Source of the DNA: Chryseolinea serpens
GTDB taxonomy: Bacteria > Bacteroidota > Bacteroidia > Cytophagales > Cyclobacteriaceae
Reading direction: 5' to 3'
DNA length: 64,000 nucleotides
Assembly (NCBI RefSeq): GCF_900129725.1
Contig: NZ_FQWQ01000001.1
Coordinates: 372,001 to 436,000, forward strand
Positions 1-64,000 of this stretch are shown here, piece after piece (the stretch's first letter is position 1; every line of letters starts with the position of its first letter). Position numbers and translations under genes: made by a program. The notes under the pieces were generated by a model. It was not told the DNA's origin, searched no databases, and saw only the letters and a list, made by a program, of their open reading frames with translations.

Positions 1-203
1 ATTGTAGCTCTTAGCCATTTGCAATCGTGATTTCGCGGGCGCGCGTTCATAATGAAGATAGGCATTTGACTGAAATTAACCAACTCCGGCAGAGATTGAG
101 GGTCAAATATGAATGGGTTATTTTTCAGTACCAAACTTAATGATATGAAACCGTAGCGCACATAAAAGCCTGCAAGCCAGTATCCAGGAAAGTGGATATC
201 CAC
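1..203 (-). CDS. possible partial downstream reading frame, unknown
   Basis: An open minus-strand frame runs from a GTG at 203-201 to the window edge without a stop (67 codons). The GTG lies directly after the stop of the permease at 205-207, a spacing that would suit translational coupling. The translation has a plausible composition (it begins VDIHFPGYWLAGF) but I recognise no family. An open frame of this length can occur by chance, so this is a weak call; the sequence to the left of the window would decide it. Confidence 0.2.
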   Translation of the reverse strand, partial: MDIHFPGYWLAGFYVRYGFISLSLVLKNNPFIFDPQSLPELVNFSQMPIFIMNARPRNHDCKWLRAT

Positions 204-204
204 A

Positions 205-2859
205 CTATTCCTCTCTCAAGAACTTTACAGGATTTACAAACGCCGCCCGCAACGATTCCTTAAGGACCGACAAAAACGCTAAGGAAGCAATAGCAAGCGC
301 CGCCATCGCCAAGGCCTGCCAGCCGATGCCCGTGTGATAGGCAAAGGTGCTCAGCCAGAGATTCATCAAATAGTAAACTGTCGGGACGACAAGAATAAAT
401 GAAAGGGCCGTGGTGGCCATGTAGGGCGCGGTGAGTCCCCAGGCAATGCGACCGATGCTGGAGCCGAGAACCTTCCGGATCCCAATCTCCTTCCGGCGCT
501 GTTCCGCTGTGTAGGACGACACGGCATAAAGTCCGATGGCCGAAATGAAGATCGCGACCAGCGTGAAGTAGAAAATGATCTCGGAGAAGATCTTGTCGTC
601 GGCGTGAAGCTGGTCGAAGCTGTCGGTCATTTGCACCAGCATGAAGGCTCCATCGGGATTGAATTGGCGCCATAATTTTTCGATCGTCGCGCGGGTGTCG
701 GTTTCGTTGCCCTGCTGGAGACGCAGCGAAATAAAGTTACGCGCCCAGCGGTCGTCGTGTACAGCGTCGAGCATGACCATGGGACGGATCGTTGCATGAA
801 CCGACTCCAGGTGGAAATCCTGCACAACGCCGATCACTTCACCTTTGAGGTATGTCGACCATTTGAGTTCCTTGCCGATGGCTGTGGTGGGTGTCCACCC
901 AAAGGTTTTCGCTGCCGTTTCGTTGATGACAAAGGCCGCGGAGTCGGATGCGAGCTCGCTGTTGAAATTTCGCCCGCTGATAAAACGGATGCGGTAGGTA
1001 TCGGTGAATCCTTGTGTGATGTAGGAACTTTCCACTTGGATCGCATCGGGTACGCCGGGCAGCTCGACGATCCGGCGGTCAAAGTTGAGCGTGTTCACCG
1101 GGAGCCGCTGCGAATACCCGATCGACTCTACTCCCGGCAATGCGCGCAACCGGTTTTCAAATACCTGCGGGTTTTCAGAGAACGGTATCGCGACCACATG
1201 GTTCAGGGTTACGCCAAGGTCTTTCTTCCTGATAAATGATAGTTGTTCCGCTACGATCAGCGCCGAGAAGATCAGGATCCCCGAGATCGCCAGCTGCGCA
1301 AAAATGAGCGCGTTCCGGAAGCTAAAGGGACTGCGCAGCGACGCCTGCACGCGCTTGTTGCGGAAAGCATTAAGAATGCCATACCCCGACAACATCCACG
1401 CGGGAATATAGCCCGCGACCGCCACCACGAAAAGAAAGATGCCCGCCAATACCACCCCGAAATGCCAGTCCACCAGGCTTTGCCACGTGATGGACATGCC
1501 CGTAATTTCACTGAACACCGGCGACAAGGTGGCGACCAGCAATCCGGCACCAACGAGCGACAGCAAAAAGGCAAACGCCACTTCAGCAATGAACTGAACC
1601 AACAGCTGTCCGCGCACGGCGCCGAGTACTTTTCGCATGCCGACTTCCTTCAGCCGGCTCGTCATTTTCGCGAGCGAGATGTTGATGAAGTTTACGCAGC
1701 TCATGACCAGGATGAGCAAACCCGTAAAGATCATGATCCGGAGCAGCGCCATGCTTCCAACGGGCTTCATAGCACTTCCCGCATTCGAACCAAGGTGAAT
1801 CGTTGAAACCGGCTCAAGCGCAAAGGCGAATTTCTTATTTTGCTTTGCTGCAAACTCATCGGGGACGTATTTCTTGACAAAGGCCGGAAATTTCTCTTCG
1901 AGCGACGCGGCGGCTTTTGTGTCACGAAGTTCAACATACGTCCAGATCGATTTGAAGGACCCCCATCCATGACTCAGATCAGTAATCGATTGGAACGATG
2001 CCAGGAAATCAAAACTGAAGTGCGTGTTCGAGGGCAGGTCCTTAAAGACGCCGGTGACGATGAACGAGAGGTCATTTCCCGGGTCCCCTCTATACTGGAT
2101 GGTTTCCCCGACAGGATCCTTGTCACCAAAATATTTCTTTGCCGCTTTTTCCGAAATCACGATGGCGCTGGGCGACGATAGGACCGACGTGCGTTCGCCA
2201 CGGATCAACTCAAAGTCGAACACGCGAAACGCGTTGGAATCGGCGAAGAGGAATTTATCTTCCTGGAAAATTTTGTCGTTCACCCGCAGCACGGGCATAT
2301 AAGCGCTCCAGAAGCGTACCGAGGAGACGACTTCAGGAAATTCGTCTTTCAACGCCGGGCCCAGGGGAATCGGTTCGCCGGCGCCGGTGTTTTCAATACC
2401 CGTTGAAGACACTTGTTTATTGACCACGCGATAGATCGCCTTGCCGCTATAGTTTTGATCGTACGAAAATTCGTGAAGCACATAGAACGCGATCAGCATG
2501 CACGAAGCGATCCCAACGGAAAGTCCGCCGACCGTGACCCAGTTGTGCGTCCGGTGGCGACCCCATTGCCGCACGAGGACCTTCAGGTAGTTGACGAACA
2601 ATGCCGGCAGAAAACTGCGGGTCACTTGCCACGTTTTGCGTTCGCGGGCAAAAAGATGTTCCTGGCCGAGTTCTTCAGGCGTGCCCGTTTCGGCTACTGC
2701 CTGGTGAAATGCAGCTTCCGGCGCGACGCCTTTCTGGATGAGTTCCTGAATTTTGTCGGTCAGGTGTGACGCAAGCTCTTCGGCGTCGCCGTCTTCCAGG
2801 CGAGCCCCGGTTTGCATTTTCTTTTTCCAGGCGGCAATGTGTTTTTGCAGATCGAACAT
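205..2859 (-). CDS. MacB/FtsX-type ABC transporter permease with N-terminal prefix domain
   Basis: An 884-residue inner-membrane permease. Residues about 1-75 form a soluble helical prefix seen in Bacteroidota permeases that are paired with PadR regulators. A first membrane helix lies near 107-127, followed by a MacB-like periplasmic domain, then two FtsX cores: helices around 373-510 containing KEVGMRKVLGA, and a C-terminal set around 755-870 containing KEIGIRKVLGS. The duplicated core matches the long Bacteroidota FtsX/MacB family of about 780-890 residues, which act as mechanotransmission permeases for peptides, lipids or antimicrobials. No ATPase lies beside it here, so the ATP-binding partner would be encoded elsewhere or beyond the left edge. 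The start is 17 bases after the stop of the padR-like gene upstream, implying one transcript. The substrate is unknown. Confidence 0.9.
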   Translation of the reverse strand: MFDLQKHIAAWKKKMQTGARLEDGDAEELASHLTDKIQELIQKGVAPEAAFHQAVAETGTPEELGQEHLFARERKTWQVTRSFLPALFVNYLKVLVRQWGRHRTHNWVTVGGLSVGIASCMLIAFYVLHEFSYDQNYSGKAIYRVVNKQVSSTGIENTGAGEPIPLGPALKDEFPEVVSSVRFWSAYMPVLRVNDKIFQEDKFLFADSNAFRVFDFELIRGERTSVLSSPSAIVISEKAAKKYFGDKDPVGETIQYRGDPGNDLSFIVTGVFKDLPSNTHFSFDFLASFQSITDLSHGWGSFKSIWTYVELRDTKAAASLEEKFPAFVKKYVPDEFAAKQNKKFAFALEPVSTIHLGSNAGSAMKPVGSMALLRIMIFTGLLILVMSCVNFINISLAKMTSRLKEVGMRKVLGAVRGQLLVQFIAEVAFAFLLSLVGAGLLVATLSPVFSEITGMSITWQSLVDWHFGVVLAGIFLFVVAVAGYIPAWMLSGYGILNAFRNKRVQASLRSPFSFRNALIFAQLAISGILIFSALIVAEQLSFIRKKDLGVTLNHVVAIPFSENPQVFENRLRALPGVESIGYSQRLPVNTLNFDRRIVELPGVPDAIQVESSYITQGFTDTYRIRFISGRNFNSELASDSAAFVINETAAKTFGWTPTTAIGKELKWSTYLKGEVIGVVQDFHLESVHATIRPMVMLDAVHDDRWARNFISLRLQQGNETDTRATIEKLWRQFNPDGAFMLVQMTDSFDQLHADDKIFSEIIFYFTLVAIFISAIGLYAVSSYTAEQRRKEIGIRKVLGSSIGRIAWGLTAPYMATTALSFILVVPTVYYLMNLWLSTFAYHTGIGWQALAMAALAIASLAFLSVLKESLRAAFVNPVKFLREE

Positions 2860-2876
2860 AAGTAGCGTTTATTCTT

Positions 2877-3221
2877 TTACGTGATGGAGATTTTTGCTTC
2901 CGGAAGATCCCAGAGGCGCATGAGGGTGTTGTGCACTTCGAGCCAGGCTTGTTTTTCGGAGACGAGCTCTTTCCGGCCCTTATCGGTGAGGTTGTAATAT
3001 TTTCGCTTGCGGTCGTCTTTGACGATCCACTCCGAGACGATCAACTTTTCGCTTTCCAGTTTGTGCAGCACAGGGTAGAGCATGCCTTCTGCCCAGACGA
3101 GCTGTCCGCCGGAAGCAGATTTTACCTGCTGAATGATGTCATAGCCATAGTTTTTTCCGCGTGCGAGAATGGTGAGGATCAGCGGCTTGGTAGACGCCGC
3201 CATGAGGCCTTTCGTAAGCAT
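2877..3221 (-). CDS. PadR family transcriptional regulator
   Basis: A 114-residue winged-helix repressor of the short PadR subfamily. Visible features are the N-terminal helix-turn-helix (ILARGKNYGYDIIQQV), the acidic loop and recognition helix (EGMLYPVLHKLESEKLI) and the wing (DDRKRKYYNLTDKGRKEL), followed by a short C-terminal dimerisation helix. It is the first gene of a two-gene unit with the permease downstream. This arrangement is typical of Bacteroidota, where PadR represses an antimicrobial or peptide exporter until a ligand is bound. A palindrome immediately upstream of the ATG suggests autoregulation. The inducing ligand cannot be read from the sequence. Confidence 0.93.
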   Translation of the reverse strand: MLTKGLMAASTKPLILTILARGKNYGYDIIQQVKSASGGQLVWAEGMLYPVLHKLESEKLIVSEWIVKDDRKRKYYNLTDKGRKELVSEKQAWLEVHNTLMRLWDLPEAKISIT

Positions 3222-3223
3222 AT

Positions 3224-3242
3224 TACATAGATAATCTATGTA
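3224..3242. promoter_or_regulatory. candidate PadR operator palindrome
   Basis: TACATAGATAATCTATGTA is a perfect 9-bp inverted repeat around one central base, starting 3 bases upstream of the padR-like ATG. The ACAT/ATGT half-sites resemble the dyads bound by PadR proteins. Its position next to the start codon would let the regulator block its own transcript and the permease downstream. Function is inferred from position and symmetry. Confidence 0.65.
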
Positions 3243-3486
3243 TGTGTACGGCGAGGCTGGGGAATGGTTGTTGGTGATCGTTGTTTTTTTAAAAGGCCGC
3301 CTCGCAAAATGAATTAAAGAGGAAAGGGGTGGCGGACTTGGAAATGAATAGTAGGGATGCAGGCAACCATGCAGCTTGTTGTTGATTTTAGACTCAACAA
3401 AGTCGTCTTAAAGACTCGAACTTGCGTCGAAAGTGTTTGCCTCTTAACGAGTCACCGCCCCAAAACTTCAACTCCGTAGGAGTTCT

Positions 3487-4104
3487 CCATCATAACACCG
3501 GGTGCCAACCCGGTGTATGCGAACCCACCATCCGTCTGCGCCACGTGCTCACGAAAATAGAAGCATGCCATGTTCATGGCGCACACCGCGCTGCGCACGG
3601 ATGCAACGTGCCTTTGCGCGCCAAACCGTGCGAGGCTCGATCAGACTTTCCCATGGCGCTTTTGCCTTTTTTTCATCCGTTCCCCGGGTTAAAACCCGGG
3701 GTTATGATGGGAAAACTCCTACGGAGTTTGGAGAGGGCCAATTTGTTCAAAGACTTGGCGAGTTAAGCAACCGGGAGAGTAGTGCTAGTTATACCGCAAG
3801 AATCATAACACCGGGTGCCAACCCGGCGTATGCGAACCCGCGATCCGCCTGCGCCACGTGCTCACGAGAATAGAACTATGCCACGTTCATGGCGCACACC
3901 GCGCTGCGCACGGATGCAACGTGCCTTTGCGCGCCAAACCGTGCGAGGCTCGATCAGACTTTCCTATGGCGCTTTTGCTTTTTTTTCGTCCGTTCCCCGG
4001 GTTAAAACCCGGGGTTATGATGGGAAACTCCTACGGAGTTTGAGAAGTCCAGTTTATTCAAAGACTGGCCAGTTAGGAATTTGGAGAGCGGTGTTAATTA
4101 TGCT
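3487..4104. repeat. tandem pair of a 0.3-kb element with inverted-repeat ends
   Basis: Two direct copies, 3489-3801 and 3802-4104, lie head to tail. The first about 240 bases of each are nearly identical and the last about 60 more diverged. Each core begins with CATAACACCGGGTGCCAACC and ends with an imperfect reverse complement (CCCCGGGTTAAAACCCGGGG then TTATGATGG), giving ends of about 29 bp; both ends are themselves hairpins. A second small palindrome (AACTCC-GTA-GGAGTT, 3470-3484, and its counterpart at 3713-3729, with another at about 4025-4041) flanks the cores. The open frames inside follow the repeat and look non-coding. This fits a non-autonomous REP/MITE-like element; no transposase is present in the window. 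Confidence 0.8.
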
Positions 4105-4141
4105 GGAAGAAAACGCGGCAGTGAGGTTATCTATTTACGCA

Positions 4142-4726
4142 TCAACCTTCTGCACGGTAAGAGTGCACAATGGTTCCGCCGGGAAAAGTCTCTACATCCG
4201 CCAACTTCAGGTAAAGCGGGCTGGCAAGGCCGGCGAAGATGGGCAACCCCGAGCCTAATGCGACAGGGTGGATAGCCAGGTTGAATTCATCGATAAGACC
4301 CGTGGCGATGAGGCTCTGTATAAATCTCGCTCCGCCAAGGGCGACGATCGGCTTCCCCGGCTCGGCCTTGAGTTTCCTGATCTCCTCGGCAAGATCGCCG
4401 TCGAAAATCCGCGCATCGGACCAGGAGGCTGCAGCCGGTGACTGCTCCGAACTATGCGGGATCCCCGCAAATCCGTTTTTGGTAAAGACAGCTTTGGGGA
4501 TCGTGTTCATCGGCGCGGCAAAAGGCCCGGTCGCCGTCGGCCAGTAGGGCGACATGATCTCGAACGACGTCCTGCCCATGATCAGCAGGCTTGCCTCTCG
4601 GATTTGATCCACGCTCCAGTCCCGTGACTGCTCGTCGCCGGTCTTAAAGATCCAATCGTTTTTCCCATTGACGTCACTTACAAAACCGTCGAGCGACATC
4701 GACATTTTTACGATCAATTTTCGCAT
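4142..4726 (-). CDS. dihydrofolate reductase family protein (RibD C-terminal type)
   Basis: A 194-residue cytoplasmic protein of the RibD_C/DHFR-like fold. Supporting motifs are the N-terminal strand RKLIVKMSMSLDGFVS, the cofactor-binding segment LLIMGRTSFEIM and the C-terminal GKPIVALGGARFIQSLI followed by FNLAIHPVALGSGLPIF. The family binds NADPH and reduces pterin- or pyrimidine-like substrates; members of this length in Bacteroidota are usually stand-alone enzymes of unknown substrate, not part of riboflavin synthesis. It has no operon partner here: the tandem repeat lies downstream and an intergenic region lies upstream. Confidence 0.9.
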   Translation of the reverse strand: MRKLIVKMSMSLDGFVSDVNGKNDWIFKTGDEQSRDWSVDQIREASLLIMGRTSFEIMSPYWPTATGPFAAPMNTIPKAVFTKNGFAGIPHSSEQSPAAASWSDARIFDGDLAEEIRKLKAEPGKPIVALGGARFIQSLIATGLIDEFNLAIHPVALGSGLPIFAGLASPLYLKLADVETFPGGTIVHSYRAEG

Positions 4727-5012
4727 AGCTAAGAGATTTGTTTTTTACAAAGGTACCGCGCCCTTTTGGGGCTCACCGGGTGTCAAAGCGACAATTCAAG
4801 GGGGGAATTGCGTTTAGTGCATGGAAAATCAAAGCTGATGCGATGGCTGTGGCGATGACTGCAGGTTTCGCCGTATACCACGGCCGTTAGCAAGAAGCGG
4901 CATACCCAAAAACGAGTGCGACGGTGAGATCCTTCCATAAGGTCCTCACCGTCGCAGACTTGCTTGCCCAGCTTCATCTCTTGCGAAGCATGGGGCTGAT
5001 TAGCACATGATG

Positions 5013-6593
5013 CTATTTTCTAAACGCAGTGCCCAACGAATGTTTTTTGTGCGCCGTCTTCGATCGGCCGTTGGCAGGAAGATTCCAATAGGTAATTTCC
5101 GTGAAATTCTTGCCGTCATCAAACAACTCATCCAGGCTGTATGACGAGGTGCTGATAAACGTTTTTACGGCGTTGTAGTCGGCGACACCATCAAACTTAT
5201 AAGCGTCATATGACTCGGGTGAGCCAAAAACAGGGATCTCAAAAGCCTTCAACGGATCGGGCAATTTTAAGGCCGGCACCACTTTATTGCTTCCTTCCGG
5301 AAGGACCAAAAACCACTCCGAATTGTCTGTTTCAAACACGGTCGAGATAAAAGCAAAATCGCCCGTTGCGCTATACGTGAGCTTGTCATTGGCAAAACCA
5401 AAGGAAACCGTGTTGGTGATCTCGGTGACGTCAAAAAGACTGGTATGGCTTCCGCCGTAATAGCTGAGATCATCACTGCCCATTTCGATTATAGAATAGT
5501 AAGTCGCGAATGCCGTTCCCGGATAGTAAATGTCAAAGGACTCGATACCACTGTTGCTGCCGCCGTTGGTAAAGGTTCCCAACACATAAGGATAAGTGTA
5601 GTCATTAGACGTCGAATAGGCCCGCACGTAGACCGAAGCGTAGGACATCTCTTCCGGCATCGTAGCCGTCAGTTTCGACACGGACTGATTCACCTGGCTT
5701 AAGTTAAGGGTATTATCACCCACCACTACGTTGGAGAAAAAGCCATAGGCAAGCGGCGTTCCACTGTCCTTCGCGCGACGCGTAACGTATAACTTACTCG
5801 GCGTTGTCCCCAGGTGGATCGATCCGGTGGTACGGGAGTCGTCCAGACCCGTCTGCTCCCGCGCATTCGAATAGATATCATAAATGGAGTTGGTCACCGC
5901 GTTTGTCAACGTGAGACTTGCCAACCCGACATTAACATCGTCATTCGTGTTTCTATCATCGAGAACTTTCCAGGCTTGTCCTCTTTCAATTTCGGGATAC
6001 GTCCACAGTCTTACCTCGTTTTGCCCGCTGTGATCGGTCACCAGTACTTCGGTGAGAAAGAACTTTGTTCCCGCAAAGGTCGGGGATTTCAATACGACAT
6101 CGTTATTGTTTTTGTATTCCGTAGAGGCGATCAGGTTGCCAGTTTCATCGGAAAGAAAAACAAAGCCGCGCTCATCACCATCCAACTGATTGGCCGCGAT
6201 ATCAACGGTGAGCAAGGTATTCTGAAGCGTTACGGTAGTTTCCTTCTCGGTTTTGTTTCCCGACTTATCCGTAACAATAGCTTTAATGGTATGCACGCCG
6301 TCAGTGGCATTGGTGCCATCCCAGGTCACGGTATAAGGCGCCTGTGTCAGGGTGCCAATCGAAACGCCGTCAACGAGAACCTCTACGGAGGCAATTCCCA
6401 TATCATCCGATGCCTCCAATGAAATGGGAACATTGTTCCACACCGGCATCGTCGGTGTAATGTTTGAAAATGTGATTTGCGAATCTATGTTCTGCGGAAC
6501 TTCATCATCCTTGCTACAGGATTGGATCCAAACAAGAGATCCGATGAGCATGCATTTGCCAAGAAACGATAATGTTTTGTGGTTTTTTTTCAT
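5013..6593 (-). CDS. lipoprotein with bacterial Ig-like domain
   Basis: The ATG at 6593 is chosen because it begins a lipoprotein signal (MKKNHKTLSFLGKCMLIGSL, lipobox IQSC); the frame is open further upstream, but that extension would bury the signal. The mature 526-residue protein starts with an Asp-rich SKDDE linker, followed by a bacterial Ig-like domain (residues about 50-125) with the ASDDMGIASVEVLVDG and YTVTWDGTNATDGVHTIKAIV pattern of Big_9/CBM-associated modules. The remaining 400 residues are beta-rich and unrecognised. It is probably anchored to the outer membrane or exposed on the cell surface. Role unknown; no gene partner is evident. Confidence 0.8.
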   Translation of the reverse strand: MKKNHKTLSFLGKCMLIGSLVWIQSCSKDDEVPQNIDSQITFSNITPTMPVWNNVPISLEASDDMGIASVEVLVDGVSIGTLTQAPYTVTWDGTNATDGVHTIKAIVTDKSGNKTEKETTVTLQNTLLTVDIAANQLDGDERGFVFLSDETGNLIASTEYKNNNDVVLKSPTFAGTKFFLTEVLVTDHSGQNEVRLWTYPEIERGQAWKVLDDRNTNDDVNVGLASLTLTNAVTNSIYDIYSNAREQTGLDDSRTTGSIHLGTTPSKLYVTRRAKDSGTPLAYGFFSNVVVGDNTLNLSQVNQSVSKLTATMPEEMSYASVYVRAYSTSNDYTYPYVLGTFTNGGSNSGIESFDIYYPGTAFATYYSIIEMGSDDLSYYGGSHTSLFDVTEITNTVSFGFANDKLTYSATGDFAFISTVFETDNSEWFLVLPEGSNKVVPALKLPDPLKAFEIPVFGSPESYDAYKFDGVADYNAVKTFISTSSYSLDELFDDGKNFTEITYWNLPANGRSKTAHKKHSLGTAFRK

Positions 6594-6944
6594 GTATAAC
6601 GTACCATAAGTTTGCCTCAAAATTAGAGGCCTGTTCAGGGCTAAAAAGTGCAGTAGCACGATAGACCTTACGTTGTAACTTTTAGTTTCAATTTTTGATA
6701 CTTTACGGGTTCTCGCCATTCACAGAACACTGAGTCCGTTTGAACACGAATAACGCGATTTGTCTAGCGGTGGAGTTGGTAGTGTATAGCGCAACAGTTA
6801 TAGAAAGCAACCTGATCTTGGAACATGGGAGATCACAACTTGCTGGGAATCAGTTGATACAGCGAACAGGCTAAAAAGTCATATCCCCACTTTCAGGGGC
6901 GGGCGAAAGCGTGACACCGGGTTGTCTAATTTCTCCGCAAGAGA
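6594..6944. other. intergenic region, no gene seen
   Basis: These 351 bases separate the Ig-domain lipoprotein start from the 3' end of the helicase gene, both read on the minus strand. I see no convincing reading frame, tRNA or strong hairpin. It presumably holds the promoter of the lipoprotein gene. Confidence 0.5.
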
Positions 6945-8269
6945 TTAGCTGGCTTCTTCGATCTTTACTTTGATCTTTTTTAACCTTTCATTTTTAATGC
7001 CGGTCAATGCCTGTTTCAGATGCGTGCGCCGGATGGCTGCAAACGAAGCGTGATCGAGCGTGGTGATCAATCCAATCTGATCGGCATTCAGACCGCCCTT
7101 CTTCATGAGCAGCCCTGCGATATCGCCCTTGCTGATCTTATCCTTTTTACCGGCGCTGATGTAAAGGCAGACAAATTCCGGTGGGGGAGGTAGCGCGAAT
7201 TTTGGGTTGATTTTAACCTCGGTGATATTGTCGTCCATGTAGGGCGGAAGCATCTCATCATCGGCGAGGACAAAATACGCCTGCCCTTCGGCGTGCATGC
7301 GTGCGGTGCGGCCGTTGCGATGAACGAATGCGTCACGTTGGAGGGGCAATTGATAATGGACAATGTGTTTGATCTCCGGAATGTCGAGGCCGCGGCTGGC
7401 GAGGTCGGTGGCGATGAGAACATGGTGTGCCCCAGCGCGAAACTTGATGAGGTTTTTCTCACGGTCTATCTGCTCCAGGGCGCCATGCAGGATGCCATGC
7501 GCAAAGTTATGATCATTGAAAAGCGCGCTGATGCGATCAACAGCTTCACGATGATTGCAAAACACGAGGCACGCTTCCTGATGGAAACCCGCGACAAGGC
7601 GCATGAGCGTTTCCACTTTCTCTGTGCTTAGGGTGTGAACGCTCTTGAGTGTTAGCCGGGTCGGTGCGGTGTCGTTGAGATAGCTGATGCGTTCGGGCTG
7701 CGAGAAGGGAATAAACGACGGTAGTACATCCAGCGTCGTGGCCGACGTGAGCAAATGATTTTGTTTGCCGGTGAGCGACTTGAAAACGACCGCAAGCTGA
7801 GGTTCGAACCCCATTTCCAAAGACTTGTCGAATTCGTCGAGCACCACCCAGCGAATCGTCCGGGTGTCGAAAGTCTTGCGTGAAATGTGATCGGCCAGGC
7901 GCCCTGGGGTACCGATGATCACCGCCGGAGCGGTGGCAAGGCTGTTTTCTTCGATTTCATGGCGTGGCCGCCATAGAAGCAACAAACCTTATAATTTGTC
8001 CTGAGGCTGCGAAACACCTGCTCGATTTGGAGCGCCAATTCCCGCGAAGGCACGATGATGAGCGCCTGCACCTCATCCTTTCCGGGTCTCAGGGCCTCGA
8101 TGACCGGCAACAGGAAAGCGAGGGTCTTGCCCGACCCCGTGGGCGCGAGTAACATCAAATTCGGGTTAATTGCCGTCTTCGCGATGGTCTCTTTCTGCAT
8201 CGGGTTGAGGGTGTCGATGCCTATATTTTTCAAGTAGTCAGCCTGGGTGGCCTTACGGGTGGTTTGCAT
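6945..8269 (-). pseudogene. dbpA: DbpA-type DEAD-box RNA helicase, interrupted by a frameshift
   Basis: Two overlapping minus-strand frames together encode one helicase. The N-terminal part (8269 down to about 7957) has the Q-motif region, Walker A PTGSGKT and PSRELALQ, and reads as far as FYGGHAMK. The rest (from about 7955 to 6945) continues in another frame with IEENSLATAPAVIIGTPGRLADH, motif II DEFD (where the family usually has DEAD), SATTL, ATDLASRGLDIPE and HRNGRTAR. A C-terminal DbpA RNA-binding domain follows (about the last 75 residues). One missing base in the T run at 7955-7957 restores a continuous protein of about 440 residues. DbpA helicases act on 23S rRNA during large-subunit assembly. 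The lesion is either a real inactivating mutation or a homopolymer sequencing error. Confidence 0.85.
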
Positions 8270-8457
8270 AGGGCAAAGGTACGGTAATCTGATGGGCCCG
8301 GATCAACTGGCCTCATTATTACCGGGATTATTAATGCCCTTCTTTCTGTGCTCAATAAGTATCTTTTAACGGCCTATCGAAATCCTGGTCATGGAGATGG
8401 TACCTGTTATAAAAAAATTTCAGGCGTGGATAAATCAGGAAGGGGGGCCGGGGGGGG

Positions 8458-9249
8458 TTACAGCTGCTCCAGCACATGCAATACCCCACGATCGTCGTTG
8501 CTGCGGGTCATGAACTTCGCGGCAAGCTTCACTTCGGGGTGGGCATTTTCCATGGCAAAGCTAAAGTGTGCTTCGCCCATCATTTCAACATCGTTGAGGT
8601 AGTCGCCAAATACCATGGTGTGCTCTCGGGCGACCCCGAATTTTTTCTGCACGACATCCAGCGCCTTTCCTTTGTGCGCTAGCTTGTGGGAGAGATCGAG
8701 CCATACATTGCCAGAGACTTTTATCTGTAGATCGTCCTGGTATTCCGAAAAGAGCGGGTAGCTGTTTTGTTCGGCGCCGGATAAGTCGCAGACGGCGATC
8801 TTGAGAAATTCATCGTCATCGACGTTTACGAGGCTGTCTACGATGGCGAATTCGTCATAAAACATGGAGAGACGTTGAACAAAGATGGGATCGTCGTTCT
8901 CGATGTAGGCGCTTTTCTTGCCGCAAAGGATCGTCAGTACGTTTGGAAGTGTTTTTATGCGCTTCAGGATGTCCCGGGTAAGATCCCGGTCCATTTGCTG
9001 CAGGTGAAGTTCTTTGCCCTGGTGCATCACATAACTGCCGTTCTCGGCGATGAAAATGATCTCGTCCTGGATGCCGGGAAAACGGTTGTATAGATTCTGG
9101 TATTGCCTTCCGCTGGCGGCAGAGAATAAAATATCCTTCGACCGCATTCGATTGAATACCGTGAAGAAATCGGGACTTAATTCGTGTTTGGTGTTGAGAA
9201 GGGTGCCATCCATATCGGAGGCGACAAGTCTTACTGATGAAAAATCCAT
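8458..9249 (-). CDS. Cof-type HAD-IIB sugar-phosphate phosphatase
   Basis: A 263-residue cytoplasmic phosphatase; the ATG at 9249 is preferred, with an in-frame GTG two codons upstream as the alternative. HAD motif I is DMDGTLL (both aspartates present), motif II is in the ILFSAASGRQYQNL segment, motif III is the lysine in HKGKALDVV, and motif IV is FGDYLNDVEMM. The IIB cap lies between motifs II and III. The family (Cof/YidA/YbjI) dephosphorylates sugar phosphates and coenzyme-related phosphates with low specificity. It is a single gene with no clear partner. Confidence 0.92.
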   Translation of the reverse strand: MDFSSVRLVASDMDGTLLNTKHELSPDFFTVFNRMRSKDILFSAASGRQYQNLYNRFPGIQDEIIFIAENGSYVMHQGKELHLQQMDRDLTRDILKRIKTLPNVLTILCGKKSAYIENDDPIFVQRLSMFYDEFAIVDSLVNVDDDEFLKIAVCDLSGAEQNSYPLFSEYQDDLQIKVSGNVWLDLSHKLAHKGKALDVVQKKFGVAREHTMVFGDYLNDVEMMGEAHFSFAMENAHPEVKLAAKFMTRSNDDRGVLHVLEQL

Positions 9250-9406
9250 ACCCACGTTCCCTGGTGAAAGGAATCGGGTGTAAAGAGACTAAAATTTAGG
9301 GGGATAAACAACTCCTTTAACACCTACGTACTACTTCCATCATAAACTTAGCGCATGGGTAGTTCCCGGCTTCTGTTTCAGATCCGCTGACCATTTTTTT
9401 TATGGC

Positions 9407-9805
9407 TCATTTCTTTGACGGTTTTTTGATTTGCATATCAGGGATCAATGGCGTGGTTTCGACAAGTTCGAGCGACTTCACCATATCCTTTGTGCCCGTC
9501 TTATATCGGATAAAATGTGGCGTTTGTAAATGCGATTTGTACGCGGCCGAGTCAGCGTAGATTTCGAGGATCGTGAAGTGGGTTGGGTTATCCTTTTCCT
9601 GAACGGCAAACAAGGTGAGCACCCCTGGTTCTATTCGCACGGAGGCTTCCGCTTCTTCTTTCAAAATCGCTTTGTATTGCTCCAACTGATCGGCATCGAT
9701 AACGATTCGGGCGAGACGTACCATTTGTTTGCTTTTTTCCTGCGCGGAGAGATTGCTGTAAGCCATAATTGCGAATAGGAGAGTGGTGAATATTCTCAGG
9801 TTCAT
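9407..9805 (-). CDS. secreted antibiotic biosynthesis monooxygenase (ABM) domain protein
   Basis: A 132-residue protein with an N-terminal signal peptide (MNLRIFTTLLFAIMAYSNLSAQ) and a single ABM dimeric alpha/beta barrel domain. The ABM pattern is visible in RLARIVIDADQLEQYKAILKEE, the EPGVLTLFAVQEKDNPTHF region and the histidine-containing TPHFIRYK. Related proteins (YgiN-like quinol monooxygenases) oxidise quinols or scavenge reactive quinones. The secretion signal suggests a periplasmic location. The cupin gene upstream on the same strand (start 10295) ends 95 bases before it and may share its transcript. The exact substrate is unknown. Confidence 0.85.
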   Translation of the reverse strand: MNLRIFTTLLFAIMAYSNLSAQEKSKQMVRLARIVIDADQLEQYKAILKEEAEASVRIEPGVLTLFAVQEKDNPTHFTILEIYADSAAYKSHLQTPHFIRYKTGTKDMVKSLELVETTPLIPDMQIKKPSKK

Positions 9806-9899
9806 GATGATTTGATTTTTTTTGCTAGTCTGGTCTTTGCGTGTTCGCCCAATACGTTTCGGGTTATACGAATTATTGATTCAGGTATTTTTTTACTTG

Positions 9900-10295
9900 T
9901 CATTCGCGATACGCTTCTTCAGACACCTGTTCCATCCAATCAACCGGTGATCCGTTCAGTTTTTCTTGTATGGCGATATGGCTCATCGCTGTGGTGATGG
10001 TCGCCCCATGCCAGTGTTTTTCACCGGGCGAAAAATAAACAACATCTCCTTGGTGGACTTCTTTTTTAGAGTCGCCTTCACGTTGCACCCAGCCGGCTCC
10101 AGCCGTGATGATCAAGGTCTGTCCAAAGGGATGGGTATGCCACGCCGTGCGCGCACCGGGCTCAAATGTGACCAATGCCATGGCAACACGAGAAGGCTCC
10201 GGGGGATTGATCAAGGGATCGATTCGCACCGTGCCCGTGAAATATTCCGACGGACCTTTTCCGGAGGGTTGTGATCCACTTCTTATTATTTGCAT
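9900..10295 (-). CDS. cupin domain protein
   Basis: A 131-residue single-domain cupin without a signal peptide. Cupin motif 1 is seen in [21 protein letters not shown], with the metal-binding HTH and Gln in place of the more common Glu, and motif 2 in [20 protein letters not shown]. The sequence resembles the small cupins found beside carboxymuconolactone decarboxylases and quinone-related enzymes, some of which act as hydroxynitrile lyases. It precedes the ABM monooxygenase gene on the same strand, suggesting a joint role in handling small aromatic or reactive compounds (inference). Confidence 0.88.
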
Positions 10296-10496
10296 AGGAT
10301 TGCTGGGTTTACTCTGCTAAGTTCGTCATTAATGCTGTCAAATGGGCGAACGCGTACAGAAGTTTGAATTGATACGGGCCATTTCTCGATACAAACTTAT
10401 CCCAGTTTGTTAACCAGTGGATGGAATGTCACTCAGGATCAAGAATGGAAAAGGGTAGACGATGCTCCTATGATGAAGCACAGTGTATACACCAAC

Positions 10497-11534
10497 CTAT
10501 GCGCTTTTGCGCTGGTCGCCGCCGGGCGGTGAATCCATCAAAGACTTTCCGGCATGTGTGTTCATATATTGCCGCCGGATGTCTTTCGCGAGCATATGAT
10601 TGCCCGTGTGACTCCAACCCGGTGGCATGATCAGGTAGAGGAATTTATTCTTTATCCCGGGAGCCCGGGCGACATCTTTCGCCAGGTAGTAAAATTCGCC
10701 AAAGTATACATCGAAAAAATTTCCGGCATTGATACTCCGCGTAATGCCATACTGGATCGTGATGTCGTTCTGTTCGGGCTGATAGGTCTTGAACACCCGG
10801 TCCCAGATGTTCAGCAGGTTGCAGAAGTTGGTGTCCATGTAGAGCGGGTTGCGTGCATGGTGTACGCGGTGGTGGGAGGGGGTGAGGATGAATTTTCCCA
10901 GGAAACCAAAGCGCGCATTTTTCATGAAGTTCTCACCCACATGAATAAATCCACCCCAGGTGCCGTCAATGAACATGATGGCAAACAGCATGACGGGAGG
11001 GACGCCCGCCAGGATACAAATGGAGGTCCGGATAAAATCGGCGTAGGGCCCCTCCAGGAAAAAGTGAGCATACGTAACCGACAGGTTCATCTGTTCGGGA
11101 GCGTGGTGTGACGAATGCAGACACCAGAACAACCTCACCTTATGGGCAAGAAAGTGATAGATGAAGTGTGCAAACTCCCAGACAATGTAACCATAGATGA
11201 ACCAGTACCAGGTAAGGGAAACCGGCAGCAGTGCGTAGGGCGACAACAAACCGATACAAAACGCGATGACGCCAAACGAGATAAACTTTCCGATAATGCG
11301 ATTGAATATGTAAATAAAGAACGGGATCTTATACTCCGCCCGGTTGAAATTCTTATGGGCAAATGCCAGCAGGATCTCGATGATCACGATAAACGGAATG
11401 AGCGGCGAAAGAACGGTCTGAATTCCGCTCCAGGTGCGCAGCGAATGGTAGTCGCCGGAGCGAATGATCTCAACGAGTCCGTTGATGGAGAAGAAGCCGA
11501 CGATCTCGTCCCGTAATGTTTCCAGTATTTCCAA
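10497..11534 (-). CDS. sterol desaturase / fatty acid hydroxylase family protein
   Basis: A 345-residue integral membrane di-iron oxidase. After two or three hydrophobic segments in residues about 45-135 come the histidine clusters HFIYHFLAHKVRLFWCLHSSHH and, later, SHHRVHHARNP, which together supply the eight-histidine iron site of the FA_hydroxylase superfamily. Length and spacing are normal for bacterial members. Such enzymes hydroxylate or desaturate membrane lipids such as sphingolipids, carotenoids or sterol-like molecules; the substrate cannot be read here. The gene upstream is the frameshifted Crp/Fnr regulator on the same strand, about 100 bases away, which may once have controlled it. 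Confidence 0.92.
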   Translation of the reverse strand: MEILETLRDEIVGFFSINGLVEIIRSGDYHSLRTWSGIQTVLSPLIPFIVIIEILLAFAHKNFNRAEYKIPFFIYIFNRIIGKFISFGVIAFCIGLLSPYALLPVSLTWYWFIYGYIVWEFAHFIYHFLAHKVRLFWCLHSSHHAPEQMNLSVTYAHFFLEGPYADFIRTSICILAGVPPVMLFAIMFIDGTWGGFIHVGENFMKNARFGFLGKFILTPSHHRVHHARNPLYMDTNFCNLLNIWDRVFKTYQPEQNDITIQYGITRSINAGNFFDVYFGEFYYLAKDVARAPGIKNKFLYLIMPPGWSHTGNHMLAKDIRRQYMNTHAGKSLMDSPPGGDQRKSA

Positions 11535-11632
11535 GGCAGGAAGGGGTTTGGTAAAACCAAACTTAAGGATTTTCAGGGGAAATAGAAAAGGACCGTTACT
11601 TTCTCCATCCGGTCCACAACAGCATCAACGGG

Positions 11633-12225
11633 CTATCGATTTATCCTTTTGCGGATCCGGCTCAGTGAAGGATTGGTGATACCCAAATACGACGATATAT
11701 GATATGCTGGAATGCGATGGATAATGTTTGGGTGCTCTTCAAGCAAACGGATGTACCGTTCTTCGTGCGTGATGAAAAGCAATTCTTCAGCGCGGGTCTG
11801 TGAATACGTAAAAAATAACTCGGCAAGCAGTCTCCCGAATTTTGCCCACTGAGGATGTGTATCGTAAAGATGGCTTAGGTCGTTGTAAGAGATATACATG
11901 ATCTCCGAATCTTCCATGGCTTGTATGAAATAATGGCAGATTTTTTGACTAATGAAGCTGCGGAAGGACACCAGAAATTGATGTTCCGAAAAGAAGAAGA
12001 GGTTCTTCTCCGTGCCTGTTTCAGGGTCTGCGTAATAAATCCGGAAAATACCCTTAACGACCAAGCCCAGATCGTTACAAACCACGTACTGCATATTGAA
12101 GAAGTCACCCTTGGCGATCTTCCGTGGTTTCCAGAACGGCCTGCAGCATCGATATCTTTACGGGTCAGTGCAGCAAAATTGGAGAGATGCGCCTCTAACA
12201 CTTCAAAATTATCTCTCATATTCAT
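11633..12225 (-). pseudogene. Crp/Fnr family regulator, interrupted by a frameshift
   Basis: A typical Bacteroidota Crp/Fnr regulator of about 197 residues is split over two frames. The beginning (12225 to about 12147) reads MNMRDNFEVLEAHLSNFAAL and on to TRKDIDA. The remainder, in another frame, starts PFWKPRKIAKGDFFN and continues through the cyclic-nucleotide-binding-like beta barrel (VKGIFRIYYADPETG) to the C-terminal winged helix (IPAYHISSYLGITNPSLSRIRKR). A single missing base between about 12137 and 12148 explains the break. Without correction a shorter product could start at the internal ATG at 12094, but it would lack the first barrel strands. Either a recent pseudogene or a sequencing error. 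Its nearest same-strand neighbour is the sterol-desaturase-like gene. Confidence 0.85.
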
Positions 12226-12486
12226 TGTTTTTCAAGCAACCGGCAAGGCCGGATTGGGTGGGTATCCGCATCATTTCAGGGCCGGACTTGGTTAGAAAGT
12301 TAAGTCGTTGCGCACGAATTTAAAAGTCTACCACAAAAGTGAGTGGGTGTGGTCCGCCCGTTAAATTCTTTCATGAAAGGATATTTTGATTCGTTTATGG
12401 CTTATTTTGCCAGCCAAAGCAGAGGCCGAACCAATAGAAAAAGCCAAAACCACCGAAGTTGTCGACCACTATGGCGTGACCTGTAC

Positions 12487-12984
12487 CTAAATGGCAGGCG
12501 GGTTGTTGTTGATTTTTCGCTGCATGATAAATTGATAAATGGAGCCTCCGACAAACAGTACAAAAAGCGTCAGTAACGTTTTGACAATCACAGGGTCAGC
12601 CACATCTTTAGCCAGGGGTTGTCCAATGGGCACCCGGGTTAGTGTTTCGTTGACCGTGGGAAGGAGCGACAAGAAAAGACTGAAAGACAGGAGAAAGTTC
12701 TCAAAGTACCTTGCTTTGTTATTCCCTTTCCTCTTGTAAAAAAGATAAGAAGCAATCACCACCAGTATCACGATGAACAGCGAAAATACATGTCCCGGAT
12801 TGAAGCCACCATGCTTGGAAATCCCCAAAGCGGTCAGCGAAGTGATGAGTGTTCCGTAGAAATAGATTTTTCCGGATAGCTCAGCCAGATTGATCTTGCC
12901 AAATTTCACAAACGATGTTAGCGCTGCTCCAATGGCCATTACACCAATGATGGTGTGAAAAATGCCTAAATTTGATAGTCCCAT
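12487..12984 (-). CDS. small integral membrane protein, unknown
   Basis: 165 residues with about four or five hydrophobic helices: residues about 8-24, 42-56, 66-84, 96-112 and 135-153. Short polar loops include KYYKRKGNN-like basic stretches that would sit on the cytoplasmic side. I do not recognise the family with confidence; similar small membrane proteins of unknown function are common in Bacteroidota. It is transcribed divergently from greB across a 159-base region that contains a perfect 14-bp palindrome. Confidence 0.75.
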   Translation of the reverse strand: MGLSNLGIFHTIIGVMAIGAALTSFVKFGKINLAELSGKIYFYGTLITSLTALGISKHGGFNPGHVFSLFIVILVVIASYLFYKRKGNNKARYFENFLLSFSLFLSLLPTVNETLTRVPIGQPLAKDVADPVIVKTLLTLFVLFVGGSIYQFIMQRKINNNPPAI

Positions 12985-13029
12985 AGCTTAGTTTTCTTGC
13001 AAATTTTTAAAGAAAAAGAATGGGGAAAT

Positions 13030-13043
13030 TTCACTTAAGTGAA
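13030..13043. promoter_or_regulatory. perfect 14-bp palindrome between divergent genes
   Basis: TTCACTTAAGTGAA is a perfect inverted repeat, 46 bases upstream of the membrane protein start and 100 bases upstream of greB. Flanking bases extend the symmetry with one mismatch. It is a plausible operator for a dimeric regulator; the regulator is not identifiable. Confidence 0.4.
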
Positions 13044-13143
13044 TTTGAGAGAACTTTTTTTGAAAGTATTAAGAGAAGCCAACAAACAACTTTATAAACG
13101 TAGAAGTCGGATGCATGCATTGCTCCGTAATCAGTAAATAACC

Positions 13144-13617
13144 ATGAAAACGCCTTTAATTACACCGGAAGGTTTAGAAAAGTTGAAAGCGGAGTTGGAT
13201 CATTTGTGGCGCGTTGAACGGCCCGACACCACGCAAAAGGTTTCCTGGGCGGCAAGCCTGGGTGATCGTTCTGAAAATGCAGATTATCACTACAACAAAA
13301 AGCGCCTGCGCGAAATTGACCGGCGAGTGCTCTATCTGCGCAAATGTATCGATGATCTGAAGGTTGTGAATTATTCACCCTTCCAGGAGGGCAAAGTCAT
13401 GTTTGGTGCCTGGGTGGAAATTGCAAATGACAAAGGCGAACAAAAACGTTTCCGTATCGTCGGGTATGACGAAATTTTTGACACCAAAGATTACATCTCC
13501 ATAGACTCACCCATGGCCATTTCACTGATGAAAAAAGAAGTGGGTGACGAAGCCGTCGTGAAAACCGGGGCGGGCGAATTTGTCTGGCGTATTACCAAAA
13601 TTGAGTACCAGAAATAA
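13144..13617 (+). CDS. greB: transcription elongation factor GreB
   Basis: A 157-residue GreA/GreB family factor that enters the RNA polymerase secondary channel and stimulates cleavage of backtracked RNA. The N-terminal coiled coil carries the acidic tip GDRSENADYHYNKKRLREIDRR, and the C-terminal domain has VEIANDKGEQKRFRIVGYDE and DSPMAISLMKKEVGDEAVV, both characteristic of the family. The WRVERPDTTQKVSWAASLGDRSENADY stretch favours GreB over GreA. Single gene. Confidence 0.95.
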   Translation: MKTPLITPEGLEKLKAELDHLWRVERPDTTQKVSWAASLGDRSENADYHYNKKRLREIDRRVLYLRKCIDDLKVVNYSPFQEGKVMFGAWVEIANDKGEQKRFRIVGYDEIFDTKDYISIDSPMAISLMKKEVGDEAVVKTGAGEFVWRITKIEYQK

Positions 13618-13755
13618 CATTTGTTGGCGGGTGACGGTGCTACATGAATTCGGCCTCTTGAACGGCACGTCACTGAAAACTGGTTGTATTTTCACTCCTG
13701 CCGCATTGCAGGCATGATGCGAATGGATTAAATTAGCTTGGCCAACCCTTCCGCC

Positions 13756-14601
13756 ATGCTCAATTTCCAAACGTTCCTCCCTTCGCCGGCATTGCGGAAC
13801 CATCTGTACTGCTACCTGGTGTCGGACGTAGTTGACAACAACGACTTTTCCGTGGTGCACGAAGCACTGCCGATGGGCATCACAACCTTGTGCTTTTCCG
13901 ACCAATCTCGGTGCTATTCGAACAAGACGGCGACAGCCGATACGTTTCTGGCAGCGCCTGATATCGCTATCGTTGGGCAGATGACGCAGAAAGGCGAAAC
14001 AGTTTTCCACCGGCCGTCCCGGAGTGTGGTGGCCCTGTTCCGGGTGACGGGCCTGTTTCGCCTCAGCGGCGTCCCCATGAACATTGTTGCCGGCGGTTAT
14101 TCAACGGATGCCACCTCGGTGATGTGGTATAACGATCTGCGCCAATGTCGCGAACGCATGTTCCAACATCATGATCCAGCAAGGATCGTGAGCGTGCTCG
14201 AAACCTTCCTGACCAACAAGCTGAAGGCTAGCGGCCACTCTACGCGCAATCTCGACAAAGTGGCGGCCTTTATCGATCTCCATTTTGGCGATGTAGACCT
14301 CAAAAAATTGTGCGACCAGGCCAGCATGAGCGTGAAAACATTGGAGCGCCATTTCTCCGAGAAAATCGGTCTTACTCCAAAATACTTTTCAAGGATCATT
14401 CGCTTCAAGCATGCCTTCCGGCAATTGGGTGCCGCGGGGAAGCTCACCGATGTTATGGGGATCATAGAGGCCTGCGGTTATACAGACCAGGCCCACTTTA
14501 TCAAAGAATTTCAACATTTCACAGGGCACTCGCCGTCTTTCTATTATCAAAGCGAAGAAGTACTGACCCCCTTTTTCCTGGAGTCGGCATCCCATAATTG
14601 A
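13756..14601 (+). CDS. AraC family transcriptional regulator (DUF6597-type sensor)
   Basis: 281 residues from the ATG at 13756; a TTG six codons upstream is possible but less likely. The N-terminal half (LRNHLYCYLV, ALPMGITTLCFSD, VVALFRVTGLFRLSG) matches the DUF6597-like ligand-sensing domain common in Bacteroidota AraC proteins. The C-terminal half holds two helix-turn-helices: VDLKKLCDQASMSVKTLERHF and DVMGIIEACGYTDQAHFIKEF, with the conserved GhSPSFYY end. It precedes a membrane protein gene on the same strand by 73 bases and may regulate it. The inducer is unknown. Confidence 0.92.
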   Translation: MLNFQTFLPSPALRNHLYCYLVSDVVDNNDFSVVHEALPMGITTLCFSDQSRCYSNKTATADTFLAAPDIAIVGQMTQKGETVFHRPSRSVVALFRVTGLFRLSGVPMNIVAGGYSTDATSVMWYNDLRQCRERMFQHHDPARIVSVLETFLTNKLKASGHSTRNLDKVAAFIDLHFGDVDLKKLCDQASMSVKTLERHFSEKIGLTPKYFSRIIRFKHAFRQLGAAGKLTDVMGIIEACGYTDQAHFIKEFQHFTGHSPSFYYQSEEVLTPFFLESASHN

Positions 14602-14674
14602 CGATTTTTTACAATGACCGATTCACTATGAATGAACAACTTTAGTCATTCTTTAAAGAGAGGTTAAATTAAGT

Positions 14675-15322
14675 ATGAAGAGATACTATTTTCTACTCGC
14701 CAGCATCGTGCTTCTCTTTCTCTCGCTCTGGGGCTTTTCCGACAACCTGGTAACCGATGTGGGGCAGAAAAGTAATAGCGATCCCAAGTTCATCATACAC
14801 GGATTATTCTGTTTTGCCTGGTTTATTGTCCTGGTCATTCAAACCACCTACATCACGAAAGGGAGCTATCGTGCCCACATCAACCTGGGAGTTGCCGGTA
14901 TGGTGGCGGCCATCGGCGTGTTCGTCACAACGATTTACATTTTCATTGTTATTTATGACGGTTGGCACAAGATGGAATACACCGCCAGGTGCAACAGGTT
15001 CCTTTTGCCGAGCTTTGCCTTACTGGTTTGGCTGGGCTACCGCAATAGAAAGACCGCCGAGACACACAAACGGCTAATGTATGTTGCATCACTGTACATG
15101 TTGGCTCCGATCTTAGGCAGGGCCATGGGCCACTCGATCCTGGACACACTGATCCCAGTAACGGCCCCGATCACTTGGGATGTAACGCTTTTTTGTATCT
15201 GGACGCTCTTCTTCATTTCCCTTTTCCTGTACGACTGGACCACCGCCAGAAAGATCCACAGGGTTAGCAGCCTGGGATTTGTGTGGTTTCTCTTGGTGTG
15301 GACCGTGGCTATCCTGACCTGA
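14675..15322 (+). CDS. seven-helix membrane protein, unknown
   Basis: 215 residues, almost entirely hydrophobic, with about seven predicted membrane helices (residues about 5-22, 40-59, 72-98, 110-125, 138-155, 170-188 and 198-214). Conserved-looking polar residues lie inside helices, such as the histidines in IIHGLFCFAW and AHINLG and the KRLM segment, a pattern also seen in small haem- or quinone-binding membrane proteins. I cannot assign a family. It follows the AraC regulator gene closely and may be its target. Confidence 0.8.
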   Translation: MKRYYFLLASIVLLFLSLWGFSDNLVTDVGQKSNSDPKFIIHGLFCFAWFIVLVIQTTYITKGSYRAHINLGVAGMVAAIGVFVTTIYIFIVIYDGWHKMEYTARCNRFLLPSFALLVWLGYRNRKTAETHKRLMYVASLYMLAPILGRAMGHSILDTLIPVTAPITWDVTLFCIWTLFFISLFLYDWTTARKIHRVSSLGFVWFLLVWTVAILT

Positions 15323-15450
15323 CGGGGTCACCGGAGCGATTGCCGTTATCCGAGTAATTTCTATTGGCCTGTCTCCCGCTTTCTGTTATCTTACGTTATG
15401 CGCGAGCTCATGCCCTTGTTTCAACACGACGGGGATGTAATCTGAATGTG

Positions 15451-17373
15451 ATGAAACAAACCATAATTATCGTATCGATTCTTGCCGCGAGTATCACGGG
15501 CGTTGTCACGGCACAAGGGCTCGAAAAGTCGCTCGTCAGGAATCAAACCAAGACCGCGGAGTTCATCGTCGAGCCGCCAACCCTGTTGTGTGCAGGTTTT
15601 GAGTGGGTCATCTCCGGCGATGAGAACCGGAACGCCACCGTGTCGGTTTCCTATCGCAAAAAAGATAGGGGAGAGTGGCGGACCGGACTACCCTTGTTGC
15701 GTGTGGGTGGAGAAAAGATCTATGGCCATGATCAGCCGTGGGTCTATACCACACCCAACTTGTTTGCAGGAAGTCTTTTCAATCTTGAACCGGGAACGGT
15801 ATACGAATGCCGTTTCCAGTTGTCCGATCTGGATGGCATCGAAGGGCCATCCATGCAAACCGTATTCGTTCAGACCAAAACAGAACCCAAGCCCTATGCG
15901 CTGGGGCAAGTCTATCACGTCTATCCCCCGGGTTATAAGGGAGCAAAACAAAGTCCTGCGTTTACAGGGTTGAACGAAGCCTATTACGGCACCGGCAATA
16001 CCGGCGACTGGTGGAATGTTCCTGAGCCTCGCGTACAGCCCGGCGATGTGATCCTGGTTCATGCCGGTCTTTATAAAGCACACCGGCTCAGGTATGCCGA
16101 CTCCCTGGCGCTCGATTTCCACGGCGCCTATGTGCTCACCCAAAAAGGCACCGCCGAAAAACCGATTGTCATAAAAGCGGCCGGTGACGGAGAAGTTATT
16201 TTCGACGGCGATGGCTCCTACCGGCTCTTCGACGTGATGGCCGCCGACTACCATTACTTCGAAGGGCTCACCATCCGGAATACAGACGTCGCATTCTACG
16301 GGGGATTGAAAAGAGTGATGGGCTGTAGCGGGTTGACCGTCAAGCATTGCAAAATGGAAGACATCGGCATTGCCGTAATGACCTATAGTGCCGACTCCAG
16401 GGACTTCTATATCGCCGATAACATCATGGTCGGCCGGCATGAGCCGGATACGCTCATCGGTTGGTATGGACTCGAAAAGCCGGCGCCCTTAACTTCGTAT
16501 TATGCCATCAAGGTATACGGACAGGGGCACGTGGTCTGCCACAACTCCATTGCTTACTTTCACGATGGCATCTGCGTCGATACCCATGGCTTGCCCGAGG
16601 GCGCGAAGAAATGTGTTTCCATCGATTTTTATCGCAACGATATCTTCAACGTCGCCGACGACTTCATCGAGGCCGATGGAGGCTCGCATAACATCCGCGT
16701 ATTCGAGAACCGCGGGTTCAATGCCTATCATTCAGCATTAAGCGCACAACCCGTTTTCGGCGGGCCGGTCTATTTCATCCGTAACATCTGCTATAACATA
16801 CCGGGCAACGCATTAAAATATATGGTCCGGCCCTCCGGGATCTATACCTATCAAAACACGTTTGTTGCGGACGCCGCGATCAGCGCCTTCTCCAATGGAC
16901 ATTTCCGGAACAACTTGTTTATCGGCCCGGATGATACAAGGCCTTCGCTGAGCGGCACCACGTTCACCAACTACACTACACTGGATTATGATGGCTATCG
17001 CAAGAAGCCCGAAAACCAGACCAACTACCGCTGGCGGTATCCGCAACACGATTCACTGAACCACGCCGATGAAAAAGAGCTTGGGTGGGTAGAATTTAAA
17101 ACGCTCCGCGAATTCACGAAGAAGACCGGATATGAAGTACACGGAGTAGAACTCGAAAAAGCCATCTTCGAGAATGTTCCGCTTCCCGATCCGCGACGAA
17201 AGGGACATGTGTACCCGGTGGCAGGCTACGACTTCAGGCTAAAGCCCGGTTCCAAGGCGATCGATGCCGGATGCCTGCTGCCCACGATCACCGATGGATT
17301 CACCGGCAAAGCACCGGATCTCGGCGCGCTCGAATCGGGAGTGGCCGCGCCACAGTACGGACCGAGAAAATAG
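15451..17373 (+). CDS. secreted right-handed parallel beta-helix protein
   Basis: The ATG at 15451 is chosen because it begins a clear signal peptide (MKQTIIIVSILAASITGVVTAQ); the frame is open upstream but that part looks non-coding. The 640-residue protein has a fibronectin-like module (residues about 35-150, ending GTVYECRFQLSD), then a parallel beta-helix with repeating strands such as PIVIKAAGDGEVIFDGDG, FEGLTIRNTDV, LTVKHCKMEDIGIAV and FYRNDIFNVADDFIEADGG. The fold is shared by polysaccharide lyases, epimerases and glycosidases; the EADGG and catalytic-looking Asp residues fit such a role, but no specific enzyme can be named. Likely periplasmic or secreted. Confidence 0.85.
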   Translation: MKQTIIIVSILAASITGVVTAQGLEKSLVRNQTKTAEFIVEPPTLLCAGFEWVISGDENRNATVSVSYRKKDRGEWRTGLPLLRVGGEKIYGHDQPWVYTTPNLFAGSLFNLEPGTVYECRFQLSDLDGIEGPSMQTVFVQTKTEPKPYALGQVYHVYPPGYKGAKQSPAFTGLNEAYYGTGNTGDWWNVPEPRVQPGDVILVHAGLYKAHRLRYADSLALDFHGAYVLTQKGTAEKPIVIKAAGDGEVIFDGDGSYRLFDVMAADYHYFEGLTIRNTDVAFYGGLKRVMGCSGLTVKHCKMEDIGIAVMTYSADSRDFYIADNIMVGRHEPDTLIGWYGLEKPAPLTSYYAIKVYGQGHVVCHNSIAYFHDGICVDTHGLPEGAKKCVSIDFYRNDIFNVADDFIEADGGSHNIRVFENRGFNAYHSALSAQPVFGGPVYFIRNICYNIPGNALKYMVRPSGIYTYQNTFVADAAISAFSNGHFRNNLFIGPDDTRPSLSGTTFTNYTTLDYDGYRKKPENQTNYRWRYPQHDSLNHADEKELGWVEFKTLREFTKKTGYEVHGVELEKAIFENVPLPDPRRKGHVYPVAGYDFRLKPGSKAIDAGCLLPTITDGFTGKAPDLGALESGVAAPQYGPRK

Positions 17374-17400
17374 AGCGACCGCCAAAGGCTTGCTGCTCAC

Positions 17401-17414
17401 TATACTTTAGTATA
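17401..17414. promoter_or_regulatory. inverted repeat upstream of the flavoenzyme gene
   Basis: TATACTTTAGTATA has 6-bp arms around two bases. It lies about 75-90 bases upstream of a good -7 element, so it could be a regulator site, but no regulator gene is adjacent. Confidence 0.3.
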
Positions 17415-17489
17415 CCGTACGCGTTGAATCTCCCCTGCAAGTTGCTGGTCTTCACAACAAACTCCAGCGCCAAAAGTGACCGTAATTTT

Positions 17490-17497
17490 TATCTTTG
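17490..17497 (+). promoter_or_regulatory. TATCTTTG -7 promoter element
   Basis: TATCTTTG matches the Bacteroidota -7 consensus TAnnTTTG exactly, 26 bases upstream of the ATG at 17524. Transcription from here would start after the alternative upstream start at 17476, which supports 17524 as the real start. No good -33 TTTG is visible. Confidence 0.5.
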
Positions 17498-17523
17498 CAG
17501 GGCTATTTCAACCCGTAAAACTT

Positions 17524-18546
17524 ATGAAGAAAATAGGATTTTTATCGTTCGGACATTGGGCCAATCGCCAAGGCTATCAAGCCCGTACCGCGAGCGACAC
17601 TTTGCTTCAGTCTATTGATCTGGCGGTTGCTGCTGAAGAGCTGGGCTTGGATGGCGCATATTTCCGGGTGCATCATTTCGCGGCCCAGTTGGGGTCTCCA
17701 TTTCCTTTATTGTCCGCTATCGGTGCCAAAACAAATAAGATAGAGATTGGAACAGGCGTGATCGATATGCGTTATGAGAATCCGCTCTATATGATAGAAG
17801 ATGCCGGGTCGGCTGATCTTATTTCCGGGGGCAGGTTGCAGTTGGGGATCAGCAGAGGTTCGCCGGAACAAGTGATCGATGGATGGCGCTATTTTGGTTA
17901 TGAACCCAAGGCAGGAGAAACCGATGCGGACATGGGCCGGCGTAAAGCATTGGAATTTTTGGATAAGTTAAAGGGTGTTGGATTTGCCCAACCCAATCCA
18001 TACCCGATGTTTCCGAATCCGCCAGGTTTGTTGCGCTTAGAACCTCATTCGGCGGGATTGCGTGACCGGATCTGGTGGGGTGCTGCTTCGAATGCTACAG
18101 CAGTCTGGGCAGCCGAAAACGCAATGCACCTGCAAAGTTCTACTCTGAAATTTGATGAAAGCGGAAAGCCTTTCCATGTGCAGCAAGCGGAGCAGATCCG
18201 ATTGTACAAAGAAGCCTGGAAAAAGGCGGGGCACACACGCGAGCCAAGAGTTTCGGTAAGCAGATCCATTTTTGCATTGGTCACGGATCAAGACCGGTAT
18301 TTCTTTGGACAGGACACCAAAAGCGCAGATCAAATCGGCTATATTGAAAGTGACAAACGTGCTATTTTTGGAAGAAGCTATGCTGCGGAACCGGATCAGC
18401 TCATCAAGGAATTGGCTGGGGACGAAGCGATCAGGGAAGCAGACACGCTCCTTTTGACGATACCCAATACGTTGGGGGTGGATTACAATGTTCACGTGTT
18501 GTCTTCTATTTTAAAACATGTCGCACCCGGATTGGGCTGGCGGTAG
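17524..18546 (+). CDS. LLM class flavin-dependent oxidoreductase
   Basis: A 340-residue bacterial-luciferase-like (alpha/beta)8 barrel enzyme. Visible features are the first strand KKIGFLSFGHW, the AEELGLDGAYFRVHHF segment, the IEIGTGVIDMRYENPLYMIEDAGSADLISGGRLQLGISRGSPEQV core typical of the family, and LRDRIWWGAASNATAVWAAE. These enzymes use reduced FMN (or F420 in some lineages) to oxidise small organic molecules; Bacteroidota use FMN. The ATG at 17524 follows a good promoter element. Single gene; the substrate is unknown. Confidence 0.9.
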   Translation: MKKIGFLSFGHWANRQGYQARTASDTLLQSIDLAVAAEELGLDGAYFRVHHFAAQLGSPFPLLSAIGAKTNKIEIGTGVIDMRYENPLYMIEDAGSADLISGGRLQLGISRGSPEQVIDGWRYFGYEPKAGETDADMGRRKALEFLDKLKGVGFAQPNPYPMFPNPPGLLRLEPHSAGLRDRIWWGAASNATAVWAAENAMHLQSSTLKFDESGKPFHVQQAEQIRLYKEAWKKAGHTREPRVSVSRSIFALVTDQDRYFFGQDTKSADQIGYIESDKRAIFGRSYAAEPDQLIKELAGDEAIREADTLLLTIPNTLGVDYNVHVLSSILKHVAPGLGWR

Positions 18547-18602
18547 TTTGGGATGATACCTCTGAGAATACTTTCCGGCATCTGCTTCGCCGGGGAGTAG
18601 GG

Positions 18603-18693
18603 GTGAGTGTGAGAGCGAGAGCGAGAGCGAAGAAAAAAAACAGAATGAGTCTGTTCGCTCCCGCTCTCACACTCACACTCACACTGTTTTTTT
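18603..18693. terminator. bidirectional terminator with low-complexity stem
   Basis: Arms at 18603-18624 and 18655-18676 pair over 21 of 22 bases and are made of GTGAGTGTGAGAGCG-type dinucleotide-like repeats. Seven T follow at 18687-18693 on the plus strand. Inside the loop a smaller stem (AACAGA at 18639-18644 with TCTGTT at 18650-18655) is followed on the minus strand by eight T (complement of 18640-18633). It separates the convergent flavoenzyme and EthD genes. Confidence 0.75.
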
Positions 18694-19117
18694 ACTTCAC
18701 CACTTCACTCACCAAAATTAGGGGAGCTGCATTCGTGTAGTTCACAAAGTCAGCTCTGATGGCGTCTCTGTTCGGAGCAATGGCCGCCTGATAGTCACTA
18801 AGGCTTTTTACATAGAAAGTTCCGATAGCCATATACGGCAAGGGCTGGTTGGGAATGCCGCTGGCAAGCCCTTTTTCAATGGTATACTTTACCAGGTTTG
18901 AACCCAGAAAGGCCGCGACCATGGGCATGTGCTTCGTTTCATAATACTCCATGTTAAAGGTATTGCCTTCAGCAAATGGGTACATGACAGAAACTTTAAC
19001 CAATCCTTTTTCCACGGCAGTCGAAGGTTTTTTAGCTTTTGCAGATTGTTTGTCTTGACCAAATGACGCAAAACAGGTGATCACAAGTAAAGTTGATGCG
19101 ATGAGGCTTAATTTCAT
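18692..19117 (-). CDS. EthD family protein with signal peptide
   Basis: 141 residues: signal peptide (MKLSLIASTLLVITCFASFG), a short Lys-rich linker, then a single EthD-type ferredoxin-like domain with VKVSVMYPFAEGNTFNMEYYETKHMPMV, the signature start of the family, and AIGTFYVKSLSDYQAAIAPN. EthD domains form dimeric alpha/beta barrels related to ABM monooxygenases; EthD itself supports ethyl tert-butyl ether degradation, but most homologues have unknown roles. The predicted periplasmic location parallels the ABM protein at 9407. Single gene. Confidence 0.88.
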   Translation of the reverse strand: MKLSLIASTLLVITCFASFGQDKQSAKAKKPSTAVEKGLVKVSVMYPFAEGNTFNMEYYETKHMPMVAAFLGSNLVKYTIEKGLASGIPNQPLPYMAIGTFYVKSLSDYQAAIAPNRDAIRADFVNYTNAAPLILVSEVVK

Positions 19118-19335
19118 GTTTGATTTTTTTAGGGTTGAATTTAAATCGTCTGGCAGCTCAGCTCGAAAATGTCAGAATCCAAATGTCATCACAAGATCTC
19201 TATTTTCAAAACGATAGCGTGTGCAGTTTGACAAGGCTTCCTTGCCGTTTGTCGAAAGGAGAGCGTAACGTTCCAATACCAAAGACTTGTTTAGGTTGAG
19301 CACAACGCGAAGTAATCACTCCTCGCTTTGCATTT

Positions 19336-19854
19336 TTAAATTTTTCTCACGGTGTCCTGTTTCATTTTGTCGATGGCCGCTCTTCCCTCTGGCGTAATGC
19401 CCATGATCTCGGTGGCAACACCCATGGTTTTGTAGGTGTCAAAGAATTTCATCCGCGCAATGGGGTGGTCTACTTCGCCAATCAGTGAATAGCCTTGTTG
19501 GATGAGATCGTCAACAACTTGTTCGAATCCACTCACGGGCAATTGAAACGCGAGATGCTGTACGCCGCCGGCGGGATTTTTAGCCAGGTAGTCATGGAAC
19601 ACACTTTGGCCGGAAAGCGGCTGAATGAGTTCGATGAAAGAACCACCATTGTAAGTTTGAGTCGTTAATCCGTCACTGGGCACAACTTTACCATAATATT
19701 TTATGTTTAGATCCTCAGCGCTATAACGGTAGGGCTCGGGGAAGCTCACACCTAAAGATTTCTCCAGGAATTTTACCGTGGCATTAATATCCGGTACTAC
19801 CCAACCTATCTGTGCGAATTCAAGTTTAGCGAGGGTGTCGTTGATTTTGCTCAT
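19336..19854 (-). CDS. VOC family protein (glyoxalase / methylmalonyl-CoA epimerase-like)
   Basis: 172 residues with two vicinal-oxygen-chelate modules: EFAQIGWVVPDINATVKFLEKSLGV with SFIELIQPLSG at the end of the first, and GVQHLAFQLPVSGFEQVVDDLIQQGY with GVATEIMGI in the second. The His in GVQHLAF and the Glu residues of FIELIQP and ATEIMG occupy the usual metal-ligand positions. The family includes glyoxalase I, epimerases and dioxygenases; no specific reaction can be named. Single gene with about 200 bases of non-coding sequence on each side. Confidence 0.88.
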   Translation of the reverse strand: MSKINDTLAKLEFAQIGWVVPDINATVKFLEKSLGVSFPEPYRYSAEDLNIKYYGKVVPSDGLTTQTYNGGSFIELIQPLSGQSVFHDYLAKNPAGGVQHLAFQLPVSGFEQVVDDLIQQGYSLIGEVDHPIARMKFFDTYKTMGVATEIMGITPEGRAAIDKMKQDTVRKI

Positions 19855-19987
19855 AGTTGTTCTCTTTGTTAAGTGTTGAGCAAAAGTAAAGCCGTCGGCC
19901 TTTCATGCCAAGGTCATTTGCGGCTAAAAGCAGGCTGTTTGCGACTATTTTGAATAAGGATGGACCAAGAACGACGTATGGCTTTTG

Positions 19988-20215
19988 CTAGCGATTCGTT
20001 GTTCTTTTTTTGTCATTTAGGTATTCCAAAATGTCACCGGGCTGGCAGTCTAATGCTTTACAAATTGCCTCTAAGGTGCTAAAACGAATGGCTTTCGCCT
20101 TACCTGTCTTTAGGATAGAGAGGTTAGATAATGTCAGATCAACCCGTTCGGAAAGTTCATTCAGAGAGATCTTTCGCTTTGCCATCATCACGTCTAAGTT
20201 TACAATGATTGGCAT
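19988..20215 (-). CDS. Xre-type helix-turn-helix regulator (YozG-like)
   Basis: A 75-residue protein that is almost only a DNA-binding domain: MIVNLDVMMAKRKISLNEL region, then LSERVDLTLSNLSILKTGKAKAIRFSTLEAICKALDCQPGDILEY, the hallmark of the short YozG-like Xre family. It lies 3 bases after the DUF2975 gene, a pairing seen across Firmicutes and Bacteroidota. It probably represses its own operon through the twin palindromes upstream of the DUF2975 start. Confidence 0.93.
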   Translation of the reverse strand: MPIIVNLDVMMAKRKISLNELSERVDLTLSNLSILKTGKAKAIRFSTLEAICKALDCQPGDILEYLNDKKRTTNR

Positions 20216-20218
20216 AGC

Positions 20219-20698
20219 TTAAATGGTTAAGTCATTTTCAGATTTCATATCGATCGCATTCTGTAGGATTTTTTCAAATATGGCTGCAGCGGTGGCCACT
20301 ACGATAGAAGCAAAGGTCGTCACCATACAAATCGCCAGAAAACCCGCAGGATCATCGTCCTTATGATGGGCTATCCTTATGTATAGGCCTGCCATCACGA
20401 TTAAAATACTGAATACAATGGCACAATACTTTATACTCTTCAAAGCCCCGACAGAGTCCGGAGAGAATACTTTATTTTGTCCGATGTATCCCAGTAGTTT
20501 GAACGCCTTATACAGCGCAACGAAGAAAGCGATGGATGTTGTGTATCCATACAAGATGAACGGGTCAGCGTAAATGCTGAACAAGTCTAAGTTCGTGGCT
20601 CTTCCTTCGGTTAAGGGAAGCCCAATCAAAGCGGCAAGCACCACAAGGCCGATAAGCACGATGACGGCCTGCAGAAACAGGGTTGGAATTCTTTTCAT
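20219..20698 (-). CDS. DUF2975 family membrane protein
   Basis: 159 residues with four predicted membrane helices (about 8-28, 48-66, 88-106 and 122-143) and the family pattern of a C-terminal cytoplasmic tail with FEKILQNAIDMKSENDLTI. DUF2975 proteins are almost always encoded next to a YozG-like Xre regulator, as here, and the pair is thought to behave as a membrane-linked regulatory module, although the signal is unknown. First gene of the two-gene operon. Confidence 0.92.
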   Translation of the reverse strand: MKRIPTLFLQAVIVLIGLVVLAALIGLPLTEGRATNLDLFSIYADPFILYGYTTSIAFFVALYKAFKLLGYIGQNKVFSPDSVGALKSIKYCAIVFSILIVMAGLYIRIAHHKDDDPAGFLAICMVTTFASIVVATAAAIFEKILQNAIDMKSENDLTI

Positions 20699-20734
20699 AA
20701 CTGATTTTGTGATTTAAAATTCTACTGCAAACAT

Positions 20735-20769
20735 AATAAATATTTATTGATAAACAATAAATATTTATT
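20735..20769. promoter_or_regulatory. twin palindromic operators of the DUF2975/Xre operon
   Basis: Two copies of the perfect 14-bp palindrome AATAAATATTTATT lie at 20735-20748 and 20756-20769, 21 bases apart centre to centre, which is two helical turns. They sit 37-71 bases upstream of the DUF2975 ATG, where the promoter should be. The spacing would place two regulator dimers on the same face of the DNA. The adjacent Xre protein is the natural candidate to bind them. Confidence 0.7.
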
Positions 20770-21174
20770 ATATATAAGAAAGTTAGAAAAGTGCAGCTCT
20801 GCTTTAACGTCTCTAACCTTCTCGCGTAATTAAGAGCGTTTTCATAGTTATTCCGTTAAGGAGATATGGGAGGAGGATCGCGCCCAAACAAAATTGGAAG
20901 TTGGGGCGCTTTTGGATACTATAATCTGATTTGAACGCTACTTACGGAAACTCTAGGCTTTAAAGCATGCTGCGCTGGGATTAGGTTGGCGACAATTGTC
21001 AATGATCTGGACGATGGTAGGTATCCTCCCGAGCTTTTGATTTCAAGTATACAGGTCACAGGGACGGAACGGCGCCATTTCTGAAGAATGTGCTAGCAAG
21101 GTTCGACATATTTAGCGAGCTCCCTGCACCTTCGATTTTTACTAATTTCATCATGTTATCAAGCGTATCGCAAT
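20770..21174. other. intergenic region with one hairpin
   Basis: 405 bases between the DUF2975/Xre operon promoter and the 3' end of the CHAT operon. A hairpin (arms 20880-20889 and 20900-20909, one mismatch, then TTTT) could be a weak plus-strand terminator. A 22-codon frame at 20866-20934 is preceded by AAGGAG, but has no other support. Nothing else is recognisable; the block may be eroded DNA at the border of the accessory region. Confidence 0.4.
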
Positions 21175-22353
21175 TTATGAAATTTCATTATTTGGGCCGA
21201 ACTCCCTAAACACTCTTTTGGCTTTGCCTAAACGGTCGGCATACATTGTTAACTTGGGTTCCATATCTTCATCCACAGGAATACCCAAAAATTGTAGATC
21301 ATTTTGCGTGTCGATTTGCCAGGTTGTCGTAACCATTGGTTTAAGCCCGCTTCGAACGGTTGGGCTCTCTTTATTGATGATTTCCAAACATTCTCTGTAT
21401 GCCTGGCGATAGATAAGGTCGATTTCTTCATCTAGGAAATTGGGATCTGCTTTGAGCAATGCGCTAATGTCCCTCAGCTTCGGCAGACAACTCTTTTCCC
21501 AAAACTCTTTTCGGGGATTTTTCTCTTTTTCTACGAAGGGATCCTCCGAATAATCCTGCACAAGCTGCTTCACTTCGCGTAGTTTCCTTCGCCACTCACT
21601 TTGACCGGATATGCGGTCCCGTATGGCTTTCACACAGCCCACTTTAAGGATTACATACGACAGCTGAGTGACCACCTCTCCATTGTTCTTTAATATACCT
21701 CCGTCGCCAATTTCCAATTTTAATCCATCGGTGGGTATTGGATTTTTTGACGAATGCGAGCCAAGGATAACATAGTACCCAGATTTTATACCGTCAAGCG
21801 CCAGGTTAAAGTCACCGCTGAATTGTAAGATTGGTTTTCGCTCCTCAGCCGGTAAAAACGAAGCTAAGATCTTTTCACTCAAACCGCTCAAGGTCTTCGC
21901 CACCATTGCGCTACCAGGAGCAAATGAAATTGTAGAAAGCAATGATTTGTCGGCAATCAAGCCGGCCAGATCACGAAGATAGTTTCGAGCGTTGACCAGG
22001 TATTCTATCGAAACAGACAATTTTTTCATTTTGGCGGGAATGAAATCAACAAGCATGGGACTAAAACCAAGCTGAACCGCATTGTCTTTTTCGATTTCCC
22101 GTGTCTGAATAATTGAACGAACATCCTGGTTTGATAGGTCATTTGAAGCATCCAGGTGTAAATTTACTTGCGAGACAATGGATAATGTTCGCGCTCCAAT
22201 CCACCACGGGCCACTAAACGCAGCTTGCGCACTGTAGACCTGAACCGAAAGGTAACCCTGATCGGTATGCGTAATTTCAGGTTCGGAGGATGAAGCAATA
22301 AAATAAGGGGCGGAATTTGTTCCGATGGAGGGATAGAGGGGTGTTTCTTTCAT
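21175..22353 (-). CDS. unknown partner protein of the CHAT protease
   Basis: 392 residues, no signal peptide and no clear membrane segment. I recognise no family. The first 170 residues look beta-rich, including QGYLSVQVYSAQAAFSGPWWIGARTLSIVSQVNL. A middle part (about 180-260) has a glycine-rich sequence (SGYYVILGSHSSKNPIPTDG then LKLEIGDGGILKNNGEVV), and the last 130 residues are helical and highly charged. It starts 30 bases after the CHAT gene stop and is surely on the same transcript. By analogy with protease/target pairs it could be the substrate, an effector or a regulator of the protease; this is inference only. GC content is low, as in its partner. Confidence 0.8.
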   Translation of the reverse strand: MKETPLYPSIGTNSAPYFIASSSEPEITHTDQGYLSVQVYSAQAAFSGPWWIGARTLSIVSQVNLHLDASNDLSNQDVRSIIQTREIEKDNAVQLGFSPMLVDFIPAKMKKLSVSIEYLVNARNYLRDLAGLIADKSLLSTISFAPGSAMVAKTLSGLSEKILASFLPAEERKPILQFSGDFNLALDGIKSGYYVILGSHSSKNPIPTDGLKLEIGDGGILKNNGEVVTQLSYVILKVGCVKAIRDRISGQSEWRRKLREVKQLVQDYSEDPFVEKEKNPRKEFWEKSCLPKLRDISALLKADPNFLDEEIDLIYRQAYRECLEIINKESPTVRSGLKPMVTTTWQIDTQNDLQFLGIPVDEDMEPKLTMYADRLGKAKRVFREFGPNNEIS

Positions 22354-22383
22354 AGTTATTTGTGAAATCAGTAAGCTCCTATT

Positions 22384-25300
22384 TTACGATCCTAAAAAGA
22401 TAAAGCCTGCCCAGTAAAATGGATGTGAGAACGGTCGCTCCATTTGATCTTCCTTGAGGATGTATTCCTTTCGTTTTTGGTCGAGTAACCCTGCAGCTTC
22501 TTCCGTAGCAGGCACTTTATCCTTTAACTCATCAAAGAATTCTGCCAGCACTTCGTTGGTTGCATCACGCAGCCATAGCTGCGATAATTGAAGAGCTTTT
22601 GAAGGTTCATGATTTTCTGTCTTCCATAAGGAGTAGAACTTGATGAAGATAATGGAAGTGCTCAAATCGGAAACACTCCAAAGAGAGGCGACAACTCCAG
22701 CCGCACCGATACTGATAAAGCCGGTGGCCAAGCTAAATGCTTCGTCGGGAAGCTTGAAGCCGACCACGCCGGTCTCGCAAGCCGAAACGACCACTAATCG
22801 CACCTTCCACAGATTTAAAGCTGAGAGCTTGGAAAGTGTTAGTACGCGATCGTTTGCCAGAACTAAACCACTTTCCGACGGTTCCGAAATATTAGTGAAC
22901 GCGTGGCAGCAAAAATGGAGTACAGCGTTGTTTTGAATACACTCAGCAACGTCCTCCACCTGAGCTCCCTGACCCTTTAAATGTTCTGGCTTCGTATAAA
23001 CACTCTTGGCCACGAAAGTTTCAAGCGATGCATATGGAAGGAAAGGTGCACTACTCGGCTCTGGATTTTCAACGATCATTAAGGAGTCTTCTTTTGAAAC
23101 GAATTTTCGCGCGAGCGAGACTTTCAATGATTTTGCACTCGGCGCAAATCGCCAGTCCAGCAAATCCGTCGCATATGTCCTGCCTTTTTCCGCTTCAGAC
23201 CAACCTGCATGAAGTGGGATGTAAGCCAGCAGATCGCTGGGTATTACAACTAGCTTTTGATAATTTTTTACCAATGGTAATATCGCTCCGATAAGACTTT
23301 CCCAGACCCAGCGGGTTAATTCCTCCAGCTGTTGGAGCCATGTCCGAAAAAACTGCTTACCGGTATTTTTTTGCCATGCCTGGTAGGCATTAAGATAGTC
23401 GTTCACTTTTGCATCAATCACGTGTGATTTTAGATCAGGCAGAAATATTTTTGTTATGAGCAGATGCTGATCCTGTGGAACAATCAGGGCGAACCCCCCA
23501 TGTTCGCTGATAATTGTATAAAGCAACGGAGTATCATGAGCTATACCATAAATATCGTGTATTGTCAAGTCTGAAAAGAAGCTTTCCAGGCCCGGTTGCG
23601 ATCGAATGGTATCGATAATTTGATGAAGATTTCGCCGTGCCGCCTCAATTCGTGCAGTTATGTGGCTGTTGCCCGTTTCCCGATTGCCTAAACCAATCAA
23701 CTGTGTTAGGCTTTCGGAAGCTAGGCGATACTTTTCGGCAAGAGAAACATGGCCTTTTTCAAGTAATGTATACACATTTGAATAATGCAAGTCCAGGGAT
23801 TGCTTAAGAATTCTCGCTTTCCATTTTTCAGCGATAACAACAGCATCGTTTTCCCGACCGATCATGCACATCGCGTATGCAGCCATTTTGTGAATACGAT
23901 AGCTTTGCTGTAGAGCAGATTCCTGGTCGTTCATCGTAACCTGCATGGCATATATCGTGTCAAGTGCGTAAAGCGCTTTATCCAGTACGTTGACACATGC
24001 TTCCCACTCGTTAAGCAAAAAGAACGTATTGCCAAGATTGTAACAGATTTGAATAGCGTCGTGCGACTGCTCGAGAGGATTGACCTCCATCATCGCTTGG
24101 TGGGAAGCTTTGATGGATTTCTCCAGATCGATGACGGCTCTCGATCGCATATATTTGCATTGATAGGCTATCGCCAGATTCGCCCAGCAAGTGCAGGTGT
24201 TTACTCTTGACAAATTGGCTTTGTTGAGGATAGATTGGTATAGGGATATGGCTTCGTTTAAGTCAGCTTCCGAATCGGTGGCATCGTAGCGAAGGGTCAG
24301 CGACTTGGCCAAATTTTCCTGGTACATCGCGAAATAGTGTGTTCGGCTATTCACGTATGTTGTAGCTTCTCTTCCTGATAGAACTGCCTGATTCAGGTTC
24401 TCAATATTTCCCGTCAACTGGAATGCATCCCGGTATGCATTGTTTAAATTGTTATGTGTGAGAAAGTATGAGCTTGAGCTGCTATCGGTATACGCTAGTG
24501 CTTCACAGTATTGTGCGATCGATTTGTCAAGGATGGAGGGATCGCTTAATAACGAGGCCTGGTGCCGGAATGTCCTGCCAAGCCCGATAGCAATATTAGT
24601 TAAATCATTCTTAGAGAGACCGTCGTTCTTCTTCATACTTGTGAAGCATTCCTGCGCTGAATTTAAATCACTTACACGTCGTTGTACTTCGAATCGTTCC
24701 AGGTAAGAAATGGCGAGATTGTTTAGCGTCTGAGCAAAGCTAAGGGAATCTTCAGACTTCTGATTTAAGGCCTGTTTGTATATAGCAATAGCACGATCGA
24801 CGTCGCTGATCCTTTTCAGGAACTCACCGCGCCTGAAAAGCAAGCTTCCCAGGTTGTTCAGTATTTTTGGATAATGAGGTACGTCGACAGGAAGCTTTCG
24901 CAATGCATCTTCTAGGATGTTAATTGCATTGTTCAGGTCGGCTATATCCGATGTCACTTCGAAGTGGTATATGCACGCAGTAGAAATGTTGACTATCGTA
25001 AGTACGTGGTCCCACGATCCATTGACAACATTCCGGAGCGATTGAAGGAGCAGTTGGATGCCCTTGTCCCAATCCTCGCCAATGTGCCGTATTTTATATT
25101 TGGATATCAGGCCGATAGCGATGTGAATGTCGACGTTTTCGTGAAATTTTTGGTCATGGCCCGGACGGTTGCGCAAGCTTTCAAAAGTCTGAATGGATTT
25201 GTTGATTGTATTGACATCGTCTGTTTGAACACCGTAATCAAGTAATTCTAAAGCGTTAGTAAGCAGCGTGTTGGCGTCCTTCAAAGTTCTCCCGGAATCG

Positions 25301-26484
25301 TCGTCGGAAACAATGGCATCGAGCCCATGCTCTTGTAGCTGACGAATTAACCAAATGTGCCAATCAAATTCTTGAATAGCTCCCTCATCCTGCTGGATGG
25401 CTTTCGTGTAAGCAAGGAGAGGAAGCGTGGCATGATCACGCAGCAATTCGGGGAATTTTCTGATTACTTCTTTTTTCTCTTCTAGTGTAGTAACGGAGAA
25501 GAGCTCCATTAACTTAGGTTGAATATGCCTAATGCCGTAGGCAACCAGCTCAAGTTCCATTGGAGGTATCGACATAGCTTCTGAAAATACTGCGACCGGT
25601 GAAGATTCGGAGCATTTTCGTAATAAGGTTAGGTTTTCATGATATACATTTCTCCTCTCTTCATCGCTCTCCGAGTTGTATAGGACCTCAAGCCATGTCG
25701 AGACAACAATACTTAACAGATCCGGGTTATCTCTGAGGTACAGAAATGCATCAATCCAGGAATTCTTTTCGATAAATTCAAAGATCATTTCCTGGATTTG
25801 AGTGGCATCCTTATCAGTGTCGTTTTCCAGGAAGATCAAGCTTTTTTTTCCGTCCTTGGAAATACTCAACGTTATCTGCCGTGTTGACTTTGGTGACACC
25901 GTTCTTGTTGCCGGTATTGATCGGTTATTTTTCTTTAACTCGTCTTTGGCGAAATTTTTCAACGCTAGGGTAGCATCATTGTCGGGTGAAAATTCAATGA
26001 ATTTTTCGAAAGCGTACAGGCTTTTTTCTCGTTCCCCTTGCTCATAATACAGCATTCCCAGGTTAGACCACGAGTTCCATGCTTTTTCGTTTAGGCGAAC
26101 GGCCTCGAGAAAATTCTCCAATGCTTCTTGTTTTCGATTTGCAACCAAAAGCTGAGCACCACGATATTCATAGTATGAGCAAGAGTCGGCCTCGGTATTC
26201 CCTCCGTTGATTCCCTGATCATCATTATCGGATGATCTAAAGACTGCAACTTTTCCGTCTCTTGTCACTACACTGATTGAGAGGATCTCCTCGAAATCTA
26301 ATGCTGTTTGACTATGCCGATTGATCAAAAAAACTTGAGGATAACCACTTCCGAGCTCCAGTACATTTGGATATCCATCTAGTCTCCTTCCGTTTTTAAA
26401 CGTTATGGTAGAACTTGTCAATGAAGACTTTAATCCGCAATTAAGAGCGTATAAAGCAAATTCGGCAGCAGTTGACTCGTTCAT
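22384..26484 (-). CDS. TPR-repeat CHAT domain caspase-like protease
   Basis: 1366 residues. Residues 1-85 form a small beta-rich N-terminal domain. A first TPR group (YYEYRGAQLLVANRKQEALENFLEAV, SWSNLGMLYYEQGEREKSLYAFEKFI) spans about 95-170, a helical spacer follows, and a long TPR array runs from about 400 to 900, with motifs such as ILNNLGSLLFRRGEF and TLNNLAISYLERFE. The C-terminal CHAT domain (about 1050-1366) keeps the catalytic His (HFCCHAF, His1194) and Cys (SACETG, Cys1236), so it should be an active cysteine protease of the caspase/separase clan. TPR-CHAT proteins occur in defence and programmed-cell-death modules, where the TPR arm binds a trigger. It leads a two-gene operon with an unknown protein. 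Confidence 0.93.
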   Translation of the reverse strand: MNESTAAEFALYALNCGLKSSLTSSTITFKNGRRLDGYPNVLELGSGYPQVFLINRHSQTALDFEEILSISVVTRDGKVAVFRSSDNDDQGINGGNTEADSCSYYEYRGAQLLVANRKQEALENFLEAVRLNEKAWNSWSNLGMLYYEQGEREKSLYAFEKFIEFSPDNDATLALKNFAKDELKKNNRSIPATRTVSPKSTRQITLSISKDGKKSLIFLENDTDKDATQIQEMIFEFIEKNSWIDAFLYLRDNPDLLSIVVSTWLEVLYNSESDEERRNVYHENLTLLRKCSESSPVAVFSEAMSIPPMELELVAYGIRHIQPKLMELFSVTTLEEKKEVIRKFPELLRDHATLPLLAYTKAIQQDEGAIQEFDWHIWLIRQLQEHGLDAIVSDDDSGRTLKDANTLLTNALELLDYGVQTDDVNTINKSIQTFESLRNRPGHDQKFHENVDIHIAIGLISKYKIRHIGEDWDKGIQLLLQSLRNVVNGSWDHVLTIVNISTACIYHFEVTSDIADLNNAINILEDALRKLPVDVPHYPKILNNLGSLLFRRGEFLKRISDVDRAIAIYKQALNQKSEDSLSFAQTLNNLAISYLERFEVQRRVSDLNSAQECFTSMKKNDGLSKNDLTNIAIGLGRTFRHQASLLSDPSILDKSIAQYCEALAYTDSSSSSYFLTHNNLNNAYRDAFQLTGNIENLNQAVLSGREATTYVNSRTHYFAMYQENLAKSLTLRYDATDSEADLNEAISLYQSILNKANLSRVNTCTCWANLAIAYQCKYMRSRAVIDLEKSIKASHQAMMEVNPLEQSHDAIQICYNLGNTFFLLNEWEACVNVLDKALYALDTIYAMQVTMNDQESALQQSYRIHKMAAYAMCMIGRENDAVVIAEKWKARILKQSLDLHYSNVYTLLEKGHVSLAEKYRLASESLTQLIGLGNRETGNSHITARIEAARRNLHQIIDTIRSQPGLESFFSDLTIHDIYGIAHDTPLLYTIISEHGGFALIVPQDQHLLITKIFLPDLKSHVIDAKVNDYLNAYQAWQKNTGKQFFRTWLQQLEELTRWVWESLIGAILPLVKNYQKLVVIPSDLLAYIPLHAGWSEAEKGRTYATDLLDWRFAPSAKSLKVSLARKFVSKEDSLMIVENPEPSSAPFLPYASLETFVAKSVYTKPEHLKGQGAQVEDVAECIQNNAVLHFCCHAFTNISEPSESGLVLANDRVLTLSKLSALNLWKVRLVVVSACETGVVGFKLPDEAFSLATGFISIGAAGVVASLWSVSDLSTSIIFIKFYSLWKTENHEPSKALQLSQLWLRDATNEVLAEFFDELKDKVPATEEAAGLLDQKRKEYILKEDQMERPFSHPFYWAGFIFLGS

Positions 26485-27166
26485 ATCCTTTAGACCTAGC
26501 CCTAGAAATTTGGACCTGACAGTAGAACCATTTTAACGCCATTTGCGCACGACCGGCACGGTAGGAGGTCTTCAAGCAGATGGGCTTATCGATAATAGCG
26601 AAACCCATTTGCCTTTGCAAAAGGAGAAATGAGCTACTTACTAATCCAATATAGGAAGCTTCAGAAGCATTTTTTATCGTTTAATCCAAATTTTGTGTCA
26701 CGATGCCAACCACCTGCCTCCTTAGCGTCCTCAAACTTATTCTTCTCCTCCTAAAAAGACTCAACACTAAACCTTCCACCGTTTTGGTGTTTGATTCGCT
26801 GATGCTCGCTTAGAAATTTCGCTGCGTTATGAATAACGGAGTAACAGGAGTAGCAAATGCACCTAAGAATGACAGTCGAAAGGTGCCTAAATAAGCCGGC
26901 AACGCTTTTTTGGTATTTCAGAATATTCAAGATACGATGGCATGTAAATACCTGATAATCAATTTGTTATTATGAATATTTTTAATACAGAATTATGGGT
27001 TGACGGTGGTTTCACCAACTGCGCATTAAATAATTGTTTCAAAAGTATAAGTTTCGTTCAAGTCCCGTTTTCTTCCGGAGGCAGGGACTTTTTTTTGCTT
27101 TGCTCTTCCCATTGAGATCCCTCATTATTGCTTCGAAATAAACCGATTGAAACGCTGGAGAATTAT
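26485..27166. other. long intergenic region, no gene seen
   Basis: 682 bases upstream of the CHAT operon and downstream of the YdeI-like gene, of low GC. It must hold the CHAT promoter. The only clear structure is a strong plus-strand terminator hairpin near its right end, although no plus-strand gene lies to its left. Short frames exist (for example 21 codons at about 26828) but none is convincing. No tRNA could be built from the sequence. Confidence 0.5.
27060..27096 (+). terminator. orphan rho-independent terminator
   Basis: AAGTCCC (27060-27066) pairs with GGGACTT (27084-27090) and is followed by an uninterrupted run of T up to 27096. This is a well-formed plus-strand terminator, but the nearest upstream genes are read on the other strand, so it may end an unannotated small RNA. 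Confidence 0.6.
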
Positions 27167-27745
27167 TTAATGGAATTTCTCACCTTTTGCCAGCATTTCA
27201 ATAATTTCTTTCATGCGCTTTTCTCTTGTCTCTTGTTTTTTCGCGGTCTGAAGGCGAAACCCAATAGAGAAAAGATTGGTCTTATTGAGACCCCTAAAAA
27301 TCGCTTCTGCCTTTTTGTTTTTGCTAAGTTCTTTTAGAAAGTCTTCAGGTATAGTCATTTTGCTTGGGGAATCGTATGCCTTTCCCCAACTACCCTCTGC
27401 TTTGGCTTTTTCCACAGCTTCTAATCCTGCAGGTCGCATTCTACCTTCACTGATTAGCCGTTCGACATGTCCTGTATTTATTTTGGACCAAATACTTTTT
27501 GCGCCTCGGGGACAAAACTTTTGCAGCCAGGCGTGTTCGTCATGGGCTTGTTTTTGACCATCAATCCAACCGAAGCAAAGCGCTACATCAAGTGCTTCTG
27601 CATAGCTGACGGTCTTTTTTCCCGAGTCTTTCTTGAATATTTTGAGCCAAAGCCCATTTGAGGTATCGTGATTCTTTGTAAGCCAGGTTTCAAATGCCTT
27701 GGCTGTTTTGAATGCTACTGTTGGAAGAGTATTTAATTTAGTCAT
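27167..27745 (-). CDS. YdeI/OmpD-associated (OmdA) family protein
   Basis: 192 residues from the ATG at 27745; the frame is open further upstream but that extension overlaps the divergent SDR gene and is discarded. Family signatures are AFETWLTKNHDTSNGLWLKIFKKDSGKKTVSYAEALDVALCFGWIDGQ and, after it, the WSKINTGHVERLISEGRM stretch. The C-terminal EDFLKELSKNKKAEAIFRGL is the DUF1905/OmdA-like end. YdeI-like proteins are widespread small cytoplasmic proteins linked to resistance against cationic peptides or bacteriocins; the mechanism is not known. Divergent from the SDR gene. Confidence 0.9.
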   Translation of the reverse strand: MTKLNTLPTVAFKTAKAFETWLTKNHDTSNGLWLKIFKKDSGKKTVSYAEALDVALCFGWIDGQKQAHDEHAWLQKFCPRGAKSIWSKINTGHVERLISEGRMRPAGLEAVEKAKAEGSWGKAYDSPSKMTIPEDFLKELSKNKKAEAIFRGLNKTNLFSIGFRLQTAKKQETREKRMKEIIEMLAKGEKFH

Positions 27746-27824
27746 TGCGTGAGAAGGCATAAGCCCCGGCAACGCCAAGTAACGAAATATCGTTAACTTA
27801 TGCCAACTGTTGATTTCTTTGATC

Positions 27825-28670
27825 ATGACTATTCCTGTGCTATCCCGGTTTCTTTTTCCTTCGATTACACTCAACAGGAGCAAAGCTTCAAATAAATTGG
27901 ATGGGAAAACCATTCTTATCACAGGTGCAACTTTTGGCATAGGCGAAGCCTTGGTGAGGCATTTGTTCCAGTATAATGTGCAATTGATCCTTGTCGCCCG
28001 TACAAAAGAGAAATTGTCCGAACTCGAAAATGAATCGCGAGAGTTTGCGGCCAAAGTGACCACGATAAGTTGTGACTTCTATAGCGAGGAAAGTGTGACT
28101 GCGTTATGCAACCAGGTGAAGTCCATTCCTATCGACTATTTTGTATCAAATGCGGGCAAGAGCATCATGCGGTCGTTCGAGGCATCCGCAGGCCGGTTCC
28201 ATGATTATAAAAGGACGATCGCGGTAAATTATCTCGCCCCCGTACAGTTGATATCTGCATTGACGGAAAGCTTTGGCGCTGCTCAAACTCACATCGTCAA
28301 CGTCGGCACCTACAACGTATTAATGAAAGCCGCGCCGAAATGGAGTGCCTACGTTGCGTCCAAGAAAGCAATGCACAGCTGGATTGAAAGCAACGTGCCG
28401 GAAATGGCAATGATGAACATCACGGTGAGCAACATCTATTTGCCGTTGGTGGAGAGCAGAATGAAGGATGCCAACGAGAATTACAAAGACACCCCTGCCA
28501 TGTCGATGAATACAGCGGTTGGCATCATTGTAAAGGGACTTTTAAACCGGAAATATCACTTTAAACCCTGGTGGCATGTTCCCTTTCAAATCATCTTGTT
28601 TTTGGCGAGCCCTTTTTGGAATGTTGTTTGGAAGAGACGGATCGGTCAAGAAAACCGAACTTTATGTTAG
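27825..28670 (+). CDS. SDR family NAD(P)-dependent oxidoreductase
   Basis: 281 residues from the ATG at 27825 (a TTG at 27810 is an alternative). A classical Rossmann-fold short-chain dehydrogenase: cofactor loop TGATFGIGEALV, the VSNAGKS motif and the active-site YVASK (Tyr-x-x-x-Lys), with the catalytic Ser position less clear (VGTYNVLM). The C-terminal 40 residues (KYHFKPWWHVPFQIILFLASP) are hydrophobic and could attach the enzyme to the membrane, suggesting a lipid-like substrate. The stop codon overlaps the start of the acyl-AMP ligase gene by 7 bases, so the two are translationally coupled. Confidence 0.9.
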   Translation: MTIPVLSRFLFPSITLNRSKASNKLDGKTILITGATFGIGEALVRHLFQYNVQLILVARTKEKLSELENESREFAAKVTTISCDFYSEESVTALCNQVKSIPIDYFVSNAGKSIMRSFEASAGRFHDYKRTIAVNYLAPVQLISALTESFGAAQTHIVNVGTYNVLMKAAPKWSAYVASKKAMHSWIESNVPEMAMMNITVSNIYLPLVESRMKDANENYKDTPAMSMNTAVGIIVKGLLNRKYHFKPWWHVPFQIILFLASPFWNVVWKRRIGQENRTLC

Positions 28671-30094
28671 TTTCGGATTTATGCACATCGGGGATATTTA
28701 CGCCGGGACGTATAGTGCGTTTAGTGAAACATGTACTTCGATACGGGGTTCAACTGGGCAACGTAATGCACATGAGTGCGAACATGGACTCGATTGCCAT
28801 CAGGCAAGGGAACAGTCAGGTTACGTATAGAGAATTATTTAATCAAACGGCTTCGGTAAGCGGATATTTATATGAAACCTTTGACGTTAAGCAGGGAAGC
28901 GCCGTATTGCTCATCGTAGATAACGCTTTACCTTCCGTTGTTTTGCTGTTGGCATTATCGGCACTTGGCTGTAACATTCATATTATGGCTCCCATGAAAG
29001 ACGAACATCAGTTTCGAGCTACCGTGGATCTTTCAAGCTACGATTTTGTTTTTTCCGGCCTTGCGGAAAGGTACAGGTATTACGAGACGATGCCGGTTCG
29101 CTCGATAACTACGACCTGGTCGGAAGCGATAGGTCACCGCGCGTATAAACCTTTTGTCAGGATGCGCACGACCATATCCATTTTCACCAGCGGTTCCACG
29201 GGGATTGCAAAAAGAACTAAAAGAAGCAACACCCTTTGGCAGTATCTGAATGCCATTTCGGACGTTGTAAAGACGGTGGGGTTGCAACGCTACACTACGG
29301 TCATGCTACCGGTTCCCATATATCACAGTTACGGATTGTCGTCGTTGTTCCTGGGATTGATGTTGAATAAAACGCTGGTCTTCGTCAATAAATTTGATGC
29401 AGCGGAGGTTTCAAAAGAGATTGAACGCTATAAAGTCGAAGTAGCCATCCTCATCCCGCAAATGATCTACAGGCTTTTGAATTATAATTTGAGCACGGTT
29501 CGTTGCATCGTTAGCTGTTCCGACGTTCTTCCGGTAACGGTTTTTCAGGCTGCAAAAAACAGATTCGGCGATATCATTTTCAATTTTTATGGCACATCCG
29601 AGACAGGGCTTGCTACCGTTGCAACACCCGACATGCTGGCGGTGAAACCCGAAACCGTAGGCCGCCCAATCAAGGGTTGTAAACTCGAACTGCGGAATGA
29701 AGACGGAAATCCCGTGCTCTATGTAAAATCCAGTTTTGCCATGCACAGCGGATATTTAAGGACTGGAGATATCGCAGCAGTAGATGAGAGAGGCTGGTAT
29801 GCTTTGCACGGAAGGGCCGATCATCTGATCGTGATCAATGGCGTTAATGTATATCCCAACGAGCTGCTACAAATGGCGTATCGGAACGATGGAGTTCAAC
29901 ACGCCGAGGTCCGGGCTTTTACCAACGAACAAGGTTTCAAGAAAATTAAATTGATCTTATCCGCTAAAGACACCCTTGCCCTGGATGAAATGCAATTTAA
30001 GGATTGGTGGGTTCAACAATATGGCACAAAGTTTTTGCCTGCCGTAATTGAGTTTAAAGCCGACGATCACCATGTCAAGTTGATGCACACCTAA
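28664..30094 (+). CDS. AMP-dependent acyl-CoA synthetase / ligase family protein
   Basis: 476 residues from the ATG at 28664, shorter than most acyl-CoA synthetases. Adenylation motifs are present: ISIFTSGSTGIAKRTKRS (phosphate loop), NFYGTSETGLA, YLRTGDIAAVDERGWYALHGRADHLI and NGVNVYPNEL. The usual final Gly-Lys (A10) motif that activates the thioester step is not recognisable; the protein ends FKADDHHVKLMHT, so it may only adenylate or use another lysine. Coupled to the SDR upstream, it probably activates a carboxylic acid that the SDR reduces or prepares. No acyl carrier or thiolase gene is adjacent. Confidence 0.88.
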   Translation: MLVSDLCTSGIFTPGRIVRLVKHVLRYGVQLGNVMHMSANMDSIAIRQGNSQVTYRELFNQTASVSGYLYETFDVKQGSAVLLIVDNALPSVVLLLALSALGCNIHIMAPMKDEHQFRATVDLSSYDFVFSGLAERYRYYETMPVRSITTTWSEAIGHRAYKPFVRMRTTISIFTSGSTGIAKRTKRSNTLWQYLNAISDVVKTVGLQRYTTVMLPVPIYHSYGLSSLFLGLMLNKTLVFVNKFDAAEVSKEIERYKVEVAILIPQMIYRLLNYNLSTVRCIVSCSDVLPVTVFQAAKNRFGDIIFNFYGTSETGLATVATPDMLAVKPETVGRPIKGCKLELRNEDGNPVLYVKSSFAMHSGYLRTGDIAAVDERGWYALHGRADHLIVINGVNVYPNELLQMAYRNDGVQHAEVRAFTNEQGFKKIKLILSAKDTLALDEMQFKDWWVQQYGTKFLPAVIEFKADDHHVKLMHT

Positions 30095-30221
30095 AACAAA
30101 CCCATATCCCCAGGGAGATCATCAAGATTAGCCATGCAAGGATGAGTTAGTGGAAGGAGAGCAACTCGTTAACGAGTATGAAGTTTACGCTGTGATTCAA
30201 CAATTCAGTTTAAAGAAAACC

Positions 30222-30248
30222 GTAAAAGGGCCCTATAGGCCCTTTTAC
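30222..30248. terminator. terminator hairpin after the SDR/ligase operon
   Basis: GTAAAAGGGCC (30222-30232) and GGCCCTTTTAC (30238-30248) form a perfect 11-bp stem with a 5-base loop. The A/T-rich outer stem supplies a T stretch on both strands, so it can end both the ligase transcript and the convergent lipoprotein transcript. Confidence 0.7.
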
Positions 30249-30304
30249 TGGAAGTGTCGGGTTCGCTGTGGCTTCGCCCGATGGTGATCAGGGCGCCAAC
30301 CCGG

Positions 30305-31237
30305 TTAATAATAAGAAAACTGATACGTCCCCAGGTTCAGGTTACTGTTGCCATGCACCTCGTCAACCGTGGCCTGAACGATACCTACCTTGGTAGGATA
30401 GCTCAGCCCATCATAGGTGTACGTAAAGGTAGACGTGATCGTCACAAAGCTGTTAGCCGTATCCGTGCCTTTAAACACCATGGACGTGGGGTTGTTCTGA
30501 TCTCTGCAGATCGTCTCGTAAAACTCTTCGTCCGGATAGGAGGTAAGCGACAGGTAATACAGGATACCCCCCTGGATATTGAACGGGTTGTTGCGCGTGT
30601 CAAAAACGTTGGTAAGATTATACCCGGCCTGTTCCTTCCAGGTCACCACTTTGGTAATGTTGCTGCCGGTATACGTATACGAGTTTTCGTTCCCGTACGG
30701 ATTCGGATATACGAGAACGCCATAGTCGTTGCCTTTACGGGTCAGCACTTGCCCCGAAGGGTTGTTCGTATAGTCGATGTCGGCAGTCTTGTCCACCACC
30801 AGGAAATTCTCATCGGGATAGAACGCCAGGTGCTTGTTGATGATGCCCGATGCGCCGTAGGTGAAGAAGGCTTTCTCCACCGACACCGGGGCACCCGTGG
30901 CATAGGTCTTTGCCACGTATGACGACGGCAAGCAGTCGCCGCCATAGTAAACCTTGAGGCGGGTAACCGTACTATCGCCGCGCGCCGCCGCGCCGGAATA
31001 GCTCACTTTGACAATGCTGTCGATCAGATTGCTCTGGTAAAAGAATCTGAACCGTTCCTTTATAACAAGCGATGGGTCGGTGTGAACGATCTGCTTGACC
31101 TTTCGCTGGCGCGCGAACGCGGCATCGCATCTCTGGCAGGGCATGTGGTCCTCGCACCCGGAGAAAATAATGGAACATAACGCAAGGCACATCATCAGAC
31201 TGCCTGAGAGGAGAGGGTTTTTGATGGTCGTTTTCAT
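30305..31237 (-). CDS. hypothetical lipoprotein
   Basis: 310 residues with a lipoprotein signal (MKTTIKNPLLSGSLMMCLAL, lipobox FSGC). The mature part starts with a CxxC-like pair (MPCQRCDA) and continues as a beta-rich sequence with YD/RHS-like strand spacing, for example TITSTFTYTYDGLSYPTKV, ending GTYQFSYY. Such lipoproteins are common and uncharacterised in Cytophagales, some annotated as DUF4595-like. Probably anchored in the outer membrane. Function unknown. Confidence 0.8.
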   Translation of the reverse strand: MKTTIKNPLLSGSLMMCLALCSIIFSGCEDHMPCQRCDAAFARQRKVKQIVHTDPSLVIKERFRFFYQSNLIDSIVKVSYSGAAARGDSTVTRLKVYYGGDCLPSSYVAKTYATGAPVSVEKAFFTYGASGIINKHLAFYPDENFLVVDKTADIDYTNNPSGQVLTRKGNDYGVLVYPNPYGNENSYTYTGSNITKVVTWKEQAGYNLTNVFDTRNNPFNIQGGILYYLSLTSYPDEEFYETICRDQNNPTSMVFKGTDTANSFVTITSTFTYTYDGLSYPTKVGIVQATVDEVHGNSNLNLGTYQFSYY

Positions 31238-31498
31238 CTTTCTACATATTAAATGGAAGGGTTTGAATGTATATGGAAGTTAAATAGTTTTTTGGTGGGG
31301 TGGTGAAATAATATGATCCCTGGTTTACGGGATCACCTTTGAAATCCATTTCGCCATGTTAAGATTCTTACTTCTCGATACAGGAGCTATTTTGCGTGCT
31401 GGAAGAGGAGTGGAGAGGGGTCACCCTATGCCTATAGGGGTTATTAATTGACATTGAAAAATGTATCTTGAAATTCAGAACTTTGCTTCGGTCTTAAA

Positions 31499-32944
31499 AT
31501 GAGCTATATCATGCGTTTTATCCTTATTGCTGTTGCCTTTTTGGTTAGTGAATCTTGTTTTGCTCAATTGGGGCACGATATTCATTTTCAAGTTACGGGT
31601 CTTAAAGATACTACGGCTTACCTCGCCTACTACCTTGGTGAGAGCACCTACATCAAGGACACGGCCCGGGTAAATTCCAAAGGCGAGTTTGCCTTTACCG
31701 GCAAGGAACCCATCCAACAAGGCATCTACCTACTCGTCGTGAACAAGACCCGCGTCATGGAGTTCGTTGTGGGCAAGAACCAGCACTTTGGCCTGAAGAC
31801 TTCCACGGCTGACTATATCAAAAACATGGTCGTGAAAAACGATGTCGACAACAAGCTGTTTTTCGACAATTTGATGCTCAGAATGGAGCGCCAAAAAGAA
31901 GCCGAGCCTTACATCAAGGTACTGCAAGACTCTACGCTTAACGAGGAGCAGAAGAAATCTGCCCGCGATTCCTACAGTAAAATAACTGAAAAGGTGATCG
32001 CGTACCAGGAAAAGCTCATCGCTGGCAATCCCGAGACAGTTACTGCCATTATTCTGAAATCGAGTAAGCCAGTAAAGGTGCCCGACGCGCCCAGAAAGTC
32101 CGACGGCGGTATAGACTCCACCTTCCAGCTCCGGTGGTACCGCGCCCACTTCTTCGATAATTTCGACCTGGCGAATGACATGCTCACGCGCCTGCCTCAA
32201 CCAGAGTATAGCCGGAAGGTGAACGAGTACCTCGACAAGCTCTATGCCCCTCAGCCCGACACGGTATTTCAGGCCATAGAGAAGATCGTGGGCACGGCCA
32301 GCAAGAACTCCGTCACCTATCAGTACATAGTTCGTATCCTCATTCAAAAATACTGGGCGCCAGAGATCATGGGTCTGGACGAGGTGTTCGTCAAGATCTA
32401 TGACACATACGTGGCGTCCGGCCAGATGGATTACTGGGTAAACGCCACCTTCAAGAAAACCCTAAAGGAGCAGGCCGACCGCCTGCGCAAAAGCCTGGTG
32501 GGCAAAAAAGGCGATAACCTCATCATGCAGGACTCCAACTTCAAGCCCCGCTCGATGTATGACATCAAGAACAAATACACCATACTCTACATCTTTGACC
32601 CGGATTGCGGGCACTGCAAAAAGGAAACACCCAAGCTGGTAGACTTCTACAACAAGCTCAGGAGCAAATTCAACGTAGAGGTCTATGCCGTAAATGCGGA
32701 TACCAGCATGGCTAAAATGCGCAACTACATCAAGGAGATGAAGATGCCGTGGATTACAGTAAACGGGCCGCGCACCTACGTGGGTCCCTACCAGGATCAC
32801 TATGATGCAAACACCACGCCCAGCCTGTATATTCTCGATGACAAAAAGAAGATCATCGGCAAGAAGATACCCGCCGAGAAGCTGGAAGACTTCTTCACCC
32901 ACTACGAGAAATTCCAGAAAGCAAAGGCGACGCAGAAGTTGTAG
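31499..32944 (+). CDS. thiol-disulfide oxidoreductase (DUF4369/DUF5106 plus thioredoxin domain)
   Basis: 481 residues; the ATG at 31499 or the one at 31511 both leave a good signal peptide ending at SCFAQ. Residues about 22-115 match the DUF4369-like beta domain found in front of Bacteroidota thioredoxins. A helical DUF5106-like middle follows (about 120-320). A TlpA/ResA-type thioredoxin domain (about 335-470) contains the active site DPDCGHCKKETP (Cys370 and Cys373) and the cis-proline in NTTPSLYILD. It acts in the periplasm, reducing or oxidising cysteines of secreted or cytochrome proteins. Single gene; no signs of damage. Confidence 0.92.
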   Translation: MSYIMRFILIAVAFLVSESCFAQLGHDIHFQVTGLKDTTAYLAYYLGESTYIKDTARVNSKGEFAFTGKEPIQQGIYLLVVNKTRVMEFVVGKNQHFGLKTSTADYIKNMVVKNDVDNKLFFDNLMLRMERQKEAEPYIKVLQDSTLNEEQKKSARDSYSKITEKVIAYQEKLIAGNPETVTAIILKSSKPVKVPDAPRKSDGGIDSTFQLRWYRAHFFDNFDLANDMLTRLPQPEYSRKVNEYLDKLYAPQPDTVFQAIEKIVGTASKNSVTYQYIVRILIQKYWAPEIMGLDEVFVKIYDTYVASGQMDYWVNATFKKTLKEQADRLRKSLVGKKGDNLIMQDSNFKPRSMYDIKNKYTILYIFDPDCGHCKKETPKLVDFYNKLRSKFNVEVYAVNADTSMAKMRNYIKEMKMPWITVNGPRTYVGPYQDHYDANTTPSLYILDDKKKIIGKKIPAEKLEDFFTHYEKFQKAKATQKL

Positions 32945-33149
32945 GTGAACGGTGCTTGTTGATGCCGAAATTTCTACGGGTTCTTGGAGAGGGTCAGGTG
33001 TATAGTAGGGGTGTTTGGGTTGAGTCGCTTAGTAAATTCAGTGTAAAGACGGAAGAATTTCAGACACTGTTTTATGAACTGCTTGATAGAGCATCGGATA
33101 TTTTTTACTCCGGTGTTTATACTCCTGCATGCCATTGAAGGGGCATTGC

Positions 33150-33743
33150 TTATTTATTACTATTTTTTTTTGAAAACTCACGCCTGATCCTGCTCAATGA
33201 AGTATCGGTAACATTTAGATAAGATGCAATTTGTTTCAATTGGGCATGCTGAAAGATCTCTTTATTGGAAGAGATAAAGTTTTCATACCGCGCTTCACCG
33301 CTAAGGTTGATTAGGTCCAATGACCTCTTTTTAAATAAAACATATTCTTTGGCCAACATCGCTACACCATAAGCCCTAAATTCAGGGATAGCATGCAGCA
33401 GCATGTTTAATTGGTCATAGGTAATTGAATAGCCTGTACAATCGGTTACGGCCTGTATGCTTTCTGTGGATTTTGTTTTTAAATAAAACGATGAAACTTC
33501 CAAGACCACACTATCTCGTTGGTAAAAATTAGTGGTTATCTCGTTGCCTTTACTGTCAAAGGTAAAGGCGCGCATGAAACCGCTCTGTAAAAAGAAATAG
33601 CGGTCATTCACCGTTCCTTCCCTGAGAAAGAAGTCATTTTTGGTAATGGTCATCTCTTCGAAGTACTCGACCACATGGTCTAACGTGCGGTCCGGGAATG
33701 TTAAATTTCGTAGGATATAATTTTTTAGCCCCTGTTTATCCAT
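33150..33743 (-). CDS. Crp/Fnr family transcriptional regulator
   Basis: 197 residues of the standard Bacteroidota Crp/Fnr type. The N-terminal beta barrel is seen in NDFFLREGTVNDRYFFLQSGFMRAFTFDSKGNEITTNFYQRDSVVL, without the residues needed for canonical cAMP binding. The C-terminal winged helix is HAQLKQIASYLNVTDTSLSRIRREF. It lies 147 bases downstream of the alpha/beta hydrolase gene cluster on the same strand, beyond a strong terminator hairpin, and so has its own promoter or depends on read-through. It is a plausible regulator of the cluster, together with the second Crp/Fnr gene at 36688. Confidence 0.92.
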   Translation of the reverse strand: MDKQGLKNYILRNLTFPDRTLDHVVEYFEEMTITKNDFFLREGTVNDRYFFLQSGFMRAFTFDSKGNEITTNFYQRDSVVLEVSSFYLKTKSTESIQAVTDCTGYSITYDQLNMLLHAIPEFRAYGVAMLAKEYVLFKKRSLDLINLSGEARYENFISSNKEIFQHAQLKQIASYLNVTDTSLSRIRREFSKKNSNK

Positions 33744-33813
33744 CTGTATTATATCGTGTTAATGTATACTGTTCACCCGCTGGTAAAGACTACTCTGCGG
33801 CAAAAACGCTTTA

Positions 33814-33853
33814 AATTTTGATTGATCGCCACCCTTGGCGATCAATCAAAATT
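33814..33853. terminator. perfect 18-bp hairpin downstream of the hydrolase cluster
   Basis: Arms 33814-33831 and 33836-33853 pair perfectly over 18 bases around a 4-base loop. The outer third of the stem is A/T only (AATTTTGATTGA), so it can serve as a terminator in either direction. It separates the three-gene hydrolase transcript from the Crp/Fnr gene. Confidence 0.75.
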
Positions 33854-33890
33854 AGTGATATTGGTTGTTAAACTTTCTGGTTAATGATCT

Positions 33891-34688
33891 TTATTTGGCT
33901 TCCACGGCTATGATTTGCGCCAGTACATGTGGAAACATAATAAAAGGCGTATGACTTGAAGGAAGGGAATACAATCTCTGTATACCGGCATCTTTGACCA
34001 TTTTCTGTTGTAGGGAGTATCCGATGGTATGATCATTTAGACTGTGAACAAAAACTTTATTGATTTTTCCGAACTTCCCGTCGGTCAGCGTGACTGGCGT
34101 TGCCAGTGGAGCCAGCGGTTCAGGTTTTATAGTATTGCTGACATAGTCGGCCACCTGTGCGGGAGCGTCGGCCATGAAAACATCTGCAACGCCTTCTTTA
34201 CGTACGGTGGCAATCCCTGCCTTTTCATCCACGATAAGACTTTTTCCAATGTGACTCTCTGCGTCCGTTTGCGCAAGGGATAGCAGGCTCTCTCCATTCT
34301 TGGGGACGTAAGCTGCGATATAGATGATCTTCTTTATCTGTGGTGCAATTTGTTCCGCTACCTGGCTTCCTACAATACCTCCGAAACTATGGACTACCAA
34401 TACAACATTTTGTTTGACGCCAATGGCTTTTTTAACTTCGTCAACATAAAGTTTTAAGCTGATCCCGGTAATAGCGGTATTGTCGCTTCCGTGTCCGGGA
34501 AGATTAATGGAAATCACCTGGTGGCCAGCGGCCATTAAATCTTCGGTAACCTGTTTCCAGTCACTCGCCGATGACCAGGCACCGTGAATAATGGCAATGG
34601 TACTTGTGCTCTGGGCTTTATTAACCTGTGAAAAAGCAGTAAACGTTGTTGTCAATAGCACTGCTATTGATAAAACTAGATTCTTCAT
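33891..34688 (-). CDS. alpha/beta hydrolase, predicted periplasmic
   Basis: 265 residues with a signal peptide (MKNLVLSIAVLLTTTFTAFSQ). The fold is clear: oxyanion region IIHGAWSSASDWKQV, INLPGHGSD, nucleophile elbow VVHSFGGIVG (Ser), an Asp in VHSLNDHTIGYS and a catalytic His in LPSSHTPFIM. It belongs to the short esterase/lactonase-like group (AB hydrolase_6, related to salicylate and hydroxynitrile esterases). It is very similar to the third gene of the cluster, which lacks a signal peptide, and is the last of three tandem genes with 18-25 base gaps. The substrate is unknown. Confidence 0.93.
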   Translation of the reverse strand: MKNLVLSIAVLLTTTFTAFSQVNKAQSTSTIAIIHGAWSSASDWKQVTEDLMAAGHQVISINLPGHGSDNTAITGISLKLYVDEVKKAIGVKQNVVLVVHSFGGIVGSQVAEQIAPQIKKIIYIAAYVPKNGESLLSLAQTDAESHIGKSLIVDEKAGIATVRKEGVADVFMADAPAQVADYVSNTIKPEPLAPLATPVTLTDGKFGKINKVFVHSLNDHTIGYSLQQKMVKDAGIQRLYSLPSSHTPFIMFPHVLAQIIAVEAK

Positions 34689-34713
34689 TATTCTATAGAT
34701 TAAAAATTGATAA

Positions 34714-35529
34714 TTAGTTATGGGATATTTTGATTAAAAGTGCTGTCAGTGAATCAGGCTGGGAAAGGAAGGGGCTATGGCCTGTATTGATCTTGTATAT
34801 GGATTTAACACCACCGGACGTAATCATCCGATCTTGTAAGGACGGAGACACCACATGGTCTTTTAGCGTCTTGATGAAGACTTTTTCGACCGATCCGAAA
34901 TTCTCGGCAGTGAGCAACACAGGATTTATAAATGGAATTAAGGGTTCCGAACGGTAGTTTTTCAATACAAGGTCTTGAACCTCCGAAGTGCCATCCTGGA
35001 TAAAAAGATTGACAATTTGATCTTGCTTTACATCTACCGTGACGCCGTCATTGTTGAAGATCAGGATACCATCGCCACCAAGTTGGGAGTCGGGATCGGT
35101 ATGTGCCAATTCATTCAATGTCTGGCCAGTGGCGGGTAAATAGGCGGCAACATAAACCAGTTTCTCGGTTTTTTCAGGTACCGCTTCCGCTACGGAGGAA
35201 ATGATCATGCCCCCAAGGCTGTGACCTACTAAAATAACTTTGCCGTCGATTGTCGAAAGGGCCTCAATTACCTTTTCTTTATAGCGATCCAACGTTATTT
35301 CGTCAGGGGCTGTCTGATCGTTTCCATGTCCTGGCAATTCGATAACGGTAACTTTCTGGCCTTGTTTTTCAAGATTAGCTTTTACCGCATTCCAAACATA
35401 CGGAGCCTGCCATGCGCCATGAACCAGTACATAATTTTTGGATGGTGGCGCCGCGTCGTCGTCTGAACAGGATGTTAAGATAAAGACACAGGCAACAACA
35501 AGAAGCTGGAGTAATCTAATATGTTTCAT
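34714..35529 (-). CDS. alpha/beta hydrolase lipoprotein
   Basis: 271 residues with a lipoprotein signal (MKHIRLLQLLVVACVFILTS, lipobox LTSC) followed by an Asp-rich spacer SDDDAAPPSK. The hydrolase core has LVHGAWQAPYVWNAV, IELPGHGND, nucleophile elbow LVGHSLGGMII, and C-terminal LKDHVVSPS and INTGHSPFLSQPD with the catalytic His. It is the most diverged of the three tandem paralogues and the only one predicted to be membrane-anchored. Middle gene of the operon. The substrate is unknown. Confidence 0.93.
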   Translation of the reverse strand: MKHIRLLQLLVVACVFILTSCSDDDAAPPSKNYVLVHGAWQAPYVWNAVKANLEKQGQKVTVIELPGHGNDQTAPDEITLDRYKEKVIEALSTIDGKVILVGHSLGGMIISSVAEAVPEKTEKLVYVAAYLPATGQTLNELAHTDPDSQLGGDGILIFNNDGVTVDVKQDQIVNLFIQDGTSEVQDLVLKNYRSEPLIPFINPVLLTAENFGSVEKVFIKTLKDHVVSPSLQDRMITSGGVKSIYKINTGHSPFLSQPDSLTALLIKISHN

Positions 35530-35547
35530 GATAGGTTTAGTTACATT

Positions 35548-36327
35548 TTAATTTTTGCTTGCTTCCAAGGATAGGATGGCCGATAATACCTGGGAAAAGA
35601 CTATAAATGGAGTATGGCTTGAAGGCAGTGAATACGTTCTAGTGATACCCGCATCTGCAACCATCCGTTGTTGGAATGAATAGCTTACGGTACAGTCATG
35701 TTGACTATGGACATATACCTTTGCGATTTGCCCGAAGTTAGCGGTCGTTAAAGTAACCGGCGTAGCAAGGGGGGCCAAAGGCTCTGGCCTCAGGTTATTG
35801 GTCACATGTTCGACAACTGGTGTTGGAGCATCAGCCATAAAGGTCTCTGCAATGCCTTCTTTTACTATACTGGCAACTCCGGCCTTCTCATCTACGATAA
35901 GATTTTTACCAACAAGGCTTTCTGAATCAGTTTTTGCCAGAGATAATAAACTGTCCCCGTTCTTCGGGACAAAGGCTGCAACGTAAATTATTTTTTTGAT
36001 TTGAGGAGCAATCAATTCGGCCACTTCACTGGCGACTATGCCGCCAAAACTGTGGCTGACCAGTGTAATGTCAGTTTTATCGCCAATAGCTTTTAAAACC
36101 TCAAATACATATAGTTGTAAACTAATGGATGAAACCGGCGTTTTATCGCTGCCATGACCAGGAAGATTTACGGTGATTACGTTACTTCCGGCGGAGGTAA
36201 GATGTCCGACCACATGGTTCCAATCCTCTGCAGACGACCACGCTCCGTGGAGAATTACTACAGTGTTGGTGCCTTTAAATGATAAGGGACTTTTGTCCGC
36301 TTCTTTATTTTTTCCGCCGTTTTCCAT
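35548..36327 (-). CDS. alpha/beta hydrolase, predicted cytoplasmic
   Basis: 259 residues beginning MENGGKNKEADKSPLSFKG, without a signal peptide. The core closely parallels the periplasmic paralogue: VILHGAWSSAEDWNHV, VNLPGHGSD, nucleophile elbow LVSHSFGGIVA, VHSQHDCTVSYS and LPSSHTPFIV; long blocks such as IAPQIKKIIY, PEPLAPLATPVTLT and LIVDEKAG are identical in both. It is the first gene of the three-gene unit, so a duplication followed by loss or gain of the export signal is the simplest explanation. The substrate is unknown. Confidence 0.93.
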   Translation of the reverse strand: MENGGKNKEADKSPLSFKGTNTVVILHGAWSSAEDWNHVVGHLTSAGSNVITVNLPGHGSDKTPVSSISLQLYVFEVLKAIGDKTDITLVSHSFGGIVASEVAELIAPQIKKIIYVAAFVPKNGDSLLSLAKTDSESLVGKNLIVDEKAGVASIVKEGIAETFMADAPTPVVEHVTNNLRPEPLAPLATPVTLTTANFGQIAKVYVHSQHDCTVSYSFQQRMVADAGITRTYSLPSSHTPFIVFSQVLSAILSLEASKN

Positions 36328-36687
36328 ATTATATTATTTGGTCCTACGGTGCAAAGGAAGGGGGAATAAAGCTGGCTCCACTTGTCCTATGGCAAGTAAT
36401 GAGCCTGAGTCTTTTTTTTCTGCCACGGCCAGACTGTTGGATATACAAGTAGAGGAGACTGCCTCTTACAAGAGCACTTGACACATGGAAGCTTGCAATG
36501 TCAGATTCGTTGGGTGTGGCAAACGGAGTATAAGATGAAACACCCAACGCGAAGAAATAGGCAGCACACTCTTTCAGCATGATATTTCTTCAGTTCTTCG
36601 CGAAGATGAGTTGGAGTATTATTTGAATATTAATAAATTGTGAAACGTTAGTCGCCATTGCAAAATGAATAGGCAACTCAGAGTAAT
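36328..36687. other. intergenic region between hydrolase operon and Crp/Fnr gene
   Basis: 360 bases between divergent genes. It should contain the promoters of both the hydrolase operon and the regulator at 36688. I see no convincing gene; a 78-codon minus-strand frame (36344-36580) has an unnatural composition. No clear palindrome stands out. Confidence 0.45.
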
Positions 36688-37257
36688 ATGACAGGTGTTT
36701 CCGAGATAAAAAGATCGCTTTTAAGTGTTCACCAGTTTTCAGAGGAACAGCTAAGTCTCTTTACTGACAGAGTGATTTTTAATAGTCTTAAGAAGAAGGA
36801 CCTGCTTATAAAAGAAAACCAGGTGTCAGACGGTATCGCTTTTATTCTGACGGGTAGCTTTCGGGTGTTTAAAAAATCGAACAATAAGGAATTGACAATA
36901 AAGTTTTTTGTTGAGAACAATTGGATGGCAGACCTTGAAAGCCTGTTGACACAACAACCTTCCAAAAATTACATAGAAGCCATCGAGGATTCAGAAATTG
37001 CTTCTATTACATTAAGGGACATTCATATGCTTATGGACAGTCATCCTTGTTTTCGGATGCTAAACGGGTTATTGTCCGACTTAACAATTCCGACATCGTA
37101 TATAGCAACCATCAGCTCAAAGAACCCAGACGAAAGATACAAGGAACTTTTATTGAAGCACCCCCAATGGGTGAATCGCTTTCCGCAAATGCTAATTGCT
37201 TCATACCTGGGAATGACACCTGAGACATTAAGTAGAGTGAGGGCTCGAATGAAGTGA
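36688..37257 (+). CDS. Crp/Fnr family transcriptional regulator
   Basis: 189 residues, the same family as the protein encoded at 33150 but clearly diverged. The barrel part is KKDLLIKENQVSDGIAFILTGSFRVFKKSNNKELTIKFFVENNWM, and the C-terminal helix-turn-helix is FPQMLIASYLGMTPETLSRVRARMK. It is divergently transcribed from the hydrolase operon across 360 bases, the usual position for a regulator of that operon. A VOC protein gene follows 79 bases downstream on the same strand. Confidence 0.92.
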   Translation: MTGVSEIKRSLLSVHQFSEEQLSLFTDRVIFNSLKKKDLLIKENQVSDGIAFILTGSFRVFKKSNNKELTIKFFVENNWMADLESLLTQQPSKNYIEAIEDSEIASITLRDIHMLMDSHPCFRMLNGLLSDLTIPTSYIATISSKNPDERYKELLLKHPQWVNRFPQMLIASYLGMTPETLSRVRARMK

Positions 37258-37336
37258 TTTCTTGATTGTAATCAAGTGCGACAAATAAAAAGAAAAGACA
37301 TCTTTGTGAAAAGATTTGTTACGAAAATCGGTCGAA

Positions 37337-37711
37337 ATGAAATCAACTATGAACTTTGCCAAGTTAGTTCCTAACGTCTATTATTTAGATATTAAAGACG
37401 GATTAAAGCTATTTGTTGACTGTCTTGAATTTACTATCGGACATGATGAATTGAAATCAAAAAATCCTTTTTGCGTGCTCGAAAAGAACAACTTGCAAAT
37501 GTATCTTTTCGAAAATAAGGAACTAGCAAAGGAACACAATCCTGAATTCAGACTCGTAACGAATAATATCGATGAAGTATACAAAAAAATAAGTTCATCA
37601 CATCCCGATTTTCTGCATCCAAATCTCAGTAAAGTCACGCTTCGTCCCTGGGGAGCAAAAGAGTTTGCATTGAGGGATAACCAGGTGTGTATCATTATTC
37701 AGCAATGGTGA
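37337..37711 (+). CDS. VOC / glyoxalase-bleomycin resistance family protein
   Basis: 124 residues from the ATG at 37337 (37349 and a TTG at 37316 are alternatives). A single VOC fold: KLVPNVYYLDIKDGLKLFVDCLEFTIG, PFCVLEKNNLQMYLFENKEL, DEVYKKISSSHPDF and the closing RPWGAKEFALRDNQVCIIIQQW. The conserved WGAKEFALRD end matches the bleomycin-resistance-like subgroup. Substrate unknown. It may be cotranscribed with the preceding Crp/Fnr gene. Confidence 0.88.
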   Translation: MKSTMNFAKLVPNVYYLDIKDGLKLFVDCLEFTIGHDELKSKNPFCVLEKNNLQMYLFENKELAKEHNPEFRLVTNNIDEVYKKISSSHPDFLHPNLSKVTLRPWGAKEFALRDNQVCIIIQQW

Positions 37712-37902
37712 ATCTTTAAAAGAAATTTGGGCGCGTACAAGAGAGAAGGCGGGTAGATTCTTTATAAGCGGTAATTTTTCGATCCAAAGTCGTCGCATCA
37801 CAGAGAAACAAACATTATTTTTGATTTCTTCGCAGGTCATATACTTGCCTGAAAAATGCCTTGTTCTAAATTACCTTAACAAATAATAAAATCAACTCCC
37901 CC

Positions 37903-39228
37903 ATGAGCCGCACTGCTATTTTTTCTCTTGGTGTAATGTTAGCTCTGGCATCTTGCTCAAGAGATACCGATCGATCTTTCGGAGAAACGCAGATAACCAA
38001 ATGGCAAGACGATAAAACCGCAGCCATCTCCATCACCTACGATGATGCCACCATCAACCAATTTCGAAAAGTACTTCCGATCATGGATTCGTTGGGACTC
38101 AAGGCCACGTTCTATATAAACACCACAGATATCCCAGGCTCACAATTTGCACCCAAATATTTTGGAAGACCGCTTATCGATATCATCAAAGAAAGCGCGA
38201 AAACCCCAACAACGCTGGATAACCTTTTTGAACGTGCTTCGGCATTGCGTTTTCTCGATATCGAAAATGCAATTGAAGCCCATAACAGTGCCGGCGCGCT
38301 CTTTGAACAAGGAAAAACAGATGAAGCTTTTAAGGTGGTTGACGAGGCTTTCGCGAAAGCGAGAAGGAAAAATTCGGGTCGTGAAGTGCGGCCGGTATTA
38401 CTAACCGGGGAAATGATCACCTGGGACGAGATCAGGAATTTTGCGAAGAACGGACACGAGTTTGGAAATCATACCCTCTCGCATCCTCGCCTGGCCGTTT
38501 TGACTGAAGCCAACTTGTTGTATGAGTTGGAAAAAGGGAAGGAAGAGATATTCAATCAACTTGGCCCGGAGCATACATTCTCGGCAGAGTGTCCATTCGG
38601 AACTGAAAATGAACGCGTTATGGAGTATGCCCATAAAATTCACCCGGCATTGCGAAACCGTATGCCCGAACCTTTTCTCGTTGAACTGAATCGCTCAAGT
38701 ACGGAGCTTCCGGGAATAGACCATGGAAAAGAATATGTTCAATGGCAACGTGGTCCATTGAAAAAACACGGGGTGCCTGAAATGAAATCGTGGGTGGATA
38801 CATTGCTTACACATAATAACGTTTGGCTGGTACTTACATTTCACGGGGTCGATGGTATAGGTTGGGAGGCAAAACCTCACCAGGAGCATAGAGAATATTT
38901 TGCCTACATGAAACTGCACGAAACTAAACTTTGGATTGCTACTTTTAAGGATGTAACAAAATATATGCGTGAACGTATGAGCGCTTCCTTGAAAGCGGAA
39001 AATCAGGACGAAAAGATTAGGGTAACGTTGTCTCATTCACTGGACAAAAGTCTGTATAACGTTCCGCTCACCTTGAAGACCTATGTCAAGAGCGATTGGA
39101 AAGAGGTGAAAATAACGCAGGGTAATCAATCTTTAACGCGTAAGCCACAAACAGATCAAGCAGGTGCTTATGTTTTATATCCTGCCATGCCTGGAGATAC
39201 TGCCATTGAAATAGCTTCGGTTGACTAG
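37903..39228 (+). CDS. polysaccharide deacetylase family lipoprotein
   Basis: 441 residues with a lipoprotein signal (MSRTAIFSLGVMLALASCSR, lipobox LASC). The NodB-like deacetylase domain is seen in AAISITYDDATINQF (catalytic Asp pair), LKATFYINT, the zinc ligands FGNHTLSHPRLAVL (H-x-x-x-H) and, further on, WLVLTFHGVDGIGWE. An insertion of about 100 helical residues separates the first and second motifs. The last 85 residues form a beta-rich tail. It probably removes acetyl groups from a cell-surface or environmental polysaccharide. Single gene. Confidence 0.9.
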   Translation: MSRTAIFSLGVMLALASCSRDTDRSFGETQITKWQDDKTAAISITYDDATINQFRKVLPIMDSLGLKATFYINTTDIPGSQFAPKYFGRPLIDIIKESAKTPTTLDNLFERASALRFLDIENAIEAHNSAGALFEQGKTDEAFKVVDEAFAKARRKNSGREVRPVLLTGEMITWDEIRNFAKNGHEFGNHTLSHPRLAVLTEANLLYELEKGKEEIFNQLGPEHTFSAECPFGTENERVMEYAHKIHPALRNRMPEPFLVELNRSSTELPGIDHGKEYVQWQRGPLKKHGVPEMKSWVDTLLTHNNVWLVLTFHGVDGIGWEAKPHQEHREYFAYMKLHETKLWIATFKDVTKYMRERMSASLKAENQDEKIRVTLSHSLDKSLYNVPLTLKTYVKSDWKEVKITQGNQSLTRKPQTDQAGAYVLYPAMPGDTAIEIASVD

Positions 39229-39486
39229 ATGTATCGATGTCCAGATATTGCTAATGCTGCCCTGCTGAGCAAGTCCGATTTTATTTGAGTAATGTACTGA
39301 TTTCTAATAGGTTAAGTTGATTTCTTAGGATTCAGGGATCTTATTTCCCAATGCAAAAATGTGCCCTTCCTTGACAGGCAGAGTGTCTACTGATTCGAGT
39401 ACTAAATGATATTTTGCCTCAGATAAGATTGATTTTGAAAATCTTTCTAGTTTGAAAATTTTGCGATTTTGAAATCTTGAAATTCA

Positions 39487-39494
39487 TATCTTTG
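39487..39494 (+). promoter_or_regulatory. TATCTTTG -7 element of the giant T9SS protein
   Basis: TATCTTTG fits TAnnTTTG exactly and is followed after 25 bases by the earliest usable start codon (TTG at 39520). A TTG at 39461-39463 lies 23 bases upstream, within the spacing reported for Bacteroidota -33 elements. A TTTTG with 15-base spacing is the alternative. Confidence 0.5.
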
Positions 39495-39519
39495 AAGCTG
39501 ACCACAGCTGTTATCAAAG

Positions 39520-42500
39520 TTGTCTGACCAAGTGCGCCCGCATCCCGAAACCTCCGTTATCCTTTCCTCCATCCTAAGGATATCTATCCCTTGCATCCTG
39601 CTGATTTTATTAACCGCTAACTTCAACGTCCGCGGGCAATGCAACACCACGCTAAATAAACTCCTTCCGGAAGCTTCGGTCAATAACGACGACAGACTCG
39701 GAAGTGCACTCGCCGCTAACGGACAATATATGGTCGTCGCTGCCGAGAGCAGCGATACCCTTGGCATACTTTACGCAGGCGCAGTTTTCGTTTTTGAAAA
39801 GACGGTTGCGGGTTGGTCATACCGTGCCATGTTGACGGCGTCGGACCCCGATGAATATGATTTCTTTGGAAACCGGGTAGCCATTGATGCAACCGGAAAT
39901 ACCATCGTGGTCATCAACCGGAACTACAACAAAGGTGGCGCATACATCTTTGAAATGCCGGCTTCGGGATGGGAAACTATGCACGAAACTGCGAACATCA
40001 AGTTTCCGGAATATCTCGAATTTAATTCGGCGCTTGACATCAGCGACGATGGCGCAACCATCGCGGTTTCTAATCCCATGACAAACCATGCTATGCTGTT
40101 TGTGCTCGAGAAGCCCGTCACGGGCTGGTCAAGTTCGCAACAGCCTCACGCTTTGGAACAACGCCAGGGACAACAGGGTATCTGGCTGGGGTCCGACGTG
40201 ACGATTCAGGACGATTACATTTATGCGACCACCAGCAATGAGGGGAATCCTTCCATTTTTGTATATAAAAAAATGGGTGGCGATTATTCAAAGATCGCAC
40301 AATTGGCAACATCGCTTCCGGCCTCCGAGCTCGGTCATTTTGGAGAGCATATTACCCTGCTGGGTAACACCATTGTCGCCACCGGACTTGCCTTCGTCTC
40401 CGGCTCGATCACGCAGCGATTCTTCGTTTTTCGGAAGTCGGGAGAATGGACGGATATGAATGAGACCGCACAGTTCCAGCTCTCTGGGCTGTGGTCGGAT
40501 AAGTTTCCATATTCGATTGCACTTACCTCTCCGAAGACCATCGCGGCAGCGATGCTGATCAAGGAGGGCGAATATTATACGGGCAAAGTGGTGGAAGCGA
40601 CAACGACCGACGGATCATGGCAGGATCTTTCCGTAACCACACTGTTCGAAGAAAAAGGGCTCTGGACTCCTTCAGAGTTTAGCAATGATCTGGTGTGGAA
40701 TGGTTCGGACCTTATGATGGCGGCAGTAGAGAAGAGTGCCGTGTTCGGAAACCGTAATTCCATACTCAGCATGACGAAGAGCGGGGGACTTTGGGGAAGC
40801 CTTCAACATGTTTCGCTGCCGCGTAATTCGAGCAGCAATATGTATTTCGGGACGAGTATTGTAAAAACACCGGAGGTGATGTTCGCGGGAGCTCCGTACG
40901 ACGGAACTGCAGGGTTTGGTGCCGGGGCAGTGTATATTTATGAGCGTAGCGGCGAAGACTATGTAAAGATGCATACAATTTATCCGTCGCGGCGGACGCG
41001 AAGATCAGGCGGAGGGTCCGATGCGGCCTTCGGGTATAGCATCGCCGTACACGGCGACGAGATCGCTGTCGGAGCACCTTCTTTTCTCTACGCGCCCGGG
41101 CATTATGGAAAGATCTTTTTATATAGACGAACATCGTCGAGCTGGAAAACGGCAACGCTCTACGACTCCTTGATTGTACCCGTCGATCTTGACCTGAACC
41201 ACGTCGGCGCAACGGTCGCTATGAACGACCATCTGCTGTTCGCATCGGCGTACAACAATCTTGGTGGTGCACATACCAACGCTGTGGCGGTGTTTGAGAA
41301 GGTGGGTGGCAAATGGACGTATAAACAGTTGATAACCTTGGGAAAGCCGCTTGACAAATCATGGCCTTCCGTGAATCTCAGTCTGGAGAACGAACAACTT
41401 GCCGTGGGAGAATTTTTTACACTCGGCGGCGGCGTTTCGATTTTCAACCGGAATGTTGGAACAGCGCAGTGGGCAGCTACGGCATCGTTTTCCGGCGACG
41501 TTTTCTCGGGTATGGGTGGCGGAATAAAACTTCTCGGTGATCATCTCTTTATTGGTGCACCTGGAAAAGATCACAATAACGTTTACCGGTCCGGCGAAGT
41601 GCTGGTATATACAAAGCTCCCGGGAGAATCGTGGAGGTCTGACATGCAGCCGTCAGCAGTGATTGCTCCTGACATACCGATTGAAGGAGCATTCTTCGGA
41701 TCATCACTCGATGCCATCGGAAATACACTTGTCGTGGGAGCGCCAGGAATGTTTCTCACCTTCGACAGTAAGGTGCGTACAATTCCGGGTAATACGTATG
41801 TCATCCAGACCAGTGATTACTTCTGGGTGAATACTGTCCAGTACCTCAATCTTCAGGGCGATCGCTACGCCAGCAATGAGCGGGATCATTTTGGGTCGTA
41901 TGTTGCCCTCGATCAGGAATATTTTTATATCGGCGCAAGAAGCGAGAACACCGATACCGGGAAATTCTCCGGTGCCGTGTACTATGTTCCTACGCCACCC
42001 GTTATTTTTCTTCAACCGCCGGTGTGTGCGCAATCCGGTCCAATCTCGTTGCAGGGATATCCATTCGGGGGAAAGTGGTCCGGTCAGGGCGTCGACGAGT
42101 CGGGAAAGTTTGATCCTGCGACCGTTGGTATTGGTGTCTTCACGTTGACCTACACAACACTCAACTGCAATAAGCAGGGTACTGTCCAAATCGAAGTAAA
42201 GCCACCTGTTATCATTCAACAACTTTCGCCCGCGGATGTGACGATGTGTTCGGAAGGAAGTGTTGAACTTGAGCTTAAAAAGGTACCGGGAGCAATTTTC
42301 ACTTGGTATTACAGGCCGGAGGGAGCGACTACGTTTGTGTTGCTGACATCTGGAACGGAAAAACTGTCGGTAACCAATCCCGGTGAGTACAAAGCCGTCG
42401 TGTCGTCCGAATGCTCGGCGGAATCTCCCTTGTTTAGGATCAGCATTGAGAATTTCCCCGTCACCGTGGGACCACAGCCAATCATCTGCTCCCCCGCGAA

Positions 42501-43428
42501 TGCAGTTTCACTTGTGGTTTCGAACAAAACCGGCGTATGGGAGGGAGCCGGTGTCAGTAACAATCAATTCAACCCGTCGGGGCTCGCCAATGGATTTCAT
42601 GCGCTGACGTACCGCATCACCACGTCGTTGGGATGCCGCGTGGCATTAAAAGACAGCATAAAGATAAGCGTCGTAGCTCCGGTCACGGTCACGCAGCAGG
42701 AGAATGATTTTTGTGAAACGGGTTCGGTGCTGCTCCGGTCGTCACCCTCCAACAGCGCGTTGGGCTACACCTGGTATTATAAAGAAACGCAGAGTGGAAC
42801 ATTCACTTCAGTTAATAGTATGCTGGCCGGTGATGTCCCGGTGTACGTCCAGGGATACTATCAAACCGTGGCTACCAACGGTGAATGTTCAACGACAAGC
42901 AATATTATTGAAGTCGGGTTCGGCACCAATCTGTCATACGAGCTTTCAGATGCATTGAAACCCATCTGCAACGCCAAAGAATTCACCATCGTTGTGTCGG
43001 CGAGAGAAGGAACAACGTACACATGGCAACACCAGGCGATTGATGGAAATGGCTATCAGGTGCTCGACGGACAAACATCAGACCGACTAACCGTTAGCGA
43101 AGACGGCTATTATAAAGTGAAGGGTGAATACGGCTTTTGCTCGTTCGATTCATCTCCGGCCCTCATACAGTTCGCACAGGACACCTTATTCGTCCCGAAT
43201 ATTTTTACACCTAATGGAGACGATAAAAATCCAGTGTTCAGGGTAGAGACAACAGCAACCATAAACTCACTCGTCATCTACAATCGCTACGGCGACCAAA
43301 TATTCCTGACTTCCAGCGGGCAATGGGATGGAGGCGACGCTCCTTCGGGAGTGTACTACTGGCGTCTGCTCTATGAAGGATGCGATAGCGAAAAAGAATC
43401 GAAAGGCTGGGTGCATCTGGTCCGATGA
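39520..43428 (+). CDS. giant secreted beta-propeller / Ig protein with type B T9SS signal
   Basis: 1302 residues. No ATG is available before the signal peptide (ILRISIPCILLILLTANFNV), so the start must be the TTG at 39520 or the GTG at 39532. Residues about 45-820 contain repeated FG-GAP-like blades, such as RLGSALAANGQYMVVAAE, FGYSIAVHGDEIAVGAP and FFGSSLDAIGNTLVVGAPG, each ending in a GAVYIFE-type strand. Residues about 830-1200 are Ig/PKD-like modules with paired Cys. The last 85 residues (FVPNIFTPNGDDKNPVF, then VIYNRYGDQIF and YYWRLLYEGC) are the gliding-motility-associated type B sorting domain of the type IX secretion system. It is a surface or secreted adhesion-type protein. Confidence 0.92.
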   Translation: MSDQVRPHPETSVILSSILRISIPCILLILLTANFNVRGQCNTTLNKLLPEASVNNDDRLGSALAANGQYMVVAAESSDTLGILYAGAVFVFEKTVAGWSYRAMLTASDPDEYDFFGNRVAIDATGNTIVVINRNYNKGGAYIFEMPASGWETMHETANIKFPEYLEFNSALDISDDGATIAVSNPMTNHAMLFVLEKPVTGWSSSQQPHALEQRQGQQGIWLGSDVTIQDDYIYATTSNEGNPSIFVYKKMGGDYSKIAQLATSLPASELGHFGEHITLLGNTIVATGLAFVSGSITQRFFVFRKSGEWTDMNETAQFQLSGLWSDKFPYSIALTSPKTIAAAMLIKEGEYYTGKVVEATTTDGSWQDLSVTTLFEEKGLWTPSEFSNDLVWNGSDLMMAAVEKSAVFGNRNSILSMTKSGGLWGSLQHVSLPRNSSSNMYFGTSIVKTPEVMFAGAPYDGTAGFGAGAVYIYERSGEDYVKMHTIYPSRRTRRSGGGSDAAFGYSIAVHGDEIAVGAPSFLYAPGHYGKIFLYRRTSSSWKTATLYDSLIVPVDLDLNHVGATVAMNDHLLFASAYNNLGGAHTNAVAVFEKVGGKWTYKQLITLGKPLDKSWPSVNLSLENEQLAVGEFFTLGGGVSIFNRNVGTAQWAATASFSGDVFSGMGGGIKLLGDHLFIGAPGKDHNNVYRSGEVLVYTKLPGESWRSDMQPSAVIAPDIPIEGAFFGSSLDAIGNTLVVGAPGMFLTFDSKVRTIPGNTYVIQTSDYFWVNTVQYLNLQGDRYASNERDHFGSYVALDQEYFYIGARSENTDTGKFSGAVYYVPTPPVIFLQPPVCAQSGPISLQGYPFGGKWSGQGVDESGKFDPATVGIGVFTLTYTTLNCNKQGTVQIEVKPPVIIQQLSPADVTMCSEGSVELELKKVPGAIFTWYYRPEGATTFVLLTSGTEKLSVTNPGEYKAVVSSECSAESPLFRISIENFPVTVGPQPIICSPANAVSLVVSNKTGVWEGAGVSNNQFNPSGLANGFHALTYRITTSLGCRVALKDSIKISVVAPVTVTQQENDFCETGSVLLRSSPSNSALGYTWYYKETQSGTFTSVNSMLAGDVPVYVQGYYQTVATNGECSTTSNIIEVGFGTNLSYELSDALKPICNAKEFTIVVSAREGTTYTWQHQAIDGNGYQVLDGQTSDRLTVSEDGYYKVKGEYGFCSFDSSPALIQFAQDTLFVPNIFTPNGDDKNPVFRVETTATINSLVIYNRYGDQIFLTSSGQWDGGDAPSGVYYWRLLYEGCDSEKESKGWVHLVR

Positions 43429-43503
43429 GGCTGGTTGTACTGGCCCTGACAAAGAATTCATGATCGTAGACCCATTGAGATCGCTAACATAGCGTGGCTT
43501 TGC

Positions 43504-43511
43504 TATATTTG
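43504..43511 (+). promoter_or_regulatory. TATATTTG -7 element, possibly leaderless transcript
   Basis: TATATTTG matches the -7 consensus exactly but ends only 4 bases before the ATG at 43516, so transcription would begin at or near the start codon. A TTG at 43475-43477 is a possible but rather distant -33 partner (26 bases). Confidence 0.4.
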
Positions 43512-43515
43512 ACAA

Positions 43516-44505
43516 ATGACAACCCTTGACAAGCTGCTGGGAATCCGGTATCCCATCATTTTAGCACCGATGTTCCTCATCTCTAACAGTCGAATGATTA
43601 TCGCTGCATTGCGGAGTGGTGTCACGGCGGCATTTCCGGCGCTTAATTATAGAACGGATGAGGAGCTTAGAGCTGCCATTCGTGAGATAAGGCACGCATC
43701 AGATAAACCGTTTGGTGTGAATCTCATTGTAAACCGCTCCAACCCTAAGTACAAATCACAACTCAAAACGTTGCTGGAGTTAAAAATTGATTTCATTATA
43801 ACTTCCCTGGGTAGCCCCCAGGAAGTAATTGAGCAATGCAAGCCGTTAGGAATAAAGGTCTTTTGTGATGTCGTTGACTTGAAATACGCGAAAAAAGTTG
43901 AGGCGCTGGGTGCAGACGCCTTGATTGCGGTAAACAACAGGGCAGGAGGACATGCAGGAGCAATTTCACCTTATGATCTGGTAACACTGTTAAAGAATAA
44001 CTGCAGCATTCCAATAATTTCCGCCGGTGGTGTCGCGACAGGGAAAGATCTTAAACAAGTGCTCGATTGGGGGGCAGCGGGAGCATCGATCGGAACTATT
44101 TTTATCGCTTGCGAAGAATCGGATATCACACCGGAATACAAACAGGCGATGATCGATTATGGCGAAAAAGACATTGTCATGACAACGAAGCTCTCGGGCT
44201 CACCGCTCACGGTCATTAACACACCCTACGTTCAACAGCTCGGTACAAAAGCTAATCTTCTGGAGTTGATTCTCAATAACAACAAGACCTTAAAGAAGTA
44301 TGCTAAAATGCTCATTGCTTTCCGTGGGATGAAAGCGGTTGAAAAAGCTGCGTTCGGAGCTACCTATAAAACGGTGTGGTGCGCTGGCCCTGCCATTGAA
44401 CACGTAAAGCGTGTACAGCCGATAGCGGACATTATAAATACGATCACACGACAATTTGATGACGTTTCGAATGAGGCACCTAACGTGTTGCATCGCAAAA
44501 GCTAG
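43516..44505 (+). CDS. nitronate monooxygenase-like flavin oxidoreductase
   Basis: 329 residues of the NMO/YrpB TIM-barrel family, which use FMN to oxidise nitronates or reduce related compounds. The start MTTLDKLLGIRYPIILAPMF is conserved, so this ATG is right. Further motifs are GVTAAFPALNYR, KPFGVNLIVNRSNP, DALIAVNNRAGGHAGAISPYDLV (with the His of the AGGHAG loop), IPIISAGGVATGKDL and GAAGASIGTIFIACEES. The stop overlaps, by one base, a possible GTG start of the next gene; the preferred start there lies 5 bases after. Confidence 0.93.
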   Translation: MTTLDKLLGIRYPIILAPMFLISNSRMIIAALRSGVTAAFPALNYRTDEELRAAIREIRHASDKPFGVNLIVNRSNPKYKSQLKTLLELKIDFIITSLGSPQEVIEQCKPLGIKVFCDVVDLKYAKKVEALGADALIAVNNRAGGHAGAISPYDLVTLLKNNCSIPIISAGGVATGKDLKQVLDWGAAGASIGTIFIACEESDITPEYKQAMIDYGEKDIVMTTKLSGSPLTVINTPYVQQLGTKANLLELILNNNKTLKKYAKMLIAFRGMKAVEKAAFGATYKTVWCAGPAIEHVKRVQPIADIINTITRQFDDVSNEAPNVLHRKS

Positions 44506-44510
44506 TGCCT

Positions 44511-44855
44511 ATGAGGTATAGGGTTTACGTAATTGAGCTCTCGCGAAAAGTTTTTACTGAAAACGCAAAGTTCCGGGCTGCCAATCCACAATTCAACGGT
44601 GTACTGGAATGTCTTTATGTCGGCATGACGAGTAAGACTCCAGCGGAGCGATTCATGCAGCATCGAACCGGATACGTCAACAAAAAAGGGCACAAGCTAT
44701 CCGCCAACATTGTACTGAAATACGGGAGGTATCTACGGCCGAGCTTGTACGAGCATATAAACATAAAGCCGATGACAAGGGCAGAGGCGTTGGCAATGGA
44801 AGAAAAACTTGCCTGGGACCTGAGGAGACAGGGCTATGCCGTTTGGTTTAACTGA
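44511..44855 (+). CDS. GIY-YIG-like small protein
   Basis: 114 residues from the ATG at 44511 (a GTG at 44505 is possible). The N-terminal YRVYVIEL and, after a long loop, LYVGMTSKTPAERFMQHRTG match the two core strands and the Arg-containing helix of GIY-YIG nucleases; the spacing between strands is longer than usual. The Glu of the catalytic core may be in AMEEKLAWDLR. Stand-alone GIY-YIG proteins of this size are often of unknown role; some cut branched DNA. It follows the NMO-like gene directly. Confidence 0.7.
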   Translation: MRYRVYVIELSRKVFTENAKFRAANPQFNGVLECLYVGMTSKTPAERFMQHRTGYVNKKGHKLSANIVLKYGRYLRPSLYEHINIKPMTRAEALAMEEKLAWDLRRQGYAVWFN

Positions 44856-44964
44856 ACGCTGGTGGAAACTTGCCCAACAAAATGTGCTCAATACAGAAGA
44901 CGTCGCACGCGATTTCTTCACAGAGCATTTCTTTTTGTCGCGTAGTAGTAATCTCGTTATTTAA
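44836..44964 (+). CDS. possible 42-residue protein overlapping the GIY-YIG gene
   Basis: An ATG at 44836, 20 bases before the end of the GIY-YIG gene, opens a frame of 42 codons ending at 44964. The product begins MPFGLTERWWKLAQQNVLNT and includes DVARDFFTEHF, a composition closer to a real protein than to random sequence. The overlap would allow translational coupling. It could also be the remnant of a longer C-terminal part lost by a frameshift. No family recognised. Confidence 0.3.
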   Translation: MPFGLTERWWKLAQQNVLNTEDVARDFFTEHFFLSRSSNLVI

Positions 44965-45001
44965 GCGTGCAAAGGCTCTCAAATTCGGTGTTTAGAAACT
45001 A

Positions 45002-45046
45002 AGAGCCGACGCAATGTCGTTGGACAGACGATCTTACGTCGGCTCT
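45002..45046. terminator. hairpin between convergent genes
   Basis: AGAGCCGACG (45002-45011) and CGTCGGCTCT (45037-45046) pair perfectly over 10 bases with a 25-base loop. No long T run follows. It lies between the plus-strand GIY-YIG region and the minus-strand operon ending at 45142 and probably ends one or both transcripts. Confidence 0.5.
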
Positions 45047-45141
45047 AATTTCGTTGACGACGATTTTGAGAAAGAGGCAGGAAAACCCTGTGCACATTGG
45101 CGGCCTTGATGTCGTCAGTTTACAGACGCTGATTTTGGTGA

Positions 45142-46155
45142 TTATTTTGATTTGGCGTCTTTATTGGCGTCGCCGTTTGTAGGATTCTTGTCAAGTCTGA
45201 ACCCGATGGTGATGAAGAGCTCCGGTCCCCACTTTTTCTCGTGCAACTGTTCATATCCCAAGTTAGACTTCACCACTTGAGTGCCGTCTGTTTTGTACTC
45301 GCCGCGTAGCACATATTTTTGGCTAAAATTAACTCCCGTGCCGACAGCTATGTTCGTTCCAAAGATTGCAGAAAGTCCAACACCACCGGAGAATGTGGTG
45401 AAATTGGTTGAGGCAATTGCGGTGAACGCGAGTTGGACGGGTCCTGGCTTCGTGAACGGATAATTAAACATGGCAGTGGGGCTCAGGTTGTCCCAGAACT
45501 TGGATTGGTCTGTGTGTTTCTTGGCCACATAGAATGAATCCGACTTGCCGATTTGTTGTGAATAGTATTGGTCATACTTGCTGATCACATTCGGTTGGTA
45601 GGTGAGGCCGAAATGAACCAGCCAGGGGGACTTTTCAATGGTTTTGAAAGTCTTCTCCCATTTGTTAGTTCCCCTCGTAATACGAACAGTGATCGTCTGG
45701 TTGGGCCGGAGGCTGAACAGAAGCTGTTTTGTAAAAGTTGTTGATGCAATGTTCGTGTTTGCCCAGGCGATACAGGCTGCATATTTCTTTTTATCGAGTT
45801 TATCGCGCGCGTTTTCGATGGCTTTTATTGTTTTCGGCACGTTGGTCTCGTCGGTTAGAGCGATCAGGCCGGTTACCGCCTCTATTAGGGGCTTGGTTTC
45901 GTCATCCTGAGAACAAGGTTGACCCTGAAGGCCACTAAATGAAAGCTTCGGAATTTCTTCTTCCTCCAGCATGATTTCGATCTTGTAATCTTGCTTGTCG
46001 GGCGTGAGCATACTCTTTACGAGTAAAAAAGGACTTGTCTTAAGGTCGATCGTTTCTGTGGTAACCGTTTTATCGCTTAGGTCGAAAACTATTTGTGCTT
46101 TCGAGGAAAGGCAGATCAATAAAAGGAGTGATAGCTGTAATGCGATTGTTTTCAT
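45142..46155 (-). CDS. secreted barrel-like protein of the SH3-subtilase operon
   Basis: 337 residues with a signal peptide (MKTIALQLSLLLLICLSSKAQ). The first 170 residues are mixed alpha/beta with a conserved-looking Cys pair (QPCSQDD and YAACIAW). The last 160 residues alternate strands, such as PVQLAFTAIASTNFTTFSGGVGLSAIFGTNIAVGTGVNF, and end PELFITIGFRLDK, the pattern of a small outer-membrane beta barrel. A charged Lys/Asn/Asp tail follows. It starts 45 bases after the subtilase stop and should be on the same transcript. I recognise no named family. Confidence 0.75.
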   Translation of the reverse strand: MKTIALQLSLLLLICLSSKAQIVFDLSDKTVTTETIDLKTSPFLLVKSMLTPDKQDYKIEIMLEEEEIPKLSFSGLQGQPCSQDDETKPLIEAVTGLIALTDETNVPKTIKAIENARDKLDKKKYAACIAWANTNIASTTFTKQLLFSLRPNQTITVRITRGTNKWEKTFKTIEKSPWLVHFGLTYQPNVISKYDQYYSQQIGKSDSFYVAKKHTDQSKFWDNLSPTAMFNYPFTKPGPVQLAFTAIASTNFTTFSGGVGLSAIFGTNIAVGTGVNFSQKYVLRGEYKTDGTQVVKSNLGYEQLHEKKWGPELFITIGFRLDKNPTNGDANKDAKSK

Positions 46156-46200
46156 ATGGATTTGTGTTTTGGAGGATTTCTTTTGCTGTGAATAAGGAAA

Positions 46201-47280
46201 CTAGGAATCACTTGAGGTATTTATAATCTTTTCCCGGATTAATTGGGTTGAAGGGGGAAAGCCGGTATCCCTGAATGTAATTCGAGCTAAAAGTGAGGCT
46301 GCGTCGAGATGATTATATTTCTTTCCTTTAGCCGTGGCCATCGATGCAAATAAGGCTACAAGTCCTGTGGTGTAAGCGCATGCGTGGGAGGTGCCTTGAG
46401 GGTCGACATGGGGAAAAAGATCTTTAAGAGCCTCGATAGGATATTCGCCCGGCGCAGTTACATTCACAGCCGGCCAGTAATTGGATGACAAGAGACGTTC
46501 GTAATTTCCGTTAACTTTTATCAGTCCATCCGCTGCAATAACTCCGGCGACGGTAGCGGGTATAATTTCGAAGTGAGGATTTCTGAAGGAATTGTTTCCT
46601 GCGGCAGCACAGAGCACGACATTTTCGTGTGATAAAATCCGTTTAATGGAGGCAACGGCGTCCAATTCAAACTGCTGGCCCAAGCCAAACGAAACAAGAC
46701 TGCAATTGATAACAAATTGTTTGTTGTTGTCCGCGTCTAAGATTTTTTCCGTTTCGTTCAGACCTTCTAAAAAATCCTGGCCTCGAATACCTCCATCATT
46801 TGTTATTTTTATGGAAATCAATTCGACCCCTGGGGCGACGCCGTGAATTGACCGTCCGCTGCCAAGAATGATGGAACTCATCAACGTTCCGTGTCCAAAA
46901 GTATCGGTGCCATCGTCTCCAATGACGGAGCGCTTGGTCATAGTCTTGCCAAAAAGATCCGGTGAATCTTCCCTGATTCCAGAATCCAACAGTATCACGG
47001 TAACCCCTTCGCCCTTGGAATGTGGCCAGACCAGGTCTATACCATAGTCTCCAATCCACCATTGATTGCCGGTGGTTTCGGATCTGCTGGTAGCTCCGCT
47101 CCAATAGTAGTTGCCGGCAGCATCCTTGAGCCAGGTAGTGACGCCCTCAAATTTGTCGCCCTGGTGTAGTTGCTCTTCAACCTCCAGTTCGCTCCCCGGT
47201 GCCAGATATTGATAAGTCGGTGCATTTACGCTGGGCTTACCTACCCTGACATTCAAATAGTCTTTTACGGTTACCTTCAT
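46201..47280 (-). CDS. SH3-domain subtilisin-like serine protease (S8), cytoplasmic
   Basis: 359 residues without a signal peptide or propeptide. Residues about 1-62 form a small SH3-like domain (KVTVKDYLNVRVGKPSVNAP to DAAGNYYWSG). The S8 catalytic triad is complete: Asp99 (VILLDSGI), His130 (DTFGHGTLM) and Ser298 (GTSHACAYTTG), with the oxyanion Asn229 (AAAGNN). The absence of a signal peptide is unusual, since most subtilases are secreted. It starts on the stop codon of the membrane protein gene (TGATG), so translation is coupled. Together with the neighbouring membrane and secreted proteins it may form a stress- or phage-responsive proteolytic unit (inference). Confidence 0.9.
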   Translation of the reverse strand: MKVTVKDYLNVRVGKPSVNAPTYQYLAPGSELEVEEQLHQGDKFEGVTTWLKDAAGNYYWSGATSRSETTGNQWWIGDYGIDLVWPHSKGEGVTVILLDSGIREDSPDLFGKTMTKRSVIGDDGTDTFGHGTLMSSIILGSGRSIHGVAPGVELISIKITNDGGIRGQDFLEGLNETEKILDADNNKQFVINCSLVSFGLGQQFELDAVASIKRILSHENVVLCAAAGNNSFRNPHFEIIPATVAGVIAADGLIKVNGNYERLLSSNYWPAVNVTAPGEYPIEALKDLFPHVDPQGTSHACAYTTGLVALFASMATAKGKKYNHLDAASLLARITFRDTGFPPSTQLIREKIINTSSDS

Positions 47281-48380
47281 CAGCCTTTGGGGTTAATCTG
47301 TTTTTTGTCATCTGCCTTCTTTTTGGCGCCGGTGTCTTCCGCGGGTGCAGGCGCAATGGAGGTGCGCAATTTCATGAGCTTATTCAGTAGGTCGAACCAA
47401 AAAGGTGCGCCAAGGGAAATGGCAAGAGCCGTGATACACCAACCCAGCACTGACAGAAGGAAATAACCCACCCTACAAAGGAAGTCGTCGCCTCTCCATT
47501 CGTAATTCTGAATCCCCATGCCGAGCAGCGAATTCAGCTCGTTGGCTTCCGCTATGAGTAGTTCCTGCTGCTCTTTAAGAGCTTTGTTGGCGTCTGTAGC
47601 GGCTTTCTCCAGCGAAGCCTTTTCCTTTAATTTTGTTGAATCTGTCTTTATCAGCTTGTCGATTTCGTTTTGCTGCTCTTCGAGTTCACGTTTAAGATCG
47701 GGATGAGCTTTCAGGAAATTGGCTGCCTGCTGAACCACTTGTGCCGTGAGCGTTGGATTGCTGGAGAGCTTGCTGACAATGACGATGGTGTCGACATTGA
47801 AAATAACCGCCAGCAAAAGGCCGACCGCCATTAACAGTATCTGTGTTTTCTTTTTATACCATCCGGACAGGCGCTCCATGGTATCGTCAAACCATTGTTC
47901 AAGACCGAGCTTGAATTTTTCAATGTCTCCTTGTGAAGTCGCCCAAAGGGATCTTAAATATTGGAACGTTTCTCCGTCCGACAACTTCTTCGTGTCATCC
48001 AGGCTCTCTCCTTTAAGTGCGATGTCGCCGTTTAATGTTGAATTGATTTTGGATCTGAAATCCTCGCCTGGTTTCGGAGATTCACCCCGAAGGATGTCGA
48101 TGACCACTTCGCTGAAATTTTTTGAACTCAGGTAAGAAGGGAATTTGTCCGCTTGTTCCTGCAGGTATTTTATTAAGGGCGCCTTAAAGAATTGCTTGCT
48201 CAACAGCGCGGTGCCGGTGTCGTCGTCGAGCATCCGCGTCAAAGCCTTTTTAAGCATGCCAGCCCGGAGGCGGATAATTTGGGCAGCCAAGATTTCTTGT
48301 AATATGGTTGCCAGCAGGCTATACAGCAGGTAGATGAAAACCAAGCTGATCACGATATCTAATGCAACTGATCCTGTCAT
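47280..48380 (-). CDS. inner-membrane protein with coiled coil, first gene of the subtilase operon
   Basis: 366 residues. One hydrophobic helix lies at the N-terminus (VALDIVISLVFIYLLYSLLA), a second near residue 190-212 (ILLMAVGLLLAVIFNV) and a third near 305-330 (VGYFLLSVLGWCITALAISL). Between the second and third is a long coiled coil (about 225-290, rich in Lys, Glu and Gln). The C-terminus contains GAPFWFDLLNKLMKLRTS, a motif I have seen in conserved membrane proteins of unknown function, then a Lys/Asp-rich tail. The periplasmic or cytoplasmic side of the coiled coil is not certain. It begins the three-gene unit with the protease and secreted protein. Confidence 0.8.
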   Translation of the reverse strand: MTGSVALDIVISLVFIYLLYSLLATILQEILAAQIIRLRAGMLKKALTRMLDDDTGTALLSKQFFKAPLIKYLQEQADKFPSYLSSKNFSEVVIDILRGESPKPGEDFRSKINSTLNGDIALKGESLDDTKKLSDGETFQYLRSLWATSQGDIEKFKLGLEQWFDDTMERLSGWYKKKTQILLMAVGLLLAVIFNVDTIVIVSKLSSNPTLTAQVVQQAANFLKAHPDLKRELEEQQNEIDKLIKTDSTKLKEKASLEKAATDANKALKEQQELLIAEANELNSLLGMGIQNYEWRGDDFLCRVGYFLLSVLGWCITALAISLGAPFWFDLLNKLMKLRTSIAPAPAEDTGAKKKADDKKQINPKG

Positions 48381-48783
48381 AAAGGTTAGTGTTAGTCGAT
48401 AGTAAAATAAGACCGTCGAGAGGTAAACGATGGCAGCTCAATCAGACTGGAATAGTCTGAACATGGAGCACTACTGATTTTAGAAAACTTAAAAGGTCTG
48501 TCGCTGCGTTTACCTGGGTCAAATGTATTGCCCATGGATGGACACGGGAATACCCATGCGTGGGGATTTTCACGCGATGGCTGTGCTTTCTTCAGGGAGA
48601 GGGTTACTCACACGTCATCCCAATTCGTGAATCCTGTTCATGATTAGTTTGAACTTAGCGTTCTTCTTTATAAATTGATAAGAGAATTTCATTCTGGATA
48701 AATACCCTCCCATGGGTATGGTTTACGCTGGGCGATATCGATAATTTTGATGTATATCATTTAACAAACCAAATTATTTCAAA
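48381..48783. other. intergenic region between two divergent operons
   Basis: 403 bases containing the promoters of the subtilase operon (leftward) and the unknown/kinase operon (rightward). A small hairpin ATACCC / GGGTAT lies at 48702-48719. The words CCCATG and GGGTAT recur around 48530-48570 and 48710. No gene is visible. Confidence 0.5.
48742..48749 (+). promoter_or_regulatory. TAATTTTG -7 element
   Basis: TAATTTTG matches the -7 consensus, 34 bases upstream of the ATG at 48784. TTTA at 48722-48725 is a near -33 match at a 16- or 17-base spacing. The ATACCC/GGGTAT hairpin immediately upstream could be an activator site, for instance for the response regulator of the same operon. Confidence 0.45.
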
Positions 48784-49455
48784 ATGAACACCTACACCAC
48801 CACCGACGTTATTCCTGAGCTTGTAACAGGTTTCGATCTTAACAATCCGGGAACAGAACAGCATCCAGTGTATCAATTTGTATACGCTTCTCAATTGTAC
48901 GGCAGCGTCCTTTTCGCAATCTATGGGCGATTTGAAACCACTAAGGATGGAGACAACTATTTGCTCAAGGCAGTAAATCTTAAACTTCTGAATTACCAGG
49001 GTGTTATAAACATCGGATTTACGGGGGAAGAGCCCGTCTATTCGACGATCAATAAAGAATCGGGCGAGGAGGCTAGAATTTATTTTGGTGTCACGGCAAT
49101 GAGTAGTCTGCGCGAGGCACGTGCGCCCATCGAACCATACTTGCCCGTTGTGAAAGGAACGCGTTGTACAATTACATTCTGCCGTATACTTTATGCCCTT
49201 CCAGGGTTTAACGCGCCGCCACCTGGCAACACAAATGATGGAGAAATATACAGGAAGCCGTCTAATGTGACCACTCCAGATGGAATGTTTTTTGACCCTG
49301 AGTTTCATGGAAGAAGCGGCGTGGATTATTTTCTGAATCCATTGCGGCCGGGCATGGCTGGTTATGAAAAAGTGACCTTGGAGAATCTAAGAGATAAAAA
49401 TAATCGACTCGGTTCGCCGCGTTGTAGCCAAAGTGTTGTGAAGCTATACATCTGA
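48784..49455 (+). CDS. unknown protein coupled to a two-component system
   Basis: 223 residues, no signal peptide, no membrane segment and no recognised family. It is beta-rich at the start (QFVYASQLYGSVLFAIYGRFETT, NYLLKAVNLKLLNYQGVINIGF) with a Pro/Gly-rich region in the second half (LPGFNAPPPGNTNDGEIYRKP). The stop overlaps the kinase start (TGATG), so it is translated together with the two-component system. It may be the signal receptor, an inhibitor or the effector of that pathway. No similarity to the neighbouring subtilase operon genes is visible. Confidence 0.7.
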   Translation: MNTYTTTDVIPELVTGFDLNNPGTEQHPVYQFVYASQLYGSVLFAIYGRFETTKDGDNYLLKAVNLKLLNYQGVINIGFTGEEPVYSTINKESGEEARIYFGVTAMSSLREARAPIEPYLPVVKGTRCTITFCRILYALPGFNAPPPGNTNDGEIYRKPSNVTTPDGMFFDPEFHGRSGVDYFLNPLRPGMAGYEKVTLENLRDKNNRLGSPRCSQSVVKLYI

Positions 49456-51317
49456 TGGATCGCCGAGCGGGATGGATAGCGCTCCTGGTGTTCTCGGGTC
49501 TGACGATCGCCCGTGGTAATGATCTCGAGCCCTATTTCTCCGCTCTCAAACAACTGAAATTCAACGAGGCAAAACACGTCGCGCTGCTGGAAGAGGATAG
49601 CGCGCTGCGGATAGAGATGATTCAGCTTGCAGACTTGCTCTTTTATGCGGGGCAGAGAGACAAGAAATATTTTGTGCCATCGGAGAGCGCCCCATCAGGT
49701 GTGAACAAGGAGCGGATATTGATTTTTAGGAACCTGAATCGGGGATACTACAGCTTGTTTTACGATCAGCTCAAGGGAAATGCCTACAAGAGTTTTTACG
49801 AGGCAAATCATCAGGCGCAGAAACTGGATGATTCAGCATTGGTCAAGGCAAGTGTCTACGCGTTCTTAAAGTACTATGGATTTGAGATCGCTCAGAATAG
49901 CAATTCTTGTCTGGTATACGTGAAATCTTTGGAGCGTCTCCGAAGTGACCGCATTGATGATCTTTGGCTCACCCTCTATAGGATGATTTTCTACTCCAAG
50001 TCAATAAATGGTTTGGACAGAGCGTACTTCACCTTGAATTTGGATCAGTACGAAAGCAGTGTCGACAAAGATAGCCCACTTTTAGCTTGCCTATTTTATG
50101 AAAAGGCGCTTAAATTCTATTTAAGCAATGACCTCGACAACGCGAAAAGCTATTATCAGAAAACGGTTACACAGTCGGCACAGCATCCCTTTCTGAACAC
50201 TGAACGATTTCTGTCGTTGATGAAGTTGATGCAGATTGCCATTAAACAAGGGAATCTGCAGGATGCAAGGAATTATCTAAACCAGGCAAGCCTCGAGGTA
50301 AACCAAGCCGATACGCTGAGGTCCAATTATTATATGAACATCAATGGATCTCTGTTATTGCATGCTGAAAGCAAGAATGACAGTGCCTATCGATTGTTGA
50401 AGAAAGCGTATGAACAGGATTTTCAACTCGATTTCAGAAGGAACACACTCGACATAAACAGGCTGACGGTGGAGTTGGAGACCCAGGAAAAGGAAAATGC
50501 CAACCTGAAATTACGCGAAAGCAGGACGACGCTAATTTTCGCTCTGGGTGGAGCGGTTATTCTTTGTTTGATGAGTTATTTGGCCTACACAAATCAAAAA
50601 TCTAAAAACAAGGTACAACGAAAAGAAAAAGAAGTGCAAGCGATGAAACTCGCGAAGGTGCTGAAAGATCAGGAATTGTTTGGCATCGATGCCATGATTG
50701 AAGGTCAGGAAAAGGAAAGACAACGCATAGCCAACGACTTACACGACAATCTGGGAAGCCTTCTGGCTACGGTGAAGCTTCATTTTCAGAGCCTGAAAAC
50801 GAAGAAAGACCGTTTGGAACCCGACCAGGATCACCTGCTGCAGAAAACGAACGAACTCATTGATGAGGCCTATCAAAAAGTGCGCGCCATGGCCCACAGC
50901 AAGAACGTGGGAGTCAATGCCCAGGAAGGACTGCTGCCGGCGGTGAAGACCTTTGCCGCAAAGATTTCTATTAGCAATGAATTAGTCATCGAGGTCGAAG
51001 AACATGGAATGGAAGGACGACTGGAGAGCTCACTGGAGATCACCATGTTCAGAATCATACAGGAATTGGTCACCAACATCATCAAGCATGCGCAGGCGAC
51101 CGAGGCCATTATTCATTTAACGCAACACGAAGACCTGATCAATATCATGGTGGAAGACAATGGAATCGGTTTTGACATCGGCTTGATAAAGCCTGGAGAA
51201 AGTATGGGCTTGTACTCCATCCAAAGAAGAATCGAAAATTTGGGAGGGCAGGTAACGATCGATTCCATCGCCGAAAAAGGAACTGCCGTCATCATTGATG
51301 TCCCGCTAACCACATGA
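49455..51317 (+). CDS. NarX-type sensor histidine kinase with TPR-like sensor
   Basis: 620 residues. A signal sequence (about 1-20) leads into a helical, TPR-like periplasmic region of about 330 residues (for example YEKALKFYLSNDLDNAKSYYQKTV). A single membrane helix follows (TLIFALGGAVILCLMSYLAY, about 354-373), then a coiled coil and the HisKA_3 dimerisation domain with His430 (ERQRIANDLHDNLGSLLA). The C-terminal HATPase_c domain has IIQELVTNIIKHA (N box), VEDNGIGFD (G1) and GMGLYSI-like SMGLYSIQRRIENLGG. It overlaps the response regulator gene by 4 bases (ATGA) and follows the unknown protein in one operon. Confidence 0.93.
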   Translation: MDRRAGWIALLVFSGLTIARGNDLEPYFSALKQLKFNEAKHVALLEEDSALRIEMIQLADLLFYAGQRDKKYFVPSESAPSGVNKERILIFRNLNRGYYSLFYDQLKGNAYKSFYEANHQAQKLDDSALVKASVYAFLKYYGFEIAQNSNSCLVYVKSLERLRSDRIDDLWLTLYRMIFYSKSINGLDRAYFTLNLDQYESSVDKDSPLLACLFYEKALKFYLSNDLDNAKSYYQKTVTQSAQHPFLNTERFLSLMKLMQIAIKQGNLQDARNYLNQASLEVNQADTLRSNYYMNINGSLLLHAESKNDSAYRLLKKAYEQDFQLDFRRNTLDINRLTVELETQEKENANLKLRESRTTLIFALGGAVILCLMSYLAYTNQKSKNKVQRKEKEVQAMKLAKVLKDQELFGIDAMIEGQEKERQRIANDLHDNLGSLLATVKLHFQSLKTKKDRLEPDQDHLLQKTNELIDEAYQKVRAMAHSKNVGVNAQEGLLPAVKTFAAKISISNELVIEVEEHGMEGRLESSLEITMFRIIQELVTNIIKHAQATEAIIHLTQHEDLINIMVEDNGIGFDIGLIKPGESMGLYSIQRRIENLGGQVTIDSIAEKGTAVIIDVPLTT

Positions 51318-51925
51318 TCCGACTCGTCATTGCCGAAGATCACAATGCCCTTATCGATGGGGTCAAACTCCTTTTGGAGCACGAGCAGGATATTCAATTT
51401 GTGGGGTATGCGAACAACGGTCGCGAATTGTGCGATCTGGTAAAGCTTAAAAAGCCGGACGTTGTCATTACCGATATCCGCATGCCCATTATGGACGGCA
51501 TCACAGCGACCCGACTTATTCTGAAGACCGATCCCAATACAAAAGTGATTGCTTTTACGATGTTTGATCAGGACGACGCCGTTCAGCAAATGTTGGAGGC
51601 CGGAGCGAGAGGATACATTTTGAAGAATTCAAATTTAAGTGAGCTGTTGTTTGCCATCCGGACGGTGTACATGAACAATTACTACTACGACGCCGGCATT
51701 ACGGTTTCAGGGGGCGAAAAAAAAGAAAAGGCCCTTCTCACAAAGCGGCAGATTGAGATTCTGAAATTGATCGCCCTCGGCAAAACAAATCAGGAAATCG
51801 GCGATCAGTTATTCATTGGAAAGACCACGGTGGAGACGCACCGGAAAAATATGATCCGAATTCTCAATCTTAAAGGCGCCGGGGAATTGCTTCGCTACGC
51901 CTTAGAAAGCAAGTACAAGTTTTAG
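51314..51925 (+). CDS. NarL/LuxR family response regulator
   Basis: 203 residues. The receiver domain carries the phosphorylation site Asp54 (VVITDIRMPIMDG), with acidic residues in IAEDH and the Lys in GYILKNSN. The LuxR-type helix-turn-helix is LTKRQIEILKLIALGKTNQEIGDQLFIGKTTVETHRKNM. It is the partner of the preceding NarX-type kinase; the 4-base overlap makes the pair translationally coupled. Likely targets are its own operon or the divergent subtilase operon, but no site was identified. Confidence 0.94.
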   Translation: MIRLVIAEDHNALIDGVKLLLEHEQDIQFVGYANNGRELCDLVKLKKPDVVITDIRMPIMDGITATRLILKTDPNTKVIAFTMFDQDDAVQQMLEAGARGYILKNSNLSELLFAIRTVYMNNYYYDAGITVSGGEKKEKALLTKRQIEILKLIALGKTNQEIGDQLFIGKTTVETHRKNMIRILNLKGAGELLRYALESKYKF

Positions 51926-52216
51926 ATCCCATCTGGAAATTAGATACGTTCCCTTATGATGTGCGCGTCACGACTGTCATTGACATACTCGTTGGTTAGA
52001 TGTCGCGGTTCGTTACATCCCAATACAAAATCTGCTCAATACAGAACGTCAACACGTTAGGTAGGTCGCGCAACAAACGACCACCAAAAATTGCCTAGGC
52101 ATCGTTGGAAGGACATAAACAAACCCGAAAAAGACGGAAAAAAACCAAGTTCCGTGGCCCCCAGTCTGTTTAATTAAGGTACAATATTCTATCTTAGCGA
52201 CCTTTTAGAATTCAAT

Positions 52217-53872
52217 ATGGCCGAAGAAAAGAGTTTGAACTTCCTGGAAGAGATCATAGAGTCCGACTTGAAGAATGGAAAATACAAGAACATCGCTACG
52301 CGATTTCCGCCGGAGCCCAATGGCTACCTGCATTTGGGCCATGCCAAGAGCATTTGCCTGAACTTTGGGCTAGCCTTGAAATATGGAGGCAAAACAAACC
52401 TGCGTTTTGATGATACTAACCCGGTGACGGAAGAAACCGAGTATGTGGAGAGTATTAAAGGGGACGTGAAGTGGTTGGGATTTCATTGGTCCGAAGAACT
52501 CTACGCTTCCGATTACTTCGACCAGCTGTATACCTATGCTCACATTTTAATAGATAAGGGACTGGCCTACGTAGATGACAGCACAAGCGAAGAGATGGCA
52601 GCTAAAAAAGGAACGCCTACTCAGCCAGGAACAGATAGCCCTTATCGTAGTCGATCGATTGAGGAAAACAAGAGGCTTTTCACAGAGATGAAGGATGGTA
52701 AGTACCCGGATGGGTCAAAAGTCCTTCGCGCCAAAATAGACATGTCTCACACCAACATGCTCATGCGCGACCCGGTGATCTACCGCGTCAAACACGCCCA
52801 TCATCACCGAACAGGCGACAAGTGGTGCATTTATCCCATGTACGATTTTGCCCACGGCCAAAGTGATTCTATCGAGCAGATTACGCACAGCATTTGCACG
52901 CTTGAGTTTGTTCCGCACCGCGAATTGTATGACTGGCTTATAGAGAAACTCGACATATACCCTTCGCATCAGTATGAGTTCGCCAGACTCAACATGACCT
53001 ATACCATGATGAGTAAGCGCAAGCTTTTGCAATTGGTGAATGAGAAGCATGTAACGGGTTGGGATGATCCTCGCATGCCGACGTTAAGTGCTGCACGCAG
53101 GAGAGGCTACACGCCCGAGGCTATTCGCGAGTTTTGCGATCGAATTGGAGTGGCCAAACGCGACAATCTGATTGATATCGGTCTGCTTGAGTTCTGTTTG
53201 CGAGAACACCTGAACAAGATCGCTGAGCGACGAATGGTGGTGTTCGATCCATTGAAAGTGGTAATCACCAATTACCCCGACGGCAAATCTGAATTGCTCA
53301 GAAGCGAGAATCTGCCTGAAGGAGATTCGACCCGCGAGCTTCCCTTTGGGCGAGAACTCTGGATTGAACGCGATGACTTTATGGAGGTTCCGGCGAAGAA
53401 ATATTTCCGCCTTGCGCCAGGCCAAATGGTGCGTTTGAAGAGCGCGTTCATTGTCAAGTGCGAAGAGTTCATCAAAGACGCGACTGGAACGGTAACAGAG
53501 CTGCGTTGTACTTACGTGCCCGAAAGTCGTAGCGGTTCCGATACATCAGGAATTCATGTGAAGGGCGTCATTCATTGGGTGAGTGCGCAACATGCAATAC
53601 CCGCGGAAATTCGCTTGTATGATCGCCTCTTTGTAACGGAAGATATGAATGCCATCGAGGATGATTTTAAAAATCACCTTAATCCTAATTCCTTGCAGAT
53701 TCTGAAAACGGTTTATGCTGAACCCGAACTTGCCAAATCGAAAATAGGCGAGCATTTCCAGTTTTTGCGCATGGGATATTTCTGCCTCGATGCTGATGCT
53801 ACTTCGGATAAATTGATCTTTAACCGTACAGTGACGTTGAGGGACACCTGGACGAAGGAAGGGGGGAAATAA
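52217..53872 (+). CDS. glnS: glutamine--tRNA ligase
   Basis: 551 residues, normal length for the enzyme. It charges tRNA-Gln with glutamine. Class I synthetase motifs are PPEPNGYLHLGHAKS (HIGH equivalent) and MSKRKL (KMSKS equivalent); the core includes NLRFDDTNPVTEE and LEFVPHRELYDWL, and the C-terminal anticodon-binding beta barrels are complete. A Bacteroidota-like -7 sequence TATCTTAG (one mismatch) lies at 52190-52197. The stop codon is inside a terminator-like palindrome. Confidence 0.97.
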   Translation: MAEEKSLNFLEEIIESDLKNGKYKNIATRFPPEPNGYLHLGHAKSICLNFGLALKYGGKTNLRFDDTNPVTEETEYVESIKGDVKWLGFHWSEELYASDYFDQLYTYAHILIDKGLAYVDDSTSEEMAAKKGTPTQPGTDSPYRSRSIEENKRLFTEMKDGKYPDGSKVLRAKIDMSHTNMLMRDPVIYRVKHAHHHRTGDKWCIYPMYDFAHGQSDSIEQITHSICTLEFVPHRELYDWLIEKLDIYPSHQYEFARLNMTYTMMSKRKLLQLVNEKHVTGWDDPRMPTLSAARRRGYTPEAIREFCDRIGVAKRDNLIDIGLLEFCLREHLNKIAERRMVVFDPLKVVITNYPDGKSELLRSENLPEGDSTRELPFGRELWIERDDFMEVPAKKYFRLAPGQMVRLKSAFIVKCEEFIKDATGTVTELRCTYVPESRSGSDTSGIHVKGVIHWVSAQHAIPAEIRLYDRLFVTEDMNAIEDDFKNHLNPNSLQILKTVYAEPELAKSKIGEHFQFLRMGYFCLDADATSDKLIFNRTVTLRDTWTKEGGK

Positions 53873-53881
53873 TTTCCCCCC
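53861..53881. terminator. perfect palindrome over the glnS stop codon
   Basis: Six G and AAAT, then a mirror ATTT and six C, form a perfect 10-bp stem around one base, with the TAA stop in the apex. No T run follows. It likely ends glnS transcription or protects the 3' end. Confidence 0.55.
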
Positions 53882-53941
53882 TGCTAATGATTCGTACTAG
53901 ACGATTGACTACAAACGTCTTCAAGCTTAACGACATTAACC

Positions 53942-54949
53942 TTAGCACCCACCTACATTACGCGTCGCATAAATCACATTGCCAGAAACCGATAAGTTGA
54001 AAATGTCATGGTCAACGGAAGGAAGCAAGAGCTTCCATGTCTTTCCATGGTCTGATGAACCTGAGATGCCGTTCTGGTGGCTGCAAAATAAATTTTCACC
54101 AACCTCAACAATACTAAAAACTTGAACAGGAAGTCCGGCATCAATAGATTGCCAGGTGTTTCCGCCGTCATGCGATGTTCGTACCCGATATCTTCTTTCC
54201 GTAGACTCAATTATAGCGGCAAACCCGCCATTGATTCGTTGTGCATCCACACCGCGGTCACCTTCACTTGTTACCAAATTCCAGTGGTCGCCATTATCTG
54301 TAGACCGTATTATGCCTTTCTGAGTTACCCCCATGAGTACACCCCCTGATTCTGCCAATTTCCTGACCCCCTTGGATGTGGAAAAGACCTGCTTCCAAGC
54401 TTTCCCAGCGTCAACTAATTTAAACAAGCCTGTGTTTGTTCCGATGAAAATTGTGCTGTTGTCAGTTTCAAAAAACGTAAGTACGTCTTTAGGCTGAAAA
54501 TTCCGATATATCGGCAACCAATCTTTTCCGTCTATCGTCTGCAAAATTTGCCCGTCATTATAATTGAATGCCAATATCCCTGTCTTGCTAGGGAACATAC
54601 CGACTCGATTGTCGGATAAAATCTCTTTGCTCCAATGAGGAACTGCGGAATTTTGTTTGTTGAAGAACAACCCATCTCCAGCGCGTAAATAGAAGCCATG
54701 GTTAGTAGCAAAGCCTCCACCGATCATGAAACCTTCTTGACCCGAATCGTCGGGAAGTCCTTCGGTAATGTCCTGCCATGTCCGTCCGCCATCAACCGAT
54801 TTGAAAACGATTTTTGCAGTCACCGACTTCATGCGAGTAGAATTCTGTTTGACACGAATGACTGAATCGGATGGCATAAGTTCGGATGCCTGATTGAATA
54901 CCACGAGAAATAGAGAGAATGCGAAAAAAACAAGGCTGTATGTTTTCAT
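53942..54949 (-). CDS. secreted Asp-box (BNR) repeat protein
   Basis: 335 residues with a signal peptide (MKTYSLVFFAFSLFLVVFNQ). At least four Asp-box motifs are visible: SVDGGRTWQ, STDNGDHWN, SHDGGNTWQ and SSDHGKTWK, spaced along a six- or seven-bladed beta propeller of the sialidase/sortilin type. Catalytic residues of true sialidases are not recognisable, so a binding or structural role is more likely. The C-terminus is short and lacks a T9SS signal. Single gene. Confidence 0.85.
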   Translation of the reverse strand: MKTYSLVFFAFSLFLVVFNQASELMPSDSVIRVKQNSTRMKSVTAKIVFKSVDGGRTWQDITEGLPDDSGQEGFMIGGGFATNHGFYLRAGDGLFFNKQNSAVPHWSKEILSDNRVGMFPSKTGILAFNYNDGQILQTIDGKDWLPIYRNFQPKDVLTFFETDNSTIFIGTNTGLFKLVDAGKAWKQVFSTSKGVRKLAESGGVLMGVTQKGIIRSTDNGDHWNLVTSEGDRGVDAQRINGGFAAIIESTERRYRVRTSHDGGNTWQSIDAGLPVQVFSIVEVGENLFCSHQNGISGSSDHGKTWKLLLPSVDHDIFNLSVSGNVIYATRNVGGC

Positions 54950-55354
54950 GACTTTAACTGGATTGGTGAAATATTAACGTAAAAATATTTGCCTTCACTA
55001 CAGCGCACGCCCATCACGCGATATCGTGCGTTATTTTTATTCGTGAAGTACCCAAAGCTAGAGCTTCCTACGCGTCCATGAGTTAAAGGCTTGTAAAAGA
55101 ATGTTAACGAAATGTAAAAATTGCAATGTCGAATCCATAACGAGCACATGGGAAAACAAAGAAGTCGAAAAAATCGGTTTTAAAGGTTATTTCATTTGCA
55201 ACGGCGATGTAAGTAAATGATCTCCAATGCGATTTTTGAAATCGGCGCCCGCGCGAAGAATTCTAAAGGATAATTCAGTCGTTGATCGATCACCGTTATA
55301 GAATTCACCGCACTCAAAATAAATTGTCCAAAGATGAAAATAACTGCTTGAGAG
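54950..55354. other. intergenic region between divergent genes
   Basis: 405 bases. A weak stem (GCACG/CGTGC) around 54998-55030 followed by an A/T-rich stretch is the only structure seen. No gene is supported. Promoters of the Asp-box and GNAT genes should lie here. Confidence 0.4.
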
Positions 55355-55876
55355 ATGCTCGAAATGAGACCGGCTATCTTCGATGATTATCCTGCTATTG
55401 CTAACCTTCATACCATCAGTTGGCAGCAGCATTATCGTGGAATTTTTTCGAAATATTTTTTGAATAACCAAGTCGAGCGGAATCGATGGGTACTATGGCA
55501 TCGACGGATGAGCGTTCCGCTTGAAAATCAACGCGTTACAGTCGCTATACACGACAATGCGCTGGTAGGTTTTGCTTGTTTATTTTTAAACGACGATCCG
55601 GTTTTTGGATCTTTGCTCGACAACCTGCACGTCGTCGCTTCGCATCATGGTTTAGGTATTGGTAGATCCTTGATCGAAACATGCGCCCGTCAACTATTGA
55701 GCAGCAACACATCGAAATTGTATCTCTGGGTATTTGAGAAAAATGAAAAGGCGAAATCTTTTTATGAACGACTAGGTGGTATTCATGTAGAAAATATTGA
55801 AAAGAAGCTTGAAGACGGTTCTAGTGCCGTTGCCTGCCGGTATGTGTGGCATGATGTCTCAAATTTGATTCGTTAA
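55355..55876 (+). CDS. GNAT family N-acetyltransferase
   Basis: 173 residues; the ATG at 55355 or 55364 could be used. The acetyl-CoA binding core is typical: LDNLHVVASHHGLGIGRSLIETCARQL (motif A, with the Q/RxxGxG/A-like HGLGIG), then SKLYLWVFEKNEKAKSFYERLGG (motif B). Such enzymes acetylate small amines, antibiotics or protein N-termini; no substrate is predictable. An attC-like inverted repeat lies 121 bases downstream. Confidence 0.92.
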   Translation: MLEMRPAIFDDYPAIANLHTISWQQHYRGIFSKYFLNNQVERNRWVLWHRRMSVPLENQRVTVAIHDNALVGFACLFLNDDPVFGSLLDNLHVVASHHGLGIGRSLIETCARQLLSSNTSKLYLWVFEKNEKAKSFYERLGGIHVENIEKKLEDGSSAVACRYVWHDVSNLIR

Positions 55877-55996
55877 CTTGAGAGGGATTTGAAGCCTGAT
55901 GATCGAAGAGCAGTGGATACATGCAAGTTCTTTCAATTGAGAAACGAAGCACATTGAAGGCTGTGGCGAACTGAATGAAACTTGGAAAACAGTATG

Positions 55997-56106
55997 ATAA
56001 CGTTTTTCACCTTGCCGAAGGCGGGGCTTTCGGAGCACCAATGTTTGTCAACTGCTTTACTGTTAATATTCGCACTCCAGCCCCGATTTTGGCGAGGTGC
56101 TGTTAT
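55997..56106 (-). other. attC-like imperfect inverted repeat (possible integron cassette site)
   Basis: ATAAC (55997-56001) and GTTAT (56102-56106) frame two 21-base arms, 56008-56028 and 56079-56099, that pair at 17 of 21 positions, with about 50 bases between them. An imperfect, extrahelical-base-containing hairpin of this kind directly behind a gene stop (56130, minus strand) is how integron attC sites look. The end boxes do not fit the classical GTTRRRY consensus exactly, and no integrase is in the window, so this is a candidate only. Confidence 0.5.
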
Positions 56107-56129
56107 AGGGCGTTTTATCCCGTTATGAA

Positions 56130-56720
56130 TTATTTGCTTTCAATTGTCACTGTAGGAATGTCTGCCGAAATCATCTGATTTAAATAGTTTGTCCTGTCGT
56201 CTTTGAGGGTTTTGAAAAAGGTTGTAATGTCGTCACCATAGCTTCGCCTTGAATATGCATATACAACAAGTGCCTTCTTCTTTTTCGAAACCTCTATTTG
56301 TTTGTAGCGATAAAAATTGAATTCGACGATAGTCATTTTGTCGCCCTTACTTTCTCCGAGTAAAAAGTCAACAATAAACTCTTTGCCGTCAGGGCTTTCG
56401 GTAACTTGATAATTACAAACAGCATCCGTTTTTTTCCTTGCAGTCAATTCCTTTACTTTTTGTCCTACGGCATTCTCGGTTTTAATGTCAGTATCAAAAA
56501 GGTGGATAGTCAACATTTGGTTAAAACTTTCTGGCTTTTCACCATCGGGTAAATATTCTTGGATATAATAATTGTCGTTGGGCTTGTCTGTCCATGCCAA
56601 CTTGAAATTTATTTTATTGAACTCCAAAGGTCCTTTCACACCAAGCCTGTCAACGGGGTTGTCGGAAATAGTGGTGAAAGAAAAAAGTAATGTCGAAAGT
56701 GCGATTAGTGTTGTTTTCAT
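56130..56720 (-). CDS. secreted protein of unknown function, cassette-like gene
   Basis: 196 residues from the ATG at 56720, which begins a signal peptide (MKTTLIALSTLLFSFTTISD); the upstream open frame is rejected because it overlaps mnmE. The mature part is alpha/beta with VDRLGVKGPLEFNKINFKLAWTD, FNQMLTIHLFDTDI and KALVVYAYSRRSYGDDITTFF. I do not recognise the family. GC is clearly lower than in mnmE next to it, and its stop is followed after 23 bases by an attC-like repeat, suggesting a transferred gene cassette. Confidence 0.75.
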   Translation of the reverse strand: MKTTLIALSTLLFSFTTISDNPVDRLGVKGPLEFNKINFKLAWTDKPNDNYYIQEYLPDGEKPESFNQMLTIHLFDTDIKTENAVGQKVKELTARKKTDAVCNYQVTESPDGKEFIVDFLLGESKGDKMTIVEFNFYRYKQIEVSKKKKALVVYAYSRRSYGDDITTFFKTLKDDRTNYLNQMISADIPTVTIESK

Positions 56721-56853
56721 TTTTGTCTTTTTAATATTTTTGTTTTCTGTTGTCGTTGTGTTGGCTTTTGCTTTGCGCTGGCTGTTTGTCTTTTGTAATT
56801 TCTGTAACGCACAGACAAAACGGAGTTGCAAACATATAATACAACATATGTGG

Positions 56854-58221
56854 TCACTTCCCGATACAAAACTTACTAAAAATATTATCCAACAAATCAT
56901 CCGTGGTAATCGCCCCAGTGATCTCGCCGAGATAGTGCAACGATTGCCGGATATCCATCGCCAAAAAATCCCCGGTAACGCCCTGACTCATCCCATCCAG
57001 CACGCGCCCCAGGGAATCATATGTCTGCAAAAGGTTTTGATAGTGCCGCAGGTTGGTCACCATCACATCCCCAGTCTTCACTTCCCGCACTTGTACTTTC
57101 GCCAACAACTTTTCCTTGAGCACGCCCACGTTCGTATGCGCGGCAGCCGATATGAATGTAAAATCTTCTGTCTTCAATTTTTCCAGCAATAGGGGATCAG
57201 CCTTATCCAACTTGTTGCCCACGTTAATGTGCGGAATGCCGAGCGCAGCCAGCTCCTGGCGTTGCGTCTCAATTTCCTCCAGCGTGGTGTTGGCCAGATC
57301 AAAGAGATAAATGATCAACGAAGCCTTCTTCATCCGGTCGCGGGTACGTTCCACACCAATAGCCTCGATCACATCGTTGGTTTCGCGCAATCCGGCGGTG
57401 TCGATAAAACGAAAGTTGATACCGCCCAAAACGATCTCGTCTTCAATGGCGTCGCGCGTAGTGCCGGGAATGTCCGACACAATGGCTCGCTCTTCATTCA
57501 ACAATGTATTCAGCAACGTGGACTTACCGGCATTCGGCTTTCCAGCGATCACGGTGGGCACACCATTTTTGATCACATTCCCCTGGTCAAAGGAATCGAT
57601 CAAGGCCCGCAAAACGGATCGGATACGCGTAATCAAATTCCTCAAATCATCGCGCTGTGCAAACTCCACATCTTCCTCTCCAAAATCCAACTCAAGTTCT
57701 ATCAGTGAGGCAAAATGAATCAGCTCCTCCCGCAACCGGTCGATCTCTTTCGAAAACCCCCCGCGCATTTGGTTGAGCGCCGCCTGGCGTGCATTATCGG
57801 TTTCGGCATGGATCAGATCGGCAACCGCTTCAGCTTGCGCCAGATCAAAGCGACCATGAAAGAATGCACGTTTCGTAAACTCACCGGGTTCGGCGAGACG
57901 TGCGCCATTTTTCAACAACGTCTTGATGATCTCTTTAACAATGAAAGGGGATCCATGACACGAGATCTCCACCGAATTCTCCTTCGTAAACGAATTCGGC
58001 TCGCGGAACAAAGCCACCAGCACCTCGTCAATGGTCCTGCCGTTATCGTGCAACGTCCCAAAGTGCAGGGTATGGGTGGCCTGTGATAGCAGGTCTTTCC
58101 CCTTAAAACATTTCTGGGTAATGCCAATGGCTTCCTTCCCCGACAAGCGGATCACGGAAATGGCGGCAATGCCGGGGGCGGTGGCCAACGCTACAATGGT
58201 ATCTTCGGTGTGCACGGACAT
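56854..58221 (-). CDS. mnmE: tRNA modification GTPase MnmE
   Basis: 455 residues. With MnmG it makes the 5-carboxymethylaminomethyl group on U34 of several tRNAs. The N-terminal folate-binding domain starts EDTIVALATAPGIAAISVIRLSG. The GTPase domain has GKPNAGKST (G1), DIPGTTRDAIED (G2), DTAGLRE (G3) and NKLD (G4). The C-terminus ends in FCIGK, the catalytic cysteine motif. It starts 47 bases after the transporter gene and could be read from the same transcript. Confidence 0.97.
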   Translation of the reverse strand: MSVHTEDTIVALATAPGIAAISVIRLSGKEAIGITQKCFKGKDLLSQATHTLHFGTLHDNGRTIDEVLVALFREPNSFTKENSVEISCHGSPFIVKEIIKTLLKNGARLAEPGEFTKRAFFHGRFDLAQAEAVADLIHAETDNARQAALNQMRGGFSKEIDRLREELIHFASLIELELDFGEEDVEFAQRDDLRNLITRIRSVLRALIDSFDQGNVIKNGVPTVIAGKPNAGKSTLLNTLLNEERAIVSDIPGTTRDAIEDEIVLGGINFRFIDTAGLRETNDVIEAIGVERTRDRMKKASLIIYLFDLANTTLEEIETQRQELAALGIPHINVGNKLDKADPLLLEKLKTEDFTFISAAAHTNVGVLKEKLLAKVQVREVKTGDVMVTNLRHYQNLLQTYDSLGRVLDGMSQGVTGDFLAMDIRQSLHYLGEITGAITTDDLLDNIFSKFCIGK

Positions 58222-58268
58222 GGGCGCAAGTTACGGCTTGTCAACGACGACGCAAGGCTTTCCGTTCC

Positions 58269-60158
58269 TCAAGCCCGGACGATCAGCACGGGAATATGCA
58301 CCCGGTGCCGCACCGTATCCACCGTGGTGCCAAACACCAGGTCCTTGAAGAACTTGTGACCGTGAGCCCCCATCACCAGCAGATCCGCCTGGAATTCACC
58401 CACCATCTCGGGAATGCAACGGCGCGGGTTGCCATAGCCCACTTTGATCTCGACGCTGTAGCCTCGCTCCAGCAGTTGTGCGCGATAATTTTCCAGCGAC
58501 GCGGCATCCGTGTGCGACTCATGGTCGGCAATGTCGGCGCCATAGACCATGGCTCCGGCCGTTTCCACCACGTGCAGCAAAACATAGCGGGCGTTTTTGC
58601 CGCCCTGGGCCAGGGCACTGCGGATGGTCAGGCTGTCGATGTCACTGAAGTCGAGCGTGATGGCAATGCGGTTGTAGACCAGGTCGTGGTTCACGTCCAG
58701 CGTAACGGCTTGGCCATGCGGTCCGCGGGCATCCCGTTCGGCGGCGCGCCGTTCGATGAGGGGTTTCAGGGTGATGTAAAGCAGCAAACCGGCGGCGGCC
58801 ACGCAAACCGGTACGGCCGTGATCCAAATGATCCATGCCGAATCGCCGGCCACCGCCAGCCAACCCGTAATTTCCTGGATGACGAGCTTCACATTCAATC
58901 CCACAATGACGGCGGCAATGACCCAGGCGGTCACTTTCAGCCAGGGTTTGATCACGAAGATGCCCATCTTGCTTTTGTCGCTGTTGAAATGGATGAGCGG
59001 GATCACAGCAAAACCCAGTTGCAAACTCAGGATCACCTGGCTGAAAATGAGCAACGCACCGGTTTCCTGTTCTCCATAAATGATGATAACGAGCAGGGCG
59101 GGTACGATGGCGATCAACCGCGTGATGAGCCGGCGCAGCCAGGGAGCGATGCGCAGGTTGAGATAGCCTTCCATCACGATCTGGCCGGCCAGCGTGCCCG
59201 TGATTGTCGAGCTTTGTCCTGCGGCCACCAGGGCGATGCCGAAGAGGAGAGAAGCCCACTTCGTGCCCAGCAGGGGAGCGAGGAATTTATAAGCGTCTTG
59301 TATTTGCTCGACGTCATTTAATCCGGCTTTAAAGAATGTGGCGGCCGCCAAAACGAGAATGGCAGCGTTCACAAAGAACGCCGCATTCAAGGCCACGGCC
59401 GAGTCGATAAAGTTATATTTAATGGCCGACCAAATCCCTTTCTCGCTGGTGTTGTAGCGCCGGGTTTGCACGAGCGATGAATGCAGGTATAGGTTGTGCG
59501 GCATCACCGTGGCGCCGATAATGCCGATGGCGATATAAAGGGCTTGTTCGTTTGGCAGGGAGGGTACAAAGCCGCGAACCAGGTCCGTCACGGGCGGTTT
59601 GGCCAGGATCATCTCCACCAGGAAGGCGCCGCCGATAATGGCGACCAGCGCAATAATAAAAGTCTCGATGCGGCGCATGCCATAGCTTTGCAGGACGAGC
59701 AAGAGCAGCGTGTCCAGCACGGTCAAACTCACCCCCCAGATCAGCGGCAACCCGAAGAGAAGCTGAAGGCCGATGGCCATTCCCAGCACTTCCGCGAGAT
59801 CGCAGGCGGCGATGGCGATTTCAGCCAGTATCCACAAAGAAAAATTTACGGGACGGCTATACGCCGTACGCGATGCCTGCGCCAGGTCCAATTGGCGCAC
59901 GATGCCCAGGCGGGCGCTCAGGCTTTGAAGCAGCAACGCCATCATGTTCGACATCAGCAACACCCAGAGCAGCGAGTAGCCAAACTTGCTCCCGCCCGCG
60001 ATGTCGGTGGCCCAGTTGCCCGGATCCATATAGCCCACACTCACCAGGTAGGCCGGCCCCATAAAGGCCAGCATCTTACGCCAGCCTTTCCGTTGGGTGT
60101 CCACGGTGGCGTGGACCTCGCTAAGTGATTTACGCTGTTGTAAAGTATCGGTTTCCAT
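58269..60158 (-). CDS. mntH: Nramp manganese transporter fused to a universal stress domain
   Basis: 629 residues. Residues about 30-460 are an Nramp proton-coupled divalent metal transporter with eleven or so membrane helices, the metal-binding DPGN (Asp45-Asn48, in YMDPGNWATD) and MPHNLYLHS in helix 6. Residues about 485-629 are a UspA domain (YNRIAITLDFSD to VHIPVLIVRA) with the ATP-type loop MGAHGHKFFKDLVFGTTVDT (G-2x-G-9x-G-T). The fusion puts a nucleotide-binding domain on the cytoplasmic side, where it may modulate transport. It starts 9 bases after the mntR stop, so Mn-responsive control is likely. Confidence 0.95.
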   Translation of the reverse strand: METDTLQQRKSLSEVHATVDTQRKGWRKMLAFMGPAYLVSVGYMDPGNWATDIAGGSKFGYSLLWVLLMSNMMALLLQSLSARLGIVRQLDLAQASRTAYSRPVNFSLWILAEIAIAACDLAEVLGMAIGLQLLFGLPLIWGVSLTVLDTLLLLVLQSYGMRRIETFIIALVAIIGGAFLVEMILAKPPVTDLVRGFVPSLPNEQALYIAIGIIGATVMPHNLYLHSSLVQTRRYNTSEKGIWSAIKYNFIDSAVALNAAFFVNAAILVLAAATFFKAGLNDVEQIQDAYKFLAPLLGTKWASLLFGIALVAAGQSSTITGTLAGQIVMEGYLNLRIAPWLRRLITRLIAIVPALLVIIIYGEQETGALLIFSQVILSLQLGFAVIPLIHFNSDKSKMGIFVIKPWLKVTAWVIAAVIVGLNVKLVIQEITGWLAVAGDSAWIIWITAVPVCVAAAGLLLYITLKPLIERRAAERDARGPHGQAVTLDVNHDLVYNRIAITLDFSDIDSLTIRSALAQGGKNARYVLLHVVETAGAMVYGADIADHESHTDAASLENYRAQLLERGYSVEIKVGYGNPRRCIPEMVGEFQADLLVMGAHGHKFFKDLVFGTTVDTVRHRVHIPVLIVRA

Positions 60159-60167
60159 TTTCTTTTG

Positions 60168-60821
60168 TTACGCAGTTACTAAAATGTTCTCGGCCACGGT
60201 CTTGCTGATGGTCAGGCGCTTGCCATCCACTTCCACTTCCAGGCTTTCGTCGTATTCTTCCTTGCCGATGAGTTTGATCGTTTTGCCAGGCACCGCACCA
60301 ATGCGGTTGAGGTACTTCAATAAATTCGAATCCGAATCGTGCACCGCCTCGATGGTTCCGGTGTAGCCCGCGGCCAGGCCATGCAGCGGCTGGCGTAAGG
60401 GCACGGCGATCTTGCCGTGTTTGTCGGGAATGGGCTCGCCATGCGGATCGGTGGTGGGGAAGCCCAGGAATTCGTCCAGCTTCTGGATGAGCACGGCCGA
60501 CTGGATGTGCTCCAGTTGCTCAGCGATCTCGTGCACCTCGTCCCAGTTGAAGCGAAGCTTCTCCACCAGGAAGGTCTCCCACAGCCGGTGCTTGCGGATC
60601 ACCATCAGCGCTTCGCTCTTGCCCTGTTTGGTGATCTTCACACCATAGTACTTTTCGTAGGAAATGAAATTCTTGGCCGACAGCTTCTTGATCATGTCGG
60701 TCACCGAGGCTGCTTTGGTGTGCATCACCTCAGCAATTTCATTGGTAAGCACGGCCTGTGATCCGCTGCCGGAGAGGTGATAGATGGCTTTCAGATAGTT
60801 TTCTTCCGTGAAGCTGGGCAT
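60168..60821 (-). CDS. mntR: DtxR/MntR family metal-dependent regulator
   Basis: 217 residues. N-terminal winged helix (TEENYLKAIYHLSGSGSQ, VLTNEIAEVMHTKAASVTDMIKKL), a dimerisation and metal-binding domain with HRLWETFLV and EVHEIAEQLEHIQS, and a C-terminal SH3-like FeoA domain (PLHGLAAGYTGTIEAVHD to the end). DtxR-type proteins bind Mn(II) or Fe(II) and repress uptake genes when the metal is plentiful. The linked Nramp gene makes manganese the likely ligand. A TTTAGAC/GTCTAAA palindrome 31 bases upstream suggests autoregulation. Confidence 0.94.
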   Translation of the reverse strand: MPSFTEENYLKAIYHLSGSGSQAVLTNEIAEVMHTKAASVTDMIKKLSAKNFISYEKYYGVKITKQGKSEALMVIRKHRLWETFLVEKLRFNWDEVHEIAEQLEHIQSAVLIQKLDEFLGFPTTDPHGEPIPDKHGKIAVPLRQPLHGLAAGYTGTIEAVHDSDSNLLKYLNRIGAVPGKTIKLIGKEEYDESLEVEVDGKRLTISKTVAENILVTA

Positions 60822-60852
60822 GACATAAGGTATCGATTTACAAAAGTAAAAA

Positions 60853-60868
60853 TTTAGACTGGTCTAAA
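60853..60868. promoter_or_regulatory. candidate MntR/DtxR operator
   Basis: TTTAGACTGGTCTAAA is an inverted repeat with 7-bp arms and two central bases. It closely resembles known DtxR/SirR/MntR operators of the TTTAGG-n4-CCTAAA type. It lies 32 bases upstream of the mntR ATG in the only space available for the promoter. Confidence 0.8.
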
Positions 60869-60916
60869 AAATAATTCAGGCAAAATTGTTTTGAGCGGGC
60901 CGGGAAGCATGGGCTG

Positions 60917-62038
60917 TCAGATCAAAACGTGGACAATGGCCTTGAAAAGCTTGTTTTCTTCGTCCTCCCAGTAGACGTTATGGGGTGGAACGGTATAGAA
61001 AGGACCGGTTTTCAACGCCTGCAGGATGCTCCCGGCATTGAAGTCTTCAGGGTTGAAAGCCACGGCCGCACGATACGGAGCACAACGTGCTACCCAGTCC
61101 GGGTGGTCAATGAGCAACATGGGCAATCGGTAGGCGAGGTATTCGTAGAGTTTGGTTGGCGTGCTGTGCGCGGTAGAGGGATTGGGAGGGTAGGACACGA
61201 TGCCGAAGTCTGCCGTTTGAATGGCGTCCAGGATGGCCGTGTGGGGCACCAGCCGGTCGCCGCCTTGCAACGTCACGAAGGGCTTGTCCTTCAGCAAGCC
61301 CTGTAATTTCTGGAATGTACCGGCGTGCGAGCAATACCCAATAATGAGCAGCCTGATCCGGTTGTCCACCGCGTGAAGCCTGGACGCTATATCCAACGCA
61401 ACGAAAACGCCGGTGGTCTCTGCCAGGGTGCCGCTGAATAACAGCTGGATCGTATCGCTTTCCCGGTTCGGCGCCGGGCGACGTGTGCTGGTCTGTGGTG
61501 AGCGTACTTTGTTCTCCAACACCATTTTGCGTTTCCCCGGGAAATGAAGCTCTTTTTCATATCCCGCTTCAGCCAGGAAATAAAGGGAGACCCACCCCTT
61601 CGACAATCGTTCTTTTGTGCGGACAAGGCCCGCGACAAAGGCACGCAACAGGGGGGGGAACGTTGGACTATGCAAAATATTCAACGCGTAATTCTCCTGC
61701 ACATCATAGATCACCCGACAGCCCGTGAGCCCTTTTGCCACGAGCGAGATCCACAACAGTTCATGCGTACAAATGATCAATACGTGCGGCCGCAAACGCA
61801 ACACGATGCCCAGCACGGTGAAGACGCGAAGCACGCGGGCGATCCCGATTCTTCGGAATGGTTTCAGGGAATGCAGGGAGATCGAACTCACCCCGCCAGG
61901 CACCTGCCCTTCGTACCCGATAACATGCACATCATATTCCCGGGCGAGGCTTACCCCCAACTTCTCAAACATGCGCGTGTCGTTCACGGGTTTCAACAGG
62001 GAGGCGAGGACTATTCTCCTTTTTTTTATTTCTTGCAT
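60917..62038 (-). CDS. glycosyltransferase family 4-like protein
   Basis: 373 residues of the GT-B fold. The N-terminal Rossmann half has RRIVLASLLKPVNDTRMFEKL and VIYDVQENY. The C-terminal half has LLFSGTLAETTGVFVAL, the sugar-nucleotide region ILDAIQTADFGIVSYPPNPSTAHSTPTKLYEYLAYRLPMLL with the Glu of the conserved E-x7-E-like stretch. Such proteins transfer hexoses in exopolysaccharide or lipopolysaccharide synthesis. It is divergent from dapD, with only 29 bases between the start codons. Confidence 0.9.
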   Translation of the reverse strand: MQEIKKRRIVLASLLKPVNDTRMFEKLGVSLAREYDVHVIGYEGQVPGGVSSISLHSLKPFRRIGIARVLRVFTVLGIVLRLRPHVLIICTHELLWISLVAKGLTGCRVIYDVQENYALNILHSPTFPPLLRAFVAGLVRTKERLSKGWVSLYFLAEAGYEKELHFPGKRKMVLENKVRSPQTSTRRPAPNRESDTIQLLFSGTLAETTGVFVALDIASRLHAVDNRIRLLIIGYCSHAGTFQKLQGLLKDKPFVTLQGGDRLVPHTAILDAIQTADFGIVSYPPNPSTAHSTPTKLYEYLAYRLPMLLIDHPDWVARCAPYRAAVAFNPEDFNAGSILQALKTGPFYTVPPHNVYWEDEENKLFKAIVHVLI

Positions 62039-62067
62039 GTCGATTTAAAGCATTTAAAGCTAACACA

Positions 62068-62880
62068 ATGGAATTGAAAGAACGCATTGAAAAGATCTGG
62101 GACGACCGCACGTTGCTTCAACAGGCTGAAAGCCAGGAGCTCATTCGCTCCGTAGTAGAGAAACTGGACAAGGGCGAGCTGCGCGTGGCCGAGCCCGTAG
62201 CCACCGGCTGGCAGGTGAACGAATGGGTGAAAAAAGCGGTCATCCTCTATTTCCCCATCCAACAAATGGAGACGATCGAGGTCGGTCCTTTTGAATTTCA
62301 TGATAAGATAAAACTGAAACGCAACTACAAGGAACTCGGCGTCCGCGTGGTGCCGCACGCCGTGGCCCGTCATGGTTCCTATATCAGCAAGGGGGTGATC
62401 CTCATGCCCTCCTACGTCAACATCGGCGCCTACGTCGATGAGGGCACCATGGTCGACACCTGGGCCACCGTGGGGAGCTGCGCACAGATTGGGAAAAATG
62501 TTCACCTCAGCGGAGGTGTTGGCATCGGCGGCGTGTTGGAACCTGTACAAGCTGCGCCCGTTATCATCGAAGATGGCGCATTCCTCGGCTCGCGGTGCAT
62601 CGTCGTAGAGGGTGTAAGGGTAGGGAAGGAGGCCGTGCTGGGCGCCAATGTGGTGTTGACGGCAAGCTCGAAAGTGATTGATGTAACTGGCTCAAAACCA
62701 ATTGAATACAAGGGATTCGTTCCCGACCGATCCGTGGTCATTCCCGGCACCTATGCCAAGACCTTTCCCGCGGGCGAGTTCCAGGTGCCTTGCGCGCTCA
62801 TCATCGGCAAGCGCAAAGAAAGCACCGACAAAAAAACGTCCCTGAACGATGCGCTCCGCGAAAATAATGTGTCGGTCTAG
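62068..62880 (+). CDS. dapD: 2,3,4,5-tetrahydropyridine-2,6-dicarboxylate N-succinyltransferase
   Basis: 270 residues. DapD transfers succinyl from succinyl-CoA to tetrahydrodipicolinate in lysine and meso-diaminopimelate synthesis. The N-terminal helical part (LKERIEKIWDDRTLLQ) is followed by a left-handed beta-helix of hexapeptide repeats, with the family signature MPSYVNIGAYVDEGTMVDTWATVGSCAQIG and GVGIGGVLEPVQA. The length is normal. It is divergent from the glycosyltransferase gene. Confidence 0.97.
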   Translation: MELKERIEKIWDDRTLLQQAESQELIRSVVEKLDKGELRVAEPVATGWQVNEWVKKAVILYFPIQQMETIEVGPFEFHDKIKLKRNYKELGVRVVPHAVARHGSYISKGVILMPSYVNIGAYVDEGTMVDTWATVGSCAQIGKNVHLSGGVGIGGVLEPVQAAPVIIEDGAFLGSRCIVVEGVRVGKEAVLGANVVLTASSKVIDVTGSKPIEYKGFVPDRSVVIPGTYAKTFPAGEFQVPCALIIGKRKESTDKKTSLNDALRENNVSV

Positions 62881-62953
62881 CCGTCTCTGAAGAGGAGTTG
62901 GCACACGCTTTGGATTTCATAAATCGTTTACATCACCGTACGATGTAATTGTG

Positions 62954-62961
62954 TAAATTTG
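62954..62961 (+). promoter_or_regulatory. TAAATTTG -7 element
   Basis: TAAATTTG is an exact TAnnTTTG match, 12 bases before the ATG at 62974. TTTA at 62927-62930 is a possible -33 partner at 23 bases. The short leader suits Bacteroidota transcripts. Confidence 0.5.
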
Positions 62962-62973
62962 GTTTGATAAACG

Positions 62974-63795
62974 ATGAAGAGAGGAGCATTTAGTTTTTTT
63001 ATTGTCGCCCTTCTGTCCGGCTTTGTCGCGGAGCAGAATGATACATACCCCCCAATAAAAAACCAGAGCTTTAAGCGTGGCGAGGTCATCGAATTTAAGA
63101 TGACCTATGGCATCTTCACCGTCGGCAAAGGCAGCGTCAACATCCATCCCAAATACTTCCGGATCAACAACCGCGACTGCTTCAAGATCGACGTCTACGG
63201 CAAAACCGTGGGCATGGTCGACTGGGTCGCGGATGTTGACGACCGGTGGGGTGCCTACATCGACACCGTGGCCCTCATACCACACCAATTCTACCGGCGC
63301 ATTCGCGAAGGACGCTACAAAAAAGACGAATGGACCAACTTCGACCAGGTCAACAAAAAGATCGAAGTAAAAACGCTCGACAACGAGACCGGAAAATTCA
63401 AAGAACCTAAATACTACGACGCCCCACCCCAGGTCCGCGACATGGCGGCCGGCTTTCTGATTCTGCGCAACATGGACCTGTCGAAGATCAAGATCGGGGA
63501 CACCGTCTCGGTGAAGGGTTTTTTTGAAGACGAGTTCTACAATTTCAAGATCATCTACGGCGGCAAGGAAACCATCAAGGTCAAAATCGGCAAGGTGCGC
63601 GCGCTGGTCTTCAAACCCGTGATGCCCGCCAACAAAGTTTTCGATGGAGAGAATTCCGTAACCGCGTGGTTCTCCGACGACAAGAATCGTATCCCGGTCA
63701 AGATCAATGCCAACATGTTCATCGGCAGCGCCGGAGTGGAACTCACGGGCTATTCAGGGTTGAAGAGTCCCCTCAACCTGGTGCCGGAGGATTGA
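62974..63795 (+). CDS. DUF3108 family protein, secreted
   Basis: 273 residues with a signal peptide (MKRGAFSFFIVALLSGFVAE). The DUF3108 pattern is visible in FKRGEVIEFKMTYGIFTVGKGSVNIHP, FKIDVYGKTVGMVDWVADVDDRWGAYIDT, DMAAGFLILRNMDLSKIKIGDTVSV and the closing NSVTAWFSDDKNRIPVKINANMFIGS. Family members are periplasmic or outer-membrane-associated beta-rich proteins, possibly lipid- or carbohydrate-binding; none has a firm function. Confidence 0.9.
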   Translation: MKRGAFSFFIVALLSGFVAEQNDTYPPIKNQSFKRGEVIEFKMTYGIFTVGKGSVNIHPKYFRINNRDCFKIDVYGKTVGMVDWVADVDDRWGAYIDTVALIPHQFYRRIREGRYKKDEWTNFDQVNKKIEVKTLDNETGKFKEPKYYDAPPQVRDMAAGFLILRNMDLSKIKIGDTVSVKGFFEDEFYNFKIIYGGKETIKVKIGKVRALVFKPVMPANKVFDGENSVTAWFSDDKNRIPVKINANMFIGSAGVELTGYSGLKSPLNLVPED

Positions 63796-63824
63796 TCTGA
63801 AAATTTCGGTCGGATAAAAAAGGA

Positions 63825-64000
63825 TCAGGCAGCCGCCCGGTTCAATAGCTCGATAAATTTCTCGCGACTCACGGGCTTGATGATATACTCCCGCACATTT
63901 TTGTCTTGCTTGGCGCGGTTCACATCGCGTGGATCGATGGAGGAGCTCACCATGTAGATGGAGATCTCTTTTTTGAGATTGAGTTTCAGCGTGGCATAGT
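63825..64000 (-). CDS. response regulator receiver domain, C-terminal part (cut by window end)
   Basis: The minus-strand frame is open from the right edge to a TGA at 63825-63827. The last 57 residues include ISIYMVSSSIDPRDVNRAKQ and VREYIIKPVSREKFIELL, the end of a CheY-like receiver with the conserved Ser (in SSS) and Lys (YIIKPVS). The protein ends right after the receiver, so it is probably a single-domain response regulator. The phosphorylated Asp would lie beyond the window. Confidence 0.85.
   Translation of the reverse strand, partial: YATLKLNLKKEISIYMVSSSIDPRDVNRAKQDKNVREYIIKPVSREKFIELLNRAAA

Follow-up and report, generated by a model that had tools for sequence, protein, structure and literature searches.

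A TPR-CHAT caspase-like protease and a closely linked 392-residue protein of no known family in a strain-variable block of Chryseolinea serpens

The stretch of Chryseolinea serpens DNA analysed here (64,000 nucleotides in total, hereafter the window) carries a tightly linked pair of genes on its minus strand. The first gene (22384-26484) encodes a TPR-CHAT caspase-like protease of 1366 aa, and the second (21175-22353), downstream of it, encodes a 392-aa partner of no known family. An earlier description made from the letters alone (the sequence-only reading) had reported these two open reading frames as a minus-strand pair separated by 30 bases, and their coordinates, strand and lengths were borne out. 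The spacing is exact, with 30 bases (22354-22383) between the protease stop codon and the partner ATG, and the gap holds no terminator-like site. One match to TTG-N22-TAAGTTTG, which we take to be a Bacteroidota-type promoter motif, was found at 26732-26764 on the minus strand, 247 nt upstream of the protease ATG, compared to 0.03 expected in base-shuffled sequence. This is a consensus match only, and the whole window contains 12 such matches on its two strands. No match to the motif was found in the 447 nt before the partner. The operon layout proposed in the sequence-only reading, a tight same-strand pair, agrees with one promoter match before the protease and none before the partner, suggesting that the two genes are co-transcribed. 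By our own arithmetic, an open frame of 392 codons at 44% GC has a chance of ~1e-10 per start point. In codon usage, the coding frame of neither gene stood apart from its antisense frames; the test is therefore without power and speaks neither for nor against the partner as a gene. No description of this protease-partner pair was found in the open-licence literature searched.

The protease starts with a stretch of no known family (aa 1-110), followed by a first TPR that matches Pfam TPR families (aa ~113-170), a middle stretch that is again of no known family (aa ~180-480), and a second TPR array, for which Pfam matches cover aa 516-597 and repeats can be followed by eye over aa ~480-840. The CHAT domain occupies aa 1055-1366 and matches PF12770 over this range with 149.3 bits, compared to a cut-off of 24. 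Its dyad is intact. The residues given in the sequence-only reading, His1194 and Cys1236, are correctly numbered and align with the dyad proven for Craspase; in its solved TPR-CHAT structure, a hand count on chain 7x8a_D puts this dyad at H585 and C627. These are the residues named as the Craspase protease dyad in the available text of PMC9729208. Because the two pairs align, the CHAT domain of the window should be catalytically competent, as predicted from its sequence. No signal-peptide-like stretch is seen by eye at the start of the protease.

Five other CHAT proteins of the host genome exceed the Pfam cut-off. Their N-termini look signal-peptide-like by eye, unlike that of the window protease, and they score only ~20-56 bits against it. 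Higher scores were obtained with distant proteins from Rhodococcus (WP_269592059.1; 224 bits, 23.0% identity, protease aa 470-1285 aligned), Herpetosiphon (ABX07761.1; 182 bits, 22.7% identity, aa 420-1366) and Pseudanabaena (WP_126390700.1; 146 bits, 26.4% identity, aa 520-1365). Therefore, the protease is no recent local paralogue. It appears to group with cytoplasmic-looking TPR-CHAT proteins of Actinomycetota, Chloroflexota and Cyanobacteriota, the likeness consisting of TPR and CHAT regions aligned together. When aa 540-1366 were searched against 390 genomes of the order, the own genome alone gave a match at E up to 1e-20; two best candidates were scored per genome, so that other CHAT relatives are possible. 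To judge from sequence searches, the N-terminal part is nearly as isolated as the partner. Its first 520 aa have no relative among the plasmids searched and match 7 of 305 family genomes at E up to 1e-5, own genome included. The six non-own matches are confined to aa 73-203, around the TPR (three inspected). With aa 180-520 as the query, 3 of 395 genomes gave matches at E up to 0.01, and the two non-own matches were rejected as relatives, being helicase-like and FAD-oxidase-like by eye.

The partner had been described as belonging to no known family, and profile and structure searches upheld this, with no accepted match in any library searched. Nothing exceeded the cut-offs of Pfam or NCBIfam, no PADLOC or PHROGs model matched, and the PDB gave no chain at E up to 10. 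Plasmid and phage records yielded no match. Likewise, no GTDB or IMG/VR contig was found by an exact-peptide scan, which needs exact peptide matches, possibly omits very near records and can detect close relatives only. In tblastn searches of three overlapping sets that include the own genome (98 relatives, 395 genomes from the phylum and 390 from the family), the own genome alone gave a credible match. Neither the partner nor protease aa 1-520 was found in five congeners. Hydropathy shows no membrane span in the partner, the best mean over 19 residues being 1.26. An AlphaFold2 model made from the single sequence without homologues had a mean pLDDT of 35 and was unusable, including for recognising a gasdermin fold.

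At E up to 0.1, weak tblastn matches to the partner appeared in 21 of the 395 genomes; at E up to 0.01 they appeared in 3 of the 390 (E 9.3e-4 and 0.0026). Both counts include the own genome. Inspection covered seven loci. The candidates rejected were a carbon-nitrogen hydrolase (L009), the antisense of a Rho-like gene (L010, by eye), a peptide synthetase (L014, by eye), two ThyX thymidylate synthases (L011 and L016), an M28 peptidase (L015) and a WD-repeat protein (L031, by eye). A further match, L032, is interrupted by 8 stops. In a small database the preselected loci attain E values of 0.0006-0.009, which follows from their preselection. Five further matches from the 395-genome search touch partner aa ~282-377 and lie in ORFs of 305-320 aa, which are probably also ThyX. 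A weak resemblance of this region to the C-terminal part of ThyX thus recurs in several Bacteroidota genomes. We take the resemblance as chance, since ThyX proteins match a family of their own over the full length, whereas the partner matches no family. The sole Pfam hint for the partner was to the T6SS sheath protein VipA/TssB (PF05591; 14 bits compared to a cut-off of 24, E 0.044). In control searches, another protein outscored the partner across the whole host genome (16.4 versus 15.0 bits), and the same search also gave matches in 4 of the 14 control genomes, one of them with a score above the cut-off. The VipA/TssB reading was dropped because it did not withstand this control.

Both genes lie in a strain-variable block of 6383 bases (6.4 kb; 20777-27159), delimited by comparison with the closest of the five congeners, as judged by flanking genes. 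This congener matches the window up to 20776 and again from 27160, in pieces of mostly 84-93% DNA identity, and lacks the block. Between the same two flanking genes it instead carries ~56 kb of other genes (L044-L047, ~14006-70351 of a joined 80 kb), SusC/SusD-like genes among them by eye. We therefore consider the locus strain-variable. An empty site was not seen, the fragment of another congener ending too early to tell, and no convincing direct repeats flank the block. The sequence-only reading had called the block an acquired module, of lower GC than its surroundings and flanked by long gene-poor stretches. Its absence from the closest congener bears out a variable block, whichever of the two states is the older; the GC and gene-poor arguments lend acquisition no support. 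The GC contents of the protease and partner genes (0.443 and 0.444) are indeed below the window mean of 0.477, but the flanking genes for a DUF2975 protein (0.444) and OmdA (0.420), which the congener shares at ~91-93% DNA identity where aligned, are as AT-rich or more so. GC therefore does not mark the block and is no sign of acquisition. The gaps, described as long, are only 476 and 682 bp. A perfect 17-base inverted repeat (20733-20771) lies just upstream of the DUF2975 gene; it is largely kept in the congener and may be an operator.

The intergenic DNA of the block contains scraps of other genes. At 20794-20852, 61 aligned bases are 80% identical to the reverse of 13137-13197, the start of a GreA-like gene by eye, and the 43 bases at 20959-21001 share 81% identity with the 3' end of a luciferase-like gene of the congener. 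Because of these scraps, we regard the block as a rearranged stretch. This would fit an accident of neighbourhood, in which a TPR-CHAT gene gained by horizontal transfer shares one block with an orphan gene unrelated to it and the two have no joint function, as would the finding that the pair co-occurs in no other genome searched. However, the two genes share a strand and a similar GC content, the short gap between them lacks a terminator-like site, and the partner has no promoter match of its own, so we consider such an accident unlikely.

The sequence-only reading had also placed the pair in a defence context. This was not upheld, as a PADLOC scan of the window names no specific system and detected no other specific defence genes close to the pair. 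The window is tiled by 54 ORFs of at least 110 aa, of which the scan took in 52, all but an overlapping pair at 3502-4255; the SDR gene at 27810-28670 lies outside this tiling. The omitted ORFs (plus strand) share a repeated DNA stretch, their translations opening with ~50 unusual and almost identical residues. Among the 52 ORFs, 21 models were matched, mostly of helicase type and each in one or two ORFs. The PADLOC output carries no ORF names, and the helicase models probably all reflect one DEAD-box-like gene at 6948-8269. By eye, this minus-strand helicase is spread over two overlapping ORFs in different frames, and the gene is possibly broken. PADLOC also matches a subtilase ~20 kb away. 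It belongs to a second two-gene protease pair (46204-48380, minus strand), in which a 366-aa protein, whose N-terminal stretch looks membrane-like by eye, is encoded immediately before the subtilase (PF00082, 72 bits; PADLOC subtilase model, E 2.8e-13). Fungal gasdermin clusters contain either subtilase or CHAT proteases, according to the available text of PMC10989679. For the ~56 kb of the congener, the scan was applied to the 24 ORFs contained entirely in the fetched pieces; its sole match was a candidate M43-type peptidase model, in two ORFs.

CHAT proteins of the HetF type have a regulatory or developmental role in cyanobacteria. The pair could similarly serve regulation or development and act on a non-lethal target, a reading with which the lack of a specific defence system nearby is compatible. 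Furthermore, the genes that fill the site in the congener, SusC/SusD-like and others, are metabolic-looking by eye from their N-termini. An accessory pair that was not found in five congeners would nevertheless be an unusual place for a developmental regulator, and we regard this role as very improbable.

We also looked at TPR-CHAT loci on plasmids, where 115 records match the protease; 12 loci were read, from an incomplete plasmid gene table. Within 50 bp downstream, 4 of the 12 have an annotated gene on the same strand that is not another CHAT, encoding 116 aa in Herpetosiphon, 128 aa in Tolypothrix, 170 aa in Streptomyces and 337 aa in Methylobacterium. The other 8 have no annotated same-strand gene besides another CHAT within 50 bp downstream. 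Upstream, an annotated same-strand gene other than CHAT lies within 50 bp in 3 of the 12 loci, one of which also has a follower. With close followers in 4 of 12 loci, the arrangement of CHAT plus a variable neighbour recurs; such neighbours are common, not universal, and different from locus to locus. No similarity to the partner was detected in 12 nearby plasmid proteins, nor was the partner found in 4 plasmids searched whole. The unknown proteins directly downstream of TPR-CHAT in Methylobacterium (L057:6206-7219), Tolypothrix (L056:6183-6569) and Herpetosiphon (L017:9037-9387) differ from one another. Two related proteins of ~470-480 aa with C-terminal membrane-like spans (L019:3787-5232 and L056:6738-8150; 22% identity, E 1.4e-14) are encoded close to TPR-CHAT genes of cyanobacteria, upstream in one case and downstream in the other. 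They possibly form a recurrent CHAT-linked family.

To our knowledge, few targets of bacterial CHAT proteases have been found. For the pair described here we favour, tentatively, a two-gene cytoplasmic proteolytic switch, in which the N-terminal and TPR part would sense a trigger and CHAT would cleave the partner. We consider this plausible, though short of probable. The N-terminal part and TPR arrays would keep CHAT inactive until the trigger is bound, and the freed His1194/Cys1236 dyad would then cut the co-transcribed 392-aa protein. Cleavage could release an active or de-repressed fragment of the partner, with a putative role in growth arrest or death induced by infection or stress. We favour a trigger-gated protease acting on its neighbour because the Csx29-Csx30 and fungal precedents share the anatomy of the pair, a layout known elsewhere from immunity and cell suicide, and because a promoter match lies upstream while the gap is free of terminator-like sites. 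The 30-base gap, the location of both genes in one variable block and their similar GC contents also count for the switch, as do the difference of the protease from the other CHAT proteins of the host and the close followers in 4 of 12 plasmid loci. Against it count the restriction of the pair to one genome among those searched, the 8 plasmid loci that have no such follower, the failure of the scan to find a specific defence system nearby, and a partner with no known cleavage motif, fold or toxicity. The sequence-only reading had looked to conservation of the pair in other genomes, and none was found in the collections searched. The linkage is therefore a single case, and for the same reason we can only infer cleavage of the partner.

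The chief rival is that the partner acts as an inhibitor, chaperone or co-sensor, as securin does for separase, and that the substrate is encoded elsewhere. TPR-CHAT resembles separase, which securin holds inactive, according to the available text of PMC9729208. A protein that lacks membrane spans and is encoded so close to the protease would suit such a role. However, the partner matches no known inhibitor family, and its sequence gives no preference for inhibitor over substrate; we view this alternative as possible but doubtful. On a bolder reading, the partner would found a new family of effectors or switch proteins activated by CHAT, of which it is the first seen, and the N-terminal part would be a new trigger sensor, together making a compact two-gene suicide or immunity device unrelated to CRISPR and gasdermins. 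This stronger proposal seems to us rather unlikely. Compact, and with a partner that has no membrane spans, the pair offers a convenient system for asking if CHAT proteases target the product of the adjacent gene and if neighbour targeting generalises beyond Csx30 and gasdermins.

The pair can also be compared with known systems. CATRA systems, said to go back to Burroughs and Aravind (2020), reportedly consist of a caspase-superfamily protease with associated proteins. CATRA-C (PF20270) was found in 0 of 1 genome (the host, E up to 10), and CATRA families were absent from the Pfam scan of the protease and partner. These caspase-dependent conflict systems are mentioned in the available text of PMC8195603. 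In the case of Craspase, the window protease shares with Csx29 a TPR arm and a CHAT domain with an aligned His/Cys dyad (phmmer E 1.5e-13 over the CHAT domain). Csx30 is encoded in the same locus as Csx29. According to the available text of PMC10028731, activation reaches the catalytic site of Csx29 through its TPR region, and Csx30 is the protein cut. The window protease is, however, about twice as long as Csx29, and it scores 55 bits against the Csx29 family NCBIfam NF041237 (aa 994-1303), compared to a cut-off of 300 bits. PADLOC, with a library assumed to hold Cas7-11 and Csx30 models, names no Cas7-11 of type III-E among the 52 window ORFs of at least 110 aa and gives no match for the partner. 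By sequence the partner is not recognised as a gasdermin, as it matched no Pfam gasdermin (E up to 1) or PDB chain (E up to 10), in libraries that presumably contain gasdermins. At 392 aa it is also longer than the RCD-1 gasdermins (244 and 257 aa in the available text of PMC12881547). In fungi, TPR-CHAT genes adjoin those of gasdermins, and the protease of one P. anserina pair activates the gasdermin encoded beside it (available text of PMC12881547 and PMC10989679). By these sequence measures the pair thus falls within neither Csx29-Csx30 nor CHAT-gasdermin, and what it has in common with the fungal clusters, as far as those are described in the available text, is two adjacent genes for a TPR-CHAT protease and a smaller protein.
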